64,000 nucleotides of DNA from NCBI RefSeq assembly GCF_029167645.1, contig NZ_CP119147.1, positions 2,914,001 to 2,978,000 of the forward strand, read 5' to 3'. Positions 1 through 64,000 of this stretch are shown piece by piece. The translations under genes were made by a program, and so were the position numbers. How positions within the stretch are numbered: the first letter of the stretch is position 1; the number at the start of each line of letters is the position of its first letter. Below the pieces are notes generated by a model, which ran no database searches, had not been told where the DNA came from, and was given only the letters and a program-made list of their open reading frames with translations. This DNA is from Streptomyces sp. AM 2-1-1. GTDB taxonomy: Bacteria; Actinomycetota; Actinomycetes; Streptomycetales; Streptomycetaceae.

Positions 1-454
1 GCCCCCCGGCGGCAGCCCGCTCCTTCAGCCCCACCAGGTACGGGAGGAAGACCGCCATGAAGCGCTCCTTCTCGTCCTGCCGCTCGGTGCCGACCTCGCC
101 CGAGGGCAGGTACAGGCTGGCGACGGTGACACCCGGGAGGTCGATCTCGGCGTACCGGCCGCTGAGGTCGAACTCCTCGCCGCCCTCGGCCGCGAACCCG
201 CCGAAGCCGATCTGTACGCGCTCCGGCGCACGCCGCGAGTAGAGGGAGACGCCCGCGCGCCCCTTGGCGGCGGCCGGGGCGTGCACGACGTGCCAGCCCT
301 CGGGATCGCGTACCTCCTCGGGGAGCTGGGCCGCCTCGGCCCGCACCTCCTGGAGGCAGACGACGTCGGCCGCCGTCCCGGCGAGCCAGGGGACGAAGCC
401 CTTCTTCGCGGCGGCACGGAGCCCATTCACGTTGACACTGGTGACGGTAAGCAC
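1..454 (-). CDS. xth: Exodeoxyribonuclease III, N-terminal part (gene runs off the left edge)
   Basis: Metal-dependent exonuclease/AP-endonuclease of the EEP superfamily, acting in base-excision repair. About 151 residues are visible. The protein opens with the family signature VTSVNVNGLRAAAKKG (the substrate-contacting Asn), followed by DVVCLQEVRAE, which holds the catalytic metal-binding Glu, and then GVSLYSR. The start is a GTG whose next codons give LTVTSVNVNG, so nothing is missing at the N-terminus. The C-terminal half with the DH motif lies outside the window. It is divergent from the GNAT gene at 504, and the two share a promoter region of about 50 bp. Confidence 0.9.
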   Translation of the reverse strand, partial: MLTVTSVNVNGLRAAAKKGFVPWLAGTAADVVCLQEVRAEAAQLPEEVRDPEGWHVVHAPAAAKGRAGVSLYSRRAPERVQIGFGGFAAEGGEEFDLSGRYAEIDLPGVTVASLYLPSGEVGTERQDEKERFMAVFLPYLVGLKERAAAGG

Positions 455-503
455 CCGGGAACAGTACCCAAGGGCGGGGGCGCACATATGTACGCTTACC
501 TGC

Positions 504-989
504 GTGAATATCCAGCGCCGGTCGTACGACCACCCTGACGCCGTCAAGCTCGACGAACAGGTACAGCTCGAGTACGTGGAGCGGTACCAGGACGGCGGCG
601 ACGCCACCTTCCTCGACCCGACCATGTTCGAGCCGCCCCACGGCCTGTACCTCCTCGCCTACGACGAGCGGGAGCGCCCGGTGGCGACCGGTGGCTGGCG
701 TGCCATGGAGCAGAACGAAGAGGGCTACTCCGACGGCGACGCCGAACTCAAGCGGATGTTCGTGGTACCCGAGGGACGTGGCCAGGGACTCGCCCGCCGG
801 ATACTCGGCCTGCTGGAGGAGGACGCCCGCGCCGCCGGCCGTACGCGCATGGTCCTGGAGACCGGCGACAAGCAGCCGGAGGCCATCGGGCTGTACACGT
901 CGAGCGGCTACACGGTCTGCGAGAAGTTCGGCCACTACCGGACGTACGAGAACAGCATCTGCATGGCCAAGCCGCTCCAGGAGTCCTGA
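504..989 (+). CDS. GNAT family N-acetyltransferase
   Basis: Single-domain GNAT acyl-CoA transferase of 161 residues; the substrate is unknown. The acetyl-CoA binding motif A is visible as PEGRGQGLARRIL, followed by LETGDKQPEAIGLYTSSGY, the usual beta5-alpha4 segment. An in-frame open stretch continues upstream to 264, but it overlaps xth on the other strand and has no family similarity. I therefore start at the GTG that gives VNIQRRSYDHPDA. It is divergent from xth and has no operon partner. Confidence 0.85.
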   Translation: MNIQRRSYDHPDAVKLDEQVQLEYVERYQDGGDATFLDPTMFEPPHGLYLLAYDERERPVATGGWRAMEQNEEGYSDGDAELKRMFVVPEGRGQGLARRILGLLEEDARAAGRTRMVLETGDKQPEAIGLYTSSGYTVCEKFGHYRTYENSICMAKPLQES

Positions 990-1275
990 CCCCCGCGTCC
1001 GCCACCCCGCCCGGGTCGCCCCGGCTCCCGGCCTCCGGGCCCTTTGCCGCGCGGCTGGAACGGACGGTCCGGCAGGAGCACCCGCTCCGGCTTGCCGGGG
1101 TCGCGGACCACCCGGATCCCCCCGATGCCGTCCGGTCCCGCCTCCGGGACGAGGACGTCGTCGTTCACCCCCGCGACGGTGACCGGCAGACCGGGCACGT
1201 CCGGTGCGGGAGAGGGGCCTCACGGGAGAAACAGGAGAGGGCCGCGCGATGTGACGTTCCCCGCCGCGAAGGGCT

Positions 1276-2250
1276 TCACCCGGCAGATGGCTGGGTGAGG
1301 GTCTTGACCCGGCGCAGGGTGGGGGTGGTCTCCGCCGTCACCACTCCCGGCAGCCCGGCGAGCTTCTCCCCGACGAACGCGTACAGGTCGGCGGTGGTGC
1401 GGCAGAGCACCGAGACGACGAGGTTGGTCCGTCCGGTGACCGCGCCCGCGAAGCGCACTTCGGGGTGGCCGGCCACCAGCCGGCCCGCCCCGACCAGGTC
1501 GCGCGGGGTGACGGTGAGCCAGCACAGGGCCTCGACGCCCCGTCCCAGCGGTACGTGGTCGTACTCGACGGCGAAGTACAGCACACCGGTGGAGCGCAGC
1601 CGGTCCAGGCGCCGTGCGACGGACGCCTCCGACTGTCCGGTGACCGTCTGGAGCTCGGTGAGGGGTGCCCGGCCGTCCCGGGCGAGCGCCGTGAGCATGG
1701 TCTCGTCGGCCGCGTCGAGTACCACCGCCGCCGAGGACGGGGCGGGCGAGGCGGTACGCAGTGCCAGCTCCTCCTCCGCGTCGAGCGCGCTGATCTTCCT
1801 CAGCCAGCCGAGGGTGTTGCCGTAGTAGGAGTGCAGCACGCAGTGGGCGGTGACAGAGGTCACCTGCGGGGTGCGCTGGATGCGTTCCAGGAAGAGTTCG
1901 TCGCGCTCCCGCTCGCTCCGGGGGCGGATCGCGCAGACGACTTCGGCGCCGCCCGCCACCAGGTCGATGTAGTGGGTGTCGGGCCGCCGGGCGAGCGCGG
2001 CGGCCAGCGACGGCGCCGCGTCGTGCGCGCAGCCGAGCCGGACGATCCAGCCCGTCCGGCCGAGGCGGCTCTCGTCCACCATGCCGACCACCCGCAGCCC
2101 CGCCGTGGCCCGCAGCCGCCGGAACCGGCGGGCGACGGTCTGGTCGGAGACCCCGAGCACCTGGGCGATCCGGCTGAACGGTGTACGTCCGTCGAGTTCG
2201 AGCGCCTGCAGCAGCTTGAGGTCCAGGGTGTCGAGCAGGTGGGGCTCCAC
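1276..2250 (-). CDS. Lrp/AsnC-family regulator with duplicated HTH-ligand modules
   Basis: Transcription regulator of 324 residues, twice the usual Lrp length. The first AsnC-type helix-turn-helix (about residues 8-50, LGVSDQTVARRFRRL) is followed by a RAM-like domain. A second HTH (about residues 175-215, TGQSEASVARRLDRL) is followed by a second RAM-like domain. The GTG start has GGGAGA in front. The gene is divergent from an FAD monooxygenase across a 535-bp spacer, so control of that gene is the natural inference. A monomer with two modules probably assembles with different stoichiometry from a classical Lrp octamer. Confidence 0.88.
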   Translation of the reverse strand: MEPHLLDTLDLKLLQALELDGRTPFSRIAQVLGVSDQTVARRFRRLRATAGLRVVGMVDESRLGRTGWIVRLGCAHDAAPSLAAALARRPDTHYIDLVAGGAEVVCAIRPRSERERDELFLERIQRTPQVTSVTAHCVLHSYYGNTLGWLRKISALDAEEELALRTASPAPSSAAVVLDAADETMLTALARDGRAPLTELQTVTGQSEASVARRLDRLRSTGVLYFAVEYDHVPLGRGVEALCWLTVTPRDLVGAGRLVAGHPEVRFAGAVTGRTNLVVSVLCRTTADLYAFVGEKLAGLPGVVTAETTPTLRRVKTLTQPSAG

Positions 2251-2588
2251 GTGATTCTCCCGGTCGGTCCGAGGGCCCGGGCGAGGGCCGTCCGGCCCGA
2301 CCGTACAGAAGTCGGCGACGAAGTCGCCACGGGAAACCCGTCGGCGCGAGGGGCGCCGAACAATAACGGCGGACCGCTCGGAAATGAATCACGGCGCCCC
2401 GGAAAGCTTCGCACCCCCCGGGGAATTCGGGCAAGCACATCAGCGCCGGGAAAGGAAATCCGACACCGCACGCCGACTCAGGACGCACATCCCTCGCTCC
2501 GGAGGGTGGGGGATGACTCCTCAGGGACATCACCGCAGTTCGCAGCCGTTGCCCACCCTGTCGAGTTCCCCTGCGCAGTGCGCGGTGA

Positions 2589-2622
2589 GCGCATGTCCGG
2601 CCCCCCGGGACCGGACATGCGC
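2589..2622. promoter_or_regulatory. 12-bp perfect inverted repeat in the Lrp/monooxygenase spacer
   Basis: GCGCATGTCCGG and CCGGACATGCGC are exact inverted repeats separated by 10 bp. They lie in the 535-bp spacer (2251-2785) between the divergent Lrp regulator and the FAD monooxygenase, about 165 bp before the monooxygenase start. An AT-rich stretch near 2671-2682 (AATTTAACTATG) lies between the repeat and the gene and may hold a -10 region. The repeat could be an operator or a transcript hairpin. Nothing else in the spacer is supported. Confidence 0.5.
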
Positions 2623-2785
2623 GATTTCGAGAGAGCACTTCCGGCCCGACGGGAAGGCGACGGGAACGCAATTTAACTATGCGTTTCCCCTTGCTTCCCT
2701 ATGTGGCGCGGGGCCATTACGTTCGCCACTCATCGGTCCAGCGCATCCGCTCCGGACCGTCCGAACGAGATGCGGGTGGTCGGAA

Positions 2786-3925
2786 ATGAGCCGAGGAACT
2801 GTTCTGGTCGTCGGTGGCGGTATCGGCGGCCTCTCCACCGCCGTCGCGCTGCGGGAGGCGGGGTACGACGTCGACGTCGTGGAACTGCACGAGGATCTGC
2901 ACTCCTCGGTGTACGGCGTCGGCATCATCCAGCCGGTGAACGCATTGCGGGCCCTCGACGCGATCGGCTGCGCGGAGGCGTGCCTCGGCGTGGGGTACGC
3001 GACCACCGCGTGGGGCCAGGTCCACGACGTGGCCGGCAACCTGGTCCGGGAGATGCCGGGGGCGCGCATCGCCGGCTCCGAGCTGCCGCCCATGAACGGG
3101 CTCGCCCGTCCGCAGCTGCACCGCATCCTCACCGAGCGGGCCCGGGGCGCCGGCGTGACGATCGAGTACGCCAAGACCTTCACGGAACTCGTCAACGGCC
3201 CCGGGGGCGTCGACGTGACGTACACGGACGGTACGAGCGGCCGGGTGGACTTCGTGGTCGGCGCGGACGGGGTGTACTCGAAGGTCCGCCCGTACGTCCT
3301 TGCCGAGGACCTGACACCGGTCTACATCGGGCAGTCCGCGTTCCGCCTCAACATCCCCCGCATACCGGAGATCGACCGCATCATCCTCCAGCACGGGCCC
3401 ACCGGCATGGCCGGCTTTGTGCCGATCGGGCCCGAGATGGCGTACTTCTTCTTCAACACCGTGTGGGAGGAGGGGCAGCGACTGGAGCAGAACCGGATGG
3501 ACCACGTCCTGCGGGAGCTGCTCGCCCCGTTCGGCGGGTTGGCCGGCCGGGTCCGCGACGAGTTCGTCACCGACCCCTCCGCCATCGTGTTCCGCCCGGA
3601 GGAGTGGCTCATCGCCCCCGCCCCCTGGCACCGGGACCGGATCGTCCTCATCGGTGACGCCGTCCACGCGGTCACCCCGCACCTGGGGCAGGGCGCCGCG
3701 CAGGCCATCGAGGACGGCGTCGTACTCGCCCAGTGCCTCGCGGCCGGCTCCTCCCCGCAGGAGGCGTTCGAGCGGTACACCGAGCGCCGCTACGAGCGCT
3801 GCAAGCTCGTCGTGGAGTCCTCGGTCGCCATCGGTGAATGGGAGATCGACCCCACCGGCAAGGAGGACTTCGACCACGCCGGCCTCACCCAGCACGTGCT
3901 GGAGACGATGGTCCAGCCCTTCTGA
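2786..3925 (+). CDS. FAD-dependent aromatic-ring monooxygenase (PHBH/salicylate hydroxylase type)
   Basis: Class A flavoprotein hydroxylase of 379 residues, expected to insert one oxygen into an aromatic or heteroaromatic substrate using NAD(P)H. The N-terminal Rossmann motif VVGGGIGGLSTAV binds FAD. The middle DG motif reads VVGADGVYSKVR and the C-terminal GD motif reads RIVLIGDAVHAVTPHLGQG. No membrane segments are seen. The ATG start directly precedes SRGTVLVVGGG; an in-frame extension upstream has no family similarity. The divergent Lrp regulator probably controls it. The substrate cannot be read from sequence. Confidence 0.9.
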   Translation: MSRGTVLVVGGGIGGLSTAVALREAGYDVDVVELHEDLHSSVYGVGIIQPVNALRALDAIGCAEACLGVGYATTAWGQVHDVAGNLVREMPGARIAGSELPPMNGLARPQLHRILTERARGAGVTIEYAKTFTELVNGPGGVDVTYTDGTSGRVDFVVGADGVYSKVRPYVLAEDLTPVYIGQSAFRLNIPRIPEIDRIILQHGPTGMAGFVPIGPEMAYFFFNTVWEEGQRLEQNRMDHVLRELLAPFGGLAGRVRDEFVTDPSAIVFRPEEWLIAPAPWHRDRIVLIGDAVHAVTPHLGQGAAQAIEDGVVLAQCLAAGSSPQEAFERYTERRYERCKLVVESSVAIGEWEIDPTGKEDFDHAGLTQHVLETMVQPF

Positions 3926-4247
3926 TCCCCCGGCGCGCACCGGACTGGCCGTCTCCCCACTCGCCGCCCCGACTCCCCACGCCAAGGGCTCTGCGGCCGG
4001 TCCGGCCGAGGCGACGCGCCGCGGCCGGGCCGGCCGCCAGCAGCAGCCGCCGCCCACCGTGGCGGCAGGACCGAGACGGCGGCAGCGCCGACGCACGGAC
4101 CGCGCCGAATCCGTGGGCCGGGGCCGGTCTCAGGACGCCGGGGTCGTGCACACCTCGGCGCCGAGACGCGGCCCCCGTTCCGCTCGACCGTGCCAGGGTG
4201 ACGCGGGCTCCGTCCGGTCCCCCCGGCTCGGCGGCGGGGGACGCCTC
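3926..4247. other. Intergenic stretch with nothing recognisable
   Basis: This 322-bp spacer lies between two convergent genes, the FAD monooxygenase and the CPBP protease. I see no convincing ORF, RNA gene or strong hairpin. The open frames here are GC-rich shadows with arginine- and alanine-rich translations. Confidence 0.5.
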
Positions 4248-5171
4248 TCAGCCGCGTCGCGCCCGGGCGAGTTCGCCGCGCCCGTGGATCCGGCCCCGTC
4301 GCTCGGCGGCCCGCAGGAACACCACCGTCGCGACGGAGCACACCAGAATGGCGAAGATGCCGGCCTCCGGGCCGAAGCTCCCGCCGGACAGCAGGTGGGG
4401 GCCGCTGGTGGAAGCGTCCAGCAGGCCGCCGGTCCCGCTCCCGGAACCCGAGACGGCGGTGCCGAAGATGCCCTGCTCCGCCATGTTCCAGCCCAGGTGC
4501 ACGCCGATCACCGGCCACAGCGAGCGGGTGGCGGCGTAGAGCGCGCCGAACATCAGCCCGGCCTCGACGGCGATGGCCAGCGCGCCCCAGAGCGTCGCGT
4601 TCTCGTTGACCAGGTGCAGGGTGCCGAAGGCGAGCCCCGAGACGATGACCGCCCCGTACGTCCCTGCCTTCTCCTCCAGTATCCGGAACAGCGCGCCCCG
4701 GAAAGCCAGTTCCTCGGTGACCGCCACGCAGCTCATCAGCCCCAGGGTGGTCAGCGAGCCGCCGATCGAACCCCACCCCCGGACGTGGTAGCCGCCCGAG
4801 AGGGCGACCGCCGCGATCGTGACGGCGAAGAGGCCCAGTCCGAGCAGGGCCCCCCGGCACAGCTCCGGCCGCGCCTTGGCGAGGGTGAGTTCCTGCGGTC
4901 TGCGGCCTTCCAGGCGGCGCACCAGTCCGGCGTACACGGCCAGCGCCGCGACGCCCGTCGCCACCCCGGCGATCAGGGCGGTCCACGCGGTCGCGTCGGC
5001 GGCGTGGTTGATCCCGGCGGCGATCGCGTTGACGGCCAGCAGGGTCACGAAGAACACCGGCAGGCGCACCCAGGGGGAGGCCGCCCACCGGGCGACCGGG
5101 CGGGAGGGGTTCGGGGTGGGACGGCTGTCACCGTCGGCCGGCGCCGCCGGGCGGGGATGGGGGAACGACAT
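4248..5171 (-). CDS. CPBP-family intramembrane metalloprotease
   Basis: Polytopic membrane protein of 307 residues (Abi/CAAX-protease-like fold). The three family motifs are present in order: EELAFRG with the paired glutamates and arginine, FGTLH, and HLGWNMAE. At least six hydrophobic segments are seen. The start is the ATG at 5171, preceded by TTGAGGAGCAAACC. A longer frame up to 5213 lacks an RBS. Members process membrane or prenylated substrates or act in immunity and stress functions; the substrate here is unknown. It is divergent from a two-component system that may sense the same envelope condition. Confidence 0.88.
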   Translation of the reverse strand: MSFPHPRPAAPADGDSRPTPNPSRPVARWAASPWVRLPVFFVTLLAVNAIAAGINHAADATAWTALIAGVATGVAALAVYAGLVRRLEGRRPQELTLAKARPELCRGALLGLGLFAVTIAAVALSGGYHVRGWGSIGGSLTTLGLMSCVAVTEELAFRGALFRILEEKAGTYGAVIVSGLAFGTLHLVNENATLWGALAIAVEAGLMFGALYAATRSLWPVIGVHLGWNMAEQGIFGTAVSGSGSGTGGLLDASTSGPHLLSGGSFGPEAGIFAILVCSVATVVFLRAAERRGRIHGRGELARARRG

Positions 5172-5349
5172 GGTTTGCTCCTCAAGTTCCCGCTCTCCGC
5201 GGGCGGTTCGCACCTTCGATGCCGGAAAGGTACGGGCCTTGGCTCCGGCGGATCGTCACCATGGGGTGGGCACTTTCCCCCGGCGCCGGTCCCCCGGGCG
5301 AGCTACCGGACTGTCCCCCGTGGGGGGATGCCGCCCGCGTCACCAGGCG

Positions 5350-5364
5350 CTACGTTCGCCGTAG
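5350..5364. promoter_or_regulatory. CTACG-N5-CGTAG inverted repeat upstream of the histidine kinase
   Basis: A perfect 5-5-5 palindrome (CTACG-TTCGC-CGTAG) lies in the 346-bp spacer (5172-5517) between the divergent CPBP protease and the kinase, about 155 bp before the kinase start. The size and symmetry suit a NarL/FixJ-type response-regulator dimer. It may be the operator of the regulator encoded two genes downstream. A short hairpin TCCCCC-GT-GGGGGGA lies just upstream. Confidence 0.4.
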
Positions 5365-5517
5365 GAGGCCGTCCGCTCCCCGTGCGGGGGCGCGGAGGGC
5401 GGGCTGCCCGACGGAGGCGCGGAACGTCGGCCGACCGGTGAACGCGGTACGCCTCACGCTCCGTTCGCCACCGGACCGGTCGCTCCGGCCCCGGACTTAC
5501 CGGATCATGGACGGTGC

Positions 5518-6846
5518 ATGGAAGACCGAGCAGCTCACGACCCCAGGGCCACGGCATGCCCCGAGCCGGTGGGCCCCGCCCTCCGCCCGGGCCGACCGTC
5601 GGCCCGCCCGTCCGCGGCGCCTGCCTCGCGCGGCGCGCACCCCGCGCCCCCCGGCCCCCCGGCCGATCCGCTCGCCGGGCTCCGTCGCCTCGCGCGGTGG
5701 TGGGCCTCCCGACCTGTCGGCACCCGGGACCGCGCGTTCGCCCTCGTCTTCACCGCGCTGTCGTTCGCGCCGCCGCTGTCGGGGATCGGGGCGCGGTTCG
5801 GGGACCTCCCCACCCACGGAGTCTCGCTCACCGGGGTGCTGCTGACGCTCGGTCAGACGCTGCCACTCGCGGTTCGGACCCGGTGGCCGGCCGCCTGCCT
5901 CGCGGTGACGGGCATCTCGTTCGCGGTCCACGAGTCCCTGGGCTGCCCGCCGACCTTCGGCAGTGTGGGGCTGTACCTCGCGCTCTACTCGGCGGGCGCC
6001 CACGGGGGAAGCCTGCGCAGGTCCGTCGCGCTGGTGGCGACGGGCGGCTACGTGATCTTCTGCGTCGTCCTGCACGCCCTGGGATCGCCCGCGGGGCCGG
6101 CCGACTTCCTCCTCTACTACGCGGTCCTGGCGGTGTTGTGGGGCCTGGGCCTCCTGGTCCGTGAGCGGCGGGCGCACGAGGCCGAGCGGCGGCGGCTCAC
6201 CGCCCAGGCGTCCGTCGCCCAGGAACGCAGTCGCCTGGCGCGGGAGTTGCACGACGTGGTGACCCACCACGTGACCGCGATGGTGGTGCAGGCCGGCGCG
6301 GCGAAGTACCTCACCGGGGCGCCCGAGCGTCTCGACGACGCCCTCGACGCCATCAACGGCACCGGCCGCCGCGCCTTGGCCGAACTGCGGTTCCTGCTCG
6401 GCGTGCTGGAGGCGACCGGAGAGTCGGGGGACCGGGAGCGGACGCCGATGCCGGGCCGGGTGTCCGACCTGGTGGAGCAGACGCGCGCGGGTGGCCAGCC
6501 GGTCGAACTCGCCGAGGAGGGGGAACAACCGGAGATGGCCGTGGCAGCTCGGCTCACCGCCTATCGCGTGGTGCAGGAATCCCTGACGAACGCCGTGAAG
6601 TACGCCGCGGGCCGGCAGACCCGCGTACGGGTGACGCACGGCCCCGGCTGGACGGAGGTCGAGGTGATGACCGCGGGTGCCCCCGGCGGTGCGCCCCGCC
6701 CCGCCGGCCCGCATGCGTCGGGCGGCCGGGGTCTGGCCGGACTGCGGGAGCGGGTGGAGATGCTGGGGGGCGAGTTCGCGGCGGGCCCCGCCCCGGACGG
6801 CGGGTTCCGGGTGTCCGCGCGCATCCCCGCGGGAGGTGCCGCATGA
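5518..6846 (+). CDS. Sensor histidine kinase (NarL/DesK type)
   Basis: Membrane sensor kinase of 442 residues. The first 55 or so residues are proline/arginine-rich. About five transmembrane segments follow (residues 70-220). The HisKA_3 dimerisation box RLARELHDVVTHHV holds the phospho-accepting His, followed by HATPase motifs ESLTNAVKYA (N box) and SGGRGLAGLRERV (G box). The stop overlaps the response-regulator start by 4 bp, so the two are co-translated. The low-complexity N-terminus leaves the exact start uncertain. Confidence 0.9.
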   Translation: MEDRAAHDPRATACPEPVGPALRPGRPSARPSAAPASRGAHPAPPGPPADPLAGLRRLARWWASRPVGTRDRAFALVFTALSFAPPLSGIGARFGDLPTHGVSLTGVLLTLGQTLPLAVRTRWPAACLAVTGISFAVHESLGCPPTFGSVGLYLALYSAGAHGGSLRRSVALVATGGYVIFCVVLHALGSPAGPADFLLYYAVLAVLWGLGLLVRERRAHEAERRRLTAQASVAQERSRLARELHDVVTHHVTAMVVQAGAAKYLTGAPERLDDALDAINGTGRRALAELRFLLGVLEATGESGDRERTPMPGRVSDLVEQTRAGGQPVELAEEGEQPEMAVAARLTAYRVVQESLTNAVKYAAGRQTRVRVTHGPGWTEVEVMTAGAPGGAPRPAGPHASGGRGLAGLRERVEMLGGEFAAGPAPDGGFRVSARIPAGGAA

Positions 6847-7544
6847 GCGGCGAGCCCACGACGATCAAGGTGCTGGTCTGCGACGACCAGGCTCTCGTAC
6901 GCGCCGGCTTCACCACGATCTTCTCCGCGCAGCCGGACATGGAGGTCGTCGGCGAGGCCGCGGACGGGAGGGCGGCGATCCGCCGGGCGCAGGAGCTGGA
7001 ACCGGACGTCGTCGTCATGGACATCCGTATGCCACTGCTCGACGGCATCGAGGCCACCCGTCACCTGGCGGGCCCCGACGTCCTCAGCCCGGCCAAGATC
7101 CTGGTCGTCACGACCTTCAACGTCGACGAGTACGTGTACGAGGCCCTGCGCGCCGGCGCCAGTGGCTTCCTGCTGAAAGACGCGGCACCGCCCGAACTGA
7201 TCAACGCCGTACGCACCGTCGCCCGAGGCGAGTCCCTCCTCTCCCCGGTCGTCACCCGCACCCTGATCGGCCACTTCGCCGAACGGCTGCGCCCGGCCGG
7301 GGCGCCCGCCTCCCCCGAACGCGACCGTCTCACCGTGCTCACCCCCCGCGAACGCGAGGTCTTCCTCCTCATCAGCGAAGGGCTGTCGAACGCCGAGATC
7401 GCCGGCGAACTGGTCCTCAGCCCCGAGACCGTGAAGACCTACGTCTCCCGCATCCTCACCAAGCTGGGCCTCCGCGACCGGGTGCAGGCGGTGGTCCTGG
7501 CGTACCGGGCGGGCATCGCGACGGGAGGCGGCGACCGGTCGTGA
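6843..7544 (+). CDS. NarL/LuxR-type response regulator
   Basis: Response regulator of 233 residues and partner of the kinase in front, whose stop it overlaps (ATGA). The receiver domain has the acidic pair D14/D15, phospho-acceptor D60 in VVMDIRMP, and the conserved Lys in LLKDAAPPE. A flexible linker leads to a C-terminal LuxR HTH (LTPREREVFLLISEGLSNAEIA, with recognition segment SPETVKTYVSRIL). Likely targets are its own operon and the divergent CPBP gene. This is inference from layout only. Confidence 0.93.
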   Translation: MSGEPTTIKVLVCDDQALVRAGFTTIFSAQPDMEVVGEAADGRAAIRRAQELEPDVVVMDIRMPLLDGIEATRHLAGPDVLSPAKILVVTTFNVDEYVYEALRAGASGFLLKDAAPPELINAVRTVARGESLLSPVVTRTLIGHFAERLRPAGAPASPERDRLTVLTPREREVFLLISEGLSNAEIAGELVLSPETVKTYVSRILTKLGLRDRVQAVVLAYRAGIATGGGDRS

Positions 7545-7755
7545 CGCGAAGGTGGTCCACACGCCGGCCGCAGCGACAGTCCGGCCGGGCGGCCGGCCGG
7601 AGCCGGCCCGGGTACCCGCCGACCTTGCTCCGGCGGTGACGGCCGTCCCAACCGACCACGCGCGTCGGCGTCACCGTGCGGGGACGGGGTACGGAGTCCC
7701 CGTCGTACGCGTACGGCGGCGGGTCCCACACGCCGGCGGACCCCGTGAACGCCAA

Positions 7756-7787
7756 GATCCCGCCCGGTCTTCCGACCGGACGGGATC
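7756..7787. terminator. Stem-loop terminator
   Basis: GATCCCGCCCGGTC pairs with GACCGGACGGGATC at 13 of 14 positions around a TTCC tetraloop. It lies downstream of both the response regulator (plus strand) and tRNA-Ala (minus strand), so it can end both transcripts. There is no U-tract, which is normal for Streptomyces. Confidence 0.75.
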
Positions 7788-7826
7788 TCGTGACGTTCCC
7801 GAGAGCTACTCGCGAACTGTCGTCTG

Positions 7827-7900
7827 TGGACCTGTGGGGATTTGAACCCCAGACCCCCTCGATGCGAACGAGGTGCGCTACCAGACTGCGCCACAGGCCC
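7827..7900 (-). tRNA. tRNA-Ala(CGC)
   Basis: Cloverleaf read on the minus strand. The acceptor is GGGCCTG with CAGGTCC and includes the G3-U70 wobble that defines alanine tRNAs. The anticodon stem CCTCG/CGAGG encloses TTCGCAT (anticodon CGC). The T arm is TGGGG-TTCAAAT-CCCCA and the discriminator is A. CCA is not encoded. Confidence 0.95.
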
Positions 7901-7919
7901 TTGCGACGAGTGAAACTCT

Positions 7920-7939
7920 AGCACCCTCCAGGGGGTGCT
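7920..7939 (-). terminator. Short terminator hairpin after sepX
   Basis: AGCACCC and GGGTGCT form a perfect 7-bp stem with a 6-nt loop. It lies 57 bp beyond the sepX stop and just upstream of tRNA-Ala, where it would separate the two transcripts. Confidence 0.55.
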
Positions 7940-7996
7940 TGGAAATCCGTTCCCCCCTGGTCAGGGGCGCCGGGTCCGTCGGACCTTCCGCGGCCG

Positions 7997-9202
7997 TCAC
8001 TCGTTGGCGGCACGCGGTCGGTCCTCCTCGTCGTCGTACTGGTCGAAGAGAGGGGTACGGCCCCGGTCCCGGGTGCGGCGGGCGTCGGCGCGGTGGCGCG
8101 GCGCCCGGTCGGCGTCGGGGACGTCCGGCTCCGGCGGTGCGGGCTCGACGGTGCTGGAGCGGGCGGCGCTCCACGTCTCCGGGTCGTTGACCTCGACGCC
8201 GCCGGAGGCGCGCGGGGCGACCGGGGCGGTGACGTAGGTCGGCAGCGGGACGGGGACGGGCTCCCAGCTGTCGCCCTGGACCCGGCCGCGGTCGCGCTGC
8301 TGGTCCACCCACTCCGCGTGGTCCGTCTGCTCGACGAGCGCCCGGCGGCCGGCCTCCTGCGGGGAGACGGTCGGCACGGGTACCGGATCGGCGGGGTGCG
8401 CTTCGGGCTCCTCGTCGGGCTCGACCGCGGGGGCCGCCGCCTGCTGGTGCCGGCGGGGGCGGTTCTCGCGCAGGCGCTGCGCCGCGTCCTCGGCCCGGCG
8501 GCGGTCCATGGTGAAGGCGAACCGCCGTCGCTCCTGGGCCCGCAGGTGCACGATGTACGCGCTCAGCATCACCGCGGGCGCGGCGGGCGCCCAGAGGAAG
8601 CCGAGGCCCCCGACCGCCGCGACGACCGCGCCGCAGGTGAAGACGAGGAAGAGGACGATGGTGGTGCGCCGGCGCCGGGCAAGGACCTGGGAGCGCTGGG
8701 CGCGACGGACGCGCTCGGCGTCCTCCGCTCCGGCTCGGCCGCGTCGCATCGCGGACGCCCCCGGCGCCGCGCGCTGCTCCGGGGCTCTTCCGGCGGGCGG
8801 GCGCTGCGCCGGCGTACGGGCCCGGGGGTCACCCCGGTCGGGCGCCGGGTGCTCCACCGCCGGGCGTCCGGCGGCGCGCTCGGGAGCGTGCGCCGGATCG
8901 AGGATCCGGGCTTCGGTGTGCGCTCCGGGCGCGGCGAAGGCCCGGACGTCGACGGAGTCCATTCGATCCGTCTCGGCGTCCGGGGATACGGTCGGCTCCG
9001 CCTCCTCGGCGTCACGCTCCCGCAACTCCTTGGCGTAACGACGCTCCATCGCCGCCCGTCCGGACAGCAACCGGATGGCGGTGCTGAAGCGTTCCGTCGG
9101 ACGGGCTTCGTTGAGTTCGTCCTGCCTTCGGAGCCACATCGGCACCAAGTAGGCGGCCCAGGCCCCGACGATGACTGCGTAGATCAGGCCGCTGCTGCTC
9201 AC
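7997..9202 (-). CDS. sepX: SepX/GlpR-type membrane divisome protein
   Basis: Actinobacterial membrane protein required for cell division; the Corynebacterium relative GlpR is the membrane receptor of gephyrin-like Glp. An N-terminal membrane segment (SSSGLIYAVIVGAWAAYLV) is followed by a conserved charged stretch (MWLRRQDELNEARPTERF). A long Ala/Arg/Glu-rich cytoplasmic region follows, then two adjacent membrane helices (FLVFTCGAVVAAVGGLGFLW and APAVMLSAYIVHL), then a disordered acidic tail. I chose the GTG giving VSSSGLIY; an ATG at 9235 would add 11 residues. It sits 3' of rimJ in the galU-glp block, matching the known glp/glpR neighbourhood. Confidence 0.82.
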   Translation of the reverse strand: MSSSGLIYAVIVGAWAAYLVPMWLRRQDELNEARPTERFSTAIRLLSGRAAMERRYAKELRERDAEEAEPTVSPDAETDRMDSVDVRAFAAPGAHTEARILDPAHAPERAAGRPAVEHPAPDRGDPRARTPAQRPPAGRAPEQRAAPGASAMRRGRAGAEDAERVRRAQRSQVLARRRRTTIVLFLVFTCGAVVAAVGGLGFLWAPAAPAVMLSAYIVHLRAQERRRFAFTMDRRRAEDAAQRLRENRPRRHQQAAAPAVEPDEEPEAHPADPVPVPTVSPQEAGRRALVEQTDHAEWVDQQRDRGRVQGDSWEPVPVPLPTYVTAPVAPRASGGVEVNDPETWSAARSSTVEPAPPEPDVPDADRAPRHRADARRTRDRGRTPLFDQYDDEEDRPRAANE

Positions 9203-9367
9203 GCTCACACCGTAGAGGGGTTTGCGCGGCGGCATCGGCCAATTGCCACGGTGTGTCGCACGATCAGGCTGATATCACGGGCCTTTTCTGTGATTGTTCA
9301 GACCAACGAGTGACGCCGCCGGTGCTTAATGCGACGACAAGGCGCTTATTTCGAACACGCATTTGAT

Positions 9368-10000
9368 TTATTCGGGTGAGGGGCGCGTCCCCGGTCTCGC
9401 CCGGTGCCAGCGCCGGAGCAGCCCGTCCGCCGCCTCCTCCGACGTGAGCGCGTAGATGAGGTGGTCCCGCCAGGCCCCGTCGATGTGCAGATAACGGGGC
9501 CTCAGCCCTTCTTCGCGGAATCCGAGTTTCTCCACGACCCGCCGGCTCGGCCGGTTCTCGGGGCGAATGCAGATCTCGATGCGGTGCAGCCCGACCCGGC
9601 GGAAGCAGTGGTCGGTGGCGAGGGCCACGGCGGTGGGCATGACGCCCCGGCCGGCCACCTCCCGGTCGACCCAGTAGCCGATGTGCGCCGAGCACATGGA
9701 GCCCCAGGTGATGCCCGCGACGGTCAACTGGCCGACGAGACGCCCCTCGTACTCGATGGCGAACGGCAGAATCCGGCCGGCCCTCGCCTCGGTGCGCAGG
9801 TGACGGACCATCTGCCGGTAGGTGGGCCGGCGGATCACCGGGCCGCCGGGGACGGGCGGCGGGACGGTGGCCTCCCACGGGCGGAGCCACTCGCGGTTGC
9901 GGCGGTTGACCTCGCGCCAGACGTTCTGGTCCCGCAGGCGTATCGGCCGCAGGGTCACCTCACCGTCCTTCAGGAGAACCGGCCAGAGGGGCGCGTTCAG
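9368..10000 (-). CDS. rimJ: RimJ-like GNAT N-acetyltransferase, probable CTG start
   Basis: GNAT enzyme resembling RimJ/RimL, which acetylate protein N-termini. Motif A region: VAGRGVMPTAVALATDHCF; downstream NRPSRRVVEKLGFREEG is characteristic. The first standard start (GTG at 9958) gives VTLRPIRLRDQ and would drop LNAPLWPVLLKDGE, which looks like genuine family N-terminus. I therefore propose a CTG start whose last two bases overlap the mogA stop (CTGA), with CGGGAG six bases upstream. Members of this gene lie between glp and the SepX/GlpR gene in other actinobacteria. The mature protein would be 210 residues. Confidence 0.8.
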   Translation of the reverse strand: MNAPLWPVLLKDGEVTLRPIRLRDQNVWREVNRRNREWLRPWEATVPPPVPGGPVIRRPTYRQMVRHLRTEARAGRILPFAIEYEGRLVGQLTVAGITWGSMCSAHIGYWVDREVAGRGVMPTAVALATDHCFRRVGLHRIEICIRPENRPSRRVVEKLGFREEGLRPRYLHIDGAWRDHLIYALTSEEAADGLLRRWHRARPGTRPSPE

Positions 10001-10524
10001 GACGGGCTCCCGGGCCGGGGGTGGTCGCCGCCGCGCAGCTGGTCGACCGCGTGCACCAGGATCCGGCCGAGGACCGCGAGCCCGTCGCGCACGCCGCCCG
10101 TCGAACCGGGCAGGTTCACGATCAGCGTGCGCCCCGCGACCCCGGCGAGCCCTCGTGAGAGCGCCGCGGTCGGCACCGCGGCGCGGTTCTCGGCGCGGAT
10201 CGCCTCGGGGATGCCGGGCACCTCGTGGTCCACCACCCGCCGGGTCATCTCCGGGGTGAGGTCGGTGGGCGAGATGCCGGTGCCGCCGGTGGTCAGGATG
10301 ACGTCGTAGCCGGTGGAGACCCCGGCGCGGAGCGAGAGCTCGACCGGCTCGCCGTCCGGCACGACGAGCGGGCCGTCCGTCGCGAAGCCGAGGGCGGTGA
10401 GGCCGTCGACGAGGATCGGGCCGCCCTTGTCGGCGTAGACCCCGGCGGCCGCCCGGTTGGAGGCCGTGACGACGAGAGCGGTGTACGGGGCCGGGGGCTC
10501 TCCGGGACCGGAGGGGGCGCTCAC
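9997..10524 (-). CDS. mogA: Molybdopterin adenylyltransferase, MogA/MoaB family
   Basis: Mo-cofactor enzyme of 175 residues that adenylates molybdopterin before metal insertion. The signature ILTTGGTGISPTDLTPE binds the molybdopterin phosphate, and VNLPGSTGGVRDGL is the second conserved loop. The GTG start overlaps the moaC stop (GTGA). A longer frame to 10788 is a shadow of moaC. It sits inside the glp-sepX block, between moaC and rimJ, and probably also serves the molybdoenzyme at 25-27 kb. Confidence 0.92.
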   Translation of the reverse strand: MSAPSGPGEPPAPYTALVVTASNRAAAGVYADKGGPILVDGLTALGFATDGPLVVPDGEPVELSLRAGVSTGYDVILTTGGTGISPTDLTPEMTRRVVDHEVPGIPEAIRAENRAAVPTAALSRGLAGVAGRTLIVNLPGSTGGVRDGLAVLGRILVHAVDQLRGGDHPRPGSPS

Positions 10525-11021
10525 GCGTCCGCCCCCGACCGCGCCGGGCGCTCCCAGTCGCCCGACGTGCCGCCGGACTTGGCCTCCACCCGCACGTCGG
10601 TGATGACCGCGGCCTTGTCGACCGCCTTCACCATGTCGATCACGGTGAGCGCGGCCACCGAGACCGCCGTCAGCGCCTCCATCTCGACCCCGGTGCGGTC
10701 CGTCGTCCGTACCCTGGCGCTGATCTCGACGGCGTCGTCGGCCACGCTCAGATCGACCTCGACGCCGGAGACGGCGAGCGGGTGGCATAGCGGGATGAGG
10801 TCGGGGGTGCGTTTGGCCCCCATGATCCCGGCGATACGGGCGGTGGCGAGGGCGTCGCCCTTGGGGACTCCCCCGCCCCGCAGCAGCTCGATCACCCGCG
10901 GCGACACGAGCACCCGGCCGCTGGCCCGGGCGACGCGCGCCGTGACGTCCTTCGCCGACACGTCGACCATGCGGGCCGCGCCCGACTCGTCGATGTGCGT
11001 CAGCCTGTTCTGCGTACTCAA
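10521..11021 (-). CDS. moaC: Cyclic pyranopterin monophosphate synthase MoaC
   Basis: Second step of molybdopterin synthesis, converting the cyclic GTP derivative to cPMP. The 166-residue protein shows the family signatures ARMVDVSAKDVTARVA, MGAKRTPDLIPLCHPL and GVEMEALTAVSVAALTVIDM. The start is a TTG (STQNRLTHIDESG) with GGAG just upstream. A longer frame to 11123 is proline-rich non-homologous sequence. A 123-bp gap separates it from glp; downstream, mogA overlaps by 4 bp. Confidence 0.93.
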   Translation of the reverse strand: MSTQNRLTHIDESGAARMVDVSAKDVTARVARASGRVLVSPRVIELLRGGGVPKGDALATARIAGIMGAKRTPDLIPLCHPLAVSGVEVDLSVADDAVEISARVRTTDRTGVEMEALTAVSVAALTVIDMVKAVDKAAVITDVRVEAKSGGTSGDWERPARSGADA

Positions 11022-11144
11022 CTCACTCCGCCTAGCGGTAGGGCGCCGTTCGCCCGCCCGCCCCGCACCGGAGTGCGGGCCGGGGGTCCGGGGTACGTCC
11101 CCCGGTGAGGCAGCGGCAGACACCGTACCGCCACGGCGGCGGTC

Positions 11145-12455
11145 TCAGCGGAGCAGGACCACTTCGACGTCCGCGCCGGGCTCGACCGAGGTGGTGTCCT
11201 CGTCCACCACGATCAGCGCGTCCGCCCGTGCCAGGGCGCCGATCAGGTGGGAGCCGGACCCGCCCACCGGGACGACGGTGCCCGACGCCTCGTCGTAGGT
11301 ACCGCGCAGGAACTGGCGCTTGCCCGGCGGGGAGGAGAGCGCACCGGTGGTGGTGAGAGCGGCGCGGACGGTGGGCCGGCGCACCTCGTCGAGGCCCATC
11401 AGCGCGCGGATCGCCGGTCGGACGAAGAGCTCGAAGGAGACGTAGGCGGAGACCGGGTTGCCCGGCAGCGCGAGCAACGGGGTGTGCTCGGGGCCGATGG
11501 AGCCGAACCCCTGCGGCTTGCCGGGCTGCATGGCGAGGGTGCGGAAGTCGACGCCGCCGCCCGCCTCGTCCTCGTCGCCGACCGAGGAGAGCGCCTCCTT
11601 GACGACGTCGTACGCGCCGACGCTGACGCCTCCGGTGGTGACCACCAGGTCGGCCCGGATCAGCTGGTCCTCGATGGTGGCGCGAAGGGTCTCGGCGTCG
11701 TCGGTGACCGCGCCGACGCGGTAGGCGAGGGCGCCCGCGTCGCGGGCGGCCGCGGTCAGCGCGAAGCTGTTCGAGTCGTAGATCTGACCGCCGGTCAGCT
11801 CCTCGCCCGGCTGGACGAGTTCGCTGCCGGTGGAGACGACGACCACCCGGGGCCGGGGGCGCACCGTGACCGTGGCGCGGCCGATCGCGGCGAGCAGGCC
11901 GATCTGCGGCGGGCCGACGACCGATCCGGCCGCGAGCGCCAGGTCGCCCGGCTTCACGTCGCTGCCCCGGGCCCGCACGTGGGCGCGGGCCGCCGCGGCG
12001 CGGTGGACCCTGACCTCGCCGCCCGCGGCCTGGGGAGCGTCCCGGTGGGCGCGCATGGTGGCGGCGGGGCCCTCGCCGGTGCCGCCGTCCGTCCACTCGA
12101 CGGGGACCACCGTCTCGGCGCCCGGGGGCAGCGGGGCGCCGGTCATGATGCGGGCCGCCTGTCCGGGGCCGACCGCTGCGCCGCCGGGGAGCCCGTCGCT
12201 GCCGGCCGCCACGTCGCCGACGACGGTCAGCACCGCGGGGAACTCCTCGCTCGCCCCGGTGATGTCGGCGACCCGGACCGCGTAGCCGTCCATGGAGCTG
12301 TTGTCGAAGGGTGGCAGCGCGATCCCCACCACGACGTCCTCGACGAGGACGCACCCCTGGGCGTCGGCGAGTTGCAGCTCGATGGGTTCGAGCGGCTTCA
12401 CCGCGCCCAGGATGTCGTCGAGGTGTTCGTCGACGGACCAGATCGTGCTGCTCAA
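11145..12455 (-). CDS. glp: Gephyrin-like Glp / MoeA-family protein
   Basis: 436-residue MoeA-fold protein with the four MoeA regions: PPFDNSSMDGYAVR at the N-terminus, MTGAPLPPGAETVVPVEW, the MPT-binding TTGGVSVGAYDVVKEAL and the LALPGNPVSAYVSFELF loop. In E. coli-type pathways MoeA inserts molybdenum. In Corynebacterium the paralogue at this locus (Glp) binds FtsZ and its membrane receptor, and works in division. The galU-glp-rimJ-sepX context argues for Glp here. The TTG start is 4 bp after the galU stop. The sequence alone cannot exclude dual enzymatic and structural roles. Confidence 0.85.
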   Translation of the reverse strand: MSSTIWSVDEHLDDILGAVKPLEPIELQLADAQGCVLVEDVVVGIALPPFDNSSMDGYAVRVADITGASEEFPAVLTVVGDVAAGSDGLPGGAAVGPGQAARIMTGAPLPPGAETVVPVEWTDGGTGEGPAATMRAHRDAPQAAGGEVRVHRAAAARAHVRARGSDVKPGDLALAAGSVVGPPQIGLLAAIGRATVTVRPRPRVVVVSTGSELVQPGEELTGGQIYDSNSFALTAAARDAGALAYRVGAVTDDAETLRATIEDQLIRADLVVTTGGVSVGAYDVVKEALSSVGDEDEAGGGVDFRTLAMQPGKPQGFGSIGPEHTPLLALPGNPVSAYVSFELFVRPAIRALMGLDEVRRPTVRAALTTTGALSSPPGKRQFLRGTYDEASGTVVPVGGSGSHLIGALARADALIVVDEDTTSVEPGADVEVVLLR

Positions 12456-12459
12456 GGTG

Positions 12460-13362
12460 CTACATCTCCTCGGTGACGTAACGGCGGAGCCAGGTGCGGA
12501 AGTCCGGTCCGAGGTCCTCGCGTTCGCACGCGAGCCGGACGATGGCCCGCAGGTAGTCGCCCCGGTCGCCGGTGTCGTAGCGGCGCCCCTTGAAGACGAC
12601 GCCGTGGACGGGACCGCCGATCTTCTCGTCGGCGGCGAGCAGTTGGAGGGCGTCGGTGAGCTGGATCTCGCCGCCGCGGCCCGGCTCGGTCCGTCGCAGT
12701 ATGCCGAAGACGGACGGGTCGAGGACGTACCGGCCGATGACGGCCAGGTTGCTGGGCGCGTCGGACGGCTCGGGCTTCTCCACCAGGCCGGTGACGCGCA
12801 CGACGCCCTCCTCGGCGGTGTCCGTCACGGCGGCGCAGCCGTAGAGGTGGATCTGTGCCGGGTCGACCTCCATCAGCGCGATGACGCTGCCGCCCTCGCG
12901 CTCCTGGATCTCCACCATCCGGGCCAGCAGCGCGTCGCGCGGGTCGATCAGGTCGTCGCCGAGGAGGACCGCGAACGGCTGGTCACCGACGTGCGGGGCG
13001 GCGCACAGCACGGCGTGGCCGAGGCCGCGGGGGTCGCCCTGGCGGACGTAGTGCATGGTGGCGAGGTCGCTGGACTCCTGCACCCGCTGGAGGCGCTCTC
13101 CGTCGCCCTTGCGGGTGAGCGCGGATTCCAGCTCGTAGTTCCGGTCGAAGTGGTCCTCCAGCGGGCGCTTGTTGCGCCCGGTGATCATCAGTACGTCGGA
13201 GAGGCCCGCCGCGACGGCCTCTTCGACGACGTACTGGATGGCCGGCTTGTCGACGACGGGCAGCATCTCCTTGGGAGTGGCCTTCGTAGCCGGCAGGAAG
13301 CGGGTTCCGAGACCTGCGGCCGGGATGACGGCCTTGCTGATCCTGGGTGTCGACTCAGTCAT
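12460..13362 (-). CDS. galU: UTP-glucose-1-phosphate uridylyltransferase
   Basis: Makes UDP-glucose for cell-envelope and storage polysaccharides. The 300-residue protein has the nucleotide-binding start KAVIPAAGLGTRFLPATKATPKEMLP, followed by VDKPAIQYVVEEA, LGDDLIDP and GRYVLDPSVF. The ATG start precedes TESTPRISK; an in-frame extension to 13434 has no similarity. It is the first gene of the minus-strand block that continues with glp four bases later. The spacer to the divergent cyclo-ligase (94 bp) carries two CATATG palindromes 10 bp apart at 13422 and 13432. Confidence 0.95.
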   Translation of the reverse strand: MTESTPRISKAVIPAAGLGTRFLPATKATPKEMLPVVDKPAIQYVVEEAVAAGLSDVLMITGRNKRPLEDHFDRNYELESALTRKGDGERLQRVQESSDLATMHYVRQGDPRGLGHAVLCAAPHVGDQPFAVLLGDDLIDPRDALLARMVEIQEREGGSVIALMEVDPAQIHLYGCAAVTDTAEEGVVRVTGLVEKPEPSDAPSNLAVIGRYVLDPSVFGILRRTEPGRGGEIQLTDALQLLAADEKIGGPVHGVVFKGRRYDTGDRGDYLRAIVRLACEREDLGPDFRTWLRRYVTEEM

Positions 13363-13456
13363 GCGCAGAACGATAACGGGTGGACACGGACGAACGAGGA
13401 CTCCCTGCTTAACTTTGTACGCATATGCGCCCATATGAGAAGAGTGTGAGCTTCCT

Positions 13457-14089
13457 GTGACCCCCCATCAGGCCGACGACCCGGCCGCCACACCGTCCCG
13501 CAAGGCGGAGCTGCGGCGCGAACTCCTCGCCGCGCGGGCCGCTCTGACCCCGGCTGAGCTGACGGAATCCGCCGCCGCGCTGGCACGGACCGCGCTCACG
13601 CTGCCCGCTCTCGCCGGCGCCCGGACCGTCGCCGCCTACGTGTCGGTGGGGCGCGAGCCGGGAACCCGGGCGCTGCTCGACGCGCTGCGCGCCCGGGGTG
13701 CACGGGTCCTGCTGCCGGTCCTGCTGCCCGACAACGACCTCGACTGGGCGGTGTACGAGGGCCCGGACCGCCTGGCGAAGGCGGGGCGCGGGCTGCTCGA
13801 ACCCGACGGCACCCGCCTCGGCCCCGGGGCCGTCCTGGACGCCGACGCGGTCCTGCTCCCCGGCCTCGCCGCCGACGCGCGCGGCATGCGGCTCGGCCGG
13901 GGCGGCGGCAGCTACGACCGGGTGCTCGCCCGGCTCGCCGACGCCGGGGCCCGCCCCGCACTCGTGGTGCTGCTGTACGGCCACGAGGTGGTCGAGCGGG
14001 TCCCGGCGGAACCGCACGACCACCCCGTGGACGCCGTCGTCACTCCGGCCGGGACCCGCCGCTTCAGCCGGCGGACGCCGCCGGCGTGA
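13457..14089 (+). CDS. 5-formyltetrahydrofolate cyclo-ligase
   Basis: ATP-dependent conversion of 5-formyl-THF to 5,10-methenyl-THF. The 210-residue protein contains the substrate loop LLPGLAADARGMRLGRGGGSYDRVL and, at the N-terminus, RKAELRRELLAARAAL. GTG start. Divergent from galU. Its last 26 bp overlap the end of the penicillin-acylase gene on the opposite strand. This gene borders the galU-glp locus in other actinobacteria as well. Confidence 0.92.
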   Translation: MTPHQADDPAATPSRKAELRRELLAARAALTPAELTESAAALARTALTLPALAGARTVAAYVSVGREPGTRALLDALRARGARVLLPVLLPDNDLDWAVYEGPDRLAKAGRGLLEPDGTRLGPGAVLDADAVLLPGLAADARGMRLGRGGGSYDRVLARLADAGARPALVVLLYGHEVVERVPAEPHDHPVDAVVTPAGTRRFSRRTPPA

Positions 14090-16832
14090 GCGTCAGCGTG
14101 TCGGTGGTGGAGGTGTCCACCGCCTCGGTGCCGTAGGACCAGTCGAGCAGTTCGCCCTCGACCCACTTGTCCGTCTGGTCGGTGTAGTGCGCGCTGAACG
14201 CGTGCCCCGAGGCGCCGGTGAGGTTGATCCAGCGTGACTTGTCCCAGTCGCCGACGTTGACCACCATCCGCATCGACGGCACCCAGATGACGTCGTAGCC
14301 GCCGGCCGCGTTCCAGCCGGTGGCGTCGACCGCCGCCTCGCCGCCGCCGAGGTTCCACGGGCCCCGGTTCAGCGCCCGCTGGAGCAGACCGGGCCCGGAG
14401 GTGCCGAGGGTCTGGTTCTTCAGGGTCAGCTGGTGCAGCCGGCCCCAGCTCCAGGTGGTGATGTCCTTGCCGAGCTTGGCGGTCAGCTCCCAGCGGGCGT
14501 CGTCCATGGCGCGGGCGAACAGCTGGTCGCGGTTGTTGACGGCGGACTCGCGGCCCTGGGCGGGCACCTTCCACCAGGCGTTGTCCTCGTCGTCGAGGAT
14601 CGTGCGGACGACCTCGTTCCAGCGGTCCCCGCCGTCCGGCTGCGCCGAGGCGGCGTCACGCCGGCCGCACTCCCGCACGAGCTTGTTCTGCTCGTCGACG
14701 GGGCCGGTGCCGTCTGCCCGGGTGACGTAGATGCAGTCGCCCTCGACGCGCATCTCCTTGGGCAGCTTGTCGCCGAAGGCCAGCATCAGGATGTTGCGCC
14801 AGACGCCGTTGAAGTACGCGGCGGCGGCCGAGTCGGAGTCCTGGGTGTAGTCCCAGCCCTCCAGCAGCTTCTGGGCCTCGCGGACGTCCTTGTCGGCGAT
14901 GTTGATGCTCAGCAGCTTGGGCACCAGCAGCGCGGCGATCTCGCTGGTGTTGTCCATCTGCATCTTCTGCATGTCGACGGTCGAGATCTTCTCGCCGCCC
15001 TTGATCTTCGAGGCGATGAGGTCGTTGATGCGCTGGCTGCGGGTGCCGTAGCCCCAGTCGCGGGTGAGCATCTCGGGGTACTTCTCGTCGACGACCGCCT
15101 GGTTCGCGGTGACGATGTAACCGCTCGCCGGGTTGTACGCGTACGGCAGTTCGTCGAAGGGGACGGGTTCCTTCTCCCAGCCGTACTTCGAGGACCAGCC
15201 GGGCATCGGCATGGTGCCGTCGCCGGACTTGCGGACCGGGATCCAGCCGGGCGCCTGGTAGCCGATGTTGCCCTTCGTCCCCTCGGCGTCCGCGTAGACG
15301 AGGTTCTGCGAGGGCACCTCGAAGTGCGCGGCGGCCTTGCGGAAGGAGGCGAAGTCGTGGGCGCGGTCCAGCTCGAAGACGGCGTCCATGGAGTGGCCGG
15401 GCTGGAGCGCCGTCCACTTCAGCGCGACGGCGTAACCGGAGGCGCGGTCGGGCGCGGCGTTGGCGACCGGGGCCTTCTGGCCGACCTTCGCCAGCTCGCT
15501 GCTGCGGTCGGAGACCAGGGGGCCGTTGTTGGTCTCGCGGACGGTGATCTTCCGGCTCCGGCCGCCGGCGACCTTGATGGTCTCCTCACGGGTGGTGAAG
15601 GGGACCGTCTTGCCGTCGTAGAGGTAGCCGTCCGCGGAGACCTTCTCCAGGAAGAGGTCGGTCACGTCGGCGCCGAGGTTGGTGAGCCCCCAGGCGACGT
15701 TCTGGTTGTGTCCGATGATCACGCCGGGCATGCCCGAGAAGGTGTACCCGGCGGTGTCGTACTGGCACGTGGCCGAGACCTTCCGGCAGTGCAGCCCCAT
15801 CTGGTACCAGAGCGAGGGCAGCATCGGCGCCAGGTGCGGGTCGTTCGCGAGGAGCGGCTTGCCGGTGGTGGTGTGGTCGCCGGAGACGACCCAGGAGTTC
15901 GAGCCGATGCCGTTGCCGTTCGGGCCGAGCAGCGCCGGGATCTCGTCCAGCGTGTCGGAGAGCGCGCCGAGCTGGGTGTTCAGCCCTTCGGTGGCGCCGG
16001 CCACGGTGTCGCCGTCCACCGTGGGGTCGCTCGCCTCGGCGTCCGGGTCGAACTCGCCCGTCAGGGAGGAGACCGCGCCCTCGCCGACGATCGTCTCGTG
16101 CTTGTCGTACGGGTACCGCGGGTACAGGTCCGCGATCTGCTTCGCCGAGAGCCTGCTGGTCATCAGCGAGCGGTCGATCTCGTCCTGCATGTTGCCGCGC
16201 AGGTCCCAGGCCATCGCCTTCAGCCACGCGACCGAGTCGACCGGGGTCCACTCGGTGGGCTTGTAGTCGTTGGTGAGGTTCAACGCCGCGTACTCGACGG
16301 AGATGTCCTTGCCGTCCTTGCCCTTCAGGTACGCGTTGACGCCCTCGGCGTACGCCTGGAGGTTCTTCTTGGTGTCGGCGCCGAGGACCTTGTCGTACTC
16401 CTCCTGCGCGACCTTCCGCCAGCCCAGTGTGCGGAGGAAGGAGTCGGTCTCCACCTGGCCGGCACCGAACATCTCGGAGAGCCGGCCGGCCGTCATGTGG
16501 CGGCGGACGTCCATCTCGTAGAAGCGGTCCTGTGCCTGGACGAAGCCCTGGGCGCGGAAGAGGTCGGCGTCGGTGTCCGCGTACACCTGGGGAATGCCGT
16601 AGTCGTCGCGCTTGACCTCGACGTCCCCGGTGAGGCCCCGGAGCTCGAGCGATCCGGTGGTCTGCGGGTACGAGGCCCGGACCGTGGCGACGGACCAGTA
16701 CGCGCCGTACCCGACACCCGCGACCAGCGCCAGGACCAGGACGATCACGAGGAGGCGGGCGCGTCGCCCCTTCTTCCTGCCTGTTTTCTTCGCAGCGGAA
16801 GGACCGGCAGAGACGGTGGTGTTGGCGGGCAT
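14064..16832 (-). CDS. Penicillin acylase family N-terminal-nucleophile hydrolase
   Basis: Probable exported or membrane-anchored amidase of 922 residues. A basic N-terminus (KKTGRKKGRRAR) is followed by one hydrophobic segment (LLVIVLVLALVAGVGYGAYW), so it is a signal-anchor protein. The alpha-chain region (VEVKRDDYGIPQVYADT, AQGFVQAQDRFYEMDVRR) and spacer precede the autocatalytic beta-chain start NGIGSNSWVVSG; Ser about 311 is the nucleophile. The start ATG has AAGGACA upstream. Natural substrates (acyl-homoserine lactones, cyclic lipopeptides or beta-lactams in relatives) cannot be assigned. It overlaps the cyclo-ligase tail-to-tail. Confidence 0.9.
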   Translation of the reverse strand: MPANTTVSAGPSAAKKTGRKKGRRARLLVIVLVLALVAGVGYGAYWSVATVRASYPQTTGSLELRGLTGDVEVKRDDYGIPQVYADTDADLFRAQGFVQAQDRFYEMDVRRHMTAGRLSEMFGAGQVETDSFLRTLGWRKVAQEEYDKVLGADTKKNLQAYAEGVNAYLKGKDGKDISVEYAALNLTNDYKPTEWTPVDSVAWLKAMAWDLRGNMQDEIDRSLMTSRLSAKQIADLYPRYPYDKHETIVGEGAVSSLTGEFDPDAEASDPTVDGDTVAGATEGLNTQLGALSDTLDEIPALLGPNGNGIGSNSWVVSGDHTTTGKPLLANDPHLAPMLPSLWYQMGLHCRKVSATCQYDTAGYTFSGMPGVIIGHNQNVAWGLTNLGADVTDLFLEKVSADGYLYDGKTVPFTTREETIKVAGGRSRKITVRETNNGPLVSDRSSELAKVGQKAPVANAAPDRASGYAVALKWTALQPGHSMDAVFELDRAHDFASFRKAAAHFEVPSQNLVYADAEGTKGNIGYQAPGWIPVRKSGDGTMPMPGWSSKYGWEKEPVPFDELPYAYNPASGYIVTANQAVVDEKYPEMLTRDWGYGTRSQRINDLIASKIKGGEKISTVDMQKMQMDNTSEIAALLVPKLLSINIADKDVREAQKLLEGWDYTQDSDSAAAAYFNGVWRNILMLAFGDKLPKEMRVEGDCIYVTRADGTGPVDEQNKLVRECGRRDAASAQPDGGDRWNEVVRTILDDEDNAWWKVPAQGRESAVNNRDQLFARAMDDARWELTAKLGKDITTWSWGRLHQLTLKNQTLGTSGPGLLQRALNRGPWNLGGGEAAVDATGWNAAGGYDVIWVPSMRMVVNVGDWDKSRWINLTGASGHAFSAHYTDQTDKWVEGELLDWSYGTEAVDTSTTDTLTLTPAASAG

Positions 16833-17050
16833 CGCTGTCCTTCGCGGGGCAGGGTGGTCCTGGGAGTGCAGGAGCAACCATAGGCGCAGCCCCGATCACA
16901 CGCGGACGCGGTGGGGGGCTGCGGCCATGTGCACACAGGTCGTACACATACTCGAAGGCGTCAAGAAAGCGTTAAAGATTAGGTAAGGTAACGAAGTACC
17001 TACCCGCCGGGAACCTGCCCGGCGGCCGTACGCGGGGAAGGAATCCGGCC

Positions 17051-18961
17051 CTGACCGTCCACACGCTCAACGAACTCCTGCTGGTCTCGTCGCTCGTCCT
17101 GCTCGTCGCGGTGGCGGCGGTCCGGATCTCGTCGCGCAGCGGCCTGCCCAGCCTTCTCCTCTACCTCGGCATCGGCATCGCGCTGGGGCAGGACGGCATC
17201 TTCGACGTCAAGTTCGACAACGCGGAACTCACCCAGGTGATCGGCTACGCCGCCCTGGTCGTGATCCTCGCCGAGGGCGGACTGGGCACGAAGTGGAAAG
17301 AGGTCAGGCCCGCGCTGCCGGCGGCGGCCGTGCTCTCGACCGTGGGTGTGGGCATCAGTGTGGGAGTCACCGCGGCGGGGGCGCACTACCTCGTCGGGCT
17401 GGAGTGGAAGCAGGCGCTGATCATCGGCGCGGTCGTCTCCTCGACGGACGCGGCCGCCGTCTTCTCCGTACTGCGCCGCGTGCCGCTGCCCGCCCGGATC
17501 ACCGGCGTGCTGGAGGCGGAGTCCGGCTTCAACGACGCGCCCGTGGTCATCCTCGTCATCGCGTTCTCCACGAGCGGCCCGGTCGAGCACTGGTACATCC
17601 TCATCGGCGAGATAGCGCTGGAACTCGCCATCGGCGCGGCCATCGGCCTCGCGGCCGGCTGGCTCGGCGCCTACGCGCTGCGCCACGTCGCCCTGCCCGC
17701 CTCCGGCCTCTACCCGATCGCCGTGATGGCCATCGCGGTGACGGCGTACGCGGAGGGCGCCCTCGCGCACGGCAGCGGGTTCCTCGCCGTCTACCTCGCC
17801 GCCATGGTGCTGGGCAACTCCAAGCTGCCGCACTGGCCGGCCACCCGGGGCTTCGCCGACGGGCTGGGCTGGCTCGCCCAGATCGGCATGTTCGTCCTGC
17901 TCGGCCTGCTCGTCACCCCCCACGACCTGCTCGACGACTTCTGGCCGGCGGTGGTCGTCGGCCTGGTGCTGACGGTGGTGGCCCGGCCGCTCTCGGTCTT
18001 CATCAGCCTGGCGCCCTTCCGGCTGCCGAAGCGCGAGAAGACCCTGATGTCCTGGGCGGGGCTGCGCGGAGCGGTCCCCATCATCCTCGCCACCATCCCG
18101 ATGGTGGCCGGTATCGACGGCTCCACCCGCGTCTTCAACATCGTCTTCGTGCTGGTCATCGTCTACACCCTGATCCAGGGGCCGACCCTGCCCTGGCTCG
18201 CCAAGGCGCTCAAGATCGCCGAAGACCCGTCCGACGCCGCCGACCTGGGCATCGAGTCCGCGCCGCTGGAGCGGCTCCGCGGCCACCTGCTCTCCGTCGC
18301 GATCCCGGCGAAGTCGCGGATGCACGGCGTGGAGGTCGGCGAACTGCGCCTGCCGTCCGGTTCCGCCGTCACGCTGGTGGTCCGCGACGGCACGAGTTTC
18401 GTGCCCGCGCCCGCGACCGTGCTGCGGCGCGGCGACGAACTCCTGGTGGTCGCGACCGACCCGGTGCGCGACGCGGTGGAGGCCCGACTGCGGGCGGTCG
18501 GCGAGGGCGGCAAGCTGGCCGGCTGGCTCAGCGCGGGACCCCGGCCGGGCGGCACGGCCGACGACGACGCCGTGGCCCGGCTCGCCCGGGCGACCCACCT
18601 GGACCGGGTCGCCCACACGATGCAGCGGATCAGCGGTGCGGCGGACCGGCAGGAGACCGCGCCCAAGGCCCGTCGCGGCAGCGCGGCGGTGGCCCGCGCG
18701 GCAGGGGCCGCCCGCGCGGCGGAGGCCGGGCGGGGCGAGAAGGACGGACGGCGGCGGAAGGGCCCGCGCCCCGAGAAGAGCCGGCGCATGGAGAAGGCGG
18801 GGCGGCCGGAGCCGGGCGGGCACGGGGAGCGGGGCGGGGAGGCGGGCGACCCCGGGCACGCGGTGCGCCCGAGGCATCCCGCGGACCCCCCGGAACGGCA
18901 CGGAGGCGGAGGGCGGCCGGGGCCGGGCGACCGCTCGGAGGGACCTCCCGCGCGACGCTGA
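17051..18961 (+). CDS. CPA1 potassium/proton antiporter with TrkA-C domain, probable CTG start
   Basis: Cation/H+ exchanger of CvrA/NhaP2 type with about 12 membrane helices (residues 10-390), including SSTDAAAVFSVLRR and ESGFNDAPVVI, where the paired Asn-Asp of the exchange site lies. A TrkA-C regulatory domain (about 405-490; VEVGELRLPSGSAVTLVVRDG) and a 150-residue Arg/Gly/Ala-rich disordered tail follow. The first standard start (17111) cuts into the first helix. An in-frame CTG at 17051, preceded by GGGGAAGGAAT, gives LTVHTLNELLLVSSLVLLV and completes helix one. The tail is probably cytoplasmic. An AGGTA-N6-TACCT repeat lies upstream at 16986-17001. Confidence 0.85.
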   Translation: MTVHTLNELLLVSSLVLLVAVAAVRISSRSGLPSLLLYLGIGIALGQDGIFDVKFDNAELTQVIGYAALVVILAEGGLGTKWKEVRPALPAAAVLSTVGVGISVGVTAAGAHYLVGLEWKQALIIGAVVSSTDAAAVFSVLRRVPLPARITGVLEAESGFNDAPVVILVIAFSTSGPVEHWYILIGEIALELAIGAAIGLAAGWLGAYALRHVALPASGLYPIAVMAIAVTAYAEGALAHGSGFLAVYLAAMVLGNSKLPHWPATRGFADGLGWLAQIGMFVLLGLLVTPHDLLDDFWPAVVVGLVLTVVARPLSVFISLAPFRLPKREKTLMSWAGLRGAVPIILATIPMVAGIDGSTRVFNIVFVLVIVYTLIQGPTLPWLAKALKIAEDPSDAADLGIESAPLERLRGHLLSVAIPAKSRMHGVEVGELRLPSGSAVTLVVRDGTSFVPAPATVLRRGDELLVVATDPVRDAVEARLRAVGEGGKLAGWLSAGPRPGGTADDDAVARLARATHLDRVAHTMQRISGAADRQETAPKARRGSAAVARAAGAARAAEAGRGEKDGRRRKGPRPEKSRRMEKAGRPEPGGHGERGGEAGDPGHAVRPRHPADPPERHGGGGRPGPGDRSEGPPARR

Positions 18962-18964
18962 CCG

Positions 18965-19044
18965 GTGCCCGCCGGGCACGCCGTGCGTGCGTCGGCCCCA
19001 CACTGTGCCCGCCGGGCACGCCGTGCGTGCATCGGCCCCGCACT
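18965..19044. repeat. Two tandem 40-bp repeats, each with a GTGCCC/GGGCAC hairpin
   Basis: Two consecutive 40-bp units differ at only two positions, and a third copy begins. Each starts with GTGCCC-GCC-GGGCAC, a 6-bp stem. They begin 3 bp after the antiporter stop, so they may act as a repeated terminator or a 3' mRNA barrier. The rest of the 458-bp spacer (18962-19419) holds a possible leader for the MFS gene. Confidence 0.7.
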
Positions 19045-19250
19045 GTGCCGCGCCGCGCACCCCCGGGCGCCGTGAAACCGTATACGGCCGCGAACACCCC
19101 CGAACCGCGCACCGGTGCGCGCCGCGCGCACGCCGAGCCGCCCGTACACCTCGTACACCCCGCTCGGGCGCCGGTCCTCGCTCCCGCGCCCCCTACCGCC
19201 GTGACGCGCGGCTGTAACATGGGACCGACCTGATCGACCAACTCTGTCTG

Positions 19251-19304
19251 ATGCAGAGCTGGCGCGACCGTATGGCGGTCGTGGCGTCGCTCCGCACTCC
19301 TTGA
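19251..19304 (+). other. Candidate leader peptide ORF upstream of the MFS gene
   Basis: A 17-codon ORF (MQSWRDRMAVVASLRTP) ends 115 bp before the MFS start. Two small hairpins overlap it: CTCTG-N7-CAGAG (19242-19258) and CGACC-N7-GGTCG (19265-19281). A possible -10 (TAACAT) is near 19215. There is no clear RBS. A translated attenuator is possible but speculative. Confidence 0.25.
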
Positions 19305-19419
19305 GCGGGACGCCCGGCATCTACCGCAGTTCCGCGCGAAGAGGACAGCTCTCGGCAGCCCCCGTACGCCTCGTCGGCGTCCCGGGCGCGGTGCCACCAG
19401 GCGGCAGAAAGGCACGGCC

Positions 19420-20700
19420 GTGGCGTCCACGGTCCCCGTCCGTCCCGGATACGGGCAACTGCTGCGCACTCCCGGTGCGTGGACCTTCCTGCTCCCGGGC
19501 TTCGCCGCCCGGCAGCCCTTCGCGATGCTGACCATCGGCATCGTCCTGCTCGTCCAGCACACCACCGGCTCCTACGGCAGCGCGGGCGCCGTCGCGGCGG
19601 TCTCCGGTGTCTCGATGGCCCTGTTCGGACCGCAGAGCGGCCGGCTGGCGGACCGGTTCGGGCAGGGAAGAGTCCTGCTCCCCGGCGTACTGGTGCACGC
19701 CGCGTCGGTGGGCGCGCTGACGGCGCTCGCGCTGGCGCACGCGCCGCTGTGGGCGCTCTTCGCCGCCGCCGTCCCGACCGGTGCCTCGATCCCGCAGATC
19801 GGCCCCATGGTGCGCGCCCGCTGGGCGGCGCTGCTGGGGGCCGCTCCCGACCGGCCGGCTTCCCCGCTGATGGCGACCGCCGCCGCGTTCGAGTCGGTGA
19901 CCGACGAGTTCACCTTCGTCCTGGGCCCGGTCATCACCACCGCGCTCTGCACCGGCGTGCACCCGGCGGCCGGACTGGTCGCCGAGGCCGCGCTGACCCT
20001 GCTCGGCGGTGTGCTCTTCGCGGCGCGGCGCTCCACCGAGCCCGCCCCGCACTCCCCCGCCGCCGGTTCCGCGCCCCGCACCTCGGCGCTCGCCGTCCCC
20101 GGCGTGCGGGTGCTCGCCGTCGCCTTCCTGGGCATCGGCGCGGTCTTCGGCGGGATGCAGGTGTCGCTGACCGCGTTCACCGAGGAGATCGGCCACCCCG
20201 GGGCGAACGGCCTGCTCTACGGCGTCTTCGCGTCCGGGAACATGCTGGCCGGCATCGTCTGCGGCGCCGTCGCGTGGAAGCGCGGGCCCCGGCGCAGGCT
20301 GGTCGTCGGGTACGCCGCCCTGACCCTCACCGCCTCCGTGCTCTGGGCCGTGCACTCCGCACCGCTGATGGCCGGGATCGGCTTCCTGGTCGGGCTCTCC
20401 ATCGCGCCCGCGCTGATCAGCGGTTACACCCTGGTCGAGGCGCTGGTGCCGGCCTCCGCCCGGACCGAGGCGTTCACGTGGCTGACCGGGGCGGTGGCCC
20501 TCGGACAGGCGGCGGCCGTCACGGTGGCGGGCCGGCTGGCCGATGAACGGGGCGCGAGCAGCGGTTTCGTGGTGCCGCTGGTCGCCACCGTGCTCGCGCT
20601 GGCGACGCTTCTGGCCTTGCGTTCGCGCCTGATTCCGCCCCCTTCCGGGAAGGCCGTGGCACGTGGGATCGGTCACCGGGAGCCGGTCACGGTGGACTGA
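19420..20700 (+). CDS. MFS transporter, 12 membrane helices
   Basis: Major facilitator permease of 426 residues. The cytoplasmic loop between helices 2 and 3 (GPQSGRLADRFGQGRVL) is the MFS motif A. Twelve hydrophobic segments are seen, with a break and a charged loop around residues 205-225. GTG start (ASTVPVRPGYGQLLRTP). It resembles small-molecule efflux proteins common in Streptomyces; substrate unknown. It stands alone, with a long structured upstream region. Confidence 0.85.
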   Translation: MASTVPVRPGYGQLLRTPGAWTFLLPGFAARQPFAMLTIGIVLLVQHTTGSYGSAGAVAAVSGVSMALFGPQSGRLADRFGQGRVLLPGVLVHAASVGALTALALAHAPLWALFAAAVPTGASIPQIGPMVRARWAALLGAAPDRPASPLMATAAAFESVTDEFTFVLGPVITTALCTGVHPAAGLVAEAALTLLGGVLFAARRSTEPAPHSPAAGSAPRTSALAVPGVRVLAVAFLGIGAVFGGMQVSLTAFTEEIGHPGANGLLYGVFASGNMLAGIVCGAVAWKRGPRRRLVVGYAALTLTASVLWAVHSAPLMAGIGFLVGLSIAPALISGYTLVEALVPASARTEAFTWLTGAVALGQAAAVTVAGRLADERGASSGFVVPLVATVLALATLLALRSRLIPPPSGKAVARGIGHREPVTVD

Positions 20701-20730
20701 TCCCACGGAATACGTCAGTATGGAACGTCG

Positions 20731-20757
20731 TTAGCACTCACTGAGTGAGAGTGCCAG
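20731..20757. promoter_or_regulatory. CIRCE-like operator (HrcA site) in front of the FmdB gene
   Basis: TTAGCACTC-N9-GAGTGCCAG matches the CIRCE consensus TTAGCACTC-N9-GAGTGCTAA at 16 of 18 arm positions, with the exact 9-bp spacing. The left arm is perfect. It ends 9 bp before the GTG start and touches the RBS GGAGGAG, so HrcA binding would block expression. CIRCE is known for groES/groEL and dnaK operons; finding it before a zinc-ribbon gene is unusual. Confidence 0.75.
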
Positions 20758-20766
20758 GAGGAGCAA

Positions 20767-21126
20767 GTGCCGACCTATCAGTACCAGTGCACCGAATGTG
20801 GCGAAGGCCTCGAGGCGGTGCAGAAGTTCACCGATGACGCCCTGACCGTGTGCCCGAACTGCAACGGACGCCTCAAGAAGGTGTTCTCTGCGGTCGGCAT
20901 CGTCTTCAAGGGTTCCGGTTTCTACCGGAACGACAGCCGTGGATCGTCGTCGAGCAGCACGCCTGCTTCGCCGTCCACCAAGTCGTCGGACTCCGCTTCG
21001 AAGTCGACCTCGTCGAGCTCCGACGCGGGTTCGTCCGCGGCCTCCACCGCGTCGGCCTCGTCGTCGGCCGGTTCGTCGGCCGGATCGTCTTCCGCCTCGA
21101 CCTCGTCGAGCGGCTCGGCCGCCTGA
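20767..21126 (+). CDS. FmdB-family zinc-ribbon protein with Ser-rich tail
   Basis: Small protein of 119 residues. The N-terminal FmdB zinc ribbon (PTYQYQCTECGEGLEAVQKF, then CPNCNG) has two CxxC pairs, followed by FKGSGFYRNDSRG. The last 60 residues are almost only Ser, Ala and Thr and are likely disordered. GTG start with a strong GGAGGAG. A CIRCE-like operator overlaps the leader, suggesting heat-shock control. The molecular function of this family is not known. Confidence 0.9.
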   Translation: MPTYQYQCTECGEGLEAVQKFTDDALTVCPNCNGRLKKVFSAVGIVFKGSGFYRNDSRGSSSSSTPASPSTKSSDSASKSTSSSSDAGSSAASTASASSSAGSSAGSSSASTSSSGSAA

Positions 21127-21290
21127 GGCCACCGACCGGATCCGCGCCACCGCTCCACCGCACGCACGGTCTCACCAGGACTCCGCCGATCACCTCGGCG
21201 GAGTCCTCGTGCTGTCCCCCGATAACCTGACCGCATGGTGAACGCAGGCACGATCACGGACGCGTCGACGCGCGGGGCCGGGGGGACGTC

Positions 21291-22217
21291 ATGAGTGCGG
21301 GTACGGATACGGGCACGGCTTCGGAGGCGGAAACGGGCACGGCTTCGGCTTCGGAGGTGGCGACGGGCGCGGCCTCCGGGGCGCGCGCGGAGATCGGGGT
21401 CATCGGCGGATCGGGCTTCTACTCCTTCCTGGACGACGTCACCGAGGTCCGGGTGGAGACCCCGTACGGGCAGCCCAGCGACTCCGTCTACCTGGGCGAG
21501 ATCGCCGGCCGGCGGGTCGCGTTCCTGCCCCGGCACGGACGCGGTCACCACCTTCCGCCGCACCGCATCAACTACCGCGCCAATCTGTGGGCGCTGCGCT
21601 CCCTCGGCGTGAGCCAGGTGCTCGGCCCGTGCGCGGTCGGGGGCCTGCGGCCCGAGTACGGACCGGGCACGCTGCTCGTCCCGGACCAGTTGGTCGACCG
21701 CACCAAGGCGCGCACCCAGACCTACTACGACGGTGAGCCGCTGCCCGACGGCACGGTACCGAACGTGGTCCACCTCGCCTTCGCCGACCCGTACTGCCCG
21801 AAGGGGCGCGCCGCCGCGCTCGCCGCCGCGCGCGGACGGGGGTGGGAGGCGGTGGACGGCGGGACCCTCGTGGTCGTCGAGGGGCCGCGCTTCTCGACCC
21901 GCGCGGAATCGCGCTGGCACGCGGCGATGGGGTGGTCGGTGGTGGGGATGACGGGCCACCCCGAGGCCGTGCTCGCCCGCGAACTCGGGCTCTGCTACTC
22001 CACGTTGACGCTGGTGACGGACTTGGACGCGGGGGCCGAGGCGGGCGAGGGAGTCTCCCACGAGGAGGTGCTCCGGGTGTTCGCGGAGAACGTGGACCGG
22101 CTGCGGTCGGTGCTCTTCGACGCGGTGGCCGCCCTGCCCTCCGCGGAGGACCGCGACTGTGTGTGCGCCCGTGCGCTGGACGGGCTCGACACGGGGATCG
22201 TGCTGCCCCGGGGCTGA
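21291..22217 (+). CDS. mtnP: S-methyl-5'-thioadenosine phosphorylase
   Basis: Cleaves MTA to adenine and 5-methylthioribose-1-phosphate (methionine and purine salvage). The 308-residue protein has the PNP/MTAP signatures IGVIGGSGFYSFLDD, FLPRHGRGHHLPPHRINYRAN and VVVEGPRFSTRAES. The first 30 residues are a Thr/Ala/Ser/Glu-rich imperfect repeat (TGTASEAETGTASASE) encoded by near-identical DNA segments, and lie outside the enzyme core. Same direction as the FmdB gene, 164 bp downstream. Confidence 0.92.
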   Translation: MSAGTDTGTASEAETGTASASEVATGAASGARAEIGVIGGSGFYSFLDDVTEVRVETPYGQPSDSVYLGEIAGRRVAFLPRHGRGHHLPPHRINYRANLWALRSLGVSQVLGPCAVGGLRPEYGPGTLLVPDQLVDRTKARTQTYYDGEPLPDGTVPNVVHLAFADPYCPKGRAAALAAARGRGWEAVDGGTLVVVEGPRFSTRAESRWHAAMGWSVVGMTGHPEAVLARELGLCYSTLTLVTDLDAGAEAGEGVSHEEVLRVFAENVDRLRSVLFDAVAALPSAEDRDCVCARALDGLDTGIVLPRG

Positions 22218-22357
22218 TCACGCTCCTTCGGGTGACCAAGTTGTCCCCAACCGGTGGGCCGTCCACAGGCCCCGGCGGGATCCTGGCGGCCGGGGCATCG
22301 TGAGGGGGTCCGTCCGGGGCATCCGGCGGACCTCCGCACGCAGACCCAGGTGGCGCC

Positions 22358-23026
22358 ATGTTCCCGAACACGACGACCCGGCCGTCCTCCGGCCTCTCGG
22401 CCACGTACTCCCGCTCCCCCGCCGCGTCCGCCCCCGGGTGGGCCCGGCCCGACGGCACGAGCCGGCTCCCGTCCCCCGTACCGCCCCGGTGCGTGGTTCC
22501 GGACTTCGCCCCGCTGCGGGTGCGGGGCGGCGGCGCGTCGCGCCTGCGCCGCGCGGTGTACGGCCGGCAGCGCGCCCTGGCCGCCGGGTTCGCGCTGGCC
22601 GCCGCCGCTCTCGCCGCGTCGGGCCTCGGCGCCGGGGAGGGCAGGGCGGCGGGCACGGTGGGGACCGAGCGACCGCGCGCACCGGTGCGTCTGGTCTCCG
22701 CACCGGTGCGGATCGCGGACGCGGCGACGGTGCGGCTGCTGCGGCCCGGCGACCGGGTGGACGTGATCTCCGCCCCGGGGTCCGGCGACGACGCGCGGAT
22801 GGTGGCGCGCGGTGTCCGGGTCGGCCGGGTGCCCGGCGCGCCCTCGGAGGATGCGGCAGGACCGGCGGACAGGGCGCGGGGAGAGTGGCCGACGCCCTCC
22901 GGGGCGGGACCGGACGATCCGGGCGGGGGTGCGCTGGTGGTGCTGTCGGTGACCCGCGAGACGGCTGTGGCCCTGGCCGGCGCCCATGCGGCGGGCGAGC
23001 TGCTCGTGGCGGTGTCGGATGCGTGA
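22358..23026 (+). CDS. CpaB/RcpC-like protein (SAF-type domain)
   Basis: 222-residue protein with an Arg-rich cytoplasmic N-terminus, one membrane helix (about 68-90, ALAAGFALAAAALAASGLG) and an extracytoplasmic domain of Flp-pilus assembly CpaB/RcpC type: LRPGDRVDVISAP, VARGVRVGRVP and VVLSVTRETAVALAGA. No other pilus genes are in the window, so a link to a tad/Flp locus elsewhere is only a guess. ATG start; GC-rich N-terminus makes it slightly uncertain. Confidence 0.75.
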   Translation: MFPNTTTRPSSGLSATYSRSPAASAPGWARPDGTSRLPSPVPPRCVVPDFAPLRVRGGGASRLRRAVYGRQRALAAGFALAAAALAASGLGAGEGRAAGTVGTERPRAPVRLVSAPVRIADAATVRLLRPGDRVDVISAPGSGDDARMVARGVRVGRVPGAPSEDAAGPADRARGEWPTPSGAGPDDPGGGALVVLSVTRETAVALAGAHAAGELLVAVSDA

Positions 23027-23070
23027 CGGCGTGGCGGCGTCCCGTGCGGGGGCGCCGCGGCACAGGTGGC

Positions 23071-23328
23071 TCAGATGTGGTGCGGGGGCTTCTCGTCCAG
23101 GAAGCGGGCGAGATCGGCGGCGCTGCCCCCGTTCGCGGGCCGTTCTCCCCAGCCCCGGTCCGTGTCGTCGGACGACTGCCGGTCCAGCGGATCGTCGAAG
23201 TGCAGCTTCGGCCGCGGCGGCCGGGCCTGCTCCGGTCGCGGCTCCGGCTTCGGCTTCGCATCCGGCTTCGGCGACTCGGGCTGTTCCGGCTGCTGCTCGC
23301 TGGGTCCGGGGACGGGGGCGGTGCTCAT
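23071..23328 (-). CDS. Small proline-rich protein at the end of the molybdoenzyme operon
   Basis: 85-residue protein without cysteines or membrane segments. The first half is Pro/Glu/Lys repeats (EQPESPKPDAKPKPEPRPEQ), followed by KLHFDDPLDRQSSD and a conserved-looking end (SAADLARFLDEKPPHH). GGAGGC precedes the ATG. It is the last gene of the operon, 44 bp after the small membrane protein. Function unknown; possibly an assembly or maturation factor. Confidence 0.6.
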   Translation of the reverse strand: MSTAPVPGPSEQQPEQPESPKPDAKPKPEPRPEQARPPRPKLHFDDPLDRQSSDDTDRGWGERPANGGSAADLARFLDEKPPHHI

Positions 23329-23372
23329 GCCTCCAGGGTACGGCGGCCCGGGCACCGGCCCCGTCGGCCCGC

Positions 23373-23756
23373 TCAGCGGTCCTTCGGGTCCATCCACCAC
23401 AGCCCGAGGACCACCAGGAAGGACAGGCAGAGGAAACCGGCACCCCACCAGGCGGTCCCGGTGTTGCCCTCCATCCACTCGTCGACGATCACCAGCAGCC
23501 CCCAGAGCTGGCCGACGACCACGGTCATCGCCAGTACCAGGCGGGCGGTCAGTCTGGCGGAGCGCTCCGGCTCCTGGTCGGTGCCCGCCCCGGGGCCCGG
23601 TCCGGTGTGCCGGATCCGGGGGTCGCCGTAGCCGCTCGTGGGACGGATCTGCGGATAGCGCTCCTTGAGGGGCCGGTTGAGCTCGGGCCGGACGCTCCCG
23701 GGGTGGTAGTCGGGGTAGGCCGGGGTCCCGGGTGGCCGGGGCTGTTCCTCGGTCAT
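23373..23756 (-). CDS. Two-helix membrane protein of the molybdoenzyme operon
   Basis: 127-residue protein: a soluble Pro/Arg-rich N-terminus (about 68 residues), then two helices (LVLAMTVVVGQLWGLLVIV and WGAGFLCLSFLVVLGLWWM). The ATG overlaps the Rieske gene stop by 4 bp. No known domain recognised. Position between the Rieske subunit and the last small gene suggests an accessory membrane subunit that anchors or stabilises the complex. Confidence 0.75.
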   Translation of the reverse strand: MTEEQPRPPGTPAYPDYHPGSVRPELNRPLKERYPQIRPTSGYGDPRIRHTGPGPGAGTDQEPERSARLTARLVLAMTVVVGQLWGLLVIVDEWMEGNTGTAWWGAGFLCLSFLVVLGLWWMDPKDR

Positions 23757-24490
23757 GCCCGCCCACCCCTCGCTGCGGTGCCGCCTCCGCCGTGCGCGGC
23801 GGCCGTGCCGGTGCGCGGCGGCGCTTCGGCGCCCCCGCCGCGGCCCGGTGCCTCGACGCCGTCGGCGGCTCCGGGGCAGCCGAGGCGGCCGGCGAGAGCG
23901 GGGTCGCTCTCCGCGAGCTGGCGGCAGACGCCCTCCTCGACGGACTCGCCGGACCGGGTCGTGCCGATCGCCCACACGCTGCCGTCGGTCTCCTCGGTGA
24001 CGACCACCTTGGGCAGTCCGCGCGGCGGCGGACCGGCCGTGACCTCGCCGGTGCGCGCGTCGAAGACGCCCTCGTGGCAGGGGCAGTACAGCTCGCCCGC
24101 CACGCCCCGGTCCTTGCGCCACAGCACGGCGCAGGCGAGGTGGGTGCAGATCGCGGAGTAGCCGACGAGAGTGCCGTCGTCGAGCCGTACGGCCACCGCG
24201 CGGTCCTCGTCGCCGGGGTAGCGGAAGGCGAGGGACTCGCCGGGGAGCAGCCGGTCGGCGATCCGCTTCGGCCGGGCCGGCTTCCCGTCGTCGGTGTCGC
24301 CGTGGCGGTGCAGGATGCCCGCGGCGACACCGAGGCCGCCGACGGCCAGTCCGCCGGAGACGGTGGTGACGATCCGGAGGTAGTCGCGGCGGGTGGTGAG
24401 GGCGTCGGCGGAGATGCGGTCGTGCAGGGCTTCACGCGGGTCGTTCCCGGGGGGCCGTTCGTTGCCCGGCGGCTGTGCGGTGAGGCTCAT
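23753..24490 (-). CDS. Rieske [2Fe-2S] protein
   Basis: 245-residue electron-transfer subunit. A TTRRDYLRIVTTVSGGLAVGG segment forms a twin-arginine-like signal/anchor near residue 35. The Rieske domain (about 85-180) has both cluster motifs, CTHLAC and CPCHEGVF. The C-terminal 50 residues are Gly/Ala/Arg-rich. It overlaps the Fe-S subunit gene by 4 bp (ATGA). A Rieske subunit next to a bis-MGD-type molybdoenzyme occurs in arsenite oxidase-like systems; here the catalytic subunit resembles formate dehydrogenase or nitrate reductase types instead. Confidence 0.9.
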   Translation of the reverse strand: MSLTAQPPGNERPPGNDPREALHDRISADALTTRRDYLRIVTTVSGGLAVGGLGVAAGILHRHGDTDDGKPARPKRIADRLLPGESLAFRYPGDEDRAVAVRLDDGTLVGYSAICTHLACAVLWRKDRGVAGELYCPCHEGVFDARTGEVTAGPPPRGLPKVVVTEETDGSVWAIGTTRSGESVEEGVCRQLAESDPALAGRLGCPGAADGVEAPGRGGGAEAPPRTGTAAAHGGGGTAARGGRA

Positions 24491-25089
24491 GGGCGGACGT
24501 CCTTACCGTTGATCTCGACGACGGGCAGGCCGCCGGGGACGGGCCACTGGACCTTGTCGGCGGGGACGACCATGGCGACGCCGGTGCGCACCTCGGTCCG
24601 GCCGAACACGAAGGTGTCGGCGACCTGGACGCCGGGGCGCTCCGCCTGGAGCTCCTCGACGGTTCCGTAGAAGAGGGCGCCGGTGGGGCAGACGGTGGCG
24701 CACATCGGGGCGAGGCCGTAGGCGGTGCGGTCGTAGCAGAGGTTGCACTTCAGCTGGAGCTTCGCACCGAGGTCGATCTTGGGCACACCGAAGGGGCAGG
24801 CGTTGACGCAGTTGGCGCAGCCGATGCAGCGGGTGGTGTCGGCCTGCTGCACCACGCCGTCCGCCGTCACCAGGATGGCGTCGGCAGGACAGACCTCGGC
24901 GCACGGGGCGACGGGGTCTTCGCAGTGCATGCAGACGGTGGGGAGGGAGGCGACGCTCTGTCCCTCGTCGGTGTAGTCGAGGTGGATCATCGACTTGCCG
25001 CGGTGCGAGTCGCACTCGCGGCAGGCGGAGACGCAGGCCTGGCAGCCGATGCAGCGGCCGGGATCGATGAAGATCGTTCTGCCCATCAC
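24487..25089 (-). CDS. Four-cluster ferredoxin-type iron-sulfur subunit
   Basis: 200-residue subunit of HycB/FdhB/NrfC type. Four Cys clusters: CIGCQACVSAC, CMHCEDPVAPCAEVC, CIGCANCVNACPFG, and CNLC with CATVCP, enough for four [4Fe-4S] centres. It should carry electrons between the molybdenum subunit and the membrane or Rieske partner. The start is GTG at 25089 (GTGA overlap with the upstream stop) or the adjacent ATG at 25086. Confidence 0.92.
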   Translation of the reverse strand: MMGRTIFIDPGRCIGCQACVSACRECDSHRGKSMIHLDYTDEGQSVASLPTVCMHCEDPVAPCAEVCPADAILVTADGVVQQADTTRCIGCANCVNACPFGVPKIDLGAKLQLKCNLCYDRTAYGLAPMCATVCPTGALFYGTVEELQAERPGVQVADTFVFGRTEVRTGVAMVVPADKVQWPVPGGLPVVEINGKDVRP

Positions 25090-27455
25090 GGGGCGTCAGC
25101 TCCCTCCGAGGTGCCACGGCCCTGGGGGGACGTGGGGGGCGACGGGTCGGTCCGGGAGACCTGGGTCTCGGGGTAGGCGACGTGCCCGGGGGCCATGGGC
25201 GGCGAGGGCACCAGGTCGAGTTCCCCGGCGTGCTCGATGCGGCAGGCGCACACCTTGTACTCGGGGATCTTCGACCGCGGGTCGAGCGCGTCGATGGTGA
25301 GGGCGTTGGCGGCGGTGGGAACCGGCCAGTGGTAGGGCACGAAGACGGTGTCGGGCCGGATGGCCTCGGTGACGAGGGCGGGGAAGACCTCGCTGCCGCG
25401 CCGGGTGGTGACCCGGACGGGCTCGCCGGTGCGGAACCCGTGGGACGGGTGGACCTCCGCCCAGGGCCGGGGCGACTGCTCGACGAGGGCGCCCAGCCTG
25501 CGGGTCTGGTTGCCGGAGAGGAAGTGCGCGATGGTGCGCCCGGTGGTGAGGCTCATCGGGAACTCGTCGCTGTACGGGTCCACCGGCAGGTGCCACTCGA
25601 CGGCCTGGAGGTGGATCCTGCCGTCGTCGTGGTAGGTCCGGCCGTCCTCGAAGAGGCGGGGTGTCCCGGGGTGGTCGGTGGAGGGGCAGGGCCAGGCGAT
25701 GCCGCCGGTCTCCTCCAGCCGTTCGTAGGTGATGCCGTAGTAGTCGATGACGGTGCCCCGCGAGGCGACGCGCAGTTCGTCGAAAACCTCGCGGGAGTCG
25801 GCGAAGGCGAACTTGTCGCCGGCACCGAGGCGCCGGGCGAGTTCGCACATCACCCAGGTGTCGGTCCGGACGCCGGGGGGCGGCTCCTGCGCCTTGTTGT
25901 GTTTGACCACGCGGGCCTCCGCGTTGGCCATCACCCCGTCGTCCTCGGCCCAGGTGGTGACGGGGAATACCACGTGGGCGTTGGCGGCGGTCTCGGAGAG
26001 GAAGAAGTCGAACTGGGCGTGGAACTCGATGGCGTCGTACCCCTCCTTGACCACCCGGTAGTTCGGGAGGGAGACGAAGGGGTTGTTGCAGATGCCGATC
26101 AGACCGCGGATCTCGCGGCGCTGCATCTGCCAGACCATCTCCATCATGGAGGTTCCGGCGGTGGGGAGTTCGGACTCCTCGATGCCCCAGACCTCGCAGA
26201 TCTGGCGGCGGTGCTCCTCGTTCAGGATGGAGCGTCCGCCGGGCAGCAGGTCGGCCTTCTGGCCGTGCTCGCGGCCACCCTGGCCGTTGCCCTGGCCGGT
26301 GAGGGTTCCGTAGCCGGCGCCGGGCTTGCCGATGTGGCCGGTGGCGGCGCAGAGGTTGATCACGGTGAGGCAGTTCTCGACGCCCTGCGAGTGGTGCTCG
26401 ATCCCCCGGGCGTGCCAGGCCATGGCCTTGGGGGCGCGGGCGAAGGTCCGGGCGACCTGGACGATCTGCTCGGCGGGGACGCCGCAGATCCCGGCTGCTC
26501 GGGACGGCGGGTACGCGGCCGCCTTCGCCTTCACCTCCTCCCAGCCGGTGGTGTGCTCGGCGAGGTACGCCTCGTCGGTGAGCCCTTCCTCGACGATCAC
26601 GGCGAGCACGGAGTTGAAGAACGCCGAGTCGGTGCCGGGCTTGAGGGCCACGTGGATGTCGGCGGTACGGGCGACGGCCGTCTCGCGCGGATCGATGACG
26701 ATCAGCGTGGCGCCCCGGTCCCGGGCTCCCCAGACGTACTGGGTCAGCACGGGGAAGCACTCGCCGAGGTTGGAGCCCGCGATGAGCAGGCAGTCGGTGA
26801 GCAGGATGTCGGAGAAGGGGTTCCCGGCCCGGTCGATGCCGAAGGCGAGCTTGTTGGCCCCGGCGGCGCTGACCATGCAGAGCCGGCCGTTGTAGTCGAC
26901 GTGCTTCGTCTTGAGCGCGACCCGGGCGAACTTGCCGACCAGGTAGGTCTTCTCGGAGAAGAGGCTGGCGCCGCCGAGGAGACCGAACGCGTCCTTCCCG
27001 TACATCTCCTGGATGCGGCGGATCTCGGAGACGGTGAAGTCGAGCGCCTCGTCCCAGGAGACCTCGGCGAACTCCTCGTCGCGGGAGCGGCGCATCAGCG
27101 GGGCGGTGAGCCGGTCGGGGTGGTTGACCTGCTGGTAGGCGTTGATGCCCTTGGGGCAGAGCCGCATCCGGTTGATGTCGTGGTTGCGGGGTTCGACGCC
27201 GAAGACCTTGCCGGCGCGGTTCACCCGGAGGTACATCCCGCACTGGATGCCGCAGAAGCAGCAGTGGGTGGGGACGAGCGTCTCGCCGTTCTGGTCGGCG
27301 TGCCACTGGTCGGCGGGGATGCCTCCCGCGTCGCGGAAGGCGCGGGTGCCGGGCGGGGCGAGGGAGGGATCGAGGGGTACGGCGGCACGCCGGCCGGAGG
27401 GGCCGGCAGGATCGGCCGTCGCACCGGGGTGGGCGGGTCGCGGGTCCGCGGTCAT
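25086..27455 (-). CDS. Molybdopterin oxidoreductase catalytic subunit (formate dehydrogenase/nitrate reductase family)
   Basis: 789-residue bis-MGD enzyme. N-terminal [4Fe-4S] motif THCCFCGIQCGMYL with distal RLCPKGINAYQQ, then molybdopterin-binding segments (GLLGGASLFSEKTYLVGKFA, LLIAGSNLGECFP, LIVIDPRETAVA) and the C-terminal molydop-binding domain (MSLTTGRTIAHFLSGNQTRR). No Tat signal is seen, so it probably stays on the cytoplasmic side. ATG start overlaps the membrane-subunit stop. A 1320-codon open frame extends far upstream over the membrane gene, but only as its shadow. Formate, nitrate or another substrate cannot be decided by eye. Confidence 0.9.
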   Translation of the reverse strand: MTADPRPAHPGATADPAGPSGRRAAVPLDPSLAPPGTRAFRDAGGIPADQWHADQNGETLVPTHCCFCGIQCGMYLRVNRAGKVFGVEPRNHDINRMRLCPKGINAYQQVNHPDRLTAPLMRRSRDEEFAEVSWDEALDFTVSEIRRIQEMYGKDAFGLLGGASLFSEKTYLVGKFARVALKTKHVDYNGRLCMVSAAGANKLAFGIDRAGNPFSDILLTDCLLIAGSNLGECFPVLTQYVWGARDRGATLIVIDPRETAVARTADIHVALKPGTDSAFFNSVLAVIVEEGLTDEAYLAEHTTGWEEVKAKAAAYPPSRAAGICGVPAEQIVQVARTFARAPKAMAWHARGIEHHSQGVENCLTVINLCAATGHIGKPGAGYGTLTGQGNGQGGREHGQKADLLPGGRSILNEEHRRQICEVWGIEESELPTAGTSMMEMVWQMQRREIRGLIGICNNPFVSLPNYRVVKEGYDAIEFHAQFDFFLSETAANAHVVFPVTTWAEDDGVMANAEARVVKHNKAQEPPPGVRTDTWVMCELARRLGAGDKFAFADSREVFDELRVASRGTVIDYYGITYERLEETGGIAWPCPSTDHPGTPRLFEDGRTYHDDGRIHLQAVEWHLPVDPYSDEFPMSLTTGRTIAHFLSGNQTRRLGALVEQSPRPWAEVHPSHGFRTGEPVRVTTRRGSEVFPALVTEAIRPDTVFVPYHWPVPTAANALTIDALDPRSKIPEYKVCACRIEHAGELDLVPSPPMAPGHVAYPETQVSRTDPSPPTSPQGRGTSEGADAP

Positions 27456-28621
27456 CTGAACCCCTTCTTCACCTGGGTGAGGTAGGCGCTGCCGCGCAGC
27501 ACCCGCTTGCAGCGCGGGCAGTACTCGGCCCACTCGTCGAAGTCGAGCCGCAGGTCGCGCATGGTGCCGCGGAGGTTCTCCACGTACGGTCCGGTGTCGA
27601 TGTCCTGTCCGCAGCGGCGGCAGGCGAAGACCTCGTCGTCCTGGCGGGCGGTGTACTTGAACAACTGCATGCCGACGGCGGCAGGCCGCTGGACGATGTG
27701 GAAGAACTTCCCGAACGGGATGTAGATGAGCGTGAACACCACGGCGACCATGTGGAGGACGGCGAGGAACTCGTAACCCCCGCCGTGCAGGAAGATCGAC
27801 GAGAAGGTGAGCAGCAGGCCGGTGACGGAGATGACGACCAGCGCGATGAGCGGGATCAGGTCGTATCCGAAGCGCTGGCCGGTGCCGGCGCCCCGGTCCT
27901 TCATCCGGCGCCGGAGGAAGTAGCAGGCGCCGGGGATGACGAGGACGGCCGCGAGGTCCAGGCCGTGGAACATCACCCAGCCGATGAAGCCGAGCGAGTC
28001 GAAGCCGAGGATCTCGAAGCCCCAGATCCGCATCTCGTATCCGGGTCCGGACCCGGAGCCGGAGGTGAAGGTGAACCAGCCCCAGATCAGCGGGAAGGTG
28101 ATCAGGGCGGCCAGGACGCAGCCCCAGAAGATCAGTTGGTGGGCGGCCCAGCGGGCGTGCGAGCGGGCGCCGAGGAACTTCTGGAAGCCGAGGTAGGTCG
28201 CGATCATCTTCGGCAGGGCGGTGGGGGTCCTGCGGAAGTTCTCGGCGGAGAAGAGGCTGCGCCAGCCCTGCTTGAAGAGACGGGCGGCGCCGGGGGCCGA
28301 GATCCAGACCGTGTAGCGGTAGGCGATGCCGAAGGCCAGGAAGACGCTGGCGACGGCGTAGGGCAGCAGTGCGGAGTCGAAGTTGGCGAGCAGTCGGCTG
28401 CCGAGGACGATCGCGAGGATCAGCAGGGCCGAGACGGCCGCTCCGACCAGTGCCGCGCGGGCGTCGACGGACCGGGGAAGCGCTGCCACCGCCCTGCGGA
28501 GGCCGCTGCCCGGGCCGGACGGCGCCGGGTCGTCGGTGGACACCCGCGCCGAGACGCCGAACGAGGAGGTGGGGTCGCCGGGCGGGGGTGGTGCGGCGGA
28601 AGCTTCTGGGGGCTCGGTCAC
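27452..28621 (-). CDS. Polytopic membrane subunit with C-terminal zinc-ribbon-like motif
   Basis: 389-residue protein and first gene of the operon. After a 50-residue acidic/proline N-terminus come about five to six helices (VGAAVSALLILAIVLGSRLL, VASVFLAFGIAYRYTVW, HQLIFWGCVLAALITFPLIW, ALVVISVTGLLLTFSSIFL). Several His residues in helices could ligate haem as in NarI/HdrE-type quinone-reactive proteins. The C-terminus has two CxxC pairs (CRRCGQD, CPRCKR) facing the cytoplasm. The GTG start was chosen because the frame upstream is repeat-derived. It probably links the molybdoenzyme to the menaquinone pool. Confidence 0.82.
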   Translation of the reverse strand: MTEPPEASAAPPPPGDPTSSFGVSARVSTDDPAPSGPGSGLRRAVAALPRSVDARAALVGAAVSALLILAIVLGSRLLANFDSALLPYAVASVFLAFGIAYRYTVWISAPGAARLFKQGWRSLFSAENFRRTPTALPKMIATYLGFQKFLGARSHARWAAHQLIFWGCVLAALITFPLIWGWFTFTSGSGSGPGYEMRIWGFEILGFDSLGFIGWVMFHGLDLAAVLVIPGACYFLRRRMKDRGAGTGQRFGYDLIPLIALVVISVTGLLLTFSSIFLHGGGYEFLAVLHMVAVVFTLIYIPFGKFFHIVQRPAAVGMQLFKYTARQDDEVFACRRCGQDIDTGPYVENLRGTMRDLRLDFDEWAEYCPRCKRVLRGSAYLTQVKKGFR

Positions 28622-28788
28622 CCGACCACCGTAGGTACCTCTGGGTACGTTCACCCTGTTTTGCACCCCGCTCGGGGAAGCGCATCCCCTGCATGGCGGC
28701 GCTGCGCGGGGGAGCTCCCCCGCGACGGGCGCCGCGCGGGCTCTCGCCGGTTCGCCCCGCCGAGGACGGAGGGGGCCGGGGGCGAGGC

Positions 28789-28877
28789 GGTCCGCGCAGA
28801 GCCGGCCGGGGGGTCCGCGCGCAGCCGGAGGAGGGTCCGCGCAGAGTCGGCCGGGGGTCCGCGCACAACCGGCCGGG
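28789..28877. repeat. Four tandem copies of a 22-23-bp repeat
   Basis: GGTCCGCGCAGAGCCGGCC-like units start at 28789, 28812, 28834 and 28856 with a few substitutions. They lie in the 613-bp spacer (28622-29234) between the divergent molybdoenzyme operon and the DUF6227-type gene. No gene is supported in this spacer. A regulatory or neutral minisatellite role is open. Confidence 0.75.
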
Positions 28878-29234
28878 GGTCGAAGGACCGGCCGGAGGGG
28901 CGCTGAGGGCACCGACGGTGGTAGCCGAGGACGCACGCCGCGGGCGGCCCCGGCCCGGCGCCCCCGTCCGCCGGTGACCATGGCCGGAACCATGGCATCC
29001 ACTCGCTCGTGGAGGTTTACACGAGTGCGTTCCGGCGGATTCCCGCATACGGTGCGACGGGCCCCGCTCGCCGATTCGCCCCGGCCGGCGGGGAGTTCAC
29101 CGAGCCGCTCGAACAAGGCCGGGAACTTTCCGTCACCGCCCCACGTTTTTTCCAACCCCGGCGACGATGTCGGAGCCAGGGACTACGTTGAGCACGCACG
29201 ACGTCACTTGTGGCAACGGCCTGGAGACTGCACC

Positions 29235-29981
29235 TTGAGCGATCCGTACGAGACAACCGAGCAGCACCTCGACCGACTCCTGCGACAGGCCCTCAACTCC
29301 TTCGACCTGCCCGACTGCACGGTCGAACAGCTCGGCACGGCACTCGCGCACAGCACCACCCTCTCCTCCTCGCACCACAGCGCCCGGCTGCACCGCGAGA
29401 CGTACCGGCACACCTACCTGCTCGCCGACGGCAGCGCGCTGAGCATCTGGGAGCTGGTGCACGGGGGCGGCCGGGACGCACCCAGCGCCCAGGTGCACGA
29501 GCTGTACGACGACGAAGCCGACGCGCACGTCGCCGCCGCGCGGGTGGCCGACGCCTGCTCGGACGGCCCGGCCTTCAGCGAGGACGTACCCACCATCGAC
29601 CTGGACGCGCTCAACGCGCTGATGGCCGTCGTCCCGAGCCCCTCGCCCCGGTCGTACGCGCCGGACAACAGCGCCGACCACGCCCGCCGGGTGCTGCGCC
29701 GCGCGGAGAACCCGGACCGGCCGGGCGGGGCCACCGCCCTGCTGCTGCGCTCGGCCTTCGCCCACCACATCACCCAGATCTTCGGCAGGCAGTTCCGGGT
29801 CGGCGACCACGACGCCGGCTTCACCCTCTACGAGCACGCGTTCCTGTTGCTCGACGGGAGCGAGACCAGCCTCTGGGAGGTCGAGCACACGGCGACCGAG
29901 GACGGCCGCCACATGTGCGAGGTCTACACCGACGAGCAGACGGCCCGGGACGCGATGGAACACCGCACCCGCATCTGCTGA
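29235..29981 (+). CDS. DUF6227-type conserved Streptomyces protein
   Basis: 248-residue soluble protein without a recognised catalytic motif. It appears to hold two related halves: SARLHRETYRHTYLLADGSALSIWELVH (about 50-75) resembles GDHDAGFTLYEHAFLLLDGSETSLWEVEH (about 195-223), each followed by an acidic segment and a helix with an EVYTDEQTA-like end. TTG start (SDPYETTEQHLDRLL) with TGGAGAC upstream. It is convergent with hrdD, a pairing I recall from other Streptomyces genomes. Confidence 0.78.
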   Translation: MSDPYETTEQHLDRLLRQALNSFDLPDCTVEQLGTALAHSTTLSSSHHSARLHRETYRHTYLLADGSALSIWELVHGGGRDAPSAQVHELYDDEADAHVAAARVADACSDGPAFSEDVPTIDLDALNALMAVVPSPSPRSYAPDNSADHARRVLRRAENPDRPGGATALLLRSAFAHHITQIFGRQFRVGDHDAGFTLYEHAFLLLDGSETSLWEVEHTATEDGRHMCEVYTDEQTARDAMEHRTRIC

Positions 29982-30089
29982 GCCGCCCGGCGGGACCCCT
30001 CGCGAAGCCGCGCCCCCGCCCCGGCGACGAGCCCGGACATGAGCGAGCCCCGACGCCGGGGGGGGTGGGCGCCGGGACTCGGTTCAGGG

Positions 30090-30130
30090 GATCGGTGCGA
30101 GGACCGATCGTCGGGCCGGTGCGAACCGGC
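30090..30130. terminator. Double stem-loop between convergent genes
   Basis: GATCGGT-GCGAGG-ACCGATC (30090-30109) is followed by GCCGGT-GCGA-ACCGGC (30115-30130), the latter with a GNRA-type loop. They sit between the DUF6227-type gene and hrdD and could stop transcription from both sides. Confidence 0.75.
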
Positions 30131-30157
30131 TTGATGGGGAGATTACGGGTTATTGGC

Positions 30158-31156
<999 letters not shown>

Positions 31157-31217
31157 GCGTGCTCCCTTGCTGAGTAGGTCGCGACACCTTTTCGGGTGCC
31201 CTGCATCCGATGGAAAC

Positions 31218-31243
31218 AACGACTGGAATCCGGACAGAATTCC
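31218..31243 (-). promoter_or_regulatory. SigR-type promoter of hrdD
   Basis: Read on the minus strand, GGAAT at 31243-31239 and GTT at 31220-31218 are separated by exactly 18 bp, the consensus for the oxidative-stress sigma factor SigR. It lies about 60 bp before the hrdD start, as known for hrdD promoter p1 in S. coelicolor. Confidence 0.8.
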
Positions 31244-31304
31244 CCAGCACCGGTCTCAGTTTCGCGATCATGCAGTACCCTGTCCGCCGCAGACGGGAGG
31301 ACAG

Positions 31305-31835
31305 ATGTCACGCATACCCGGGGACACGCAGGTCAGACCTGGTGGAGAAGGAGATCTGGAGGTCCTCACGGACATCTACAACCATTACGTCCGTGAGACG
31401 GCGCTCACGTTCGACACGACTCCCTTCACTCCCCCGGAGCGTCTGCCCTGGCTGCACGCGCACCCGGATCACGGGCCGCACCGCCTGCTCGTCGCCGAGG
31501 AGGGCCGGACGGGTCCCGGCGGCGGCAGGGTGCTGGGGTACGCCACCAGCAGTGCGTTCCGCCCGAAGGCGGCCTACGGGACCTCGGTCGAGGTCAGCGT
31601 CTACTGCGCGCCGGACGCGACGGGCCGGGGCATCGGCACGCTGTTGTACACGGCGCTCTTCGAGGCGCTGGCCGGTGAGGACATCCACCGCGCGTACGCG
31701 GGCATCGCCCAGCCGAACGAACCGTCCGGGCGCCTGCACGCGGCCTTCGGCTTCCGCCTTCTGGGCACGTACTCCGAGGTGGGGCGGAAGTTCGGACGGT
31801 ACTGGGACGTGAGCTGGTACGAGAAGCCGCTCTGA
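31305..31835 (+). CDS. GNAT acetyltransferase of the phosphinothricin/methionine sulfoximine type
   Basis: 176-residue enzyme of the Pat/Bar/MnaT family, which acetylates phosphinothricin, methionine sulfoximine or sulfone. Signatures: DIYNHYVRETALTFDT at the N-terminus, AYGTSVEVSVYCAPDATGRGIGTLLY (motif A), and YAGIAQPNEPSGRLHAAFGFR. GGGAGGAC precedes the ATG. Divergent from hrdD, so part of the upstream region is shared. Which amino-acid analogue it uses is open. Confidence 0.9.
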   Translation: MSRIPGDTQVRPGGEGDLEVLTDIYNHYVRETALTFDTTPFTPPERLPWLHAHPDHGPHRLLVAEEGRTGPGGGRVLGYATSSAFRPKAAYGTSVEVSVYCAPDATGRGIGTLLYTALFEALAGEDIHRAYAGIAQPNEPSGRLHAAFGFRLLGTYSEVGRKFGRYWDVSWYEKPL

Positions 31836-31908
31836 GCGGTCCGCGGCGGGGCCCGCACGGGCCGGGGCGGCGCTCCCGCCCGGCCCGCGCGGGCGGCACG
31901 GCTCCGGA

Positions 31909-32691
31909 TCAGCCGAACTGGACGGAGCGCTTCGCCATCCCCAGCCAGAAGCCGTCGATCACGCTGCGGCCCCGGTCGAGCTCGGACTCCGCGGCGCCCA
32001 GCGTCACGAAGAGCGGCGCGAAGTGCTCGGTACGGGGGTGGGCGAGGCGGCCGGCCGGGGACGCGTGCTCGAAGTCGAGCAGGGAGTCGATGTCCTGGGC
32101 CTCCAGGGCCCGCTTCCCCCAGTCGTCGAACTCCGCGGACCAGGCGGGGACACCGGGGCCGGTGTGGCGCAGGGCCGCGAGGTTGTGGGTGAAGAAGCCG
32201 CTGCCGACGATCAGTACGCCCTCGTCGCGCAGCGGGGCGAGCTTGCGCCCGATCGCCATCAGCTTGCGCGGGTCGAGGGTGGGCAGCGAGATCTGGAGGA
32301 CCGGGACGTCGGCCTCCGGGAACATCTCCACCAGCGGGACGTACGCGCCGTGGTCGAGGCCGCGGTCCGGGACGTCCATGACCGGGGTCCCGGCGGCGCG
32401 GAGCAGCTTGCGGACGTCCTCGGCGAGTTCCGGGGCGCCCGGGGCGGCGTACCGCACCTGGTAGTAGTGCTCGGGGAAGCCCCAGAAGTCGTGGACCAGC
32501 GGCACGGTCGCGGTGGCGCCGAGGGCGAGGGGCGCCTCCTCCCAGTGCGCGGAGACGACCAGGATGGCGCGGGGCCGGGGCAGATCGGCGGACCAGGCGG
32601 CCAGCTCTCCGGTCCAGACCGGGTCGTCGGCGAGCGGCGGGGCGCCGTGGGAGAGGTAGAGGGCGGGCATGCGCCCGGCGGTGACGGTCAT
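31909..32691 (-). CDS. LigB-fold extradiol dioxygenase (YgiD/DODA type)
   Basis: 260-residue class III ring-cleavage dioxygenase. Metal-ligand histidines fall in LYLSHGAPPL and LVVSAHWEEAP; catalytic region GLDHGAYVPLVEMFPEADVPV and FTHNLAALRH are also conserved. Bacterial members cleave catecholic substrates such as L-DOPA in vitro; physiological substrates are mostly unknown. Divergent from a MarR gene with matching inverted repeats in between, so derepression by a phenolic compound is plausible. Confidence 0.9.
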   Translation of the reverse strand: MTVTAGRMPALYLSHGAPPLADDPVWTGELAAWSADLPRPRAILVVSAHWEEAPLALGATATVPLVHDFWGFPEHYYQVRYAAPGAPELAEDVRKLLRAAGTPVMDVPDRGLDHGAYVPLVEMFPEADVPVLQISLPTLDPRKLMAIGRKLAPLRDEGVLIVGSGFFTHNLAALRHTGPGVPAWSAEFDDWGKRALEAQDIDSLLDFEHASPAGRLAHPRTEHFAPLFVTLGAAESELDRGRSVIDGFWLGMAKRSVQFG

Positions 32692-32773
32692 GACACTCCC
32701 ACGGCTTCGTGCGTCGGACTTCGGGGCAGGCGCGGGGTCACGGCTCCGCCGGACAGGGCGCCTCTGAGCGAGA

Positions 32774-32835
32774 TCCTTGAAACTTCAAGCTCACGCTCCG
32801 CAGAGCCTAACTCCATCTAGTTCAAGTTTCAAGGA
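32774..32835. promoter_or_regulatory. Pair of MarR-type operators
   Basis: TCCTTGAAACTTCAAG (32774-32789) and TTCAAGTTTCAAGGA (32821-32835) are near-exact inverted copies of the same site. The first contains the palindrome CTTGAA-AC-TTCAAG. One copy lies near each start of the divergent MarR and LigB genes, as expected for joint repression. Confidence 0.75.
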
Positions 32836-32855
32836 AAGGTCGTAGAGTGGACGGC

Positions 32856-33359
32856 ATGACCACGGCACCCACGACCGGCACACGGTGGCTCACCGGCGAA
32901 GAGCAGAGCGTCTGGCGTGCCTACATCCAGGCCACCACGCTGCTGGAGGACCACCTCGACCGCCAGTTGCAGCGGGACGCCGGCATGCCGCACCTGTACT
33001 ACGGGCTGCTCGTCGAGCTCTCCCAGTCGCCCGGCGGGCAGCTGCGGATGACGGAGCTGGCGAAGGACGCCAAGATCACCCGCTCCCGGCTCTCCCACGC
33101 CATCACCCGGCTGGAGAAGAACGGCTGGGTACGCCGCGAGAACTGCCCCACCGACAAGCGGGGCCAGAACGCGGTCCTCACCGAGCAGGGCCGCGCCATG
33201 CTGCGCCGCTCGGCGCCGGGCCACGTGGAGGCCGTCCGGCAGGCCGTGTTCGACCGGCTCACGCCCGAGCAGGTGGGCCGGCTCGGAGAGATCATGCGGA
33301 TCGTCGCCACCGGACTGCAGCCGGAGCACCCGGACGCGGATCTGCCCTGGCTGCGCTGA
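32856..33359 (+). CDS. MarR-family regulator
   Basis: Winged-helix repressor of 167 residues. The DNA-binding part is visible as MTELAKDAKITRSRLSHAITRLEKNGWVRRENCPTD with the wing DKRGQNAVLTEQG. An alternative GTG start at 32847 would add three residues. Two inverted-repeat operators lie between this gene and the divergent dioxygenase. Likely autoregulated and responsive to an aromatic ligand, as inferred from context. Confidence 0.92.
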   Translation: MTTAPTTGTRWLTGEEQSVWRAYIQATTLLEDHLDRQLQRDAGMPHLYYGLLVELSQSPGGQLRMTELAKDAKITRSRLSHAITRLEKNGWVRRENCPTDKRGQNAVLTEQGRAMLRRSAPGHVEAVRQAVFDRLTPEQVGRLGEIMRIVATGLQPEHPDADLPWLR

Positions 33360-33389
33360 CACGGGCGCGGAACCAGGGCGGATGTGCCG

Positions 33390-33423
33390 GACCGGCCCCG
33401 GCGTTGGTACGCCGGGGCCGGTC
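33390..33423. terminator. 15-bp perfect stem-loop between convergent marR and MFS genes
   Basis: GACCGGCCCCGGCGT and ACGCCGGGGCCGGTC are exact inverted repeats around a TGGT loop. It lies between the stops of the MarR gene (plus) and the MFS gene (minus) and suits a bidirectional terminator. Confidence 0.85.
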
Positions 33424-33452
33424 CGATCAGGGCATCAGGGTGCGATCGGCGA

Positions 33453-34988
33453 TCAGTGCGCGATCACCGGCACCTGGAACTCGTCCTCGGCGCCGTCACG
33501 CGTGCCGCCGCCCTGGCTCACCGGGCCCATGACGGGCTTGCCGGCGTTGATCAGGGTGAAGGCGATGGCGGAGGCGACCACCAGGATGCCGACCGCCCAC
33601 CAGATGGCAGTGGTGAAACCGTCCACCATCGCCTGGAGCTGGAGCAGCTTCGGGTCGGTCGCACCGGCCGCGTGGTCCACGAGGAACGCCGTGGTGGCGC
33701 TGGCGGCGACGGTGTTCAGCAGCGCGGTGCCGATGGCGCCACCGACCTGCTGCGAGGTGTTGACCATCGCGGAGGCGACGCCCGCGTCACGCGGCTCGAT
33801 GCCGTGGGTGGCCATGGACATGGCCGGCATGAAGGCGGTGCCCATGCCGAGGCCGAGCAGCACCATGCCCGGCAGGATGACACCGGCGTACGAGGAGTCG
33901 ACCTCCAGGCGCGTCAGCAGCAGCATGCCGACGGCGGCGAGCAGGAAGCCCGGCCCCATCAGCAGGCGCGGGGCGACGCGGGTCATCAGGCGGGCGCCGA
34001 TCTGCGTGGAGCCCGTGATCATGCCCGCGACCATCGGCAGGAAGGCGAAGCCGGTCGAGAGCGAGCTGTACCCCTTGACCACCTGGAGGTAGTAGGTGAG
34101 GAAGAGGAAGAGGCCGAACATACCGATGACGGCGAGGCCCAGCGAGGCGTAGATGCCGCCGCGGGTGCGGTCGGCGAGCACGCGCAGCGGCAGCAGCGGG
34201 GACTTCACGCGCGACTCGACCAGGATGAAGGCGGCGAGCAGCACGACGGAGGCGACGAAGGAACCGATGGTCAGCGCGTCCGACCAGCCGGCGGACTCGG
34301 CGCGGGTGAATCCGTAGACCAGCGAGACCAGACCGAAGGTGGAGAGCAGCACACCGGGGATGTCCAGCGAGGAGCGGTTGCGCGAACCGGCACGCTCGTG
34401 GACGAAGTAGTACGCGCCGATCGCGGCGACGATCGCGAACGGGATGTTGACGAAGAAGGTCCAGCGCCAGTTGAGCGAGTCGGTGAGGAAACCGCCGAGC
34501 AGCAGGCCGACCGCGCCGCCACCACCGGCGATGGCACCGAAGATGCCGAACGCCTTGGCGCGCTCCTTGGCGTCGGTGAACGTCACGGCGAGCAGCGAGA
34601 GGGCGGCGGGCGCGAGAAGGGCGCCGAAGACGCCCTGGAGGGCGCGGGAGCCGAAGAGCAGGGCCTGGTTCTCCGCCGCACCACCGAGTGCGGAGGCCAG
34701 CGCGAAGCCGATCAGACCGATGACGAAGGTGCGCTTGCGGCCGAACAGGTCGGAGATGCGCCCGCCGAAGAGCAGCAGCCCGCCGAAGGCGAGGGCGTAG
34801 GCCGTGATGACCCACTGCTTGTTGGCGTCGGATATGCCGAGGTCCACCTGGGCCTTGGGCAGCGCGATGTTCACGATGGTCGCGTCGAGCACGACCATCA
34901 GCTGGGCGAGGGCGATGAAGGCGAGGGCCTTCCAGCGCCCGGGGTCGGGAGCCGGGACGCCGGCGTTCTTCGACAGGGTTTCTGACAT
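33453..34988 (-). CDS. DHA2 (EmrB/QacA) family MFS efflux pump
   Basis: 511-residue, 14-helix drug:proton antiporter. Motif A between helices 2 and 3 reads GGRISDLFGRKRTF. Motif D1 starts the protein (AQLMVVLDATIVNIALP). Motif C-like glycine-rich helix 5 (GIFGAIAGGGGAVGLLLGG). The ATG at 34988 has TTAGGTGG upstream; a GTG at 35000 is also possible. It lies downstream of a TetR gene in the same direction, a common regulator/pump pair. Confidence 0.92.
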   Translation of the reverse strand: MSETLSKNAGVPAPDPGRWKALAFIALAQLMVVLDATIVNIALPKAQVDLGISDANKQWVITAYALAFGGLLLFGGRISDLFGRKRTFVIGLIGFALASALGGAAENQALLFGSRALQGVFGALLAPAALSLLAVTFTDAKERAKAFGIFGAIAGGGGAVGLLLGGFLTDSLNWRWTFFVNIPFAIVAAIGAYYFVHERAGSRNRSSLDIPGVLLSTFGLVSLVYGFTRAESAGWSDALTIGSFVASVVLLAAFILVESRVKSPLLPLRVLADRTRGGIYASLGLAVIGMFGLFLFLTYYLQVVKGYSSLSTGFAFLPMVAGMITGSTQIGARLMTRVAPRLLMGPGFLLAAVGMLLLTRLEVDSSYAGVILPGMVLLGLGMGTAFMPAMSMATHGIEPRDAGVASAMVNTSQQVGGAIGTALLNTVAASATTAFLVDHAAGATDPKLLQLQAMVDGFTTAIWWAVGILVVASAIAFTLINAGKPVMGPVSQGGGTRDGAEDEFQVPVIAH

Positions 34989-35363
34989 GGGACTAGCCAC
35001 CTAAGGACGTGCGCGGGATCGGCGGGACGTCGATCACGGGAGTTCGTGCGGTACGTGGAAGAGGTGCCGGGGCGCCGATGGAGTGGGCGGGACCGGTTCG
35101 AGACCTCGGCGGATCGGGCGCCTCGGGGCGCGGTGACGGGCGGACGGAGCGCCCGGTGCGGCGGGCGGGGCACGGGTAGGGGGGCGCGCCGCGTCGAGCG
35201 GGCGCCTTCCCCCGGGTGCGGACCGAGGAGGCCCGGACCCGGTCACCGGCGACGTTGCCGGTCCCGTGGGAAGCAGAGGAGAAACGGAGCGGAAGAAGAG
35301 GAAAAGGAAAGGCGTAGGGATACCGGCCGGGCCGGACGTGGGTCGGAGAAGGTGCGCGGGGCG
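34989..35363. other. Spacer between TetR and pump genes
   Basis: 375 bp that must hold the pump promoter. Both strands have only arginine-rich shadow frames. A purine-rich run (about 35275-35320) is unusual in base content. I see no copy of the GGGGA-N5-TCCCC repeat found upstream of the TetR gene, so direct TetR control of the pump is not supported here. Confidence 0.45.
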
Positions 35364-36020
35364 TCAGCGACGCCGCAGGTCCTCCAAGGTCGATGCGGAA
35401 CCGGGGAGTACGGAGCGGGCCGGGGCCCGCAGACCGTCCAGGAGCAGTTGCAGATGGCGGTGGGCGAACTGGTCGATCGCCATGCACGAAGACCCGGCGA
35501 GGGGTCGGGTGAGCTGGGTGAGGGCGACCATCAAGTCTCCCACGGCGACGTCGGGGCGCAGCCGCCCGGAGGCGGCGGCCCGCCGCACGACTTCCTCGAC
35601 GGCCTCTTCGAGGTGCCGGCGTTCGGCGAGCAGTTCGGGGTGTTCCTGGTCGAACGTCCCGGAGAGCAGGGGGCACAGGGCCCCGATCCGTTCGTCGGCG
35701 GCAGCGTGCACGAAGCGGCTGAGCGCGGCGAACGGGTCACTCTCCTCGGCCATGGCCTCTTCGGCCCGGTCGGTGGTGCGGGACAGGACGGCGAGTACCA
35801 CCTCATGGGTCAGTGCGGCACGGTCGGGGAAGTTCCGGTAGAGCGTGGCGTTCCCGACGCCGGCCCGCCGGGCCACGTCGTCGAGCGGCACGTCCGGCCC
35901 GGATTCGACGAACATCTCCCGGGCGGCCGTGACGATCCGCTCGCGGTTGCGCAGCGCGTCGGCCCGCGGACGGGGCGTACGGCGCCGGCAGTCCGGTGCG
36001 GTTCGAGCGGCGGTCTCCAC
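35364..36020 (-). CDS. TetR-family regulator
   Basis: 218-residue repressor. The N-terminal HTH reads RERIVTAAREMFVESGPDVPLDDVARRAGVGNATLYRNFPDRAAL. The C-terminal ligand domain is helical, with an LCPLLSGTFDQEHPELLAERR segment. I chose the GTG at 36020 (ETAARTAPD) with GAGGAAC upstream rather than the open frame to 36104. Two matching palindromes 47-100 bp upstream suggest autoregulation. The DHA2 pump lies downstream. Confidence 0.88.
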   Translation of the reverse strand: METAARTAPDCRRRTPRPRADALRNRERIVTAAREMFVESGPDVPLDDVARRAGVGNATLYRNFPDRAALTHEVVLAVLSRTTDRAEEAMAEESDPFAALSRFVHAAADERIGALCPLLSGTFDQEHPELLAERRHLEEAVEEVVRRAAASGRLRPDVAVGDLMVALTQLTRPLAGSSCMAIDQFAHRHLQLLLDGLRAPARSVLPGSASTLEDLRRR

Positions 36021-36066
36021 GGGCGGGGTCCGTTCCTCACGTGTGCGAGCGGCGCCCCGACCAACC

Positions 36067-36121
36067 GGGGACCGCGTCCCCACTTCCTGGGGACACACGT
36101 GCAAACGGGGAAAGCGTCCCC
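36067..36121. promoter_or_regulatory. Twin GGGGA-N5-TCCCC palindromes upstream of TetR
   Basis: GGGGACCGCGTCCCC (36067-36081) and GGGGAAAGCGTCCCC (36107-36121) share both arms and the GCGTCCCC half, and are exactly 40 bp apart, near four helical turns. They lie in the spacer between the divergent TetR and metalloprotease genes, so could control either. Confidence 0.6.
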
Positions 36122-36282
36122 GGTTATTTCACTCCTGCGTGTGACCCGCGTCACCTATCCTCCCGCGCCGGAAAACCCTCCGATCGGCTTACCCGACGAG
36201 CGGTCCGCGAGAGGCCGACGGAGGCTGAGCGCCAGAGCGCAGTCCGGGTCGGCCGGCTGCCGCGTACCCCGGAGGCGCGCCC

Positions 36283-37560
36283 ATGCAGCACCCTCGCCGA
36301 GGGATACGCAGCTGTCGCCGCCCGCTCGCACTCGCGGGCGCGACCGCCCTGGTCATCGCCGCGCTGGCCTCCGCGAGCGCCGCCCTGCCCGACGCGAGCC
36401 GGGCCTCCGCCGGTTCGGTGCCCCTCTCCGCCGGATCCGCGCTCGGACCGTGCCGGATATCCGCCGCCCTGGGCGTACAGATGTCGGAGGGGATGCCGAC
36501 CCCGCCCGGATACGCCCCGTCCACCGGCACCGTACGGGCCCTGAACCTCATGATCGACTTCCCGGACGCGCCGGGCAGCGGGACCGCGGCGGACCGGATG
36601 GCGGAGTTCTTCCCGCAGACCTCCGACTGGTTCCGCAGGAGTTCCTACGGGCGGCTCGACTACCGCCCCCAGGCCCCGGTGAAGGGCTGGCTGCGGATGC
36701 CGCTGAAGTTCGCGGAGTACGGGATGGAGCGCGGCGCGCCGTACGAGCCCGGCTACCGGCAGCTGGTGTCGGACATCGTCCGGGCCGCCGACGCACGGGT
36801 GGACTTCTCCGCGTACGACCTGATCAACGTGCTGGTCACCCCGAACGCGGGCCCCTCGGCCCTCGACACCGTGCTCTCCGTGACCTTCCCCGCCAACGAC
36901 GAGGCGCCGCGCGCCGACGGTGTCCCGCTGGCCAACACCTCGTTCGTCTACAGCCGGCAGGACGACGGCTCGGGCTCCTACGCGAAGACCGGCTACCGGG
37001 TGCTCCCCCACGAGAACGGCCACGTCTTCGGCCTCCCCGACCTCTACACCGCGCAGGGGGGCGGCTCGGTCGGGCACTGGGACATCATGTCCGAGGACTG
37101 GGGCGCCGACAACGACTTCCTCGGCTGGCACAAGTGGAAGCTGGGCTGGCTCGACAACGGGCAGGTCACCTGCGCGTCGGGGCCCGGCACCACCGAGCGT
37201 GTCCTCGAACCGCTCGCGACGACCGGTGGCACCAAGCTCGCGGTCGTCCCGCTGGGCGAGGACTCCGGGTACGTCGCCGAGGTGCGCACCGCCGCCGGGA
37301 ACGACGAGGCGGTCTGCCGCCCGGGGGTGCTGATCTACCAGGTCGACTCGGACGTGGAGACGGGCCAGGGGCCGGTCTCCGTCGCGGACAGCACCGGTGA
37401 CAGTGGCGGCTGCACCAGCCGGCCCAACGTGCACGCCGAGCTCTCCGACGCGCCGTTCCAGCCGGGCCAGACCTTCACCGACCGAGCCAACGGTATCCGG
37501 GTCTCGGTGCTCGACGAGGACGAGGACGGCGGGTACCGGGTCCGGATAACGCGCTCCTGA
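36283..37560 (+). CDS. Secreted M6-like zinc metalloprotease
   Basis: 425-residue exported protein. Signal peptide: basic RRGIRSCRRP then a hydrophobic stretch (LALAGATALVIAALASASAA). The catalytic zinc motif is HENGH at residues 243-247, followed by VFGLPDLY with the third-ligand Asp, and a DIMSEDWG Met-turn. The C-terminal 130 residues form a beta-rich domain. M6/immune-inhibitor-A-like enzymes degrade extracellular proteins. The ATG has GGAGG nine bases upstream. Divergent from the TetR gene. Confidence 0.85.
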   Translation: MQHPRRGIRSCRRPLALAGATALVIAALASASAALPDASRASAGSVPLSAGSALGPCRISAALGVQMSEGMPTPPGYAPSTGTVRALNLMIDFPDAPGSGTAADRMAEFFPQTSDWFRRSSYGRLDYRPQAPVKGWLRMPLKFAEYGMERGAPYEPGYRQLVSDIVRAADARVDFSAYDLINVLVTPNAGPSALDTVLSVTFPANDEAPRADGVPLANTSFVYSRQDDGSGSYAKTGYRVLPHENGHVFGLPDLYTAQGGGSVGHWDIMSEDWGADNDFLGWHKWKLGWLDNGQVTCASGPGTTERVLEPLATTGGTKLAVVPLGEDSGYVAEVRTAAGNDEAVCRPGVLIYQVDSDVETGQGPVSVADSTGDSGGCTSRPNVHAELSDAPFQPGQTFTDRANGIRVSVLDEDEDGGYRVRITRS

Positions 37561-37587
37561 CCCGTGGCCGCCGGGTCCGCTGCCGGC

Positions 37588-37672
37588 CGGTGGCCACCGG
37601 TGCGGGGCGAGCGGGACCCGGTGGCCACCGGTGCGGGGCGAACGGGACCCGGTGGCCACCGGTGCGGGGCGG
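37588..37672. repeat. 31-bp tandem repeat (2.7 copies) carrying a 14-bp palindrome
   Basis: Units begin at 37588, 37619 and 37650. Each carries the CCGGTGGCCACCGG palindrome, giving three such sites. One base differs between the first two units. The tract follows the metalloprotease stop by 27 bp, between convergent genes, and may act as a terminator array or a protein-binding array. Confidence 0.8.
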
Positions 37673-37773
37673 TCCGGCTCGCACCGGAGGGGATGGTCCG
37701 GCCCGGCGGCCTCCGACGGGATGATCCGGTCGGCCGGCCCCTCGGTCCATCAGGCCGTCGGGCCACCGGCCCG

Positions 37774-39105
37774 TCAGCCCGTCGCGGAGAGCGGCTGGGC
37801 GGGGCCGGCGCCGCCGGTCTCCTTCGTGGGGCGCAGGCCGGTCAGGCAGAGCATCACCGTGGCGAACACGGCGGTGACGGCGAAGGCGGTGAAACCCCAG
37901 TCCTCGTGGCCGTTCGCGACCAGCTGTCCGCCGAGCCAGGGGCCGAAGACGGCGCCGAAGCGGCCCATGCCGCTGGTCCAGCCGACGGCGGTGGCGCGGT
38001 TGTCGTCGGTCGAGTCGCCGGCGACGGCCGCATAGACCATGGCCTGGGCGCTGAAGAGGAAGAGGCCGGTCAGGAAGACCACCGCGCAGGTGAGCGGCAG
38101 CGCCATGTGGACGCCGAGGAGGTAGACGCCGACGGCGGTGAGCGCGAACCAGAGGGCGGCGACGCGGAGTGCGCCGAAGCGGTCGGAGAAGCGGCCCGCG
38201 ACCAGCATGCCGACGATGCCACCGGCGTTGATGATCACCACGAAGGAGAGCGAGGAGCCGAGTTCGTACCCGGCGCCGCGCATCATCGTGGGCAGCCAGT
38301 TGCTGACGCCGTACACGAGGAGCAGACCGCCGAAGGAGGTCAGCCAGTAGAGCAGGGTGCGGCGCCACAGGTTGCCGCGGAAGAGGGCGGCCAGCGCGTC
38401 CCAGCGCTCTCCGGCGGCGGGACGGGCGGCCTTGGCGGCGGGCACGTCGACGTCGAAGCGGCGGGCGAGGTCGGCGGCCTCCTCGTCACGGCCCTTCGCC
38501 ACCAGGAAGCTCATCGACTCGGGCAGGAACTTCCACACCAGCGGGACACCGATGAAGAGCGGGACCACGCAGATCCAGTACGCGACGCGCCAGCCGTTCT
38601 CGCCGCCGGTCCACAGGCCGATGAAGCCCGAGACGATGCCGCCGGCCTGGTGGGCGGTCATCAGGGTGCCGACGATGATCGCTCCCCGGCCGCGCGGGGC
38701 GTACTCGGAGACCAGGGTGATGGTGACCGGCAGCAGCCCGCCGAGGCCCACCCCGGCGATGAAGCGCCCGAGGCCGAAGACCCCGACGGAGCCGGCCACC
38801 GCGCAGAGGGCGGAGGCGAGCGAGAACACCGCCGTGCAGACGATGATCAGCTTCTTGCGGCCGACCCAGTCGGTGATCGTGCCGGCCGAGAGGGCGCCGA
38901 TCAGCATGCCGAAGGTGGCGTAACTGCCGAGGTCGCCCGCCATGGAGGGCTTCAGGCCGAGCGCGTGGTGCTCCAGCATGTGCGGCAGCACGGCGCCGTA
39001 GACGAACATGTCGAGGCCGTCGAAGAGCACGACCAGCCAGCAGAGGCCGACGACCAGCAACGCGAGCTTTCTGCCCCGTGGCGACAGGGTGGTGGAGGAG
39101 GACAT
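37774..39105 (-). CDS. Aromatic acid:H+ symporter (AAHS-type MFS)
   Basis: 443-residue permease with 12 helices. AAHS features include the charged helix-1 motif LFDGLDMFVYGAVLPHM and the loop-2/3 motif GTITDWVGRKKLI, as in PcaK and GalT. The aspartate in helix 1 is required for uptake in PcaK. It faces the catabolic operon 39.5-43.8 kb, separated by 401 bp (39106-39506) that contains a GntR-type site. Expected cargo: gallate, protocatechuate or another hydroxybenzoate. Confidence 0.9.
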   Translation of the reverse strand: MSSSTTLSPRGRKLALLVVGLCWLVVLFDGLDMFVYGAVLPHMLEHHALGLKPSMAGDLGSYATFGMLIGALSAGTITDWVGRKKLIIVCTAVFSLASALCAVAGSVGVFGLGRFIAGVGLGGLLPVTITLVSEYAPRGRGAIIVGTLMTAHQAGGIVSGFIGLWTGGENGWRVAYWICVVPLFIGVPLVWKFLPESMSFLVAKGRDEEAADLARRFDVDVPAAKAARPAAGERWDALAALFRGNLWRRTLLYWLTSFGGLLLVYGVSNWLPTMMRGAGYELGSSLSFVVIINAGGIVGMLVAGRFSDRFGALRVAALWFALTAVGVYLLGVHMALPLTCAVVFLTGLFLFSAQAMVYAAVAGDSTDDNRATAVGWTSGMGRFGAVFGPWLGGQLVANGHEDWGFTAFAVTAVFATVMLCLTGLRPTKETGGAGPAQPLSATG

Positions 39106-39234
39106 CGTTGTTTCCTCTCGTCCGGCGGGCCTGGGGCCGCTCGGAGCTGGGCGGGGGACGGTGGGCGGGTCGTGCGGCTCGCGGCGACCCGGTGGGCACG
39201 ACGGTAGGAACGCGCCCGTTGAGTGTCAACGTTT

Positions 39235-39244
39235 TTGTCAACAA
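39235..39244. promoter_or_regulatory. FCD-GntR-type operator TTGTCAACAA upstream of the transporter
   Basis: TTGT-CA-ACAA (TTGT-N2-ACAA palindrome) lies 130 bp before the symporter start. The identical 10-mer lies in front of the GntR gene at 43808. A related half (GTGTCAACG) lies 10 bp away. The rest of the 401-bp spacer shows only arginine-rich shadow frames. Confidence 0.7.
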
Positions 39245-39506
39245 TCTCAGGAACGAAGGGGCCGCCCCCGGACCGACCGGCCCGGGACCGGCCCAGAGGG
39301 GCCCCCGGAGAGGCACGGGACAGACCCGACCGGCCCGGGACCAGCCTTCGAGGTCGGCGGCGCGGGGCGGCCGCGGGCGTCGTGGGACGGCACCGGGCGT
39401 CGCCGACCGGCCCCGGCGCCGCGGGGCGCGGGGGCCGGTCCGGCCGCGAGGCGTCTGCTTCCCGCGCCGTGCCGTCGAACCGCCGCTCACCGGCGGCTCC
39501 TGGGCG

Positions 39507-40457
39507 TCAGGCGACGGGCGGGGTGCCGTGCGTGTGGAAGGACTCGATCGTCTTGAGACCCCACGCCTGGCCCTTGGCGCGTTCGGCCTCGGTCCAGGTG
39601 ATCAGCGGCCAGTCGGGGGCCAGCACGAGCCGGGTGAGCGGGTTGCAGAGTTCGACCCGGTTGCCGCCGGGCTCGTATACGTAGAGGAAGAACGTCTGCT
39701 GGATGGCGTGCTTGTGCGGGCCGGTCTCGATGAACACGTCGTTGTCGAGGCAGATGTCGGCCGCCCGCAGGATGTCCTCGCGGGTGTCGGTGGCGAAGGC
39801 GATGTGGTGCAGCCGGCCGCTGGAGCCCGTCCAGTCGGAGGTGTAGACGACGTCGTACGACTTGTTGGTGAACGTCAGCCACTGGGCGGCGAGCGTGCCG
39901 CTGTCGAGGACGATCTGCTCGGTGGGGCGGGCGCCGAGGACGTCGCGGGTGAAGGCGGCGTTGGCGGCCACGTCGGAGCCGAGGAAGTTGACGTGGTCCA
40001 GCCGCCGGACGCCGACCCCGTGGGACGGCTTGGCCTGCGGCTGGTTCTTCAGCCCCGGCTTCAGTGCGGGGGGAGCGACGTAGTGCTCGCTCTCCCAGTA
40101 CAGGGCGAGTTGATGGCCGTCCGGGTCGCTGGTCAGGTACAGCGGGCCGATGCCGGGCTCGTCCTCGGCCCAGCGGCCCGGCCGTCCGGCGGCTTCCAGC
40201 TCCTTGATCCTGCGGTGCAGCGCCTCCCCGCTGGAGGTGCGCAGTGCGGTGCGGCGCACGCCCGGCGTCCCGTGCGCGGTGAGGACGAGGCTGTGGTGCT
40301 CGTAGTCGTCGAAGGTCCGCAGGTAGACGGAGTTCCCGTCGCGGCCGTTCTCGGTCAGACCGAGTATCCGGGTGAAGAAGTCGACGCTGGCGTCGAGGTC
40401 CGGGGTGAGGAGTTCGACGTGTCCGAGGTGGGCGATGTCACCGAGAGGCGGAGTCAT
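39507..40457 (-). CDS. Type I (VOC) extradiol ring-cleavage dioxygenase, own start inside the fused frame
   Basis: 316-residue two-domain enzyme of the catechol 2,3-dioxygenase superfamily. The three Fe ligands fit the classical positions: His155 (RRLDHVNFLG), His217/218 (GRLHHIAFATD) and Glu269 (GGNRVELCNP). The own ATG has a perfect AAGGAGG seven bases upstream, so it can be translated separately. Within the operon it is the only ring-cleaving enzyme. With GalB-, GalC- and GalD-like neighbours the expected substrate is gallate or a related trihydroxybenzoate, though known gallate dioxygenases are LigB-fold. Confidence 0.85.
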   Translation of the reverse strand: MTPPLGDIAHLGHVELLTPDLDASVDFFTRILGLTENGRDGNSVYLRTFDDYEHHSLVLTAHGTPGVRRTALRTSSGEALHRRIKELEAAGRPGRWAEDEPGIGPLYLTSDPDGHQLALYWESEHYVAPPALKPGLKNQPQAKPSHGVGVRRLDHVNFLGSDVAANAAFTRDVLGARPTEQIVLDSGTLAAQWLTFTNKSYDVVYTSDWTGSSGRLHHIAFATDTREDILRAADICLDNDVFIETGPHKHAIQQTFFLYVYEPGGNRVELCNPLTRLVLAPDWPLITWTEAERAKGQAWGLKTIESFHTHGTPPVA

Positions 40458-41594
40458 CCGTGCCTCCTTCGAGGGGTGCGGGTGCGGGTGCGGAGGTGCG
40501 GAGGTGCGGTACGGGGCGGCGGGCCGCGCGAAGACGGTCCCGTCGAAGATCTTGCGGGCGGTGCGCACCACGGCGGTCCGGCCCGGCACCGGGGTGGTGC
40601 CGTCCTCGCCGACGTCGACGGCCGCCGTCACGTCCAGGTGGCCGGTGGGGTGCTCGATGCGCACCCGGCCTCCCGGCGGAGGGAGCCGGGCGATCCGCTC
40701 ACCGACGTTTCCGGGGATCAGCAGCCCGGCGGCGACGCTCGCGGCGCCCAGCACGCCGATGGAGGTGTGGCAGCGGACCGGGATGAAGGTGCGGGTGGTC
40801 ACCGCGCCGCCTTCCGCGGGCGGGGCGAGCAGACTGAGTTTGGGCACGGTGGCGGTGGAGACGTCACCGAGCCCCATGAGAGCGCCGGCCGCGAGCCGGA
40901 TCTCGCGGAGGCGGTGGGCGAGCGCGGTGTTCTCCTCCAGCTCGCCGGGGTTCTCGTAGCCGGTGATCCCGGTGTCCCGGAGATCGGCGGCGGCGATCAG
41001 GACGGTGGGCATGCCGTTGTCCACGCAGGTGACGGGGGTCCCCGCGACGGTGTCGCGGACCCGTCCGGTCGGCAGCAGCGCCCCCGAACCGGGCGGGAAG
41101 TCGACGACCACGGGAGCCGCCGTCCCCGGCACGCCGGAGAGCGCGGTGGTACCGGCGTACTCGACGCGGCCGCCCGGGGTGGGGAAGGTGGCGGCGGCGA
41201 GGTCCCCGGTGTTCATCATGCGGATGCGGACGGTGGTGCGGTCCCCGCCGGCCGGGACCAGCCCGCGTTCGACGGCGAACGGTCCGACGCCGGCCAGCAG
41301 ATTCCCGCAGTTCTGACCGTCACTCACCTCTGCTTCTTGGACGGCCACTTGGAGGAAGAGGTACTCGACGTCCGCGTCGGGGCCGTCCGAGGGCCGGACG
41401 ACGGCGACCTTGCTGGTCAGCGGGTGCGCCCCGCCGAGCCCGTCGATCTGGCGCGGGTCGGGGCTGCCCATCAGGCGGAGCAGCAGGTCGTCGCGGGCGG
41501 CGGCGTCCCCGGGGAGGTCACCGGCGAGGAAGTACGCCCCCTTGGAGGTGCCGCCCCGCATCAGCATGCACGGCACCTCCTCGGGGAGCGTCAC
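39507..41594 (-). CDS. PrpF/GalD-like tautomerase open in frame into a type I extradiol dioxygenase (695-codon fusion)
   Basis: The first 379 codons encode a PrpF-family enzyme (MLMRGGTSKGAYFLAGDLPGD, QNCGNLLAGVGPFA, GYENPGELEENTALAHRL), the family of GalD, 4-oxalomesaconate tautomerase. The frame then runs without a stop through TSAPPHPHPHPSKEAR into the dioxygenase at 40457. GTG start overlaps the aldolase stop (GTGA). A tandem repeat (40475-40509) lies at the junction; adding one octamer would put a TGA over the dioxygenase ATG, the usual two-gene layout. Whether a fused protein, two proteins or both are made is unknown. A sequencing or recent replication slip is possible. Confidence 0.75.
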   Translation of the reverse strand: MTLPEEVPCMLMRGGTSKGAYFLAGDLPGDAAARDDLLLRLMGSPDPRQIDGLGGAHPLTSKVAVVRPSDGPDADVEYLFLQVAVQEAEVSDGQNCGNLLAGVGPFAVERGLVPAGGDRTTVRIRMMNTGDLAAATFPTPGGRVEYAGTTALSGVPGTAAPVVVDFPPGSGALLPTGRVRDTVAGTPVTCVDNGMPTVLIAAADLRDTGITGYENPGELEENTALAHRLREIRLAAGALMGLGDVSTATVPKLSLLAPPAEGGAVTTRTFIPVRCHTSIGVLGAASVAAGLLIPGNVGERIARLPPPGGRVRIEHPTGHLDVTAAVDVGEDGTTPVPGRTAVVRTARKIFDGTVFARPAAPYRTSAPPHPHPHPSKEARMTPPLGDIAHLGHVELLTPDLDASVDFFTRILGLTENGRDGNSVYLRTFDDYEHHSLVLTAHGTPGVRRTALRTSSGEALHRRIKELEAAGRPGRWAEDEPGIGPLYLTSDPDGHQLALYWESEHYVAPPALKPGLKNQPQAKPSHGVGVRRLDHVNFLGSDVAANAAFTRDVLGARPTEQIVLDSGTLAAQWLTFTNKSYDVVYTSDWTGSSGRLHHIAFATDTREDILRAADICLDNDVFIETGPHKHAIQQTFFLYVYEPGGNRVELCNPLTRLVLAPDWPLITWTEAERAKGQAWGLKTIESFHTHGTPPVA
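40475..40509. repeat. GGTGCG hexamer/octamer tandem repeat at the fusion junction
   Basis: Two GGTGCG hexamers are followed by two GGTGCGGA octamers and a partial copy. It lies 18-52 bp before the dioxygenase ATG, inside the coding frame of the tautomerase. Changes of octamer number alter the frame, and both other frames stop within about 20 bp. Confidence 0.8.
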
Positions 41595-42301
41595 GGTGCC
41601 GCTCCGTCGCGCAGGTGCTCCTCGTACGAGCGGTACGTCACGCCGAGCCGTTCCAGTGTCTCCCGCAGGCCGTACCGGTCGAGGCCCAACTGCCCCCCGG
41701 CGAAGGCCGCCCGGGACGCCTCCTCCTTGGCGGTACGCGCGACGGAGGCCTCGATCGCCTCGGCGGCCCGCTCGCGCGGCACGCACATCACGCCGTCGTC
41801 GTCGGCGAGGACGATGTCGCCGGGCCGGACGATCCGCCCTTCGATCGCGACGGGGACGTTGACCGATCCGCCGGTCGCCTTCACGGTGCCCTGCGCGCTG
41901 ACGGCCTTCGACCAGACGGGGAAGTTCATCGCGCGCAGCTCCGCCGTGTCACGCACCCCGGTGGTGGTGATCAGGCCGCGTACGCCCCGGCGCTGGAGGG
42001 CGGTGGCGAAGAGCTCACCGAACAGGCCGTCCGTACAGGGGGAGGTGGTGGTGACGACGAGGATGTCCCCCTCGCCGCACTGCTCCACCGCCGCGTGGAT
42101 CATGAGGTTGTCGCCGGGCCAGCAGAGGGCCGTGACGGCGGTGCCGGCGATCCGTACGCCCTGCTGGACCGGGCGGAGCGCGGGGCCGAGGCTGCCGGTG
42201 CGGCCGAGGGCCTCGTGCACCGTGGCCACACCGTGGCCGGCCAGGGCGTCGGCCTGGGCCAGGGACGCCTTCGGGGGGTTGGTGACGATCACGCCGCTCA
42301 T
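41591..42301 (-). CDS. RraA/HMG-type aldolase (4-carboxy-4-hydroxy-2-oxoadipate aldolase, GalC-like)
   Basis: 236-residue class II aldolase of the HMG/CHA family, which splits 4-carboxy-4-hydroxy-2-oxoadipate to pyruvate and oxaloacetate. The family core GLITTTGVRDTAELRAMNFPVWSK holds the substrate Arg, and DIVLADDDGVMCVPRE the metal Asp. Helix GHGVATVHEALGRTGSL is typical. ATG overlaps the PIG-L stop (ATGA). It feeds central metabolism at the end of gallate or protocatechuate 4,5-cleavage. Confidence 0.88.
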   Translation of the reverse strand: MSGVIVTNPPKASLAQADALAGHGVATVHEALGRTGSLGPALRPVQQGVRIAGTAVTALCWPGDNLMIHAAVEQCGEGDILVVTTTSPCTDGLFGELFATALQRRGVRGLITTTGVRDTAELRAMNFPVWSKAVSAQGTVKATGGSVNVPVAIEGRIVRPGDIVLADDDGVMCVPRERAAEAIEASVARTAKEEASRAAFAGGQLGLDRYGLRETLERLGVTYRSYEEHLRDGAAP

Positions 42302-43047
42302 GCCAGGACCCCCGTGACCTGCGGGTACGGGCGCATGTACGCCTCGCCGTAGGTGGTCGACGCCAGGCCCAGGTTGGGTCCCGCGTTTCGCTTGAGCTGC
42401 ACTCCGCGCCGCTTGCCGAGGTCGGTGTAGTACTCCCACAGGTGCGCCTGCGCGGAGAGGCACTCCATCGCCTCGCGCTTGGTGTCGAAGACCTCGGTGA
42501 TGTCGAGGAGCACCTCGGGGGTGAAGCCGCACATCTCCGGCTGGTGGGGCTCGAAGAAGAAGACCGGCGGGGCACCCAGGACCTCGCCGGGGGCCGGGTA
42601 GCCGATGGCCCCGGCCAGCACCCGGGCGTCCAGCGCCATCCGGGCGGCGGCCGGGTGGTCGCCGTTGTACGGGTCCTCCAGCGGGTGCGTGAGCACCACG
42701 TCGGGCTGGGTCTCGCGGTAGATCGCGACCAGCCGGTCGGTCAGCTCCGGGGTGACCAACAGGGGGTAGTCACCGGCGTCCAGGAAGCGCACCTCTGCCC
42801 CGAGGACGGCGGCGGCCCGTTCCGCCTCGTCCCGGCGCATCGCCTTGATCTCCTCCAGCGCCTTGCCCTCGCGCCAGGCCCGCGCCGACTCACCGCGCTC
42901 GCCGTAGGTCAGACAGGCGATGGTCACTCTCTCGCCGCGCGAGGCGGCGAGGGCGACGGCGCCCCCGGCCCGCCACACGAAGTCTCCGGCGTGCGCGGTG
43001 ACGACGAGCGTCGACCGTGCGGGGGCGGGCGCGTTGGCTTGGGTCAT
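42298..43047 (-). CDS. PIG-L-fold hydrolase, 4-oxalomesaconate hydratase (GalB-like)
   Basis: 249-residue zinc enzyme of the PIG-L/LmbE family. The usual AHPDDE is replaced by AHAGDFVWRAGG, the form I associate with GalB-type 4-oxalomesaconate hydratases rather than deacetylases. The metal-binding LTHPLEDPYNGDHPAAARMAL follows. ATG with AAGGAGACG upstream. Lies 57 bp after gntR and overlaps the aldolase. It hydrates 4-oxalomesaconate to carboxy-hydroxy-oxoadipate, by analogy with Pseudomonas putida GalB. Confidence 0.82.
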   Translation of the reverse strand: MTQANAPAPARSTLVVTAHAGDFVWRAGGAVALAASRGERVTIACLTYGERGESARAWREGKALEEIKAMRRDEAERAAAVLGAEVRFLDAGDYPLLVTPELTDRLVAIYRETQPDVVLTHPLEDPYNGDHPAAARMALDARVLAGAIGYPAPGEVLGAPPVFFFEPHQPEMCGFTPEVLLDITEVFDTKREAMECLSAQAHLWEYYTDLGKRRGVQLKRNAGPNLGLASTTYGEAYMRPYPQVTGVLA

Positions 43048-43104
43048 GCTTGCGTCTCCTTGGCTGCGGGTGCGCTCCCGCCCCACCGGAAACCCCCTGG
43101 CGGG

Positions 43105-43755
43105 TCAGGCGCGCAACACGTCGATCACACTGCTGAGATGAGCGCGGACGGCCTGCTCGGCCGCCTGCGGTTCCCCGGCCACGATCGCTTCGATCATGGC
43201 GAGGTGTTCGCTCAGGGACTGCTGGGGACGACCGGGCCTCAGGGCCAACTGGAACTGGTGGCGCACCAGTTGCCCGTTGAGTCGCTCCAGGAGTTCCACG
43301 GCGGTCCGCTGCCCGGAGAACTCCCTGACGCAGGTGTGCAGTTGGTGGTTGAGCTCGGAGTAGGTGAGGGGATCGCCCTCTGCCACCGCCTTGGCCATGA
43401 GTGCGCCCAGACCGGTCAGCTCCTCGCGCTGCGCCTCGGTGGCCAGGACCGCCGCCTTGGCGGCACACAGCCCTTCGAGCGCCATGCGGCACTCGGTGAT
43501 GGCTACCGCCTCCTCCACGGTCACCACGCGCACCCGGGACCCGCGGTTACGGATCCGCTCCACCAGCCCCTGCGCGGCAAGATCGATCAGCGCCGCACGG
43601 ATGCTGGCCCGTGTCACACCGAACCGCTCGGCGAGTTCGTTCTCCACCAGCCGTTGGGCCGGCGCCATCTCGCCCCGCAGAATCGCCTGCCGGAGCTGGG
43701 ACAACGCCAGTTGCTTGGCCTGCTCCCCGCTGCCCGGACTGGCTTCCTTCGGCAT
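43105..43755 (-). CDS. GntR-family regulator, FCD type
   Basis: 216-residue regulator. N-terminal winged helix: QLRQAILRGEMAPAQRLVENELAERFGVTRASIRAALIDLAAQGLVER. The C-terminal FCD domain has its metal-binding residues spread over TYSELNHQLHTCV and SLSEHLAMIEAIVAGEP. ATG with GGGAGG upstream. First gene of the operon galB-C-D-dioxygenase. TTGTCAACAA sites lie in front of this gene and of the transporter, implying repression relieved by an aromatic acid or ring-cleavage intermediate. Confidence 0.92.
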   Translation of the reverse strand: MPKEASPGSGEQAKQLALSQLRQAILRGEMAPAQRLVENELAERFGVTRASIRAALIDLAAQGLVERIRNRGSRVRVVTVEEAVAITECRMALEGLCAAKAAVLATEAQREELTGLGALMAKAVAEGDPLTYSELNHQLHTCVREFSGQRTAVELLERLNGQLVRHQFQLALRPGRPQQSLSEHLAMIEAIVAGEPQAAEQAVRAHLSSVIDVLRA

Positions 43756-43807
43756 TCGTGCCCTCCCTGAGTGAGTGCTTGTCGACGCTAAATCTAGGCC
43801 AACATGA

Positions 43808-43817
43808 TTGTCAACAA
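43808..43817. promoter_or_regulatory. FCD-GntR-type operator TTGTCAACAA upstream of gntR
   Basis: The same 10-bp TTGT-N2-ACAA palindrome as at 39235, here 53 bp upstream of the gntR start within AT-rich DNA (GATTGTCAACAATTTTG). The shared word at two promoters of one pathway supports a common regulator. Confidence 0.7.
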
Positions 43818-44305
43818 TTTTGTCTCCGATTTTGCGCGGACGGTGCTCTCCCCGGGGGAGGCGGATGCGCCCTCCCCGTGGGAGGGGGAGGGCACCGACG
43901 GCACTCCGGAGTCCTCCGGGTTCGCGGGTCCGCCGCGGGGACGACCGGGCCGGTGCCCGGCGGCCCGTGCGAGGGCGTACGGGGAGGAACGGTGTGCGGC
44001 GCACGGGGAGGCAGGAAAGAGCGGGTCCGACGGACACGGGGCTGAGCGTCGGCGAGCGGATCGTGCCGCTCGGGCCGGACCGGCGGGACGGCACCCCCGC
44101 GGGACCAGCTGCGGGTGGGTGCCGCGGTCGCCGCGGCCCCGCTGCTCCGGCTCGTGCACGCCGGAGGAGTGGTGGCGCGGCACGGCACGCTCCTCGTCGC
44201 CTCCGGCCGGCCCCGGTGGAGCCGCTCGCCGCAGCCGTGGCGGTGCGGATGCCGGGTGTGAGTAGTTGACGTACAGGAAATCCCGGTGAGAACGATCGTG
44301 CTTGA
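43818..44305. other. Gene-free stretch between the catabolic operon and the Tn3-like remnant
   Basis: About 490 bp. A strong hairpin CCCTCCC-CGT-GGGAGGG lies at 43870-43886. The rest shows only fragmentary frames (for example LRVGAAVAAAPLLRLVHAG near 44100-44160) that may be a decayed gene. This marks the left boundary of the accessory region. GTGAGAACG at 44286 recurs at 45408 and 45491. Confidence 0.4.
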
Positions 44306-45169
44306 CTACTGGGTCTCCGTGGTCTGAAGGACCTGTGCGTGGAAGCGGTCGCGGTCCGCAGCTTCCTTGGGTGTCAGCGGGTCATCCGGAGGCCGGATCC
44401 GGGTTCGGCGGGGGTGCGGGATGTCGTCGGCTTCCCGGAGATCCGCGAAGTCGGCGTGCGCCTCCTCGACGGCCTCGGGGTATGCCTCCCTCCTCTCGTG
44501 CTCGGCGAGCGCGCGGTAGATGCTGGCGACGCTGGAGCATGGCCTTTGCGCTTGCCGGTGGGGATGATCAGGTCGGGCTGGATCTGCTCGACCGACTCGC
44601 CGTTCGCCCGGCGCCGCAGCACGGTGTGCAGCATGTCCTGGGTGATGACGGCAGGTCGGCCACCGTGCTTGCCCTTGCGGGCCGCCGCGTCGAGACCTTC
44701 GAGGGTCGACTCCCGGATGTTCTCCCGCTCGGTCTCCGCCATCGCCGCGAAGAACGCGAACAGTAGACGGCCCGGCCCGCTCGGGTCGTACATCCCGGGC
44801 AGCGGCCCGGCAAGCATCTCCAGGACCAGGCCGTGGGCGGTGAGATGGCCGGCGAGCGAGGTGAGTTCGGCGGCGTCGCGGCCCAGTCGCTTCATCTCGT
44901 ACACGGTGAAGATGACCCGGCAGTGCGGGGGCGTGGGCCTTGATCTGGCGGGCGAGCGCGAGGGCGGCCTCGAACTGCGGGCGGACGCGCACGCGGGTGC
45001 TGATCTTCTCGGAGAACACCTTGTCGCGCTCGATGCCGTGTTTGGCGAGGGCGTCGAGCTGCGACTGGAGCTCCTGGCCGAGCGTCGAGCACCGTGCGTA
45101 CCCGATGCGGATGTCGGCGCTCGGGGCGTTGGGCGCGAGAGCGGGCGGGACGGGGTGCCGGAGCGCCAC
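44306..45169 (-). pseudogene. Serine recombinase (Tn3-type resolvase/invertase), two frameshifts
   Basis: The coding trace runs in three pieces. The N-terminus (RIGYARCSTLGQELQSQLDAL, with the catalytic Ser) is in one frame. After about 44935 the frame changes to FTVYEMKRLGRDAAELTSLAGHL...FFAAMAETERENIRESTLEG, and back near 44540 to SVASIYRALAEHERREAYPEAVEEAH. The HTH end is VASIYRAL. Both breaks lie in GC-rich runs, so a pseudogene or two sequencing slips are possible. GTG start. It is the resolvase half of a decayed Tn3-family element. Confidence 0.8.
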
Positions 45170-45503
45170 GGCTGGCCGGGCCCGCGGTCGGCGGGGGTGG
45201 GCACGCGCAGGAGCTCGGCGAGGCGGGGCACCTTGGTGAAGCGGCGGGTGTGGTAGGCGCCGGCGACCGCGCCGGAGCGCGAGCGGCACGGCGAGCCAGG
45301 CGCGGCACTCTACGTCGTCCGCATCGTTCGGTGAGGCTTCTTGAAGGGCCGTCATGCACCGGAGCTGTCACAAAACATTCTCAGAAGTACCTCGAACCCA
45401 CCTTTGGGTGAGAACGAGTTCTGCTAACCGGAACGGCGCTTCGCGGTCGCCGGGCCGTCATTTTTGTCTTGCTCGGGCATAGGACCGTTTGTGAGAACGG
45501 CGG
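45170..45503. other. Spacer with repeated GTGAGAACG words
   Basis: GTGAGAACG occurs at 45408-45416 and 45491-45499 (also at 44286-44294), and the inverse TTCTCA at 45378. The stretch is less GC-rich than its neighbours. The position upstream of the resolvase would suit a res site, but subsites cannot be defined by eye. No gene is seen. Confidence 0.3.
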
Positions 45504-46400
45504 TCAGATCGATGTGTGCGGGGCTTCCCGGTGGGGCGCGACTGCGGGCGCGGTCATGTCGAGCAGGAGCAGGGCGTCGTGGCCGGGTGTGCCGGGTTCA
45601 GCGGTGTAGACGCCGATGCGCTGTCCGGGGGTGCCTTCCAGCTGCATGGACTGCGAGGTGAGCGTGAGGGTGCCGACGCCGGGGTGCTGGAAAGTCTTTT
45701 GTGCAGGCTTTCGGCCGGTGACCTCGTAGCGTTCCCACAGCCGGGCGAAGTCGGGGCTCTTGAGGAGGAGCTCGCCGACGAGGTTGGTCAGGTCCGGGGC
45801 GTCGGGAGCGGTGCCTGCGACGGCGCGCAGCCGGGCGACGCAGGCGGTGATCTGCCGGTCCCAGTCCGGGAACAGGTTCCGTGCGGCCGGGTGGAGGAAG
45901 AGGTAGCGGGCCAGGTTGCGGTGCTTGGCCGGCCAGTCCTCCAGACCCGCGTACAGGGCGAGGCCGCCGGGGTTCCAGGCGAGCATGTCCATGCTGCGGC
46001 TGATGACGTACGCGGGGTTCGGGCGCAGCGACTCCAGCAGCAGTTTCAGGTGGGGGCGTACGGTGCGGCTCGGTGCCGGCGGCGGCTCGGAGACATAGCG
46101 GGCGGCACGCGCCGCGAGCTCACGCAGGTGCTGGTGCTCCTGGTCGTCCATGTGCAGGGCGCGGGCGAGGGAGTCGAGGACGGCGGGGCTGGGGCGGGTC
46201 TCCTTGCCGCGTTCCAGGCGCACGTAGTAGTCGATGCTGATCCCGGCGAGGGTGGCCAGCTCCTCACGGCGCAGGCCCGGGGTGCGGCGGATGCCGGCGC
46301 CGACGGTGAGGCCGACGTGCTCGGGGCTGGTCTGGGTGCGGCGGGCGCGCAGGTAACGACCCAGCTCGGCGCCCTCGCTCTGTGCGCTCGTCGAAGTCAT
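45504..46400 (-). CDS. XRE-family regulator with MmyB-like ligand domain
   Basis: 298-residue regulator. N-terminal HTH: TPGLRREELATLAGISIDYYVRLERGKETRPSPAVLDSLARAL. The C-terminal MmyB-like domain begins at LKLLLESLRPNPAYVISRSMDMLAWNPGGLALY and continues to LTSQSMQLEGTPGQRIGVYTAEPGT. ATG with GGAG upstream. Divergent from the aldo/keto reductase operon, which it most likely controls; such regulators sit beside short-chain reductase genes in many Streptomyces. A paralogue lies at 52440. Confidence 0.9.
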   Translation of the reverse strand: MTSTSAQSEGAELGRYLRARRTQTSPEHVGLTVGAGIRRTPGLRREELATLAGISIDYYVRLERGKETRPSPAVLDSLARALHMDDQEHQHLRELAARAARYVSEPPPAPSRTVRPHLKLLLESLRPNPAYVISRSMDMLAWNPGGLALYAGLEDWPAKHRNLARYLFLHPAARNLFPDWDRQITACVARLRAVAGTAPDAPDLTNLVGELLLKSPDFARLWERYEVTGRKPAQKTFQHPGVGTLTLTSQSMQLEGTPGQRIGVYTAEPGTPGHDALLLLDMTAPAVAPHREAPHTSI

Positions 46401-46615
46401 GACTCCAGTCTCACCCGCCGGGCACCCGCGGGGCGGGCGGGAGGGGGGCCCTGTCGTTACCCCCGAAGAGCCCGCCCTGCCACACCCGAGCAATCCGGGG
46501 AAAGGTGGATGAGGAAGACGCCGGTCCCTCGCGCCGCCCGGGTTTCACCCGGCACGACCTGCCGGGCCGGGCGAGAGTGAGAGACCAGGTAACACCATGA
46601 TCGGAAGAGGGCGAG

Positions 46616-47593
<978 letters not shown>

Positions 47594-47654
47594 CCCCCAC
47601 CCCGCCGGGGCGCCACGCTCCGCACCCCCACCACCCGTTTGGAGTAGCACCGTC

Positions 47655-48683
47655 ATGCGTGCAGCCGTGATGTACGGCGCCGGCGACGTCCGTGTCGAAG
47701 ACCGGCCCGACCCGAAGATCGACCAGCCCACCGACGCGGTCGTCCGCGTCGTCGCGTCCTGCGTGTGCGGCAGCGACCTGTGGCCCTACGCCTCCATGCC
47801 CGCCACCGACACCGGCCGCCCCATGGGGCACGAGTTCCTCGGCGTCATCGAGGACACCGGCGCGGACGTCACCGGCCTGACGGCGGGCGACCTGGTCGTC
47901 GCCCCGTTCACCTACAGCGACAACACCTGCGACTACTGCGCCAAGGGCCTGCACATCTCCTGCCGCCACGGCGGCCGGTACGGCTTCGACGGCGTCGACG
48001 GCGGACAGGGCGAAGCCGTCCGCGTCCCACAGGCCGCCGGCACCCTGGTCAAGCTCCCGGTGGCTGCGGACTCCGCGCTGCTGCCGTCCCTGCTGGCCCT
48101 GTCCGACGTCATGACCACCGGCCACCACGGCGCCGTCACCGCCGGCGTCCGCCGCGGCGACACCGTGCTCGTCGTCGGGGACGGCGCGGTCGGCCTGTGC
48201 GCGGTGATCGCCGCCAAGCGGCTCGGGGCCGAGCGGATCGTCCTCGCGGGACGCCATACGGCCCGTACAGATCTCGGCCGTGACTTCGGCGTCACGGACG
48301 TGGTCGCCGAACGCGGCGAGGAAGCAATCGCCCGCATCCGCGACCTGACCGGCGGCGTCGACAAGGTCATCGAGGCCGTCGGCACCCGCCAGAGCTTCGA
48401 CACCGCGCTCGGAGCGGTCCTGGACGGCGGCACCGTCAGCCGCCTCGGCGTCCCTCAGTACGAACAGGGCCCGATCGGGCCGGCCCTCTTCATGCGCAAC
48501 ATCACCCTGACCGGCGGAGCCAGCCCCGCCCGCGCCTACATCGAGCAGCTCCTGCCCGACGTCCTTAACGGCACCATCACCCCCGGCCGCGTCTTCGACC
48601 AGGAATTCACCCTCGGCCGGACGCCGGACGCCTACCAGGCCATGGCCGACCGCCAGGTCCTCAAGGCGCTCATCCGCCCCTGA
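47655..48683 (+). CDS. Zinc-dependent alcohol dehydrogenase, MDR superfamily
   Basis: 342-residue enzyme. Catalytic zinc ligands: Cys in CVCGSDLWPY and the GHEFLGVIE motif. A structural-zinc-like loop is partly preserved (CDYCAKGLHISC). The Rossmann motif is VLVVGDGAVGLCAV. Overall form resembles bacterial dehydrogenases of the glutathione-independent formaldehyde/threonine type. Second gene of the operon, between the two aldo/keto reductases. Confidence 0.92.
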   Translation: MRAAVMYGAGDVRVEDRPDPKIDQPTDAVVRVVASCVCGSDLWPYASMPATDTGRPMGHEFLGVIEDTGADVTGLTAGDLVVAPFTYSDNTCDYCAKGLHISCRHGGRYGFDGVDGGQGEAVRVPQAAGTLVKLPVAADSALLPSLLALSDVMTTGHHGAVTAGVRRGDTVLVVGDGAVGLCAVIAAKRLGAERIVLAGRHTARTDLGRDFGVTDVVAERGEEAIARIRDLTGGVDKVIEAVGTRQSFDTALGAVLDGGTVSRLGVPQYEQGPIGPALFMRNITLTGGASPARAYIEQLLPDVLNGTITPGRVFDQEFTLGRTPDAYQAMADRQVLKALIRP

Positions 48684-48734
48684 CCACGACCGGCACCCCC
48701 TACCGGCACCCGCACAGCAAAGGACACCCCGCTG

Positions 48735-49586
48735 ATGAAGACCGTCACTCTGAACAACGGCGTCGAGATGCCGCTCCTGGGCTTCGGCGTCTACCAGATC
48801 CCCGCCGAGGACACCGAACGCACCGTCTCCGACGCGCTCGCCGCCGGCTACCGGCTGCTGGACACCGCCGCCGCCTACGGCAACGAGGAAGCCGTCGGCC
48901 GCGCCATCAAGTCCAGCGGCATCCCGCGCGAGGACCTGTTCGTCACCACCAAGCTGTGGGTCCAGGACGCCCCCGCCCAGGACAACACCCGCCGCGCCTT
49001 CGAGACCTCGCTGACCAAGCTGGGTCTGGACCACCTCGACCTGTACCTGATGCACCAGCCCTTCGGCGACGTCTACGGCCAGTGGCGCGCCATGGAGGCC
49101 GCCAACCGCGAGGGCCTGACCCGCGCGATCGGCGTCGCCAACTTCTACCCCGACCGCCTGATCGACCTGATCGTCAACAACGAGATCACCCCGCAGGTCA
49201 ACCAGATCGAGACCCACCCCTTCTTCCAGCGCACCGACTACCACGCCCTCATGCGCGAGCACGGCGTGCAGCACCAGTCCTGGGGCGGCTTCGCCGAAGG
49301 CAAGAACGACCTGTTCACCAACCCGCTCCTCGCCGGCATCGGCAAGGAGCACGGCAAGTCCGTCGCCCAGGTCGTGCTGCGCTGGCTCACCCAGCGCGAC
49401 GTCATCACCATCCCCAAGTCCGTACGCGCCGAGCGCATGGCCGAGAACTTCGACGTCTTCGACTTCGACCTCACCGACGAGCAGATGGCCCAGATCGCCA
49501 CCCTCGACACCGGCAGCTCCCTGTTCTTCGACCACCACGACCCCGAGATGGTCACCTGGCTCGCGAAGCGCCGCCTCGACGCCTGA
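48735..49586 (+). CDS. Aldo/keto reductase (2,5-diketogluconate reductase type, AKR5)
   Basis: 283-residue AKR. Tetrad: Asp and Tyr in [15 protein letters not shown], Lys in VTTKLWVQ, His in [13 protein letters not shown]. Further signature [10 protein letters not shown] and [19 protein letters not shown] bind cofactor. Third gene of the operon, 51 bp after the dehydrogenase and followed by a strong terminator. Substrate unknown; may reduce dicarbonyls or quinone-like compounds together with its neighbours. Confidence 0.93.
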
Positions 49587-49603
49587 TCCCAGGAGCCACG
49601 GCC

Positions 49604-49640
49604 ACAGAGGGCGGCAGACCGATGGCCTGCCGCCCTCTGT
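49604..49640. terminator. 14-bp perfect stem-loop after the second aldo/keto reductase
   Basis: ACAGAGGGCGGCAG and CTGCCGCCCTCTGT are exact inverted repeats around a 9-nt loop. It lies 18 bp after the AKR stop and 35 bp before the flavodoxin start, so the flavodoxin probably depends on read-through or its own promoter. Confidence 0.85.
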
Positions 49641-49674
49641 CCTGCTCGAACCTTCGTCCCCGGGGGGCCGACCT

Positions 49675-50370
49675 GTGACCCGAACCGACCGTCTGCCCGC
49701 GCGGCGCGCCCTCCTGCGTGCCGCACTGCTGACCGGAGCCGCCGCCATGACCACCCCCGTCCTCGCCGCCTGCACACGCGACCCCGACCGGCAGACGTCC
49801 GGCCAGGCCACCACAGCCCCGGCACCCGAGCCCTCCCGTAAGCCTCGCGGGATCCTGCTCGCCTACTTCTCCCGGCCGGGCGAGAACTACTACTACGGCG
49901 ACCGCACCGACCTGAAGACCGGCAACACCGAGGTCCTGGCCCGAAAGCTCCACAACCTGATCGACTGCGACCTCTACCGGATCGAAGCCGCCGACCCCTA
50001 CCCCCACGATTACGATGCCACCGTCCAGCGCAACGTCAGAGAGCAGGACACCGACGCCCGCCCGGCCATCAAGGACCGCCTGCCCGACCTGACCGGCTAC
50101 GGCACCATCCTGCTCGCCAGCCCGATCTGGAACGTCCGCGCACCCATGATCATGACTACGTTCACCGACGGGCTGGACTTCCGCGGCAAGACCGTCCGCC
50201 CGGTCACCACCTACGCCATGAGCGGCCTGGGCACCACCGAACGCGACTACGCCGCCTCCCGCCCCGGCGCAACCATCGCCCCCGGCCTCGCTGTCCAGGG
50301 CGAGAAGGTCAGGGACGCCGACACCGAAGTCGAGGCATGGCTGCGACGCATCGGGCTGTCCACCAGGTGA
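49675..50370 (+). CDS. Exported lipoprotein flavodoxin
   Basis: 231-residue protein. N-terminus LPARRALLRAALLTGAAAMTTPVLAAC combines a twin-arginine-like pair with a lipobox (VLAAC), so it should be tethered outside the membrane. The flavodoxin domain (about 60-225) opens with ILLAYFSRPGENYYYGD and has LLASPIWNVRAPMIMTTF at the FMN site. GTG start. An extracytoplasmic flavodoxin is uncommon and could carry electrons to periplasmic-side reductases. Confidence 0.85.
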   Translation: MTRTDRLPARRALLRAALLTGAAAMTTPVLAACTRDPDRQTSGQATTAPAPEPSRKPRGILLAYFSRPGENYYYGDRTDLKTGNTEVLARKLHNLIDCDLYRIEAADPYPHDYDATVQRNVREQDTDARPAIKDRLPDLTGYGTILLASPIWNVRAPMIMTTFTDGLDFRGKTVRPVTTYAMSGLGTTERDYAASRPGATIAPGLAVQGEKVRDADTEVEAWLRRIGLSTR

Positions 50371-50388
50371 CCGTTCCTGCCGGGTACC

Positions 50389-50862
50389 TCACGGCTGTTC
50401 GCCGTCCTCGTCGCCGTCCTCGGACGCGTCCGGGTCGCGGAAGGGGCGCAGGCCCTGGCCGGGGCCGCTGGCCTTGATGTTGAACAGGTAGCGGCCCAGG
50501 AAGTTGATGTGGCGGTCCTTGAGCGGGGACAGGCGGGCGACGTCCTCGTCCTTGAGGTCGTGGCCCTCGGAGCGGAGCCGGGCCACGGCAGCGTCCAGGT
50601 AGCGGGTATTCCAGAGGACCACCGCGTTGATGACCAGACCCAGGGCGGCGAGCTGGTCCTCCTGACCCTCCCGGTACGCCTGGCGGATCTGGCCCGGGCC
50701 ACCGTGGCAGATCGCGCGGACGAGCCGGTGGCGGGACTCCTGGACGGTGAGCTGCCGGTTCATCAACCGCCGGTACGTGTCGGCCAGCGGATGGACCAGG
50801 GCGAGCAGGTGCATGGTCCTGTCGATCCGCCCGTACTCGGCGAATGTCAGCTGGACCGACCC
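50389..50862 (-). pseudogene. Tn3-family transposase, C-terminal fragment
   Basis: 157 codons of the DDE transposase end: LTFAEYGRIDRTMHLLALV, NRQLTVQESRHRLVRAICHG, LGLVINAVVLWNTRYLDAAV and DEDVARLSPLKDRHINFLGRY. The upstream 800 or so codons are absent; the frame runs into the MFS gene, where similarity ends near 50862. The last 30 codons are acidic and may be intact. Truncation was probably by deletion or insertion at the MFS border. Confidence 0.88.
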
Positions 50863-52265
50863 GCGTGGGAGGCCTTCTCGGTCCGGAGGAAGAAGAAGGA
50901 GGTCAGGACCCCGAGGGCGACCACCGCGGTGTTCACGATCACTGCGGTCGTGATCCCGTCGTGGATGTCGGTGTTCGCCGCTGCGATCGCCGACATGACC
51001 GGCGTGCCCATCGTGATGCCGATCTGCTGGGTCATGGTGGCCAGGCCCGTCGCCATGCCCTGCTCGTGGTCGGCGAGGCCGGTCGTCGCCGTGACCATGA
51101 ACCCGACGATCACCAGCATGTTCCCCACGCCCCCGGCGAAGGTAGCGGCGAGCAGCAGCCACATGCTCGAACCGGTCTCGCCCAGCCCGACCAGGGACAG
51201 GGTCGCCACCGCCTGCACCACCCCGCCGATCAGCAGCGTCGTCCGGGTGGACGTCGCCCCGATCACGCGGGGCGCCATCGAGCCGCCCACCACCGTGCCG
51301 ACACCCAGCACGCCGAACGACAGGCCGGCCGTCAGCGGCGAGAACCCCAGTACCTCCTGGAGGTACAGCGTCATCAGGAAGACCAGGCTCGTCTCGGTCA
51401 GGAACGCGATCGCACCGGCGACGTTTCCCCAGGCCACCGTCGGCTTCTTCAGCACCGGCACCGGCACCAGCGGGCTCGTCGCCTTCGATTCCACCGCGTA
51501 GAAGACCAGGAGCAGCACCACGCCGGCCGCCAGCCATCCCAGCGCCGCACCCGAACCCCAGCCGTGCTCACCGGCCTGCGTCAGACCGAACACCAGCGCC
51601 AGCAGCCCCAGCGTCACCGCCACCGCGCCCGGCACGTCCAGCTTGGGACGGACCGCCGGGCGGGACTCCTTGATCGCCGTCGGCGCGATCACCAGTACCG
51701 CGACCGCCACCGGCACGTTGATGAAGAACGACCAGCGCCACGACAGGAGGTCGGTCAGCACCCCGCCCAGGATCGCGCCGGTCGTGAACCCCGCCGACAT
51801 CAAAGCCCCGTTGAGCCCGAGTGCTTTCTGCCGCAGCGGTCCCTCCGGAAACGACGTCGTCAGCAGTGACAGACCCGCCGGGGTGACCGCCGCCGTCGCC
51901 AGACCCTGGAACACCCGCGCCACGATGAGCATTTCGGGACTCTGGGCCAACCCACCCACCAGGGAGGAGAGTCCGAGGACCGCGAGTCCCGCCAGGAAGA
52001 GCCGCCGCCGGCCGAACAGGTCCGCGATCCGCCCGAACAGCAGGGTGAAGCCGGCCGCCGCCAGCGCGAACGACGTCGCGATCCACTGCAGCCCCGACAG
52101 CGAGAAGCCCAGTCCGTCACCGATCACCGGCAACGCCACGTTGAGGATCGAGAAGTCCACCGCCAGCATGAACTGCGCGACCAGCAACACCACCAGGACG
52201 AGCCGCAGACGACCGTCCAGACGGACCGGCCCCTCCCCCGCCCGTACACCCTCGGCAACGGCCAT
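50847..52265 (-). CDS. DHA2-family MFS efflux pump, 3' end at the Tn3 junction
   Basis: 472-residue, 14-helix transporter: motif D1 FMLAVDFSILNVALPVIGD, motif A GRIADLFGRRRLFLAG. The last codons (HAGRSS) and stop lie inside the Tn3 transposase fragment, so the natural C-terminus has been replaced. The 14th helix (VVALGVLTSFFFL) is complete. I start at the ATG at 52265 with GGAGAGGG nine bases upstream. Divergent from the XRE regulator at 52440. Confidence 0.9.
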   Translation of the reverse strand: MAVAEGVRAGEGPVRLDGRLRLVLVVLLVAQFMLAVDFSILNVALPVIGDGLGFSLSGLQWIATSFALAAAGFTLLFGRIADLFGRRRLFLAGLAVLGLSSLVGGLAQSPEMLIVARVFQGLATAAVTPAGLSLLTTSFPEGPLRQKALGLNGALMSAGFTTGAILGGVLTDLLSWRWSFFINVPVAVAVLVIAPTAIKESRPAVRPKLDVPGAVAVTLGLLALVFGLTQAGEHGWGSGAALGWLAAGVVLLLVFYAVESKATSPLVPVPVLKKPTVAWGNVAGAIAFLTETSLVFLMTLYLQEVLGFSPLTAGLSFGVLGVGTVVGGSMAPRVIGATSTRTTLLIGGVVQAVATLSLVGLGETGSSMWLLLAATFAGGVGNMLVIVGFMVTATTGLADHEQGMATGLATMTQQIGITMGTPVMSAIAAANTDIHDGITTAVIVNTAVVALGVLTSFFFLRTEKASHAGRSS

Positions 52266-52439
52266 CACACACATCCCTCTCCGGAGCGGACGGCCCGAGC
52301 GGTCGTCCTGGAGAGTGACTCTGCTGCTGTGCGCGGGAGTTACCCAGCCCTCCGGTCTTGCTGGCGTCCGGGAAGCTATCACTGGCAGGGCCACCTTCAG
52401 GGCCCCGTGCCCGGACCTCGCCCCGGCACACTGGTGGGC

Positions 52440-53396
52440 ATGGACACTCCCACGGCTTTGGGCGACTTCCTCCGCAACCGCCGCGCACGGCTCCAGCCGG
52501 AGGACGTCGGCCTGCCGAACCACGGCACCCGCAGGCGGGTACCCGGGTTGCGGCGCGAGGAGCTCGCCCTGCTGGCCGGGGTGAGCATCACGTACTACAC
52601 GCACCTGGAGCAGGGGCAGAGCGCCAACGCCTCGGACAGCGTCCTGGACGCCCTCGCCCGCGCCCTGCGCCTCACGCCGGACGAGCACACGCACCTGCGC
52701 GACCTCGCCCGGCCGCCGAAGGCGAAACGGGCTGCGCCGCACCGCCCGGAGTACGTACGCGCCCCCACCCGCCGGCTGATCGACGCGATGCCGCAGGTAC
52801 CCGCCGTGGTGCTGGACGGGCGCAACGACGTCCTCGCCTGGAACGCGCTGGGCCACGCCCTGCTCGCCGGGCACCTGGACCCCGCGAGCCCGGACACACC
52901 GGCCGCCCGCCCCAACCTCACGCGGATGCTCTTCCTGGACCCGCACACCCGCGAGCTGTACACCGACTGGACCAAGGAAGCCCGGGTGGCGCTCTCCGCG
53001 CTGCGTCTGGTCGCGGGCCGCAATCCGCAGGACAGCGCGCTGGCGGAGCTCATCGGCTCGCTCCTGCTGCGGAGCGCCGACTTCGCGAAGCTCTGGTCGA
53101 AGCACCCGGTGCGCGACTGCACCGTGGGGACGAAGTCGCTGCACCACCCGGCGGTGGGCGCGATGACCCTGGACTTCGAGAACCTCCACCTCGCCGACGG
53201 CACCGGCCACCGCATGCTGCTGTACACCGCCCCCGAGGGCTCCCCCTCCGACGCGGCGCTGCGCCTGCTGTCGAGCCTGACGGAGGAGGCGACCCGGACC
53301 CGGCGCACGGCGCTGCGCGCGGACGCGGTCGAAGCGACCGACGTGAGCGCGGCGGACGCGGAACCGGCCGGGTGGGGCGCGGACGACCTGCGGTAG
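52440..53396 (+). CDS. XRE-family regulator with MmyB-like ligand domain (second copy)
   Basis: 318-residue relative of the regulator at 45504. HTH: VPGLRREELALLAGVSITYYTHLEQGQSANASDSVLDALARAL. The MmyB domain starts at RRLIDAMPQVPAVVLDGRNDVLAWNALGHALL and ends with LDFENLHLADGTGHRMLLYTAPEGS. An Ala/Arg/Asp-rich tail follows. Divergent from the MFS pump, its likely target. The spacer is 174 bp. Confidence 0.92.
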   Translation: MDTPTALGDFLRNRRARLQPEDVGLPNHGTRRRVPGLRREELALLAGVSITYYTHLEQGQSANASDSVLDALARALRLTPDEHTHLRDLARPPKAKRAAPHRPEYVRAPTRRLIDAMPQVPAVVLDGRNDVLAWNALGHALLAGHLDPASPDTPAARPNLTRMLFLDPHTRELYTDWTKEARVALSALRLVAGRNPQDSALAELIGSLLLRSADFAKLWSKHPVRDCTVGTKSLHHPAVGAMTLDFENLHLADGTGHRMLLYTAPEGSPSDAALRLLSSLTEEATRTRRTALRADAVEATDVSAADAEPAGWGADDLR

Positions 53397-53642
53397 GCAC
53401 CCGTGCCGGCGCCCGGCCAGGACTTCTCCGGCCGGGCGCCCGTGGGGGCGTGGTCGATACGGGTGCGGAGCCCGCCGTCGAGCGGCTTCGGGTCGCTCGG
53501 CCCGGGGCGGCGGGCCGGATCGTCGACGACCTGGAGCGACGGGGTCACGCCGAACGCCTCCCGCAACCCGTGGGCCGGGCGGTGCGAACTGGTCGTCCTG
53601 GCCGATCGGGCGCGGGGCAGAAGCGGCCGCAGCTGCGACGCC

Positions 53643-54566
53643 CTACGCCGCCTGTGTCCCCGGCCGCTTGAAGACCTGCCGACCGTGCCACAGGACGAAC
53701 TCCTCCGCGATACCCGGCTTACCGGGCCGGGGCTCCGCGACCCGTTGACCATGGAGGGCGTCGACGGCGTGGCCCGCCCGGGTCCTGGCCACGTAGAGCG
53801 GCGAGACCTGGATCCGCAGATCGGGCAGGAGGCCCAGCACACCGATGTCGAAGAGGGCGTGGTGCAGGGCGCAGAGGGCCAGCCCGTTGCGCACCTCGTC
53901 GGGCCCGTCCTGGCTGTGCCACCGCACATGCGCGGCCTCCAGCCCCACGGGGTTGCGGCCGAGCGCACCGTCGAAGCCGCAGAACGCGCAGGAGTACGCG
54001 TACGCCCGCAGCACCTCCTCGGCGAATCCGGCCCGCCGCGCGCGCCGCTTGCGGTCCGCCGGTACGCCCGCCCCTTTGCCGAAAACAGCCGGGTCCAGGC
54101 CGGCCGCGTCGCAGATCGGCGCCTCCAGCGCCGGGGTGAAGTGCTGCTCCAGCAGGAGCCGGGCTGCCGCCGCGAAGGTCTCCGGATCGGCGAGCAGTGT
54201 CTCGACCTCCTGGCGGAGACGACCGTGCGCGCCCCTGGCCCGGAGCGGGGCGCCCCGCTCGGGCGCGTCCGCACCGATGGGCGCACCATCCCGGTCCCGC
54301 AGGTCCCACAGGCCGCGCTCGAGGTGGACGAACGGCATCGCAGCCCGCTCCCGCGCCCGGGACGGGCTCGTCACCGCCGGCCCGAAGTCGTTGATCAGCC
54401 GGCTGACGGGCTCCTCCGCCTCGTCGTAGCTGACCGCGGAACTGCCGGACGCGGCGAACCTCCCCAGCAACCACAGCATCAGCAGCGGTTTGTGCGGCGC
54501 CCGCCTGCTTCCCATCTGCGCACGTCGCAGCGCCGCCAGCGCGCTCATCAGCGCCTCGCGCGTCAT
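53643..54566 (-). CDS. McrA-like HNH nuclease with sulfur-binding-type domain (phosphorothioate-DNA restriction)
   Basis: 307-residue type IV restriction enzyme candidate. The N-terminal half (LAALRRAQMGSRRAPHKPLLMLWLLGRF, SRLINDFGPAVTSPSRARERAAMPFVHLERGLWDL) matches the sulfur-binding domain of ScoMcrA/SprMcrA enzymes, which detect phosphorothioated DNA. The C-terminal HNH core is CAFCGFDGALGRNPVGLEAAHVRWHSQDGPDEVRNGLALCALHHALFD, with paired Cys for zinc and catalytic His. ATG with GGGGGAG upstream. No dnd genes are in the window, as expected for an enzyme that attacks foreign modified DNA. Confidence 0.85.
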   Translation of the reverse strand: MTREALMSALAALRRAQMGSRRAPHKPLLMLWLLGRFAASGSSAVSYDEAEEPVSRLINDFGPAVTSPSRARERAAMPFVHLERGLWDLRDRDGAPIGADAPERGAPLRARGAHGRLRQEVETLLADPETFAAAARLLLEQHFTPALEAPICDAAGLDPAVFGKGAGVPADRKRRARRAGFAEEVLRAYAYSCAFCGFDGALGRNPVGLEAAHVRWHSQDGPDEVRNGLALCALHHALFDIGVLGLLPDLRIQVSPLYVARTRAGHAVDALHGQRVAEPRPGKPGIAEEFVLWHGRQVFKRPGTQAA

Positions 54567-54620
54567 ACCGCTCCCCCGTCCTCCGCGGCTCCCGACTCCC
54601 CGACTGCCCCGACTCCCCGT

Positions 54621-54656
54621 CTGCCCCGGCTGCCCCGGCTGCCCCGGCTGCCCCGG
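54621..54656. repeat. Four copies of CTGCCCCGG upstream of the HNH gene
   Basis: Perfect 9-bp tandem repeat with degenerate copies (CTCCCCGAC-type) on its right-to-left side (54593-54620). It lies in the 368-bp spacer (54567-54934). Read in the HNH frame it gives a collagen-like GQPGQPGQP string; no start with an RBS precedes it. Confidence 0.8.
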
Positions 54657-54934
54657 CTCCGGTGGATCCCCGTCCAGTGCCGCGGGACACCGACCCGGTC
54701 GCCCGGCGCGCCTGCCGCTGATCTCCGGGCAACCTACCCGTCGGGCCCGTGACGAACGGGAAAGGGGTGGAGCGAGGTACGTCCGGATGGCCCCGGGGGA
54801 CCGTGACCACCCCGGCACACGTGCGTTCTCCAGGCACCGGTCCCCCGGCGTCCGACCCCCGGGACGCCCAGGGGGCCCCGACGCGCCGGACGCCCGGGAC
54901 GACGGCACCGGCCAGGAGGCAGGAGTGGAGAGAC

Positions 54935-55285
54935 ATGCGACAGAAGTGCTGCGACCGCTGCGAGTTGGTCATCGGACTGGGCTGCACATGCCCACCCGAC
55001 GGAGCCGCGCCGACCACGCGCCCCGTCGCCTCACCCCGTCTGGAGTGGCGGAGCTTTCCGGCCGACGCGATCCTCATCTCTCCGAGGCGGTACGCGCACC
55101 GTCCCGGCGCCTGTGCCCACCTCTCGGAGGAGCTGGTGACCGCCCCCCGCTGGGGCTGGATCCCGGCCCCGCCGGCCGGGCTCTGGGACCGGCTGAGCAC
55201 CAGCTGTCCCGCGAAGGCGACCGAGGGGAACACCGACCGTCAGGCGATCCGGCGCTGCGAGGACTGCCAGGCGACGGTCGGGTGA
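54935..55285 (+). CDS. Small cysteine-rich hypothetical protein
   Basis: 116-residue protein. N-terminal Cys pairs RQKCCDRCELVIGLGCTCPPD and a C-terminal RRCEDCQATVG suggest a zinc ribbon made from both ends, with ISPRRYAHRPGACAHL in the middle. GGAGTGGAG precedes the ATG. Divergent from the HNH nuclease. Similar short proteins occur beside nuclease or defence genes, but I do not recognise this one. Confidence 0.6.
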   Translation: MRQKCCDRCELVIGLGCTCPPDGAAPTTRPVASPRLEWRSFPADAILISPRRYAHRPGACAHLSEELVTAPRWGWIPAPPAGLWDRLSTSCPAKATEGNTDRQAIRRCEDCQATVG

Positions 55286-55492
55286 GGAGGCAGCCCGGGC
55301 ACCAGGCAGGCGGGCGCACAGGTGCTCCGGCTCGCTGTCCGGCTCCGATGCCGCCCCACGGAGAACCCTCGTCGGCGCGCATCCGCTACGCTGTCCTGGT
55401 CAGTCGTCGGTACGTCGTGTTGTCCGCCCAGGTGAGCCTGCGGAGAGCACCGCACCACGCCTGGCCGAAGGGTTTGGTTGCCACCAGCCCCG

Positions 55493-55565
55493 GCCTTCGT
55501 AGCTCAGGGGATAGAGCACCACTCTCCTAAAGTGGGTGTCGCAGGTTCGAATCCTGCCGGGGGCA
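55493..55565 (+). tRNA. tRNA-Arg(CCT)
   Basis: Full cloverleaf. Acceptor GCCTTCG pairs with CGGGGGC (including G-U pairs), anticodon stem CCACT/AGTGG encloses CTCCTAA (anticodon CCT), and the T arm is GCAGG-TTCGAAT-CCTGC. Discriminator A; CCA not encoded. It is the likely attachment site of the decayed replicon to its right. Confidence 0.95.
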
Positions 55566-55574
55566 CAGCACGAA

Positions 55575-55611
55575 GGGCCAGTTCGGAGGCGCGATCCTCC
55601 CGAACTGGCCC
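55575..55611 (+). terminator. Terminator after tRNA-Arg
   Basis: GGGCCAGTTCGG pairs perfectly with CCGAACTGGCCC around a 13-nt loop that itself can extend the stem (AGG/CCT with one bulge). It is followed by TTTCTC, a modest U-tract. It lies 10 bp after the tRNA. Confidence 0.85.
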
Positions 55612-55716
55612 TTTCTCATGATCACGGCCGTGCCACCTGCGTGCCACTGCCTCCCGATGTCTCCAGGAGCCTGCGGATCCCGGCGACGCGGGGCCGCCGG
55701 GCAACCTTCAAGATCG

Positions 55717-56007
55717 TCACTGCGAACCGGCTGCGTCGCGCGCCTCGTTCACGCGCGTCTGCACCTCCATGACCACATCGCGAAGCTTCCCCGGCTGCAC
55801 GGCTTCCTGTGCCAACCACTCATCGAGGCTCGGGCGTAGGTACATGACCATCCAGGGTCCATGCCGGCGCAGCGCCGAGCGATGGACCGATATCTCCTCC
55901 TGGATCTCCCGCCGCAGGTCATCGGTCCAGCCCTGTTCACGGTCAGCCTGCTCCAGCGGAGCTTTGAGGGCAGTCACCGCTTCGCCCAGAAGATCTGCCA
56001 GGTCCAC
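55717..56007 (-). CDS. Hypothetical helical protein downstream of the XRE regulator
   Basis: 96-residue charged protein without known motifs: LLGEAVTALKAPLEQADREQGWTDDLRREIQEEISVHRSALRRHGPWMVMYLRPSLDEWLAQEA. Predicted mostly helical. The GTG at 56007 has GGGAG five bases upstream; the open frame continues to 56283 but the upstream residues are arginine-rich. It follows the XRE gene by 179 bp in the same direction and may be its partner. Confidence 0.5.
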   Translation of the reverse strand: MDLADLLGEAVTALKAPLEQADREQGWTDDLRREIQEEISVHRSALRRHGPWMVMYLRPSLDEWLAQEAVQPGKLRDVVMEVQTRVNEARDAAGSQ

Positions 56008-56186
56008 GGGCTCTCCCAACCCTCGCGCGAACGGTGGGCCGAAGAACCACCACGCCCTGGTTCTGGCGGCAGTGACACGTCGGCCCCTGATGCCATGGCA
56101 CGTACGGCCTCGGAGCAACTGCCGAGAGGCACCCAACTGACGGGCCACCCACTCAGTCGTCGAACGCCCGAATCGACGACGCCGGG

Positions 56187-56726
56187 CTAAGACCGGATTT
56201 CCCGTTCCGCCTCTGCTTCTGATTCCGCAGGCCGCGCTTCGCCGACAAACCTCTCGACCAGGTGCGTCTGCGTGCGTCTCCACGCCTCCAGAGCCTCCTG
56301 AATCTCTTGCGGCGACCCGCCGGCCTTGCCCTTGACGACCACCACGGCCTGCCCGCCCCCCGGCAGTGAGATCACCACTGTGTCAAGGAGGGGGCCACTG
56401 TCGGTGAGGTCCGCCACGATGCGCAGCGGCAGACCGCTGTCGGACAGGGCGGCCGTCGGCTCGAACGGCGTCAAGTCCGGCCTGTGCACAGCCTCCTCGA
56501 CGATCGGCTCGCCCCCTGCGAGGACCCGCTCCACCGCACCGCTCGACCAGCCGAGCTCAGCGGCATAAGCGCGAATGGTGCGGGTCGGCTTGTTGAACTG
56601 CTGGCCCCGTTCGATCGACTGCACAGTCGACTCACCGACGTCGAGCCGCTTGGCAACGTCCACTTGCCTCAGCCCAGCGCTTTCCCGAGCCGCCCGAAGC
56701 GCTTGCCCAAGCGCGGTCCAGTCCAT
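56187..56726 (-). CDS. XRE-family regulator of the decayed element
   Basis: 179-residue protein with an N-terminal HTH (ALRAARESAGLRQVDVAKRLDVGESTVQSIERGQQF) and an unrelated C-terminal domain with a GGGQAVVVVKGKAGGSPQEIQEAL stretch. ATG start (MDWTALGQALRAARES). The GTGGAC-N5-GTCCAC repeat upstream may be its operator. Such regulators control copy number or conjugation in integrative plasmids. Confidence 0.82.
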   Translation of the reverse strand: MDWTALGQALRAARESAGLRQVDVAKRLDVGESTVQSIERGQQFNKPTRTIRAYAAELGWSSGAVERVLAGGEPIVEEAVHRPDLTPFEPTAALSDSGLPLRIVADLTDSGPLLDTVVISLPGGGQAVVVVKGKAGGSPQEIQEALEAWRRTQTHLVERFVGEARPAESEAEAEREIRS

Positions 56727-56826
56727 GGGCAGCCATCATGCCGCATCGCGTGCAACTCCAGGGGCACAGTCGCCAGTCGCAACCCGCACTTCTGCGAAGC
56801 GTTTCGGTCTTTTAGGTTCATTTTGA

Positions 56827-56843
56827 GTGGACCGCTTGTCCAC
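56827..56843. promoter_or_regulatory. GTGGAC-N5-GTCCAC inverted repeat
   Basis: A 6-5-6 palindrome, flanked by GAGT and CACTC that extend the symmetry. It lies in the 344-bp spacer (56727-57070) between the divergent XRE gene and the initiator-like gene, where a shared operator is expected. This spacer is less GC-rich than average and probably holds both promoters. Confidence 0.5.
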
Positions 56844-57070
56844 ACACTCATCAGACCACCTTTTCCGAGGGTGAAGACACTCAGTTTCCCTGCGAAGCTC
56901 CGCCCCTCTGCACTTAGATCAAAGTGTGTAATCGGTGAATTGCCAGGCGAAGCCCGCCGAAGCCAGCGGGCTGAACCTGGGCTCCGTGCCCGACCTGAAG
57001 ATCGTCGGAACGCCGACATCTCGATCCCCAACCACCCCGCGCCCCCACGGACGTACGGAAGAAGGACCGC

Positions 57071-57929
57071 GTGACCCTCGACGCCATGCACTGGGTGTGG
57101 ACCCACTCCAGGAGTTCCGGCAACCCGCGCCTCGTGCTGCTGGCGGTCGCCGACAAGGTGCAGGACCCCCAATGCGTCACCCGCATCGGCACCACCGAGC
57201 TTCGGGCCCGCCTCGGCGGCGTCAGCAAGTCGGTGGTGGTCCGCGCCGTCGACAAGGCCCTTGCGTCCGGGGAGTTGGTGATGGTCGAAGCTCCGCGCGG
57301 CAGCCGGGCTGCGGTTTATCGACTGCCCCTCGCCGTGACCCACACACGGCTCGCTCCGAGCTCTACAGGTCCTGTTTCGCCACCGGTAACTGCTAAGTGG
57401 GGGTACCGGGTCGAGACCCCTGACCGTACCGGGGGGTGTCAGACCGAGACCGGTGGTGAGGAGTGGAGGGGTACCGGTTCAGGTCCGGGGAGGTACCGGG
57501 TCGAGACCCCTTGCGGTACCGAGCCGGGCCCCCTTTACCAACCCACTCCTACCAGGAGTGGAAGCAAGCCGGCTGGAGAGCCCGCATCAGCCGATCTCGG
57601 GGCCCGAGATCCCCACCGAAGCACGCCCGTTGGTCGACGCCCTCACCAGCGCGGGAGTCCTGGTCCGCTGGAACCTCTCGACGTCCGAATGGTCGCTCGT
57701 CGAAGCCCTCGTGGCACGCACCGGCGTTCCGGCCCTCGCCGCCTTCGCACGGAAGCAAGCCAACGCCCGCGACATCAGCTTCGCGAAGTACTTCCTGCCC
57801 GGCTGGCGCGAACTTCCCCCGCTGCCCGCATCCGGAGTCGCCGTACGGCCCGCAGCTCGTGCCGCGTCCCACGACTGGCAGCCGTACACCAACCCCGCCG
57901 ACCCCTCCGTGTACGAGAACGGATTCTGA
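57071..57929 (+). pseudogene. Winged-helix replication-initiator-like gene, frameshifted
   Basis: The N-terminal part (TLDAMHWVWTHSRSSGNPRLVLLAVADKVQD, TTELRARLGGVSKSVVVRAVDKALASGELVMVEAP) is a helix-turn-helix domain typical of actinomycete element initiators. The C-terminal part (EARPLVDALTSAGVLVRWNLSTSEWSLVEALVARTGVPAL, FAKYFLPGWRELPPLP) continues in the next frame, ending at 57929. The change falls between about 57545 and 57610. A 19-bp direct repeat 90 bp apart lies just before it. GTG start. A pseudogene is likeliest; sequencing error is possible. Confidence 0.7.
57402..57510. repeat. 19-bp direct repeat, 90 bp apart, inside the initiator-like gene
   Basis: GGTACCGGGTCGAGACCCC at 57402-57420 recurs exactly at 57492-57510. 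The offset is 30 codons, giving RYRVETP twice in the linker. It may be an iteron-like element or an in-frame duplication. Confidence 0.75.
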
Positions 57930-57931
57930 CC

Positions 57932-58675
57932 GTGGAACCCACCACCATCGGGGCCGTCGGCCCGTCCGCGCTCGCCCACCTCATGGGCGGCATCGTCCAG
58001 AGACAGCGCGAAGGCGTCACCCCCGGCCCCGTCGACGACTTACCCGTCCCCGAGGAGCCGGGCCACCCCGAGTACCACCACCGCCGGCGCGCCGCTTGGG
58101 CTCTCGGCCGCTGGGAGACCGCGACGCCGCCCCGCTACCGGCGGGCGGACGCCACGCTCCCCGCCGTTCGGCAATGGGCGGACGCCGTCGCCGCCGACCC
58201 GCACACCGCCGGGTCGCTGCTCCTCACCGGTACGACCGGCACCGGCAAGACACACGAGGCGTACGGCGCGCTCCGCCGCATCGCGGCTGCCGGACCCTGT
58301 TCGTACGAGGTCATCTCGATCACCACCGCCGACATGTACGGCCGCCTGCGTCCCAAGGGCTCGGACAGGGGCACCGAGGAGGAGTTGCGCCGCCTCTGCC
58401 ACGTCCCGCTGCTGCTCCTGGACGACCTCGGATCGGCGAAGGCCAGCGAGTGGACGGAGGAGATGACGTACCGGCTGATCAACGAGCGGTACAACGCCTG
58501 CCGCCCCAGCCTCTACACCAGCAACCTGCCCGCCCGCGCTCCGCTCGACGAACATGGCCACGCCACCGGCCCCGACCTCACCAGCGCCCTCGGGGGGCGC
58601 ATCACGTCACGGCTCTCCGAGGACACCCGGATCATCGCCATGACCGGCGCCGACCGCCGACGTACGGCCGGATGA
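57932..58675 (+). CDS. DnaC/IstB-like ATPase
   Basis: 247-residue AAA+ ATPase related to helicase loaders. Walker A LLLTGTTGTGKTHEAYGAL and Walker B PLLLLDDLGSAKASEWTEE, with sensor-like RLINERYNACRPSLYTSNLPA. The GTG start is 2 bp after the preceding stop, so the two were co-translated. In integrative plasmids this protein loads the helicase at the origin. The partner initiator is frameshifted here. Confidence 0.85.
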   Translation: MEPTTIGAVGPSALAHLMGGIVQRQREGVTPGPVDDLPVPEEPGHPEYHHRRRAAWALGRWETATPPRYRRADATLPAVRQWADAVAADPHTAGSLLLTGTTGTGKTHEAYGALRRIAAAGPCSYEVISITTADMYGRLRPKGSDRGTEEELRRLCHVPLLLLDDLGSAKASEWTEEMTYRLINERYNACRPSLYTSNLPARAPLDEHGHATGPDLTSALGGRITSRLSEDTRIIAMTGADRRRTAG

Positions 58676-58830
58676 CCCCCGCACGACATGCCGCCGGGCC
58701 TGCGGCCGACCGCCCGCGTCGGGACGCCTGGCCCGTGCCGGTGAGAAGGTGCTTTCGCCATGACGGGCCGCGCTTTCCGTGGACATCGTGCACCGGCCGG
58801 AGATCAACACCGCTCGGATAAGGTGCGCGC

Positions 58831-59562
58831 ATGTCACAGGCGCAAGCACCCGGAGGCTACCGAACAGGCGGCCTCTGGATCGCGGCAGGGATTTCGTTCG
58901 GTGTTCTGGCGGTCGGCTCCGCGCTCGCCCTGGTCGCCATGATGGAGTTCGACGAGAGGTGCATGCACGGAATCACGCAGGGACCGGGCCGGCTCCTGCG
59001 GGTGCGGAACCAAGCGTTTCCACCGGCCACCGTCTGCGAATTCCAGAACGGTGAGGTCGCGTCCCTCGGGGGTCACGGCGTACTCAACGTCCTGCTCTGG
59101 GCCGGCCTGCTGTTCATGGTCACTTGCCTGCTGGTCGCCCTGCTCGCCGAGTGGCTCGACCCGGAACCCGGCAGTGATCTGGTGGTGCCGATGACCCGGG
59201 TCGAGAAACTCCGCCGCACCGGTACGGCGTTCTGCGTGACCGGCTCCGCGTTTCTCCTCGTCTACGCCCTGGCCGGCTGGAAATTGCTCATGGGCCCGTC
59301 ATCGGCCTGTTCGGCGGGTTCCGACTGGGGATCCCAGCAACCGGAGACCTTGGACCCACGTCTCTTTCCGCCTCAGGCGACGTGCCGGTTCACCAGTGGC
59401 ATGACGGGGCAACTCAACCCCGACTGGCTGGCATCACTGGCCGTCGAGCTGGCCGTCCCGGCGGTGCTGGCGGCAGTCGGCTTCGGGCTCGCTCTGCGCC
59501 GCTGGACGGTGGAGCGCCGGGTCACCGGGGAAGAGAAGCCGGCTGCGGCCTTGTCGCACTGA
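58831..59562 (+). CDS. Four-helix membrane protein of unknown function
   Basis: 243-residue protein with helices near residues 15-37, 85-105, 130-150 and 205-228. Two extracytoplasmic loops each hold a pair of Cys (ERCMHG...TVCEF and SSACSAG...ATCRF), probably disulfide-bonded, which suggests duplicated halves. ATG start (SQAQAPGGYRTGGLW). No neighbours of related function. Confidence 0.78.
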   Translation: MSQAQAPGGYRTGGLWIAAGISFGVLAVGSALALVAMMEFDERCMHGITQGPGRLLRVRNQAFPPATVCEFQNGEVASLGGHGVLNVLLWAGLLFMVTCLLVALLAEWLDPEPGSDLVVPMTRVEKLRRTGTAFCVTGSAFLLVYALAGWKLLMGPSSACSAGSDWGSQQPETLDPRLFPPQATCRFTSGMTGQLNPDWLASLAVELAVPAVLAAVGFGLALRRWTVERRVTGEEKPAAALSH

Positions 59563-59567
59563 TCCTC

Positions 59568-59597
59568 CGCCCGGATGGCGCGAGCGGCATCCGGGCG
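59568..59597. terminator. 10-bp perfect stem-loop between convergent genes, with duplicated arm
   Basis: CGCCCGGATG and CATCCGGGCG are exact inverted repeats around 10 nt. The right arm recurs at 59612-59621 within a 24-bp direct repeat (CGAGCGGCATCCGGGCG). It lies between the membrane protein and the response regulator stops. Confidence 0.75.
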
Positions 59598-59652
59598 AGG
59601 GCGGCGAGCGGCATCCGGGCGCGGGCTGCGAGCGAGAGGGCCCCTCCCCTTC

Positions 59653-60387
59653 TCACTCCGTCCCCGTGAGCCCGGTGCGCCACGCCCAGGCGGCGATCTC
59701 CACACGGTTGCGGGCTGCCAGCTTGGACTGGACGTTGCTCAGGTGGGTCTTGACGGTGCCGGTGCTGATGGAGAGGGCGGAGGCGATCTCGGCGTTGGTG
59801 AGGCCGTCCGCGAGGAGGACGACGACCTCCTGTTCGCGCGGGGTGAGGGGCTGGGCGGGGGAGATCGGTGTGCGCCCCCGGGTACGGGCGGTGGGGCGGC
59901 CGGGGCTGTGGTTGCGCAGGAGGCGGAGGGTGAGCGAGGGGCTCACGAGGGCGTCGCCGGTGGCGGCGGCACGTATCGCCTCGGTGAGCAGGCGGGGACC
60001 CGAATCCTTGAGGATGAAGCCGCAGGCGCCCGCCGCGATGGCCCGGGTGAGATAGGCGTCGTCGTCGAAGGTGGTGACGATGACGACCTTCGGGGGGTTC
60101 ACCGTGCCCGGGCGGTTGATGAGGCGCAGCGCGTCGAGTCCGTCGAGACGGGGCATGCGGATGTCCATGAGGATGACGTCGGGGCGGTGCGCCGCGGCCT
60201 GTTCGACGGCGTGCAGGCCGTCGTGGGCGTGGGCGACCACCTCGATGTCGTCCTCGGCGGAGAGGATCATCGCCATCCCCGTACGGACGATGGCCTGGTC
60301 GTCGGCGAGGAGCACCCGGATCACGGGGCTCGTGGGGTTCGCGAGAACCTCGGGGACCTCGGGGTTCCCGGGCGGATCGGCGCTCAC
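59653..60387 (-). CDS. NarL/LuxR-type response regulator (second system)
   Basis: 244-residue response regulator: acidic pair D29/D30, phospho-acceptor D75 in ILMDIRMP, Lys in ILKDSGPRLL, and C-terminal LuxR HTH (LTPREQEVVVLLADGLTNAEIASAL, TGTVKTHLSNVQSKL). GTG start overlaps the kinase stop (GTGA), so the pair is co-expressed. The linker is Arg/Thr/Pro-rich. Confidence 0.93.
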   Translation of the reverse strand: MSADPPGNPEVPEVLANPTSPVIRVLLADDQAIVRTGMAMILSAEDDIEVVAHAHDGLHAVEQAAAHRPDVILMDIRMPRLDGLDALRLINRPGTVNPPKVVIVTTFDDDAYLTRAIAAGACGFILKDSGPRLLTEAIRAAATGDALVSPSLTLRLLRNHSPGRPTARTRGRTPISPAQPLTPREQEVVVLLADGLTNAEIASALSISTGTVKTHLSNVQSKLAARNRVEIAAWAWRTGLTGTE

Positions 60388-61721
60388 GCGGACGTCTCCG
60401 TTGCGGGGTGGGGGAGTCGGGCGCTGACGCGCCACCGCCCCTGGGGGTCGTCGCCGGCGGTGAAGGTGCCGCCGGTGGAGGTGACGCGCTCGCTGAGGCC
60501 GGTGAGGCCGTAGCCACGGCTGTGGGCGGGTCGGGCGGTGCCGTCGTTGGTGACGGTGGCGGTGACGTGGTCGTGGCCGTCCGCGATGCCGAGGTGGACG
60601 GTGATCCGGCGGGTGTCCGCGGCGTGCTTCCGTATGTTGGTGAGGGACTCCATGACGATGTGGTGGAGCACGGTCATGGTGTCGGTGGGGAGTTCGTCGA
60701 GCGGGCCTTCCTCGACCAGCCGGGCGTGGGCGCCGGGGAGGGTGAAGTCGGCGACGAGCCGGCGGATGCGGGTGAGATCGGCACACGGGGTGTGCTCCTC
60801 GCCCGCGCCGGACTCGCCCGCGCCGGACGCGAACGCGCCGGACGCGAACGTCCCGGACTCGGCCGTCCCGGACTCGGCCGTCCCCGAATCGGCTCTGCCG
60901 GAGGAGCTGTCGGGCGCTCGGAGGCCGCTGACCATGCGGCGAAGGGAGGCGAGCGCCTCCGTACCGGCCTCCTCGATCCGGGCCAGCGCGGGGGTGATCA
61001 TCTCCGGGCGGGCGGCGGCGACGGCTTGGGCTCCCTGGGCGTGGACGACGATGCCCATCACGTGGTGGGCGACGTAGTCGTGCAGGTCGCGGGCGAAGGC
61101 GAGGCGCTGTTCGAGCCTGAGGTTCTCGTCGCGGTGCCGCCGGTCGGCCACCACCAGGCGCAGGCCGAGGGAGACCGTCGCGACCGTGCCCGCGATCAGT
61201 CCGGCGAACAGGGTGACGACGAGGCTGCCTTCGTCGATCTCCACCGCCATCGGCCGTACCACCACCGCCGCGAACAGGAGCGGGGCGGCGACGGCGGACG
61301 TCCGGGGTGCCCCGTGGCGCAGGGTCACGGCCAGGACGAGGATCAGTGCGCTGATCTCGAAGAAGGTGTAGGCGTCCGCGCGTTCGAGAGGCTCCCCGGG
61401 GCGGGCGGCGACCGCGCGCAGCGCCGCCGTGGACCCGAGGGAGAGGACGGCGACGGCCGCCCCGGCGCCGGCGAGCACCCCGGCCGGTATCCGGTCCCGG
61501 CGCAGCGCCCGTACGACGAGCGGGACGGCCGCCGCGAGCCCGGAGACGGCGAGGTATCCGGTCGCCGGGGTCCGGTCGACGCCGGCCAGGTAGTCCGCGT
61601 AGAGGGCGGCGCAGAGCCACAGCGCCGCGGCCACCCCCGCCAGGACGCGGAGACCGGTACGGAGCACGGGGCGGGTGAGCGGGCGGAGCGAGCGGGACGG
61701 CCGGGGCGCAGCGGTGGACAT
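60384..61721 (-). CDS. Sensor histidine kinase (NarL/DesK type) with minisatellite-coded linker
   Basis: 445-residue kinase. About six membrane helices (25-190), then HisKA_3 box LAFARDLHDYVAHHVMGIVVHA with the phospho-His, and HATPase motifs ESLTNIRKHA and GYGLTGLSERV. Between the two, six 5-residue units (ADSGT, AESGT, AESGT, FASGA, FASGA, GESGA) lengthen the loop. I chose the internal ATG (STAAPRPSRSLR); GTG at 61739 is an alternative. The divergent VanZ-like gene may be a target. Confidence 0.9.
   Translation of the reverse strand: MSTAAPRPSRSLRPLTRPVLRTGLRVLAGVAAALWLCAALYADYLAGVDRTPATGYLAVSGLAAAVPLVVRALRRDRIPAGVLAGAGAAVAVLSLGSTAALRAVAARPGEPLERADAYTFFEISALILVLAVTLRHGAPRTSAVAAPLLFAAVVVRPMAVEIDEGSLVVTLFAGLIAGTVATVSLGLRLVVADRRHRDENLRLEQRLAFARDLHDYVAHHVMGIVVHAQGAQAVAAARPEMITPALARIEEAGTEALASLRRMVSGLRAPDSSSGRADSGTAESGTAESGTFASGAFASGAGESGAGEEHTPCADLTRIRRLVADFTLPGAHARLVEEGPLDELPTDTMTVLHHIVMESLTNIRKHAADTRRITVHLGIADGHDHVTATVTNDGTARPAHSRGYGLTGLSERVTSTGGTFTAGDDPQGRWRVSARLPHPATETSA
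60804..60893. repeat. 15-bp minisatellite (six units) inside the kinase gene
   Basis: Six exact-length 15-bp units in frame, in two subtypes (CGCGCCGGACGCGAA and CGTCCCGGACTCGGC). They encode a Ser/Gly/Ala/Glu linker between HisKA and HATPase domains. Copy-number changes would keep the frame. Confidence 0.85.
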
Positions 61722-61932
61722 GAGCCGCAGCCTACGCACGGCGGGGACGGGGGACCTCTGCCGAAAGTCGTAGGCGGGGCCGGGGGAATCTGCCGTTCGG
61801 CCGATCCGGGCGCAGCGGGGTTACGGGGAGCGTGGAGCCGTCGGTGCCACCGCCGTCGGTTCACGACCGCAGGTCCACCGCCGTCGCCCTACCGCCCTCG
61901 CCCGCCCGCCCCGTCGAGTTCCGGAGCACGCC

Positions 61933-62526
61933 ATGAGCACCCAGTTCGAGATCCCCGCCCTCTACGTGACCGGACCGGCCCTGGCGGCGTTCGCCGCGTA
62001 CGCGGTGACGCGGCGGCGCCGGGACGCACCCGGTTGGAGCGGCGGACGGCTGGCCGCGCGGGTGACGGCCGCCGTGTACGCCGCCACGGTCGTCACCCTC
62101 ACCCTCTTCCCGCTGTGGATCTACACCGGCGCCTACCGCAACCGGATGCCGTGGACCAACCAGATCAACTGGATCCCCCTCCTCACGGCCGACGTCACGA
62201 TGGCCGCCAACGTCGTCATGTTCGTGCCGTTCGGCTTCCTGCTGCCGCTCTTCACCCGCTGTGACCGGGCCCGCCGGGTGGCGCTGCTCTCCGCACTGAC
62301 GAGCCTGGCCATCGAGTGCGTCCAGCTCGCGCAGTACCTCGTCTTCAGCTCGGGCCGCTCGGTCGACGTCAACGACCTCGTCGCCAACACCCTCGGTGGC
62401 CTTCTCGGGTTCGCGGTCCTGCGCCTCGCGCTCCGCGGGGAGCGCACGCGCGGCCTGCTGAGGTCCTGGGCGCGGCCGGCCACCGTCCCGGACCGGTCCA
62501 CCGCCGGTTCAGCGCCGGTGGGTTGA
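61933..62526 (+). CDS. VanZ-like membrane protein
   Basis: 197-residue protein with about five helices. VanZ-family features: LTLFPLWIYTGAYRN, NQINWIPLLT, NVVMFVPFGFLLPLF, and the conserved SLAIECVQLAQYLVFSSGRSVDVNDLVANTLGGLLGF. VanZ in enterococci gives low-level teicoplanin resistance by an unclear mechanism; most actinobacterial members are uncharacterised. Divergent from the kinase. Confidence 0.88.
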   Translation: MSTQFEIPALYVTGPALAAFAAYAVTRRRRDAPGWSGGRLAARVTAAVYAATVVTLTLFPLWIYTGAYRNRMPWTNQINWIPLLTADVTMAANVVMFVPFGFLLPLFTRCDRARRVALLSALTSLAIECVQLAQYLVFSSGRSVDVNDLVANTLGGLLGFAVLRLALRGERTRGLLRSWARPATVPDRSTAGSAPVG

Positions 62527-62652
62527 GCGGGTCGGCCCTGCCCGTACTGCGGAGCGCGACCGCGGGACGGCCGTATCCGGGGTTGGTCGTTCCGAGGGCC
62601 TTCTCGTGGCGGACGGCGTCCGCGGTCCCGATCTTCTCTCCGGCGGGGAGGG

Positions 62653-63606
62653 CTACTCCGTCCCCTCCGCCAGCAGCTCCCCGATGACGCGCGAGGCGTG
62701 GGCCGCCATCACCGGGTTCGTGGTGCGGTGGTGGACGAGTTCGGGAAGGGCGATGGAGAGGGCCCAGCCGCGGGCCCGGCTCCAGGTCGCGTCGTCGGCT
62801 CCCAGCGCGGTACGGAACCGGGGGCGGACCGGGGCGGGGAGGAGGTACCAGGCGGCGATCAGGTCGAGTGCGGGATCGGCGAGGCCCATGCAGCCGAAGT
62901 CGATGACGGCGCCCAGGCGGCCCTCCTTGATGAGGACGTTCCCGGGCTGGAGGTCCCCGTGCGACCAGACCACCGGGCCGCCCGGCGCGGGGGCCCGCAG
63001 CGCCGCCTCCCAGACGGCGAGGGCGGCTCCGGCGTCCCAGCGCCCCTCCCCCGCGGGTGGGCGGAGTGCCTGCGGTTCCCGCTCCAGCGCACCGCGCAAG
63101 GTCCCGATGGCCCGGCGGGTGCCGGAGTCCCGTGCGGCGAGCGGCTCGCTGCGGTACGCGGGCGGCGCGCCCGCCGGGTCGACGCACCGCATCGCGGCGA
63201 CGAACTGCGCCAGGTCCGAGGCGAGTTCACCGCCGTCCGGCAACGCGTCCGGGCTCTCCGCCGGCTGTTCCCCGCCGGGCGCGGCCGACCACCCGGCCAA
63301 GGGCTCCCCTTCGAGCCACCGGCACACCGTCCAGGGCCACGGGTACCCCTCCCCCGGTTCGCCCTGGGCGAGCGGGGCGGGGATCGGGACCGGGAGGTGC
63401 GTGGCCAGCCGGGGCAGCCAGTGGTGTTCCTTCTCCGCGTCCCGGGCGCCGCCCTCGGCGAGCGGGAGCCGTACCGCCATGGCGCCGCCGAGCCGGTAGA
63501 CGGCGTTCACCGTGCCGTGGGAGCCGGTCCGGCGGACGGGGAGCCCCGCCCACTGCGGGAACTGCGCGGCGACCAGGGCCCGTACAAGATCTTCGTCGGA
63601 GAGCAT
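62653..63606 (-). CDS. Aminoglycoside-phosphotransferase-fold kinase
   Basis: 317-residue APH/CHK-type small-molecule kinase. Catalytic loop VVWSHGDLQPGNVLI and metal-binding VIDFGCMGLADPALDLIAAW. N-terminal lobe: RRTGSHGTVNAVYRLGGAMAVRLPLAEGG with the ATP-binding Arg-x-Pro in place of the usual Lys. The ATG giving MLSDEDLVRALVAAQFP was chosen; the longer frame to 63687 is arginine-rich. Resistance versus housekeeping role is open. Confidence 0.88.
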   Translation of the reverse strand: MLSDEDLVRALVAAQFPQWAGLPVRRTGSHGTVNAVYRLGGAMAVRLPLAEGGARDAEKEHHWLPRLATHLPVPIPAPLAQGEPGEGYPWPWTVCRWLEGEPLAGWSAAPGGEQPAESPDALPDGGELASDLAQFVAAMRCVDPAGAPPAYRSEPLAARDSGTRRAIGTLRGALEREPQALRPPAGEGRWDAGAALAVWEAALRAPAPGGPVVWSHGDLQPGNVLIKEGRLGAVIDFGCMGLADPALDLIAAWYLLPAPVRPRFRTALGADDATWSRARGWALSIALPELVHHRTTNPVMAAHASRVIGELLAEGTE

Positions 63607-63778
63607 GAGGCGATCGAATCCGGTGGGCGGCGGTCGCCGCAACCGTATTCCGCACCGCCCCGGGTGACCGCCCGCACCGCCTGCCACCTGCGGAAACCGG
63701 AGGCGTTGCGGGATCCGGCGTACGGCTTCGGGCGGAGCGGTACGCCCGAAGCGGTCCGGGGCCCGCTCGCGCCGGGGG

Positions 63779-64000
63779 TCAGCGCATCTCCTCCGGGCAC
63801 GGGGTGCCGGGCCTGAGCTGGTACGGGGCGGCGAGCCGGTAGACGCCCGCCTTGGGGGCCACCAGCTCGGTCCACTCGTCGTCGTGCGTCTCCTCGTCCA
63901 CCTTCAGCAGGCAGCCGTTGACGTTGTCGAAGGTCTTCGGAGCGTCCTCGTCCGCCTTGGTGCGCTCCTTGGACTCCGGCGTCTCCTCGGGCCTGTCCAG
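63779..64000 (-). CDS. Hypothetical protein, C-terminal part (runs off the right edge)
   Basis: 74 visible codons up to the stop at 63779: an acidic Glu/Lys-rich stretch (RPEETPESKERTKADEDAP), then TFDNVNGCLLKVDEETHDDEWTEL and APKAGVYRLAAPYQLRPGTPCPEEMR. No domain recognised. The two Cys might form a disulfide in a secreted or lipoprotein domain. Base use fits real Streptomyces coding DNA in this frame. Confidence 0.7.
   Translation of the reverse strand: MDRPEETPESKERTKADEDAPKTFDNVNGCLLKVDEETHDDEWTELVAPKAGVYRLAAPYQLRPGTPCPEEMR

Follow-up and report, generated by a model that had tools for sequence, protein, structure and literature searches.

A five-gene operon on the minus strand of the window (the whole stretch of 64,000 nucleotides [nt] of Streptomyces sp. 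AM 2-1-1 DNA that was analyzed) encodes a GntR-FCD regulator, a PIG-L protein, an RraA-fold aldolase, a PrpF-fold tautomerase, and a VOC dioxygenase (Table 1). The contiguity of these genes had been claimed in the initial annotation and is confirmed by their coordinates and family matches. The regulator matches PF07729 (87 bits) and PF00392 (60 bits), and the PIG-L protein matches PF02585 (88 bits), its best PDB match being 5cgz, "4-oxalmesaconate hydratase" (263.9 bits, query residues 11 to 248). The aldolase scores 322.8 bits against NF006731 (cutoff, 179) and 290 bits against TIGR02798, which is below the cutoff of 304.5. The tautomerase reaches 476.3 bits with NF033377 (OMA_tautomer; cutoff, 440) and has (4E)-oxalomesaconate isomerase 6p3j as its best PDB match (392 bits). 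The transporter that the same annotation had placed next door does adjoin the operon and is AAHS-like; TIGR00895 is its top match out of 42 families, with a score of 274 bits that does not reach the cutoff of 418.55. No stop codon separates the tautomerase reading frame from the VOC gene, and the two together span 695 codons. A conserved bifunctional PrpF-VOC fusion was nevertheless rejected, because the stop-free frame was found in only 1 of 32 loci, that of Streptomyces sp. AM 2-1-1 itself, and the VOC start retains its own ribosome-binding site.

Table 1. Features of the operon and its surroundings (positions in the window)
Feature	Position	Strand	Remark
Putative operator TTGTTGACAA	43808..43817	-	62 nt before the ATG of the GntR gene
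GntR-FCD regulator, first operon gene	43755-43105	-	ATG at 43755; start and stop checked
PIG-L-fold 4-oxalomesaconate (OMA) hydratase, GalB-like	43047-42298	-	AHAGDFVW motif
4-Carboxy-4-hydroxy-2-oxoadipate (CHA) aldolase, LigK/GalC-like, RraA fold	42301-41591	-	
OMA tautomerase, GalD/LigU-like, PrpF fold	41594-40458	-	GTG start at 41594
VOC (type I) ring-cleaving dioxygenase, putative gallate dioxygenase	40457-39507	-	316 aa; own ATG behind GAAGGAGG
His155 codon, Fe ligand	39993..39995	-	aligns with His155 of homoprotocatechuate 2,3-dioxygenase (HPCD)
Tyr201 codon	39855..39857	-	position of catalytic His200 of HPCD
His218 codon, Fe ligand	39804..39806	-	aligns with HPCD His214
Glu269 codon, Fe ligand	39651..39653	-	aligns with HPCD Glu267
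Second putative operator copy TTGTTGACAA	39235..39244	-	139 nt before the ATG of the transporter gene
AAHS-like MFS aromatic acid/H+ symporter	39105-37774	-	proposed GalT-like role

By family and PDB matches, the enzymes downstream of ring opening fit the set known for gallate, which is a constituent of plant tannins. The gal pathway of Pseudomonas putida KT2440 consists of GalT, GalA, GalB, GalC, and GalD. After ring opening it runs through the same reactions as proposed for the Streptomyces operon, and a PIG-L hydratase, a PrpF-fold tautomerase, and an RraA-fold aldolase are common to both, as an AAHS-like transporter may be; the ring opener, however, has the LigB fold in KT2440 (GalA) and the VOC fold here. 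Protocatechuate 4,5-cleavage (LigAB/PcmA) employs a LigB-fold dioxygenase, the CHMS dehydrogenase LigC, and the 2-pyrone-4,6-dicarboxylate lactonase LigI, and its hydratase is often LigJ. It shares OMA, the LigU tautomerase, and the LigK aldolase with the operon, but its LigB-fold dioxygenase, LigC, and LigI have no close match in the genome of Streptomyces sp. AM 2-1-1. The regulators also differ: GalR is named for KT2440 in PMC9649394, whereas the operon carries a GntR-FCD protein.

The absence of LigC and LigI, initially claimed for the operon, extends to the whole genome as far as close matches are concerned. A Novosphingobium LigI query found nothing at an E value of ≤10 (a search without a positive control), and a same-genus LigI query at 1e-20, which matched in 29 of 150 genomes, found none in this one. 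The best of seven LigC matches was a 26%-identical Gfo/Idh protein aligned over query residues 36 to 286 of 356. Searching the genome with PF02900 (LigB) yielded a single protein, which is YgiD/DODA-like and encoded outside the operon, and no GalA-like gallate dioxygenase. The genome also contains pcaH (350 bits; cutoff, 296), and protocatechuate thus has another route.

The VOC fold of the dioxygenase appears settled by similarity to solved relatives, the best-scoring chain being 9wgj, "Catechol 1,2-dioxygenase" (357 bits). With 338.1 bits, the enzyme lies above the cutoff (320.2) of the TIGR03211 "catechol 2,3-dioxygenase" equivalog, which counts against a gallate substrate; an Agrobacterium relative stays below it (296.8 bits). 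A catechol meta-pathway is not encoded with the VOC gene, the operon genes being those of OMA-pathway enzymes. Alignment with HPCD (PDB 1f1x, 1q0c), which has the same fold and a different downstream pathway, showed that the 2-His-1-Glu iron triad is kept in the C-terminal VOC module and that Asn157, His248, and Tyr257 are conserved as well. The second-sphere catalytic His200, in contrast, is missing and replaced by Tyr201, and Arg243 and Arg293 are replaced by Thr and Gly. Of the distinct VOC sequences compared, all 116 that are encoded near a tautomerase gene have Tyr at this position, as do 17 of the 37 others; this substitution in tautomerase-linked VOC enzymes is a new observation. Tyr is also present in 9wgj, for which no genomic context or measured substrate was found, whereas 3lm4, also named catechol 2,3-dioxygenase, has His. 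On the VOC tree made here, in which some forks are unresolved, the Tyr state requires one change.

When the substrate is a 4-substituted catechol, the known VOC enzymes break the ring beside the substituent. Such a cleavage would yield no OMA from gallate, so the regiochemistry of the enzyme proposed here would have to be unusual. Tentatively, and with more doubt than confidence, we suggest that Tyr in place of the acid-base His shifts the ring break to between two hydroxyl-bearing carbons, possibly through migration of the intradiol type at an Fe(II) VOC site. Owing to the symmetry of gallate, the same product arises whether the ring is opened in intradiol (C3-C4) or distal extradiol (C4-C5) fashion, and a single residue swap could thereby have turned catechol enzymes into a new family of gallate dioxygenases.

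Orthologues of the VOC enzyme (identity of at least 79%) are encoded in 35 of 150 same-genus genomes, this one included. The OMA tautomerase (E value of ≤1e-80) was found in all 35 of these VOC-positive genomes and in 8 of the 115 VOC-negative ones (p = 8e-27), and given this co-occurrence the gene set is no chance assembly. For a comparison of loci, 80 from named genomes were kept out of 546, with up to 8 kb of DNA on each side; matches around the VOC gene were PrpF in 75, RraA in 74, GntR in 70, and PIG-L in 64. In four of the five loci without a PrpF match, the VOC gene lies close to a contig end. Several loci count against the proposed pathway: five Streptomyces loci have no PIG-L gene between GntR and RraA, and the L042/L216 clusters combine PIG-L, RraA, and VOC genes, yet encode His at position 200. 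On a 6.8-kb contig of one genome (G014), GntR, PrpF, VOC, and MFS genes are present, with RraA and PIG-L both absent. PIG-L, VOC, ligK, and tautomerase genes are contiguous on an Agrobacterium pAt plasmid and four more annotated plasmids, and LigI, LigC, and LigJ queries had no match in these five regions.

The putative operator TTGTTGACAA upstream of the regulator gene overlaps a TTGACA −35-like box (assigned by eye). Four exact copies of this 10-bp site are present in 7.2 Mb; the reversed control pattern was found once, and about one copy is therefore expected by chance. The copies precede the operon, the transporter gene, a subtype-B tannase gene at a distance of 2.06 Mb, and an unrelated site (C1:4973562) between glycyl-tRNA-synthetase-like and metal-binding-lipoprotein-like open reading frames (named by eye), for which no link to the operon was found. 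The inverted repeat TTGTNNACAA lies in the 160 nt preceding GntR in 47 of 62 loci, or 45 of 59 when only distinct regions are counted, versus 71 of 4,000 random pieces, and the 14 distinct regions lacking it count against a shared operator. Among relatives, the spacer between the VOC and MFS genes also contains it in 52 of 60 distinct cases, and it is found upstream of the subtype-B tannase gene in six of seven genomes (own included in both cases).

The distant subtype-B tannase scores 368.2 bits with NF041556 (cutoff, 300) and matches the PDB tannases 6yq4 and 4j0c. It is encoded in 7 of the 150 same-genus genomes, all 7 of them VOC positive (p = 2e-5). A tannase of the PF07519 family, in contrast, was not detected in the Streptomyces sp. 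AM 2-1-1 genome, either in a search that had no match in control genomes or in a second one with the same family that matched 76 of the 150; this absence weighed against gallate before the search for TTGTTGACAA copies uncovered the subtype-B enzyme. Full-length PF07519 tannases were counted in the 21 of these 76 genomes with near-full-length matches (E value of 2.7e-90 or better). On this basis, 19 of the 35 VOC-positive genomes contain neither a full-length PF07519 nor a subtype-B tannase, which counts against the connection. When all 76 genomes were counted, PF07519 was present in 26 of 35 VOC-positive versus 50 of 115 VOC-negative genomes (p = 0.002). In three genomes, against 0.014 expected, a PF07519 gene is no more than 5 kb from the VOC gene; such a gene is also present in 4 of 80 actinobacterial VOC loci, and one directly follows the PIG-L-VOC-ligK-tautomerase genes on the Agrobacterium pAt plasmid. 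With a tannase in the putative regulon, gallate is indicated as the substrate.

We propose, with a probability of about 0.86, that these genes form a tannin/gallate regulon in which a VOC-fold type I dioxygenase is a nonorthologous stand-in for the LigB-fold GalA. That the VOC enzyme opens gallate or an analogue directly to OMA in place of GalA had been suggested initially, and at the level of sequence this is supported by the missing LigI, close LigC, and GalA together with the tannase. From carbon bookkeeping on known structures, gallate is the only trihydroxybenzoate that gives OMA by one C-C cleavage. We infer that the subtype-B tannase, probably secreted, would release gallate, which the AAHS-like transporter would take up. 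The VOC enzyme would bind two of the three gallate hydroxyls on the iron held by His155, His218, and Glu269 and split the bond between C4 and a neighboring hydroxylated carbon, giving OMA without LigC or LigI; 3-O-methylgallate may be a further substrate. Tautomerase, PIG-L hydratase, and aldolase would then lead to pyruvate and oxaloacetate. The GntR protein would repress the three promoters via TTGTTGACAA, and an inducer, which is probably gallate or a ring-opened product, would lift the repression; this makes the regulon a candidate gallate-responsive GntR switch.

If this holds, two protein superfamilies independently gave rise to a gallate ring-opening enzyme; with a ring opener from an unexpected protein family and an unusual catalytic residue, tannin breakdown may have acquired this step on two occasions. 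A widespread group, found in Streptomyces, other actinobacteria, rhizobia, Agrobacterium, Thioclava, and Pantoea and now annotated mostly as "catechol 2,3-dioxygenase" or "VOC family protein," would be reassigned to tannin breakdown. Mechanistic enzymology would gain a natural Tyr-for-His variant at the HPCD residue that calculations have named as cleavage steering. The top matches in the open-access literature included no report of a VOC-fold gallate dioxygenase, a weak indication, as most subscription papers lie outside it.

It is improbable that the VOC enzyme is instead a protocatechuate 4,5-dioxygenase, with the semialdehyde oxidized and hydrolyzed by unlinked enzymes before it enters the operon pathway. 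Thermus oshimai and two actinobacterial lineages have related VOC genes that would fit this: they occur with genes for PIG-L, RraA, and DUF6282 proteins and for a DUF1932-type dehydrogenase, while no tautomerase was matched at these loci; the Thermus cluster also has a 4-hydroxybenzoate 3-monooxygenase nearby. LigI of at least 70% identity is encoded elsewhere in the genome in 12 of 35 VOC-positive versus 13 of 115 VOC-negative genomes (p = 0.003; G011, G122, and G110, at 31 to 33% identity, and G096, with a 96-residue fragment, are left out), or in 14 versus 15 when all weaker matches are included (p = 0.001). This counts against direct formation of OMA, and 2-pyrone-4,6-dicarboxylate (PDC) may feed the operon in some species. 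In one of the 75 loci with a PrpF match (L128), PrpF is part of a LigI/LigJ-type cluster in which LigI- and LigJ-like genes adjoin the VOC gene, and this also counts against direct gallate cleavage. However, LigI adjoins the tautomerase gene in five of the eight VOC-negative genomes that carry it but in only 1 of 80 VOC loci, and Streptomyces sp. AM 2-1-1 itself combines pcaH and a shared site before a tannase gene with the lack of LigI and a close LigC.

We regard it as very unlikely that gallate is a secondary substrate and an analogue, either 3-O-methylgallate or a galloyl ester, the physiological one. A VanA-like oxygenase is encoded near Roseomonas VOC genes, and PMC12481942 describes LigB-type GalA as also active on 3-O-methylgallate. 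The methyl ester product, though, would need an esterase, or methanol loss to PDC followed by LigI, which was not found in the genome, and the tannase would set free gallate itself.

Least probable of all, gallate would be opened by the YgiD-like LigB protein (31909-32691) or by PcaGH, with the VOC enzyme an ordinary catechol dioxygenase, as its TIGR03211 score, the location of the LigB-fold gene within the same window, and the conversion of some gallate to PDC by PcaHG of other bacteria (PMC12481942) would allow; against this stand the operon's OMA-pathway genes and the invariant Tyr of the tautomerase-linked VOC sequences, and the YgiD-like protein was rejected as GalA because its closest family by score is 4,5-DOPA dioxygenase, though below that cutoff, and its gene was matched in none of the 80 related loci, with up to 8 kb on each side covered.

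The contiguous operon genes and the adjoining AAHS-like transporter gene that the initial annotation had described are present, all on the minus strand of the window (43755-37774), and the operon coordinates it gave run exactly from the stop of the VOC gene to the start of the GntR gene. The source genome comprises 7.2 Mb in two contigs; the closest named relatives of its proteins come from Streptomyces, to which the genus is assigned here. The 4-oxalomesaconate (OMA) tautomerase and the CHA aldolase pass the cut-offs of the curated family profiles NF033377 and NF006731, respectively, the best solved relative of the PIG-L protein is a chain named 4-oxalmesaconate hydratase (264 bits), and the VOC protein scores 338 against catechol_2_3 TIGR03211 (cut-off, 320). 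Public names of VOC relatives are catechol 2,3-dioxygenase, catechol 1,2-dioxygenase, or VOC family protein (TIGR03211/NCBI), probably a systematic misnaming. Of 32 loci, this genome's is the only one in which the tautomerase and VOC frames join without an intervening stop (39507-41594, minus strand; 695 codons), and a tautomerase-VOC fusion protein may be made beside VOC protein from its own start.

Positions of the operon genes and the adjoining transporter gene in the window
Feature	Position	Strand
GntR-FCD regulator	43755-43105	minus
PIG-L hydratase	43047-42298	minus
RraA/LigK aldolase	42301-41591	minus
PrpF-type tautomerase	GTG start 41594	minus
VOC dioxygenase	40457-39507	minus
AAHS-like MFS transporter, after VOC gene	39105-37774	minus

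By our derivation the ring precursor of OMA, a compound with a single keto group and three carboxyls, is gallate: mapped back onto the ring, the OMA carbons require three neighboring hydroxylated positions and a carboxyl para to the central one. Protocatechuate would require an additional dehydrogenase and lactonase, and the genome gave no LigI and no close LigC match: a Novosphingobium LigI query found no match in the genome at an E value of ≤10, nor did a same-genus LigI query (matching in 29/150 genomes) at 1e-20, and the LigC search returned only distant Gfo/Idh proteins (best, 26%). The genome has pcaH (350 bits; cut-off, 296).

Among 150 same-genus genomes (own included), 44 contain a VOC match at 1e-20 and 35 an orthologue at at least 79% identity (termed VOC+ here; the others, VOC−). 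The OMA tautomerase (E ≤ 1e-80) occurs in 35/35 VOC+ versus 8/115 VOC− genomes (Fisher P = 8e-27), and 42 of these 43 exceed the family cut-off. Five of these eight VOC− genomes have LigI and LigJ adjoining the tautomerase, and one has a 38% PrpF alone; the other two look like remnants of the operon without VOC (L204, with PrpF at 75%, RraA at 69%, and a GntR piece at 55%; L206, with PrpF at 73% and GntR in two pieces at 73 and 79%). LigI-LigJ-LigK-LigU-type clusters were seen in five same-genus genomes (L202, L203, L205, L207, and L208), with no LigAB or VOC ring-cleaving enzyme matched in 12-17 kb; perhaps they use 2-pyrone-4,6-dicarboxylate (PDC) made by others.

Related stretches from named genomes numbered 546, of which the best 80, all actinobacterial by title, were kept. 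Matches within the flanking DNA examined were PrpF in 75, GntR in 70, RraA in 74, PIG-L in 64, and MFS in 45; LigJ was found in 3 and LigI in 1, and LigC and LigB-type genes in none. Four of the five PrpF-less loci have the VOC gene close to a contig end, and the fifth (L126) has PIG-L and RraA only; RraA and PIG-L are both absent from the short operon-bearing contig of one same-genus genome (G014). Five Streptomyces loci (L067, L075, L079, L080, and L093) lack PIG-L between GntR and RraA, and two Kutzneria loci (L141 and L143) combine a PIG-L-less operon with a nearby hydratase resembling Novosphingobium LigJ (62-63%). In the single LigI locus, from a Nocardioides MAG (L128), a Tyr-type VOC gene adjoins genes for PrpF, RraA, and LigI-like and LigJ-like proteins, and the cluster may be a variant for protocatechuate or PDC. 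This cluster counts against a tidy gallate picture, as does LigI (at least 70% identity) encoded elsewhere in 12/35 VOC+ versus 13/115 VOC− genomes (P = 0.003).

The iron triad of the VOC enzyme (His155, His218, and Glu269) aligns with that of homoprotocatechuate 2,3-dioxygenase (HPCD), and Asn157, His250, and Tyr259 also correspond, whereas second-sphere His200 of HPCD is replaced by Tyr201. We surveyed this position in 156 distinct VOC sequences (153 from loci and 3 from the PDB). Because they were selected for resemblance to the operon's VOC protein, its clade is over-represented. Tyr occupies it in 116/116 sequences with PrpF nearby and 10/11 with PIG-L or RraA only; where neither partner lies in the flanking DNA, 7/26 have Tyr (3 of them near contig ends) and 19 His. 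PDB 9wgj has Tyr, like the VOC enzyme, and PDB 3lm4 has His, like HPCD. In a 49-row tree, in which not every fork is resolved, the Tyr change is counted once, and one His row (L042) falls among the Tyr rows. A change at His200 has reportedly turned HPCD into an intradiol enzyme. By its title, a 2003 paper cited in PMC13383722 describes such a conversion. Calculations on HPCD indicate that Tyr257, His200, and His248 favor proximal extradiol over intradiol cleavage (PMC6308299). The intradiol enzyme PcaHG is described as turning some gallate into PDC (PMC12481942), and thus illustrates intradiol gallate cleavage yielding the same skeleton. In the AromaDeg passages concerned, gallate dioxygenases are assigned to the LigB superfamily and no gallate enzyme is named under VOC (PMC4250580). 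The sole PF02900 match in the genome is a YgiD/4,5-DOPA dioxygenase-like LigB-fold protein (31909-32691, minus strand).

The GntR promoter region contains TTGT-TG-ACAA, with inverted arms, 62 nt before the ATG. TTGTNNACAA is present in the 160 nt preceding GntR in 47/62 loci (45/59 distinct regions) versus 71/4,000 random pieces, and in 52/60 distinct VOC-to-MFS spacers. The whole genome holds only four exact copies of TTGT-TG-ACAA, a putative operator that GntR would bind (reversed control pattern, one): besides the copy before GntR, a second precedes the transporter gene, and a third is found 87 bp before the start codon (ATG) of a gene for a 603-amino-acid protein matching subtype B tannases (NF041556, 368 bits; cut-off, 300) and PDB tannases, with a signal-like N terminus by eye. 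The fourth (G000 C1:4973562-4973571; L221 and L224) lies between a glycyl-tRNA-synthetase-like and a metal-binding-lipoprotein-like ORF. Tannases free gallate from gallotannins; the sites therefore indicate the substrate independently of the operon enzymes.

Subtype B tannase orthologues, one in two pieces, occur in 7/35 VOC+ versus 0/115 VOC− genomes (7/150; P = 2e-5), and TTGTNNACAA precedes the gene in 6/7 (own included), the seventh having near matches only. Matches to the tannase family PF07519, mostly weak or partial, occur in 76/150 genomes; near-full-length ones (21 genomes) are in 12/35 VOC+ versus 9/115 VOC− (P = 3e-4), and three of these are no more than 5 kb from the VOC gene versus about 0.014 expected, assuming 13 tannase loci, a 10-kb target, and 9.5-Mb genomes. 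Either type is found in 16/35 VOC+ versus 9/115 VOC− genomes, leaving 19/35 VOC+ with neither. Tannases also lie near the operon in 4 of the best 80 actinobacterial loci (L096, L120, L132, and L137).

Taken together, an extracellular tannase would free gallate, the transporter would import it, the VOC enzyme would open it to OMA, and the tautomerase, hydratase, and aldolase would complete its degradation, with GntR predicted to repress three promoters. The earlier proposal, that the VOC enzyme opens gallate or a close analogue directly to OMA in place of GalA, the LigB-fold gallate dioxygenase of Pseudomonas putida, is at the sequence level well supported by the OMA-pathway genes, tautomerase co-occurrence, and tannase-linked sites. 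It can be made more specific: the enzyme would be a non-orthologous gallate dioxygenase that belongs to a tannin regulon and bears an unusual Tyr at a catalytic position. The operon would be a variation on a known pathway, not a new type of system.

The VOC protein also matches 106 plasmid records, 20 of which were examined for gene neighborhoods. The operon's four enzymes (PIG-L hydratase, aldolase, tautomerase, and VOC dioxygenase) are contiguous on plasmids of Agrobacterium tumefaciens, Thioclava, Roseibium, Rhizobium SL42, and A. vitis; in the Agrobacterium operon a tannase follows directly (PF07519, 438 bits). Pantoea piersonii, found through its aldolase, has the four enzymes within about 7 kb. 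Other relatives depart from this pattern: Pantoea At-9b and Chimaeribacter have the VOC gene without these partners within 7 kb. Roseomonas plasmids (L056 and L065) carry a Tyr-type VOC gene whose close neighbors encode LigB-type dioxygenase, LigI-like lactonase, and VanA-like oxygenase, bringing both ring-opening superfamilies together in one cluster. Thermus oshimai and two actinobacterial lineages (L058, L215, and L216) have VOC with PIG-L, RraA, DUF6282, and a DUF1932-type dehydrogenase; no tautomerase was matched in these clusters, and DUF6282 may be an unrecognized PDC lactonase or OMA enzyme.
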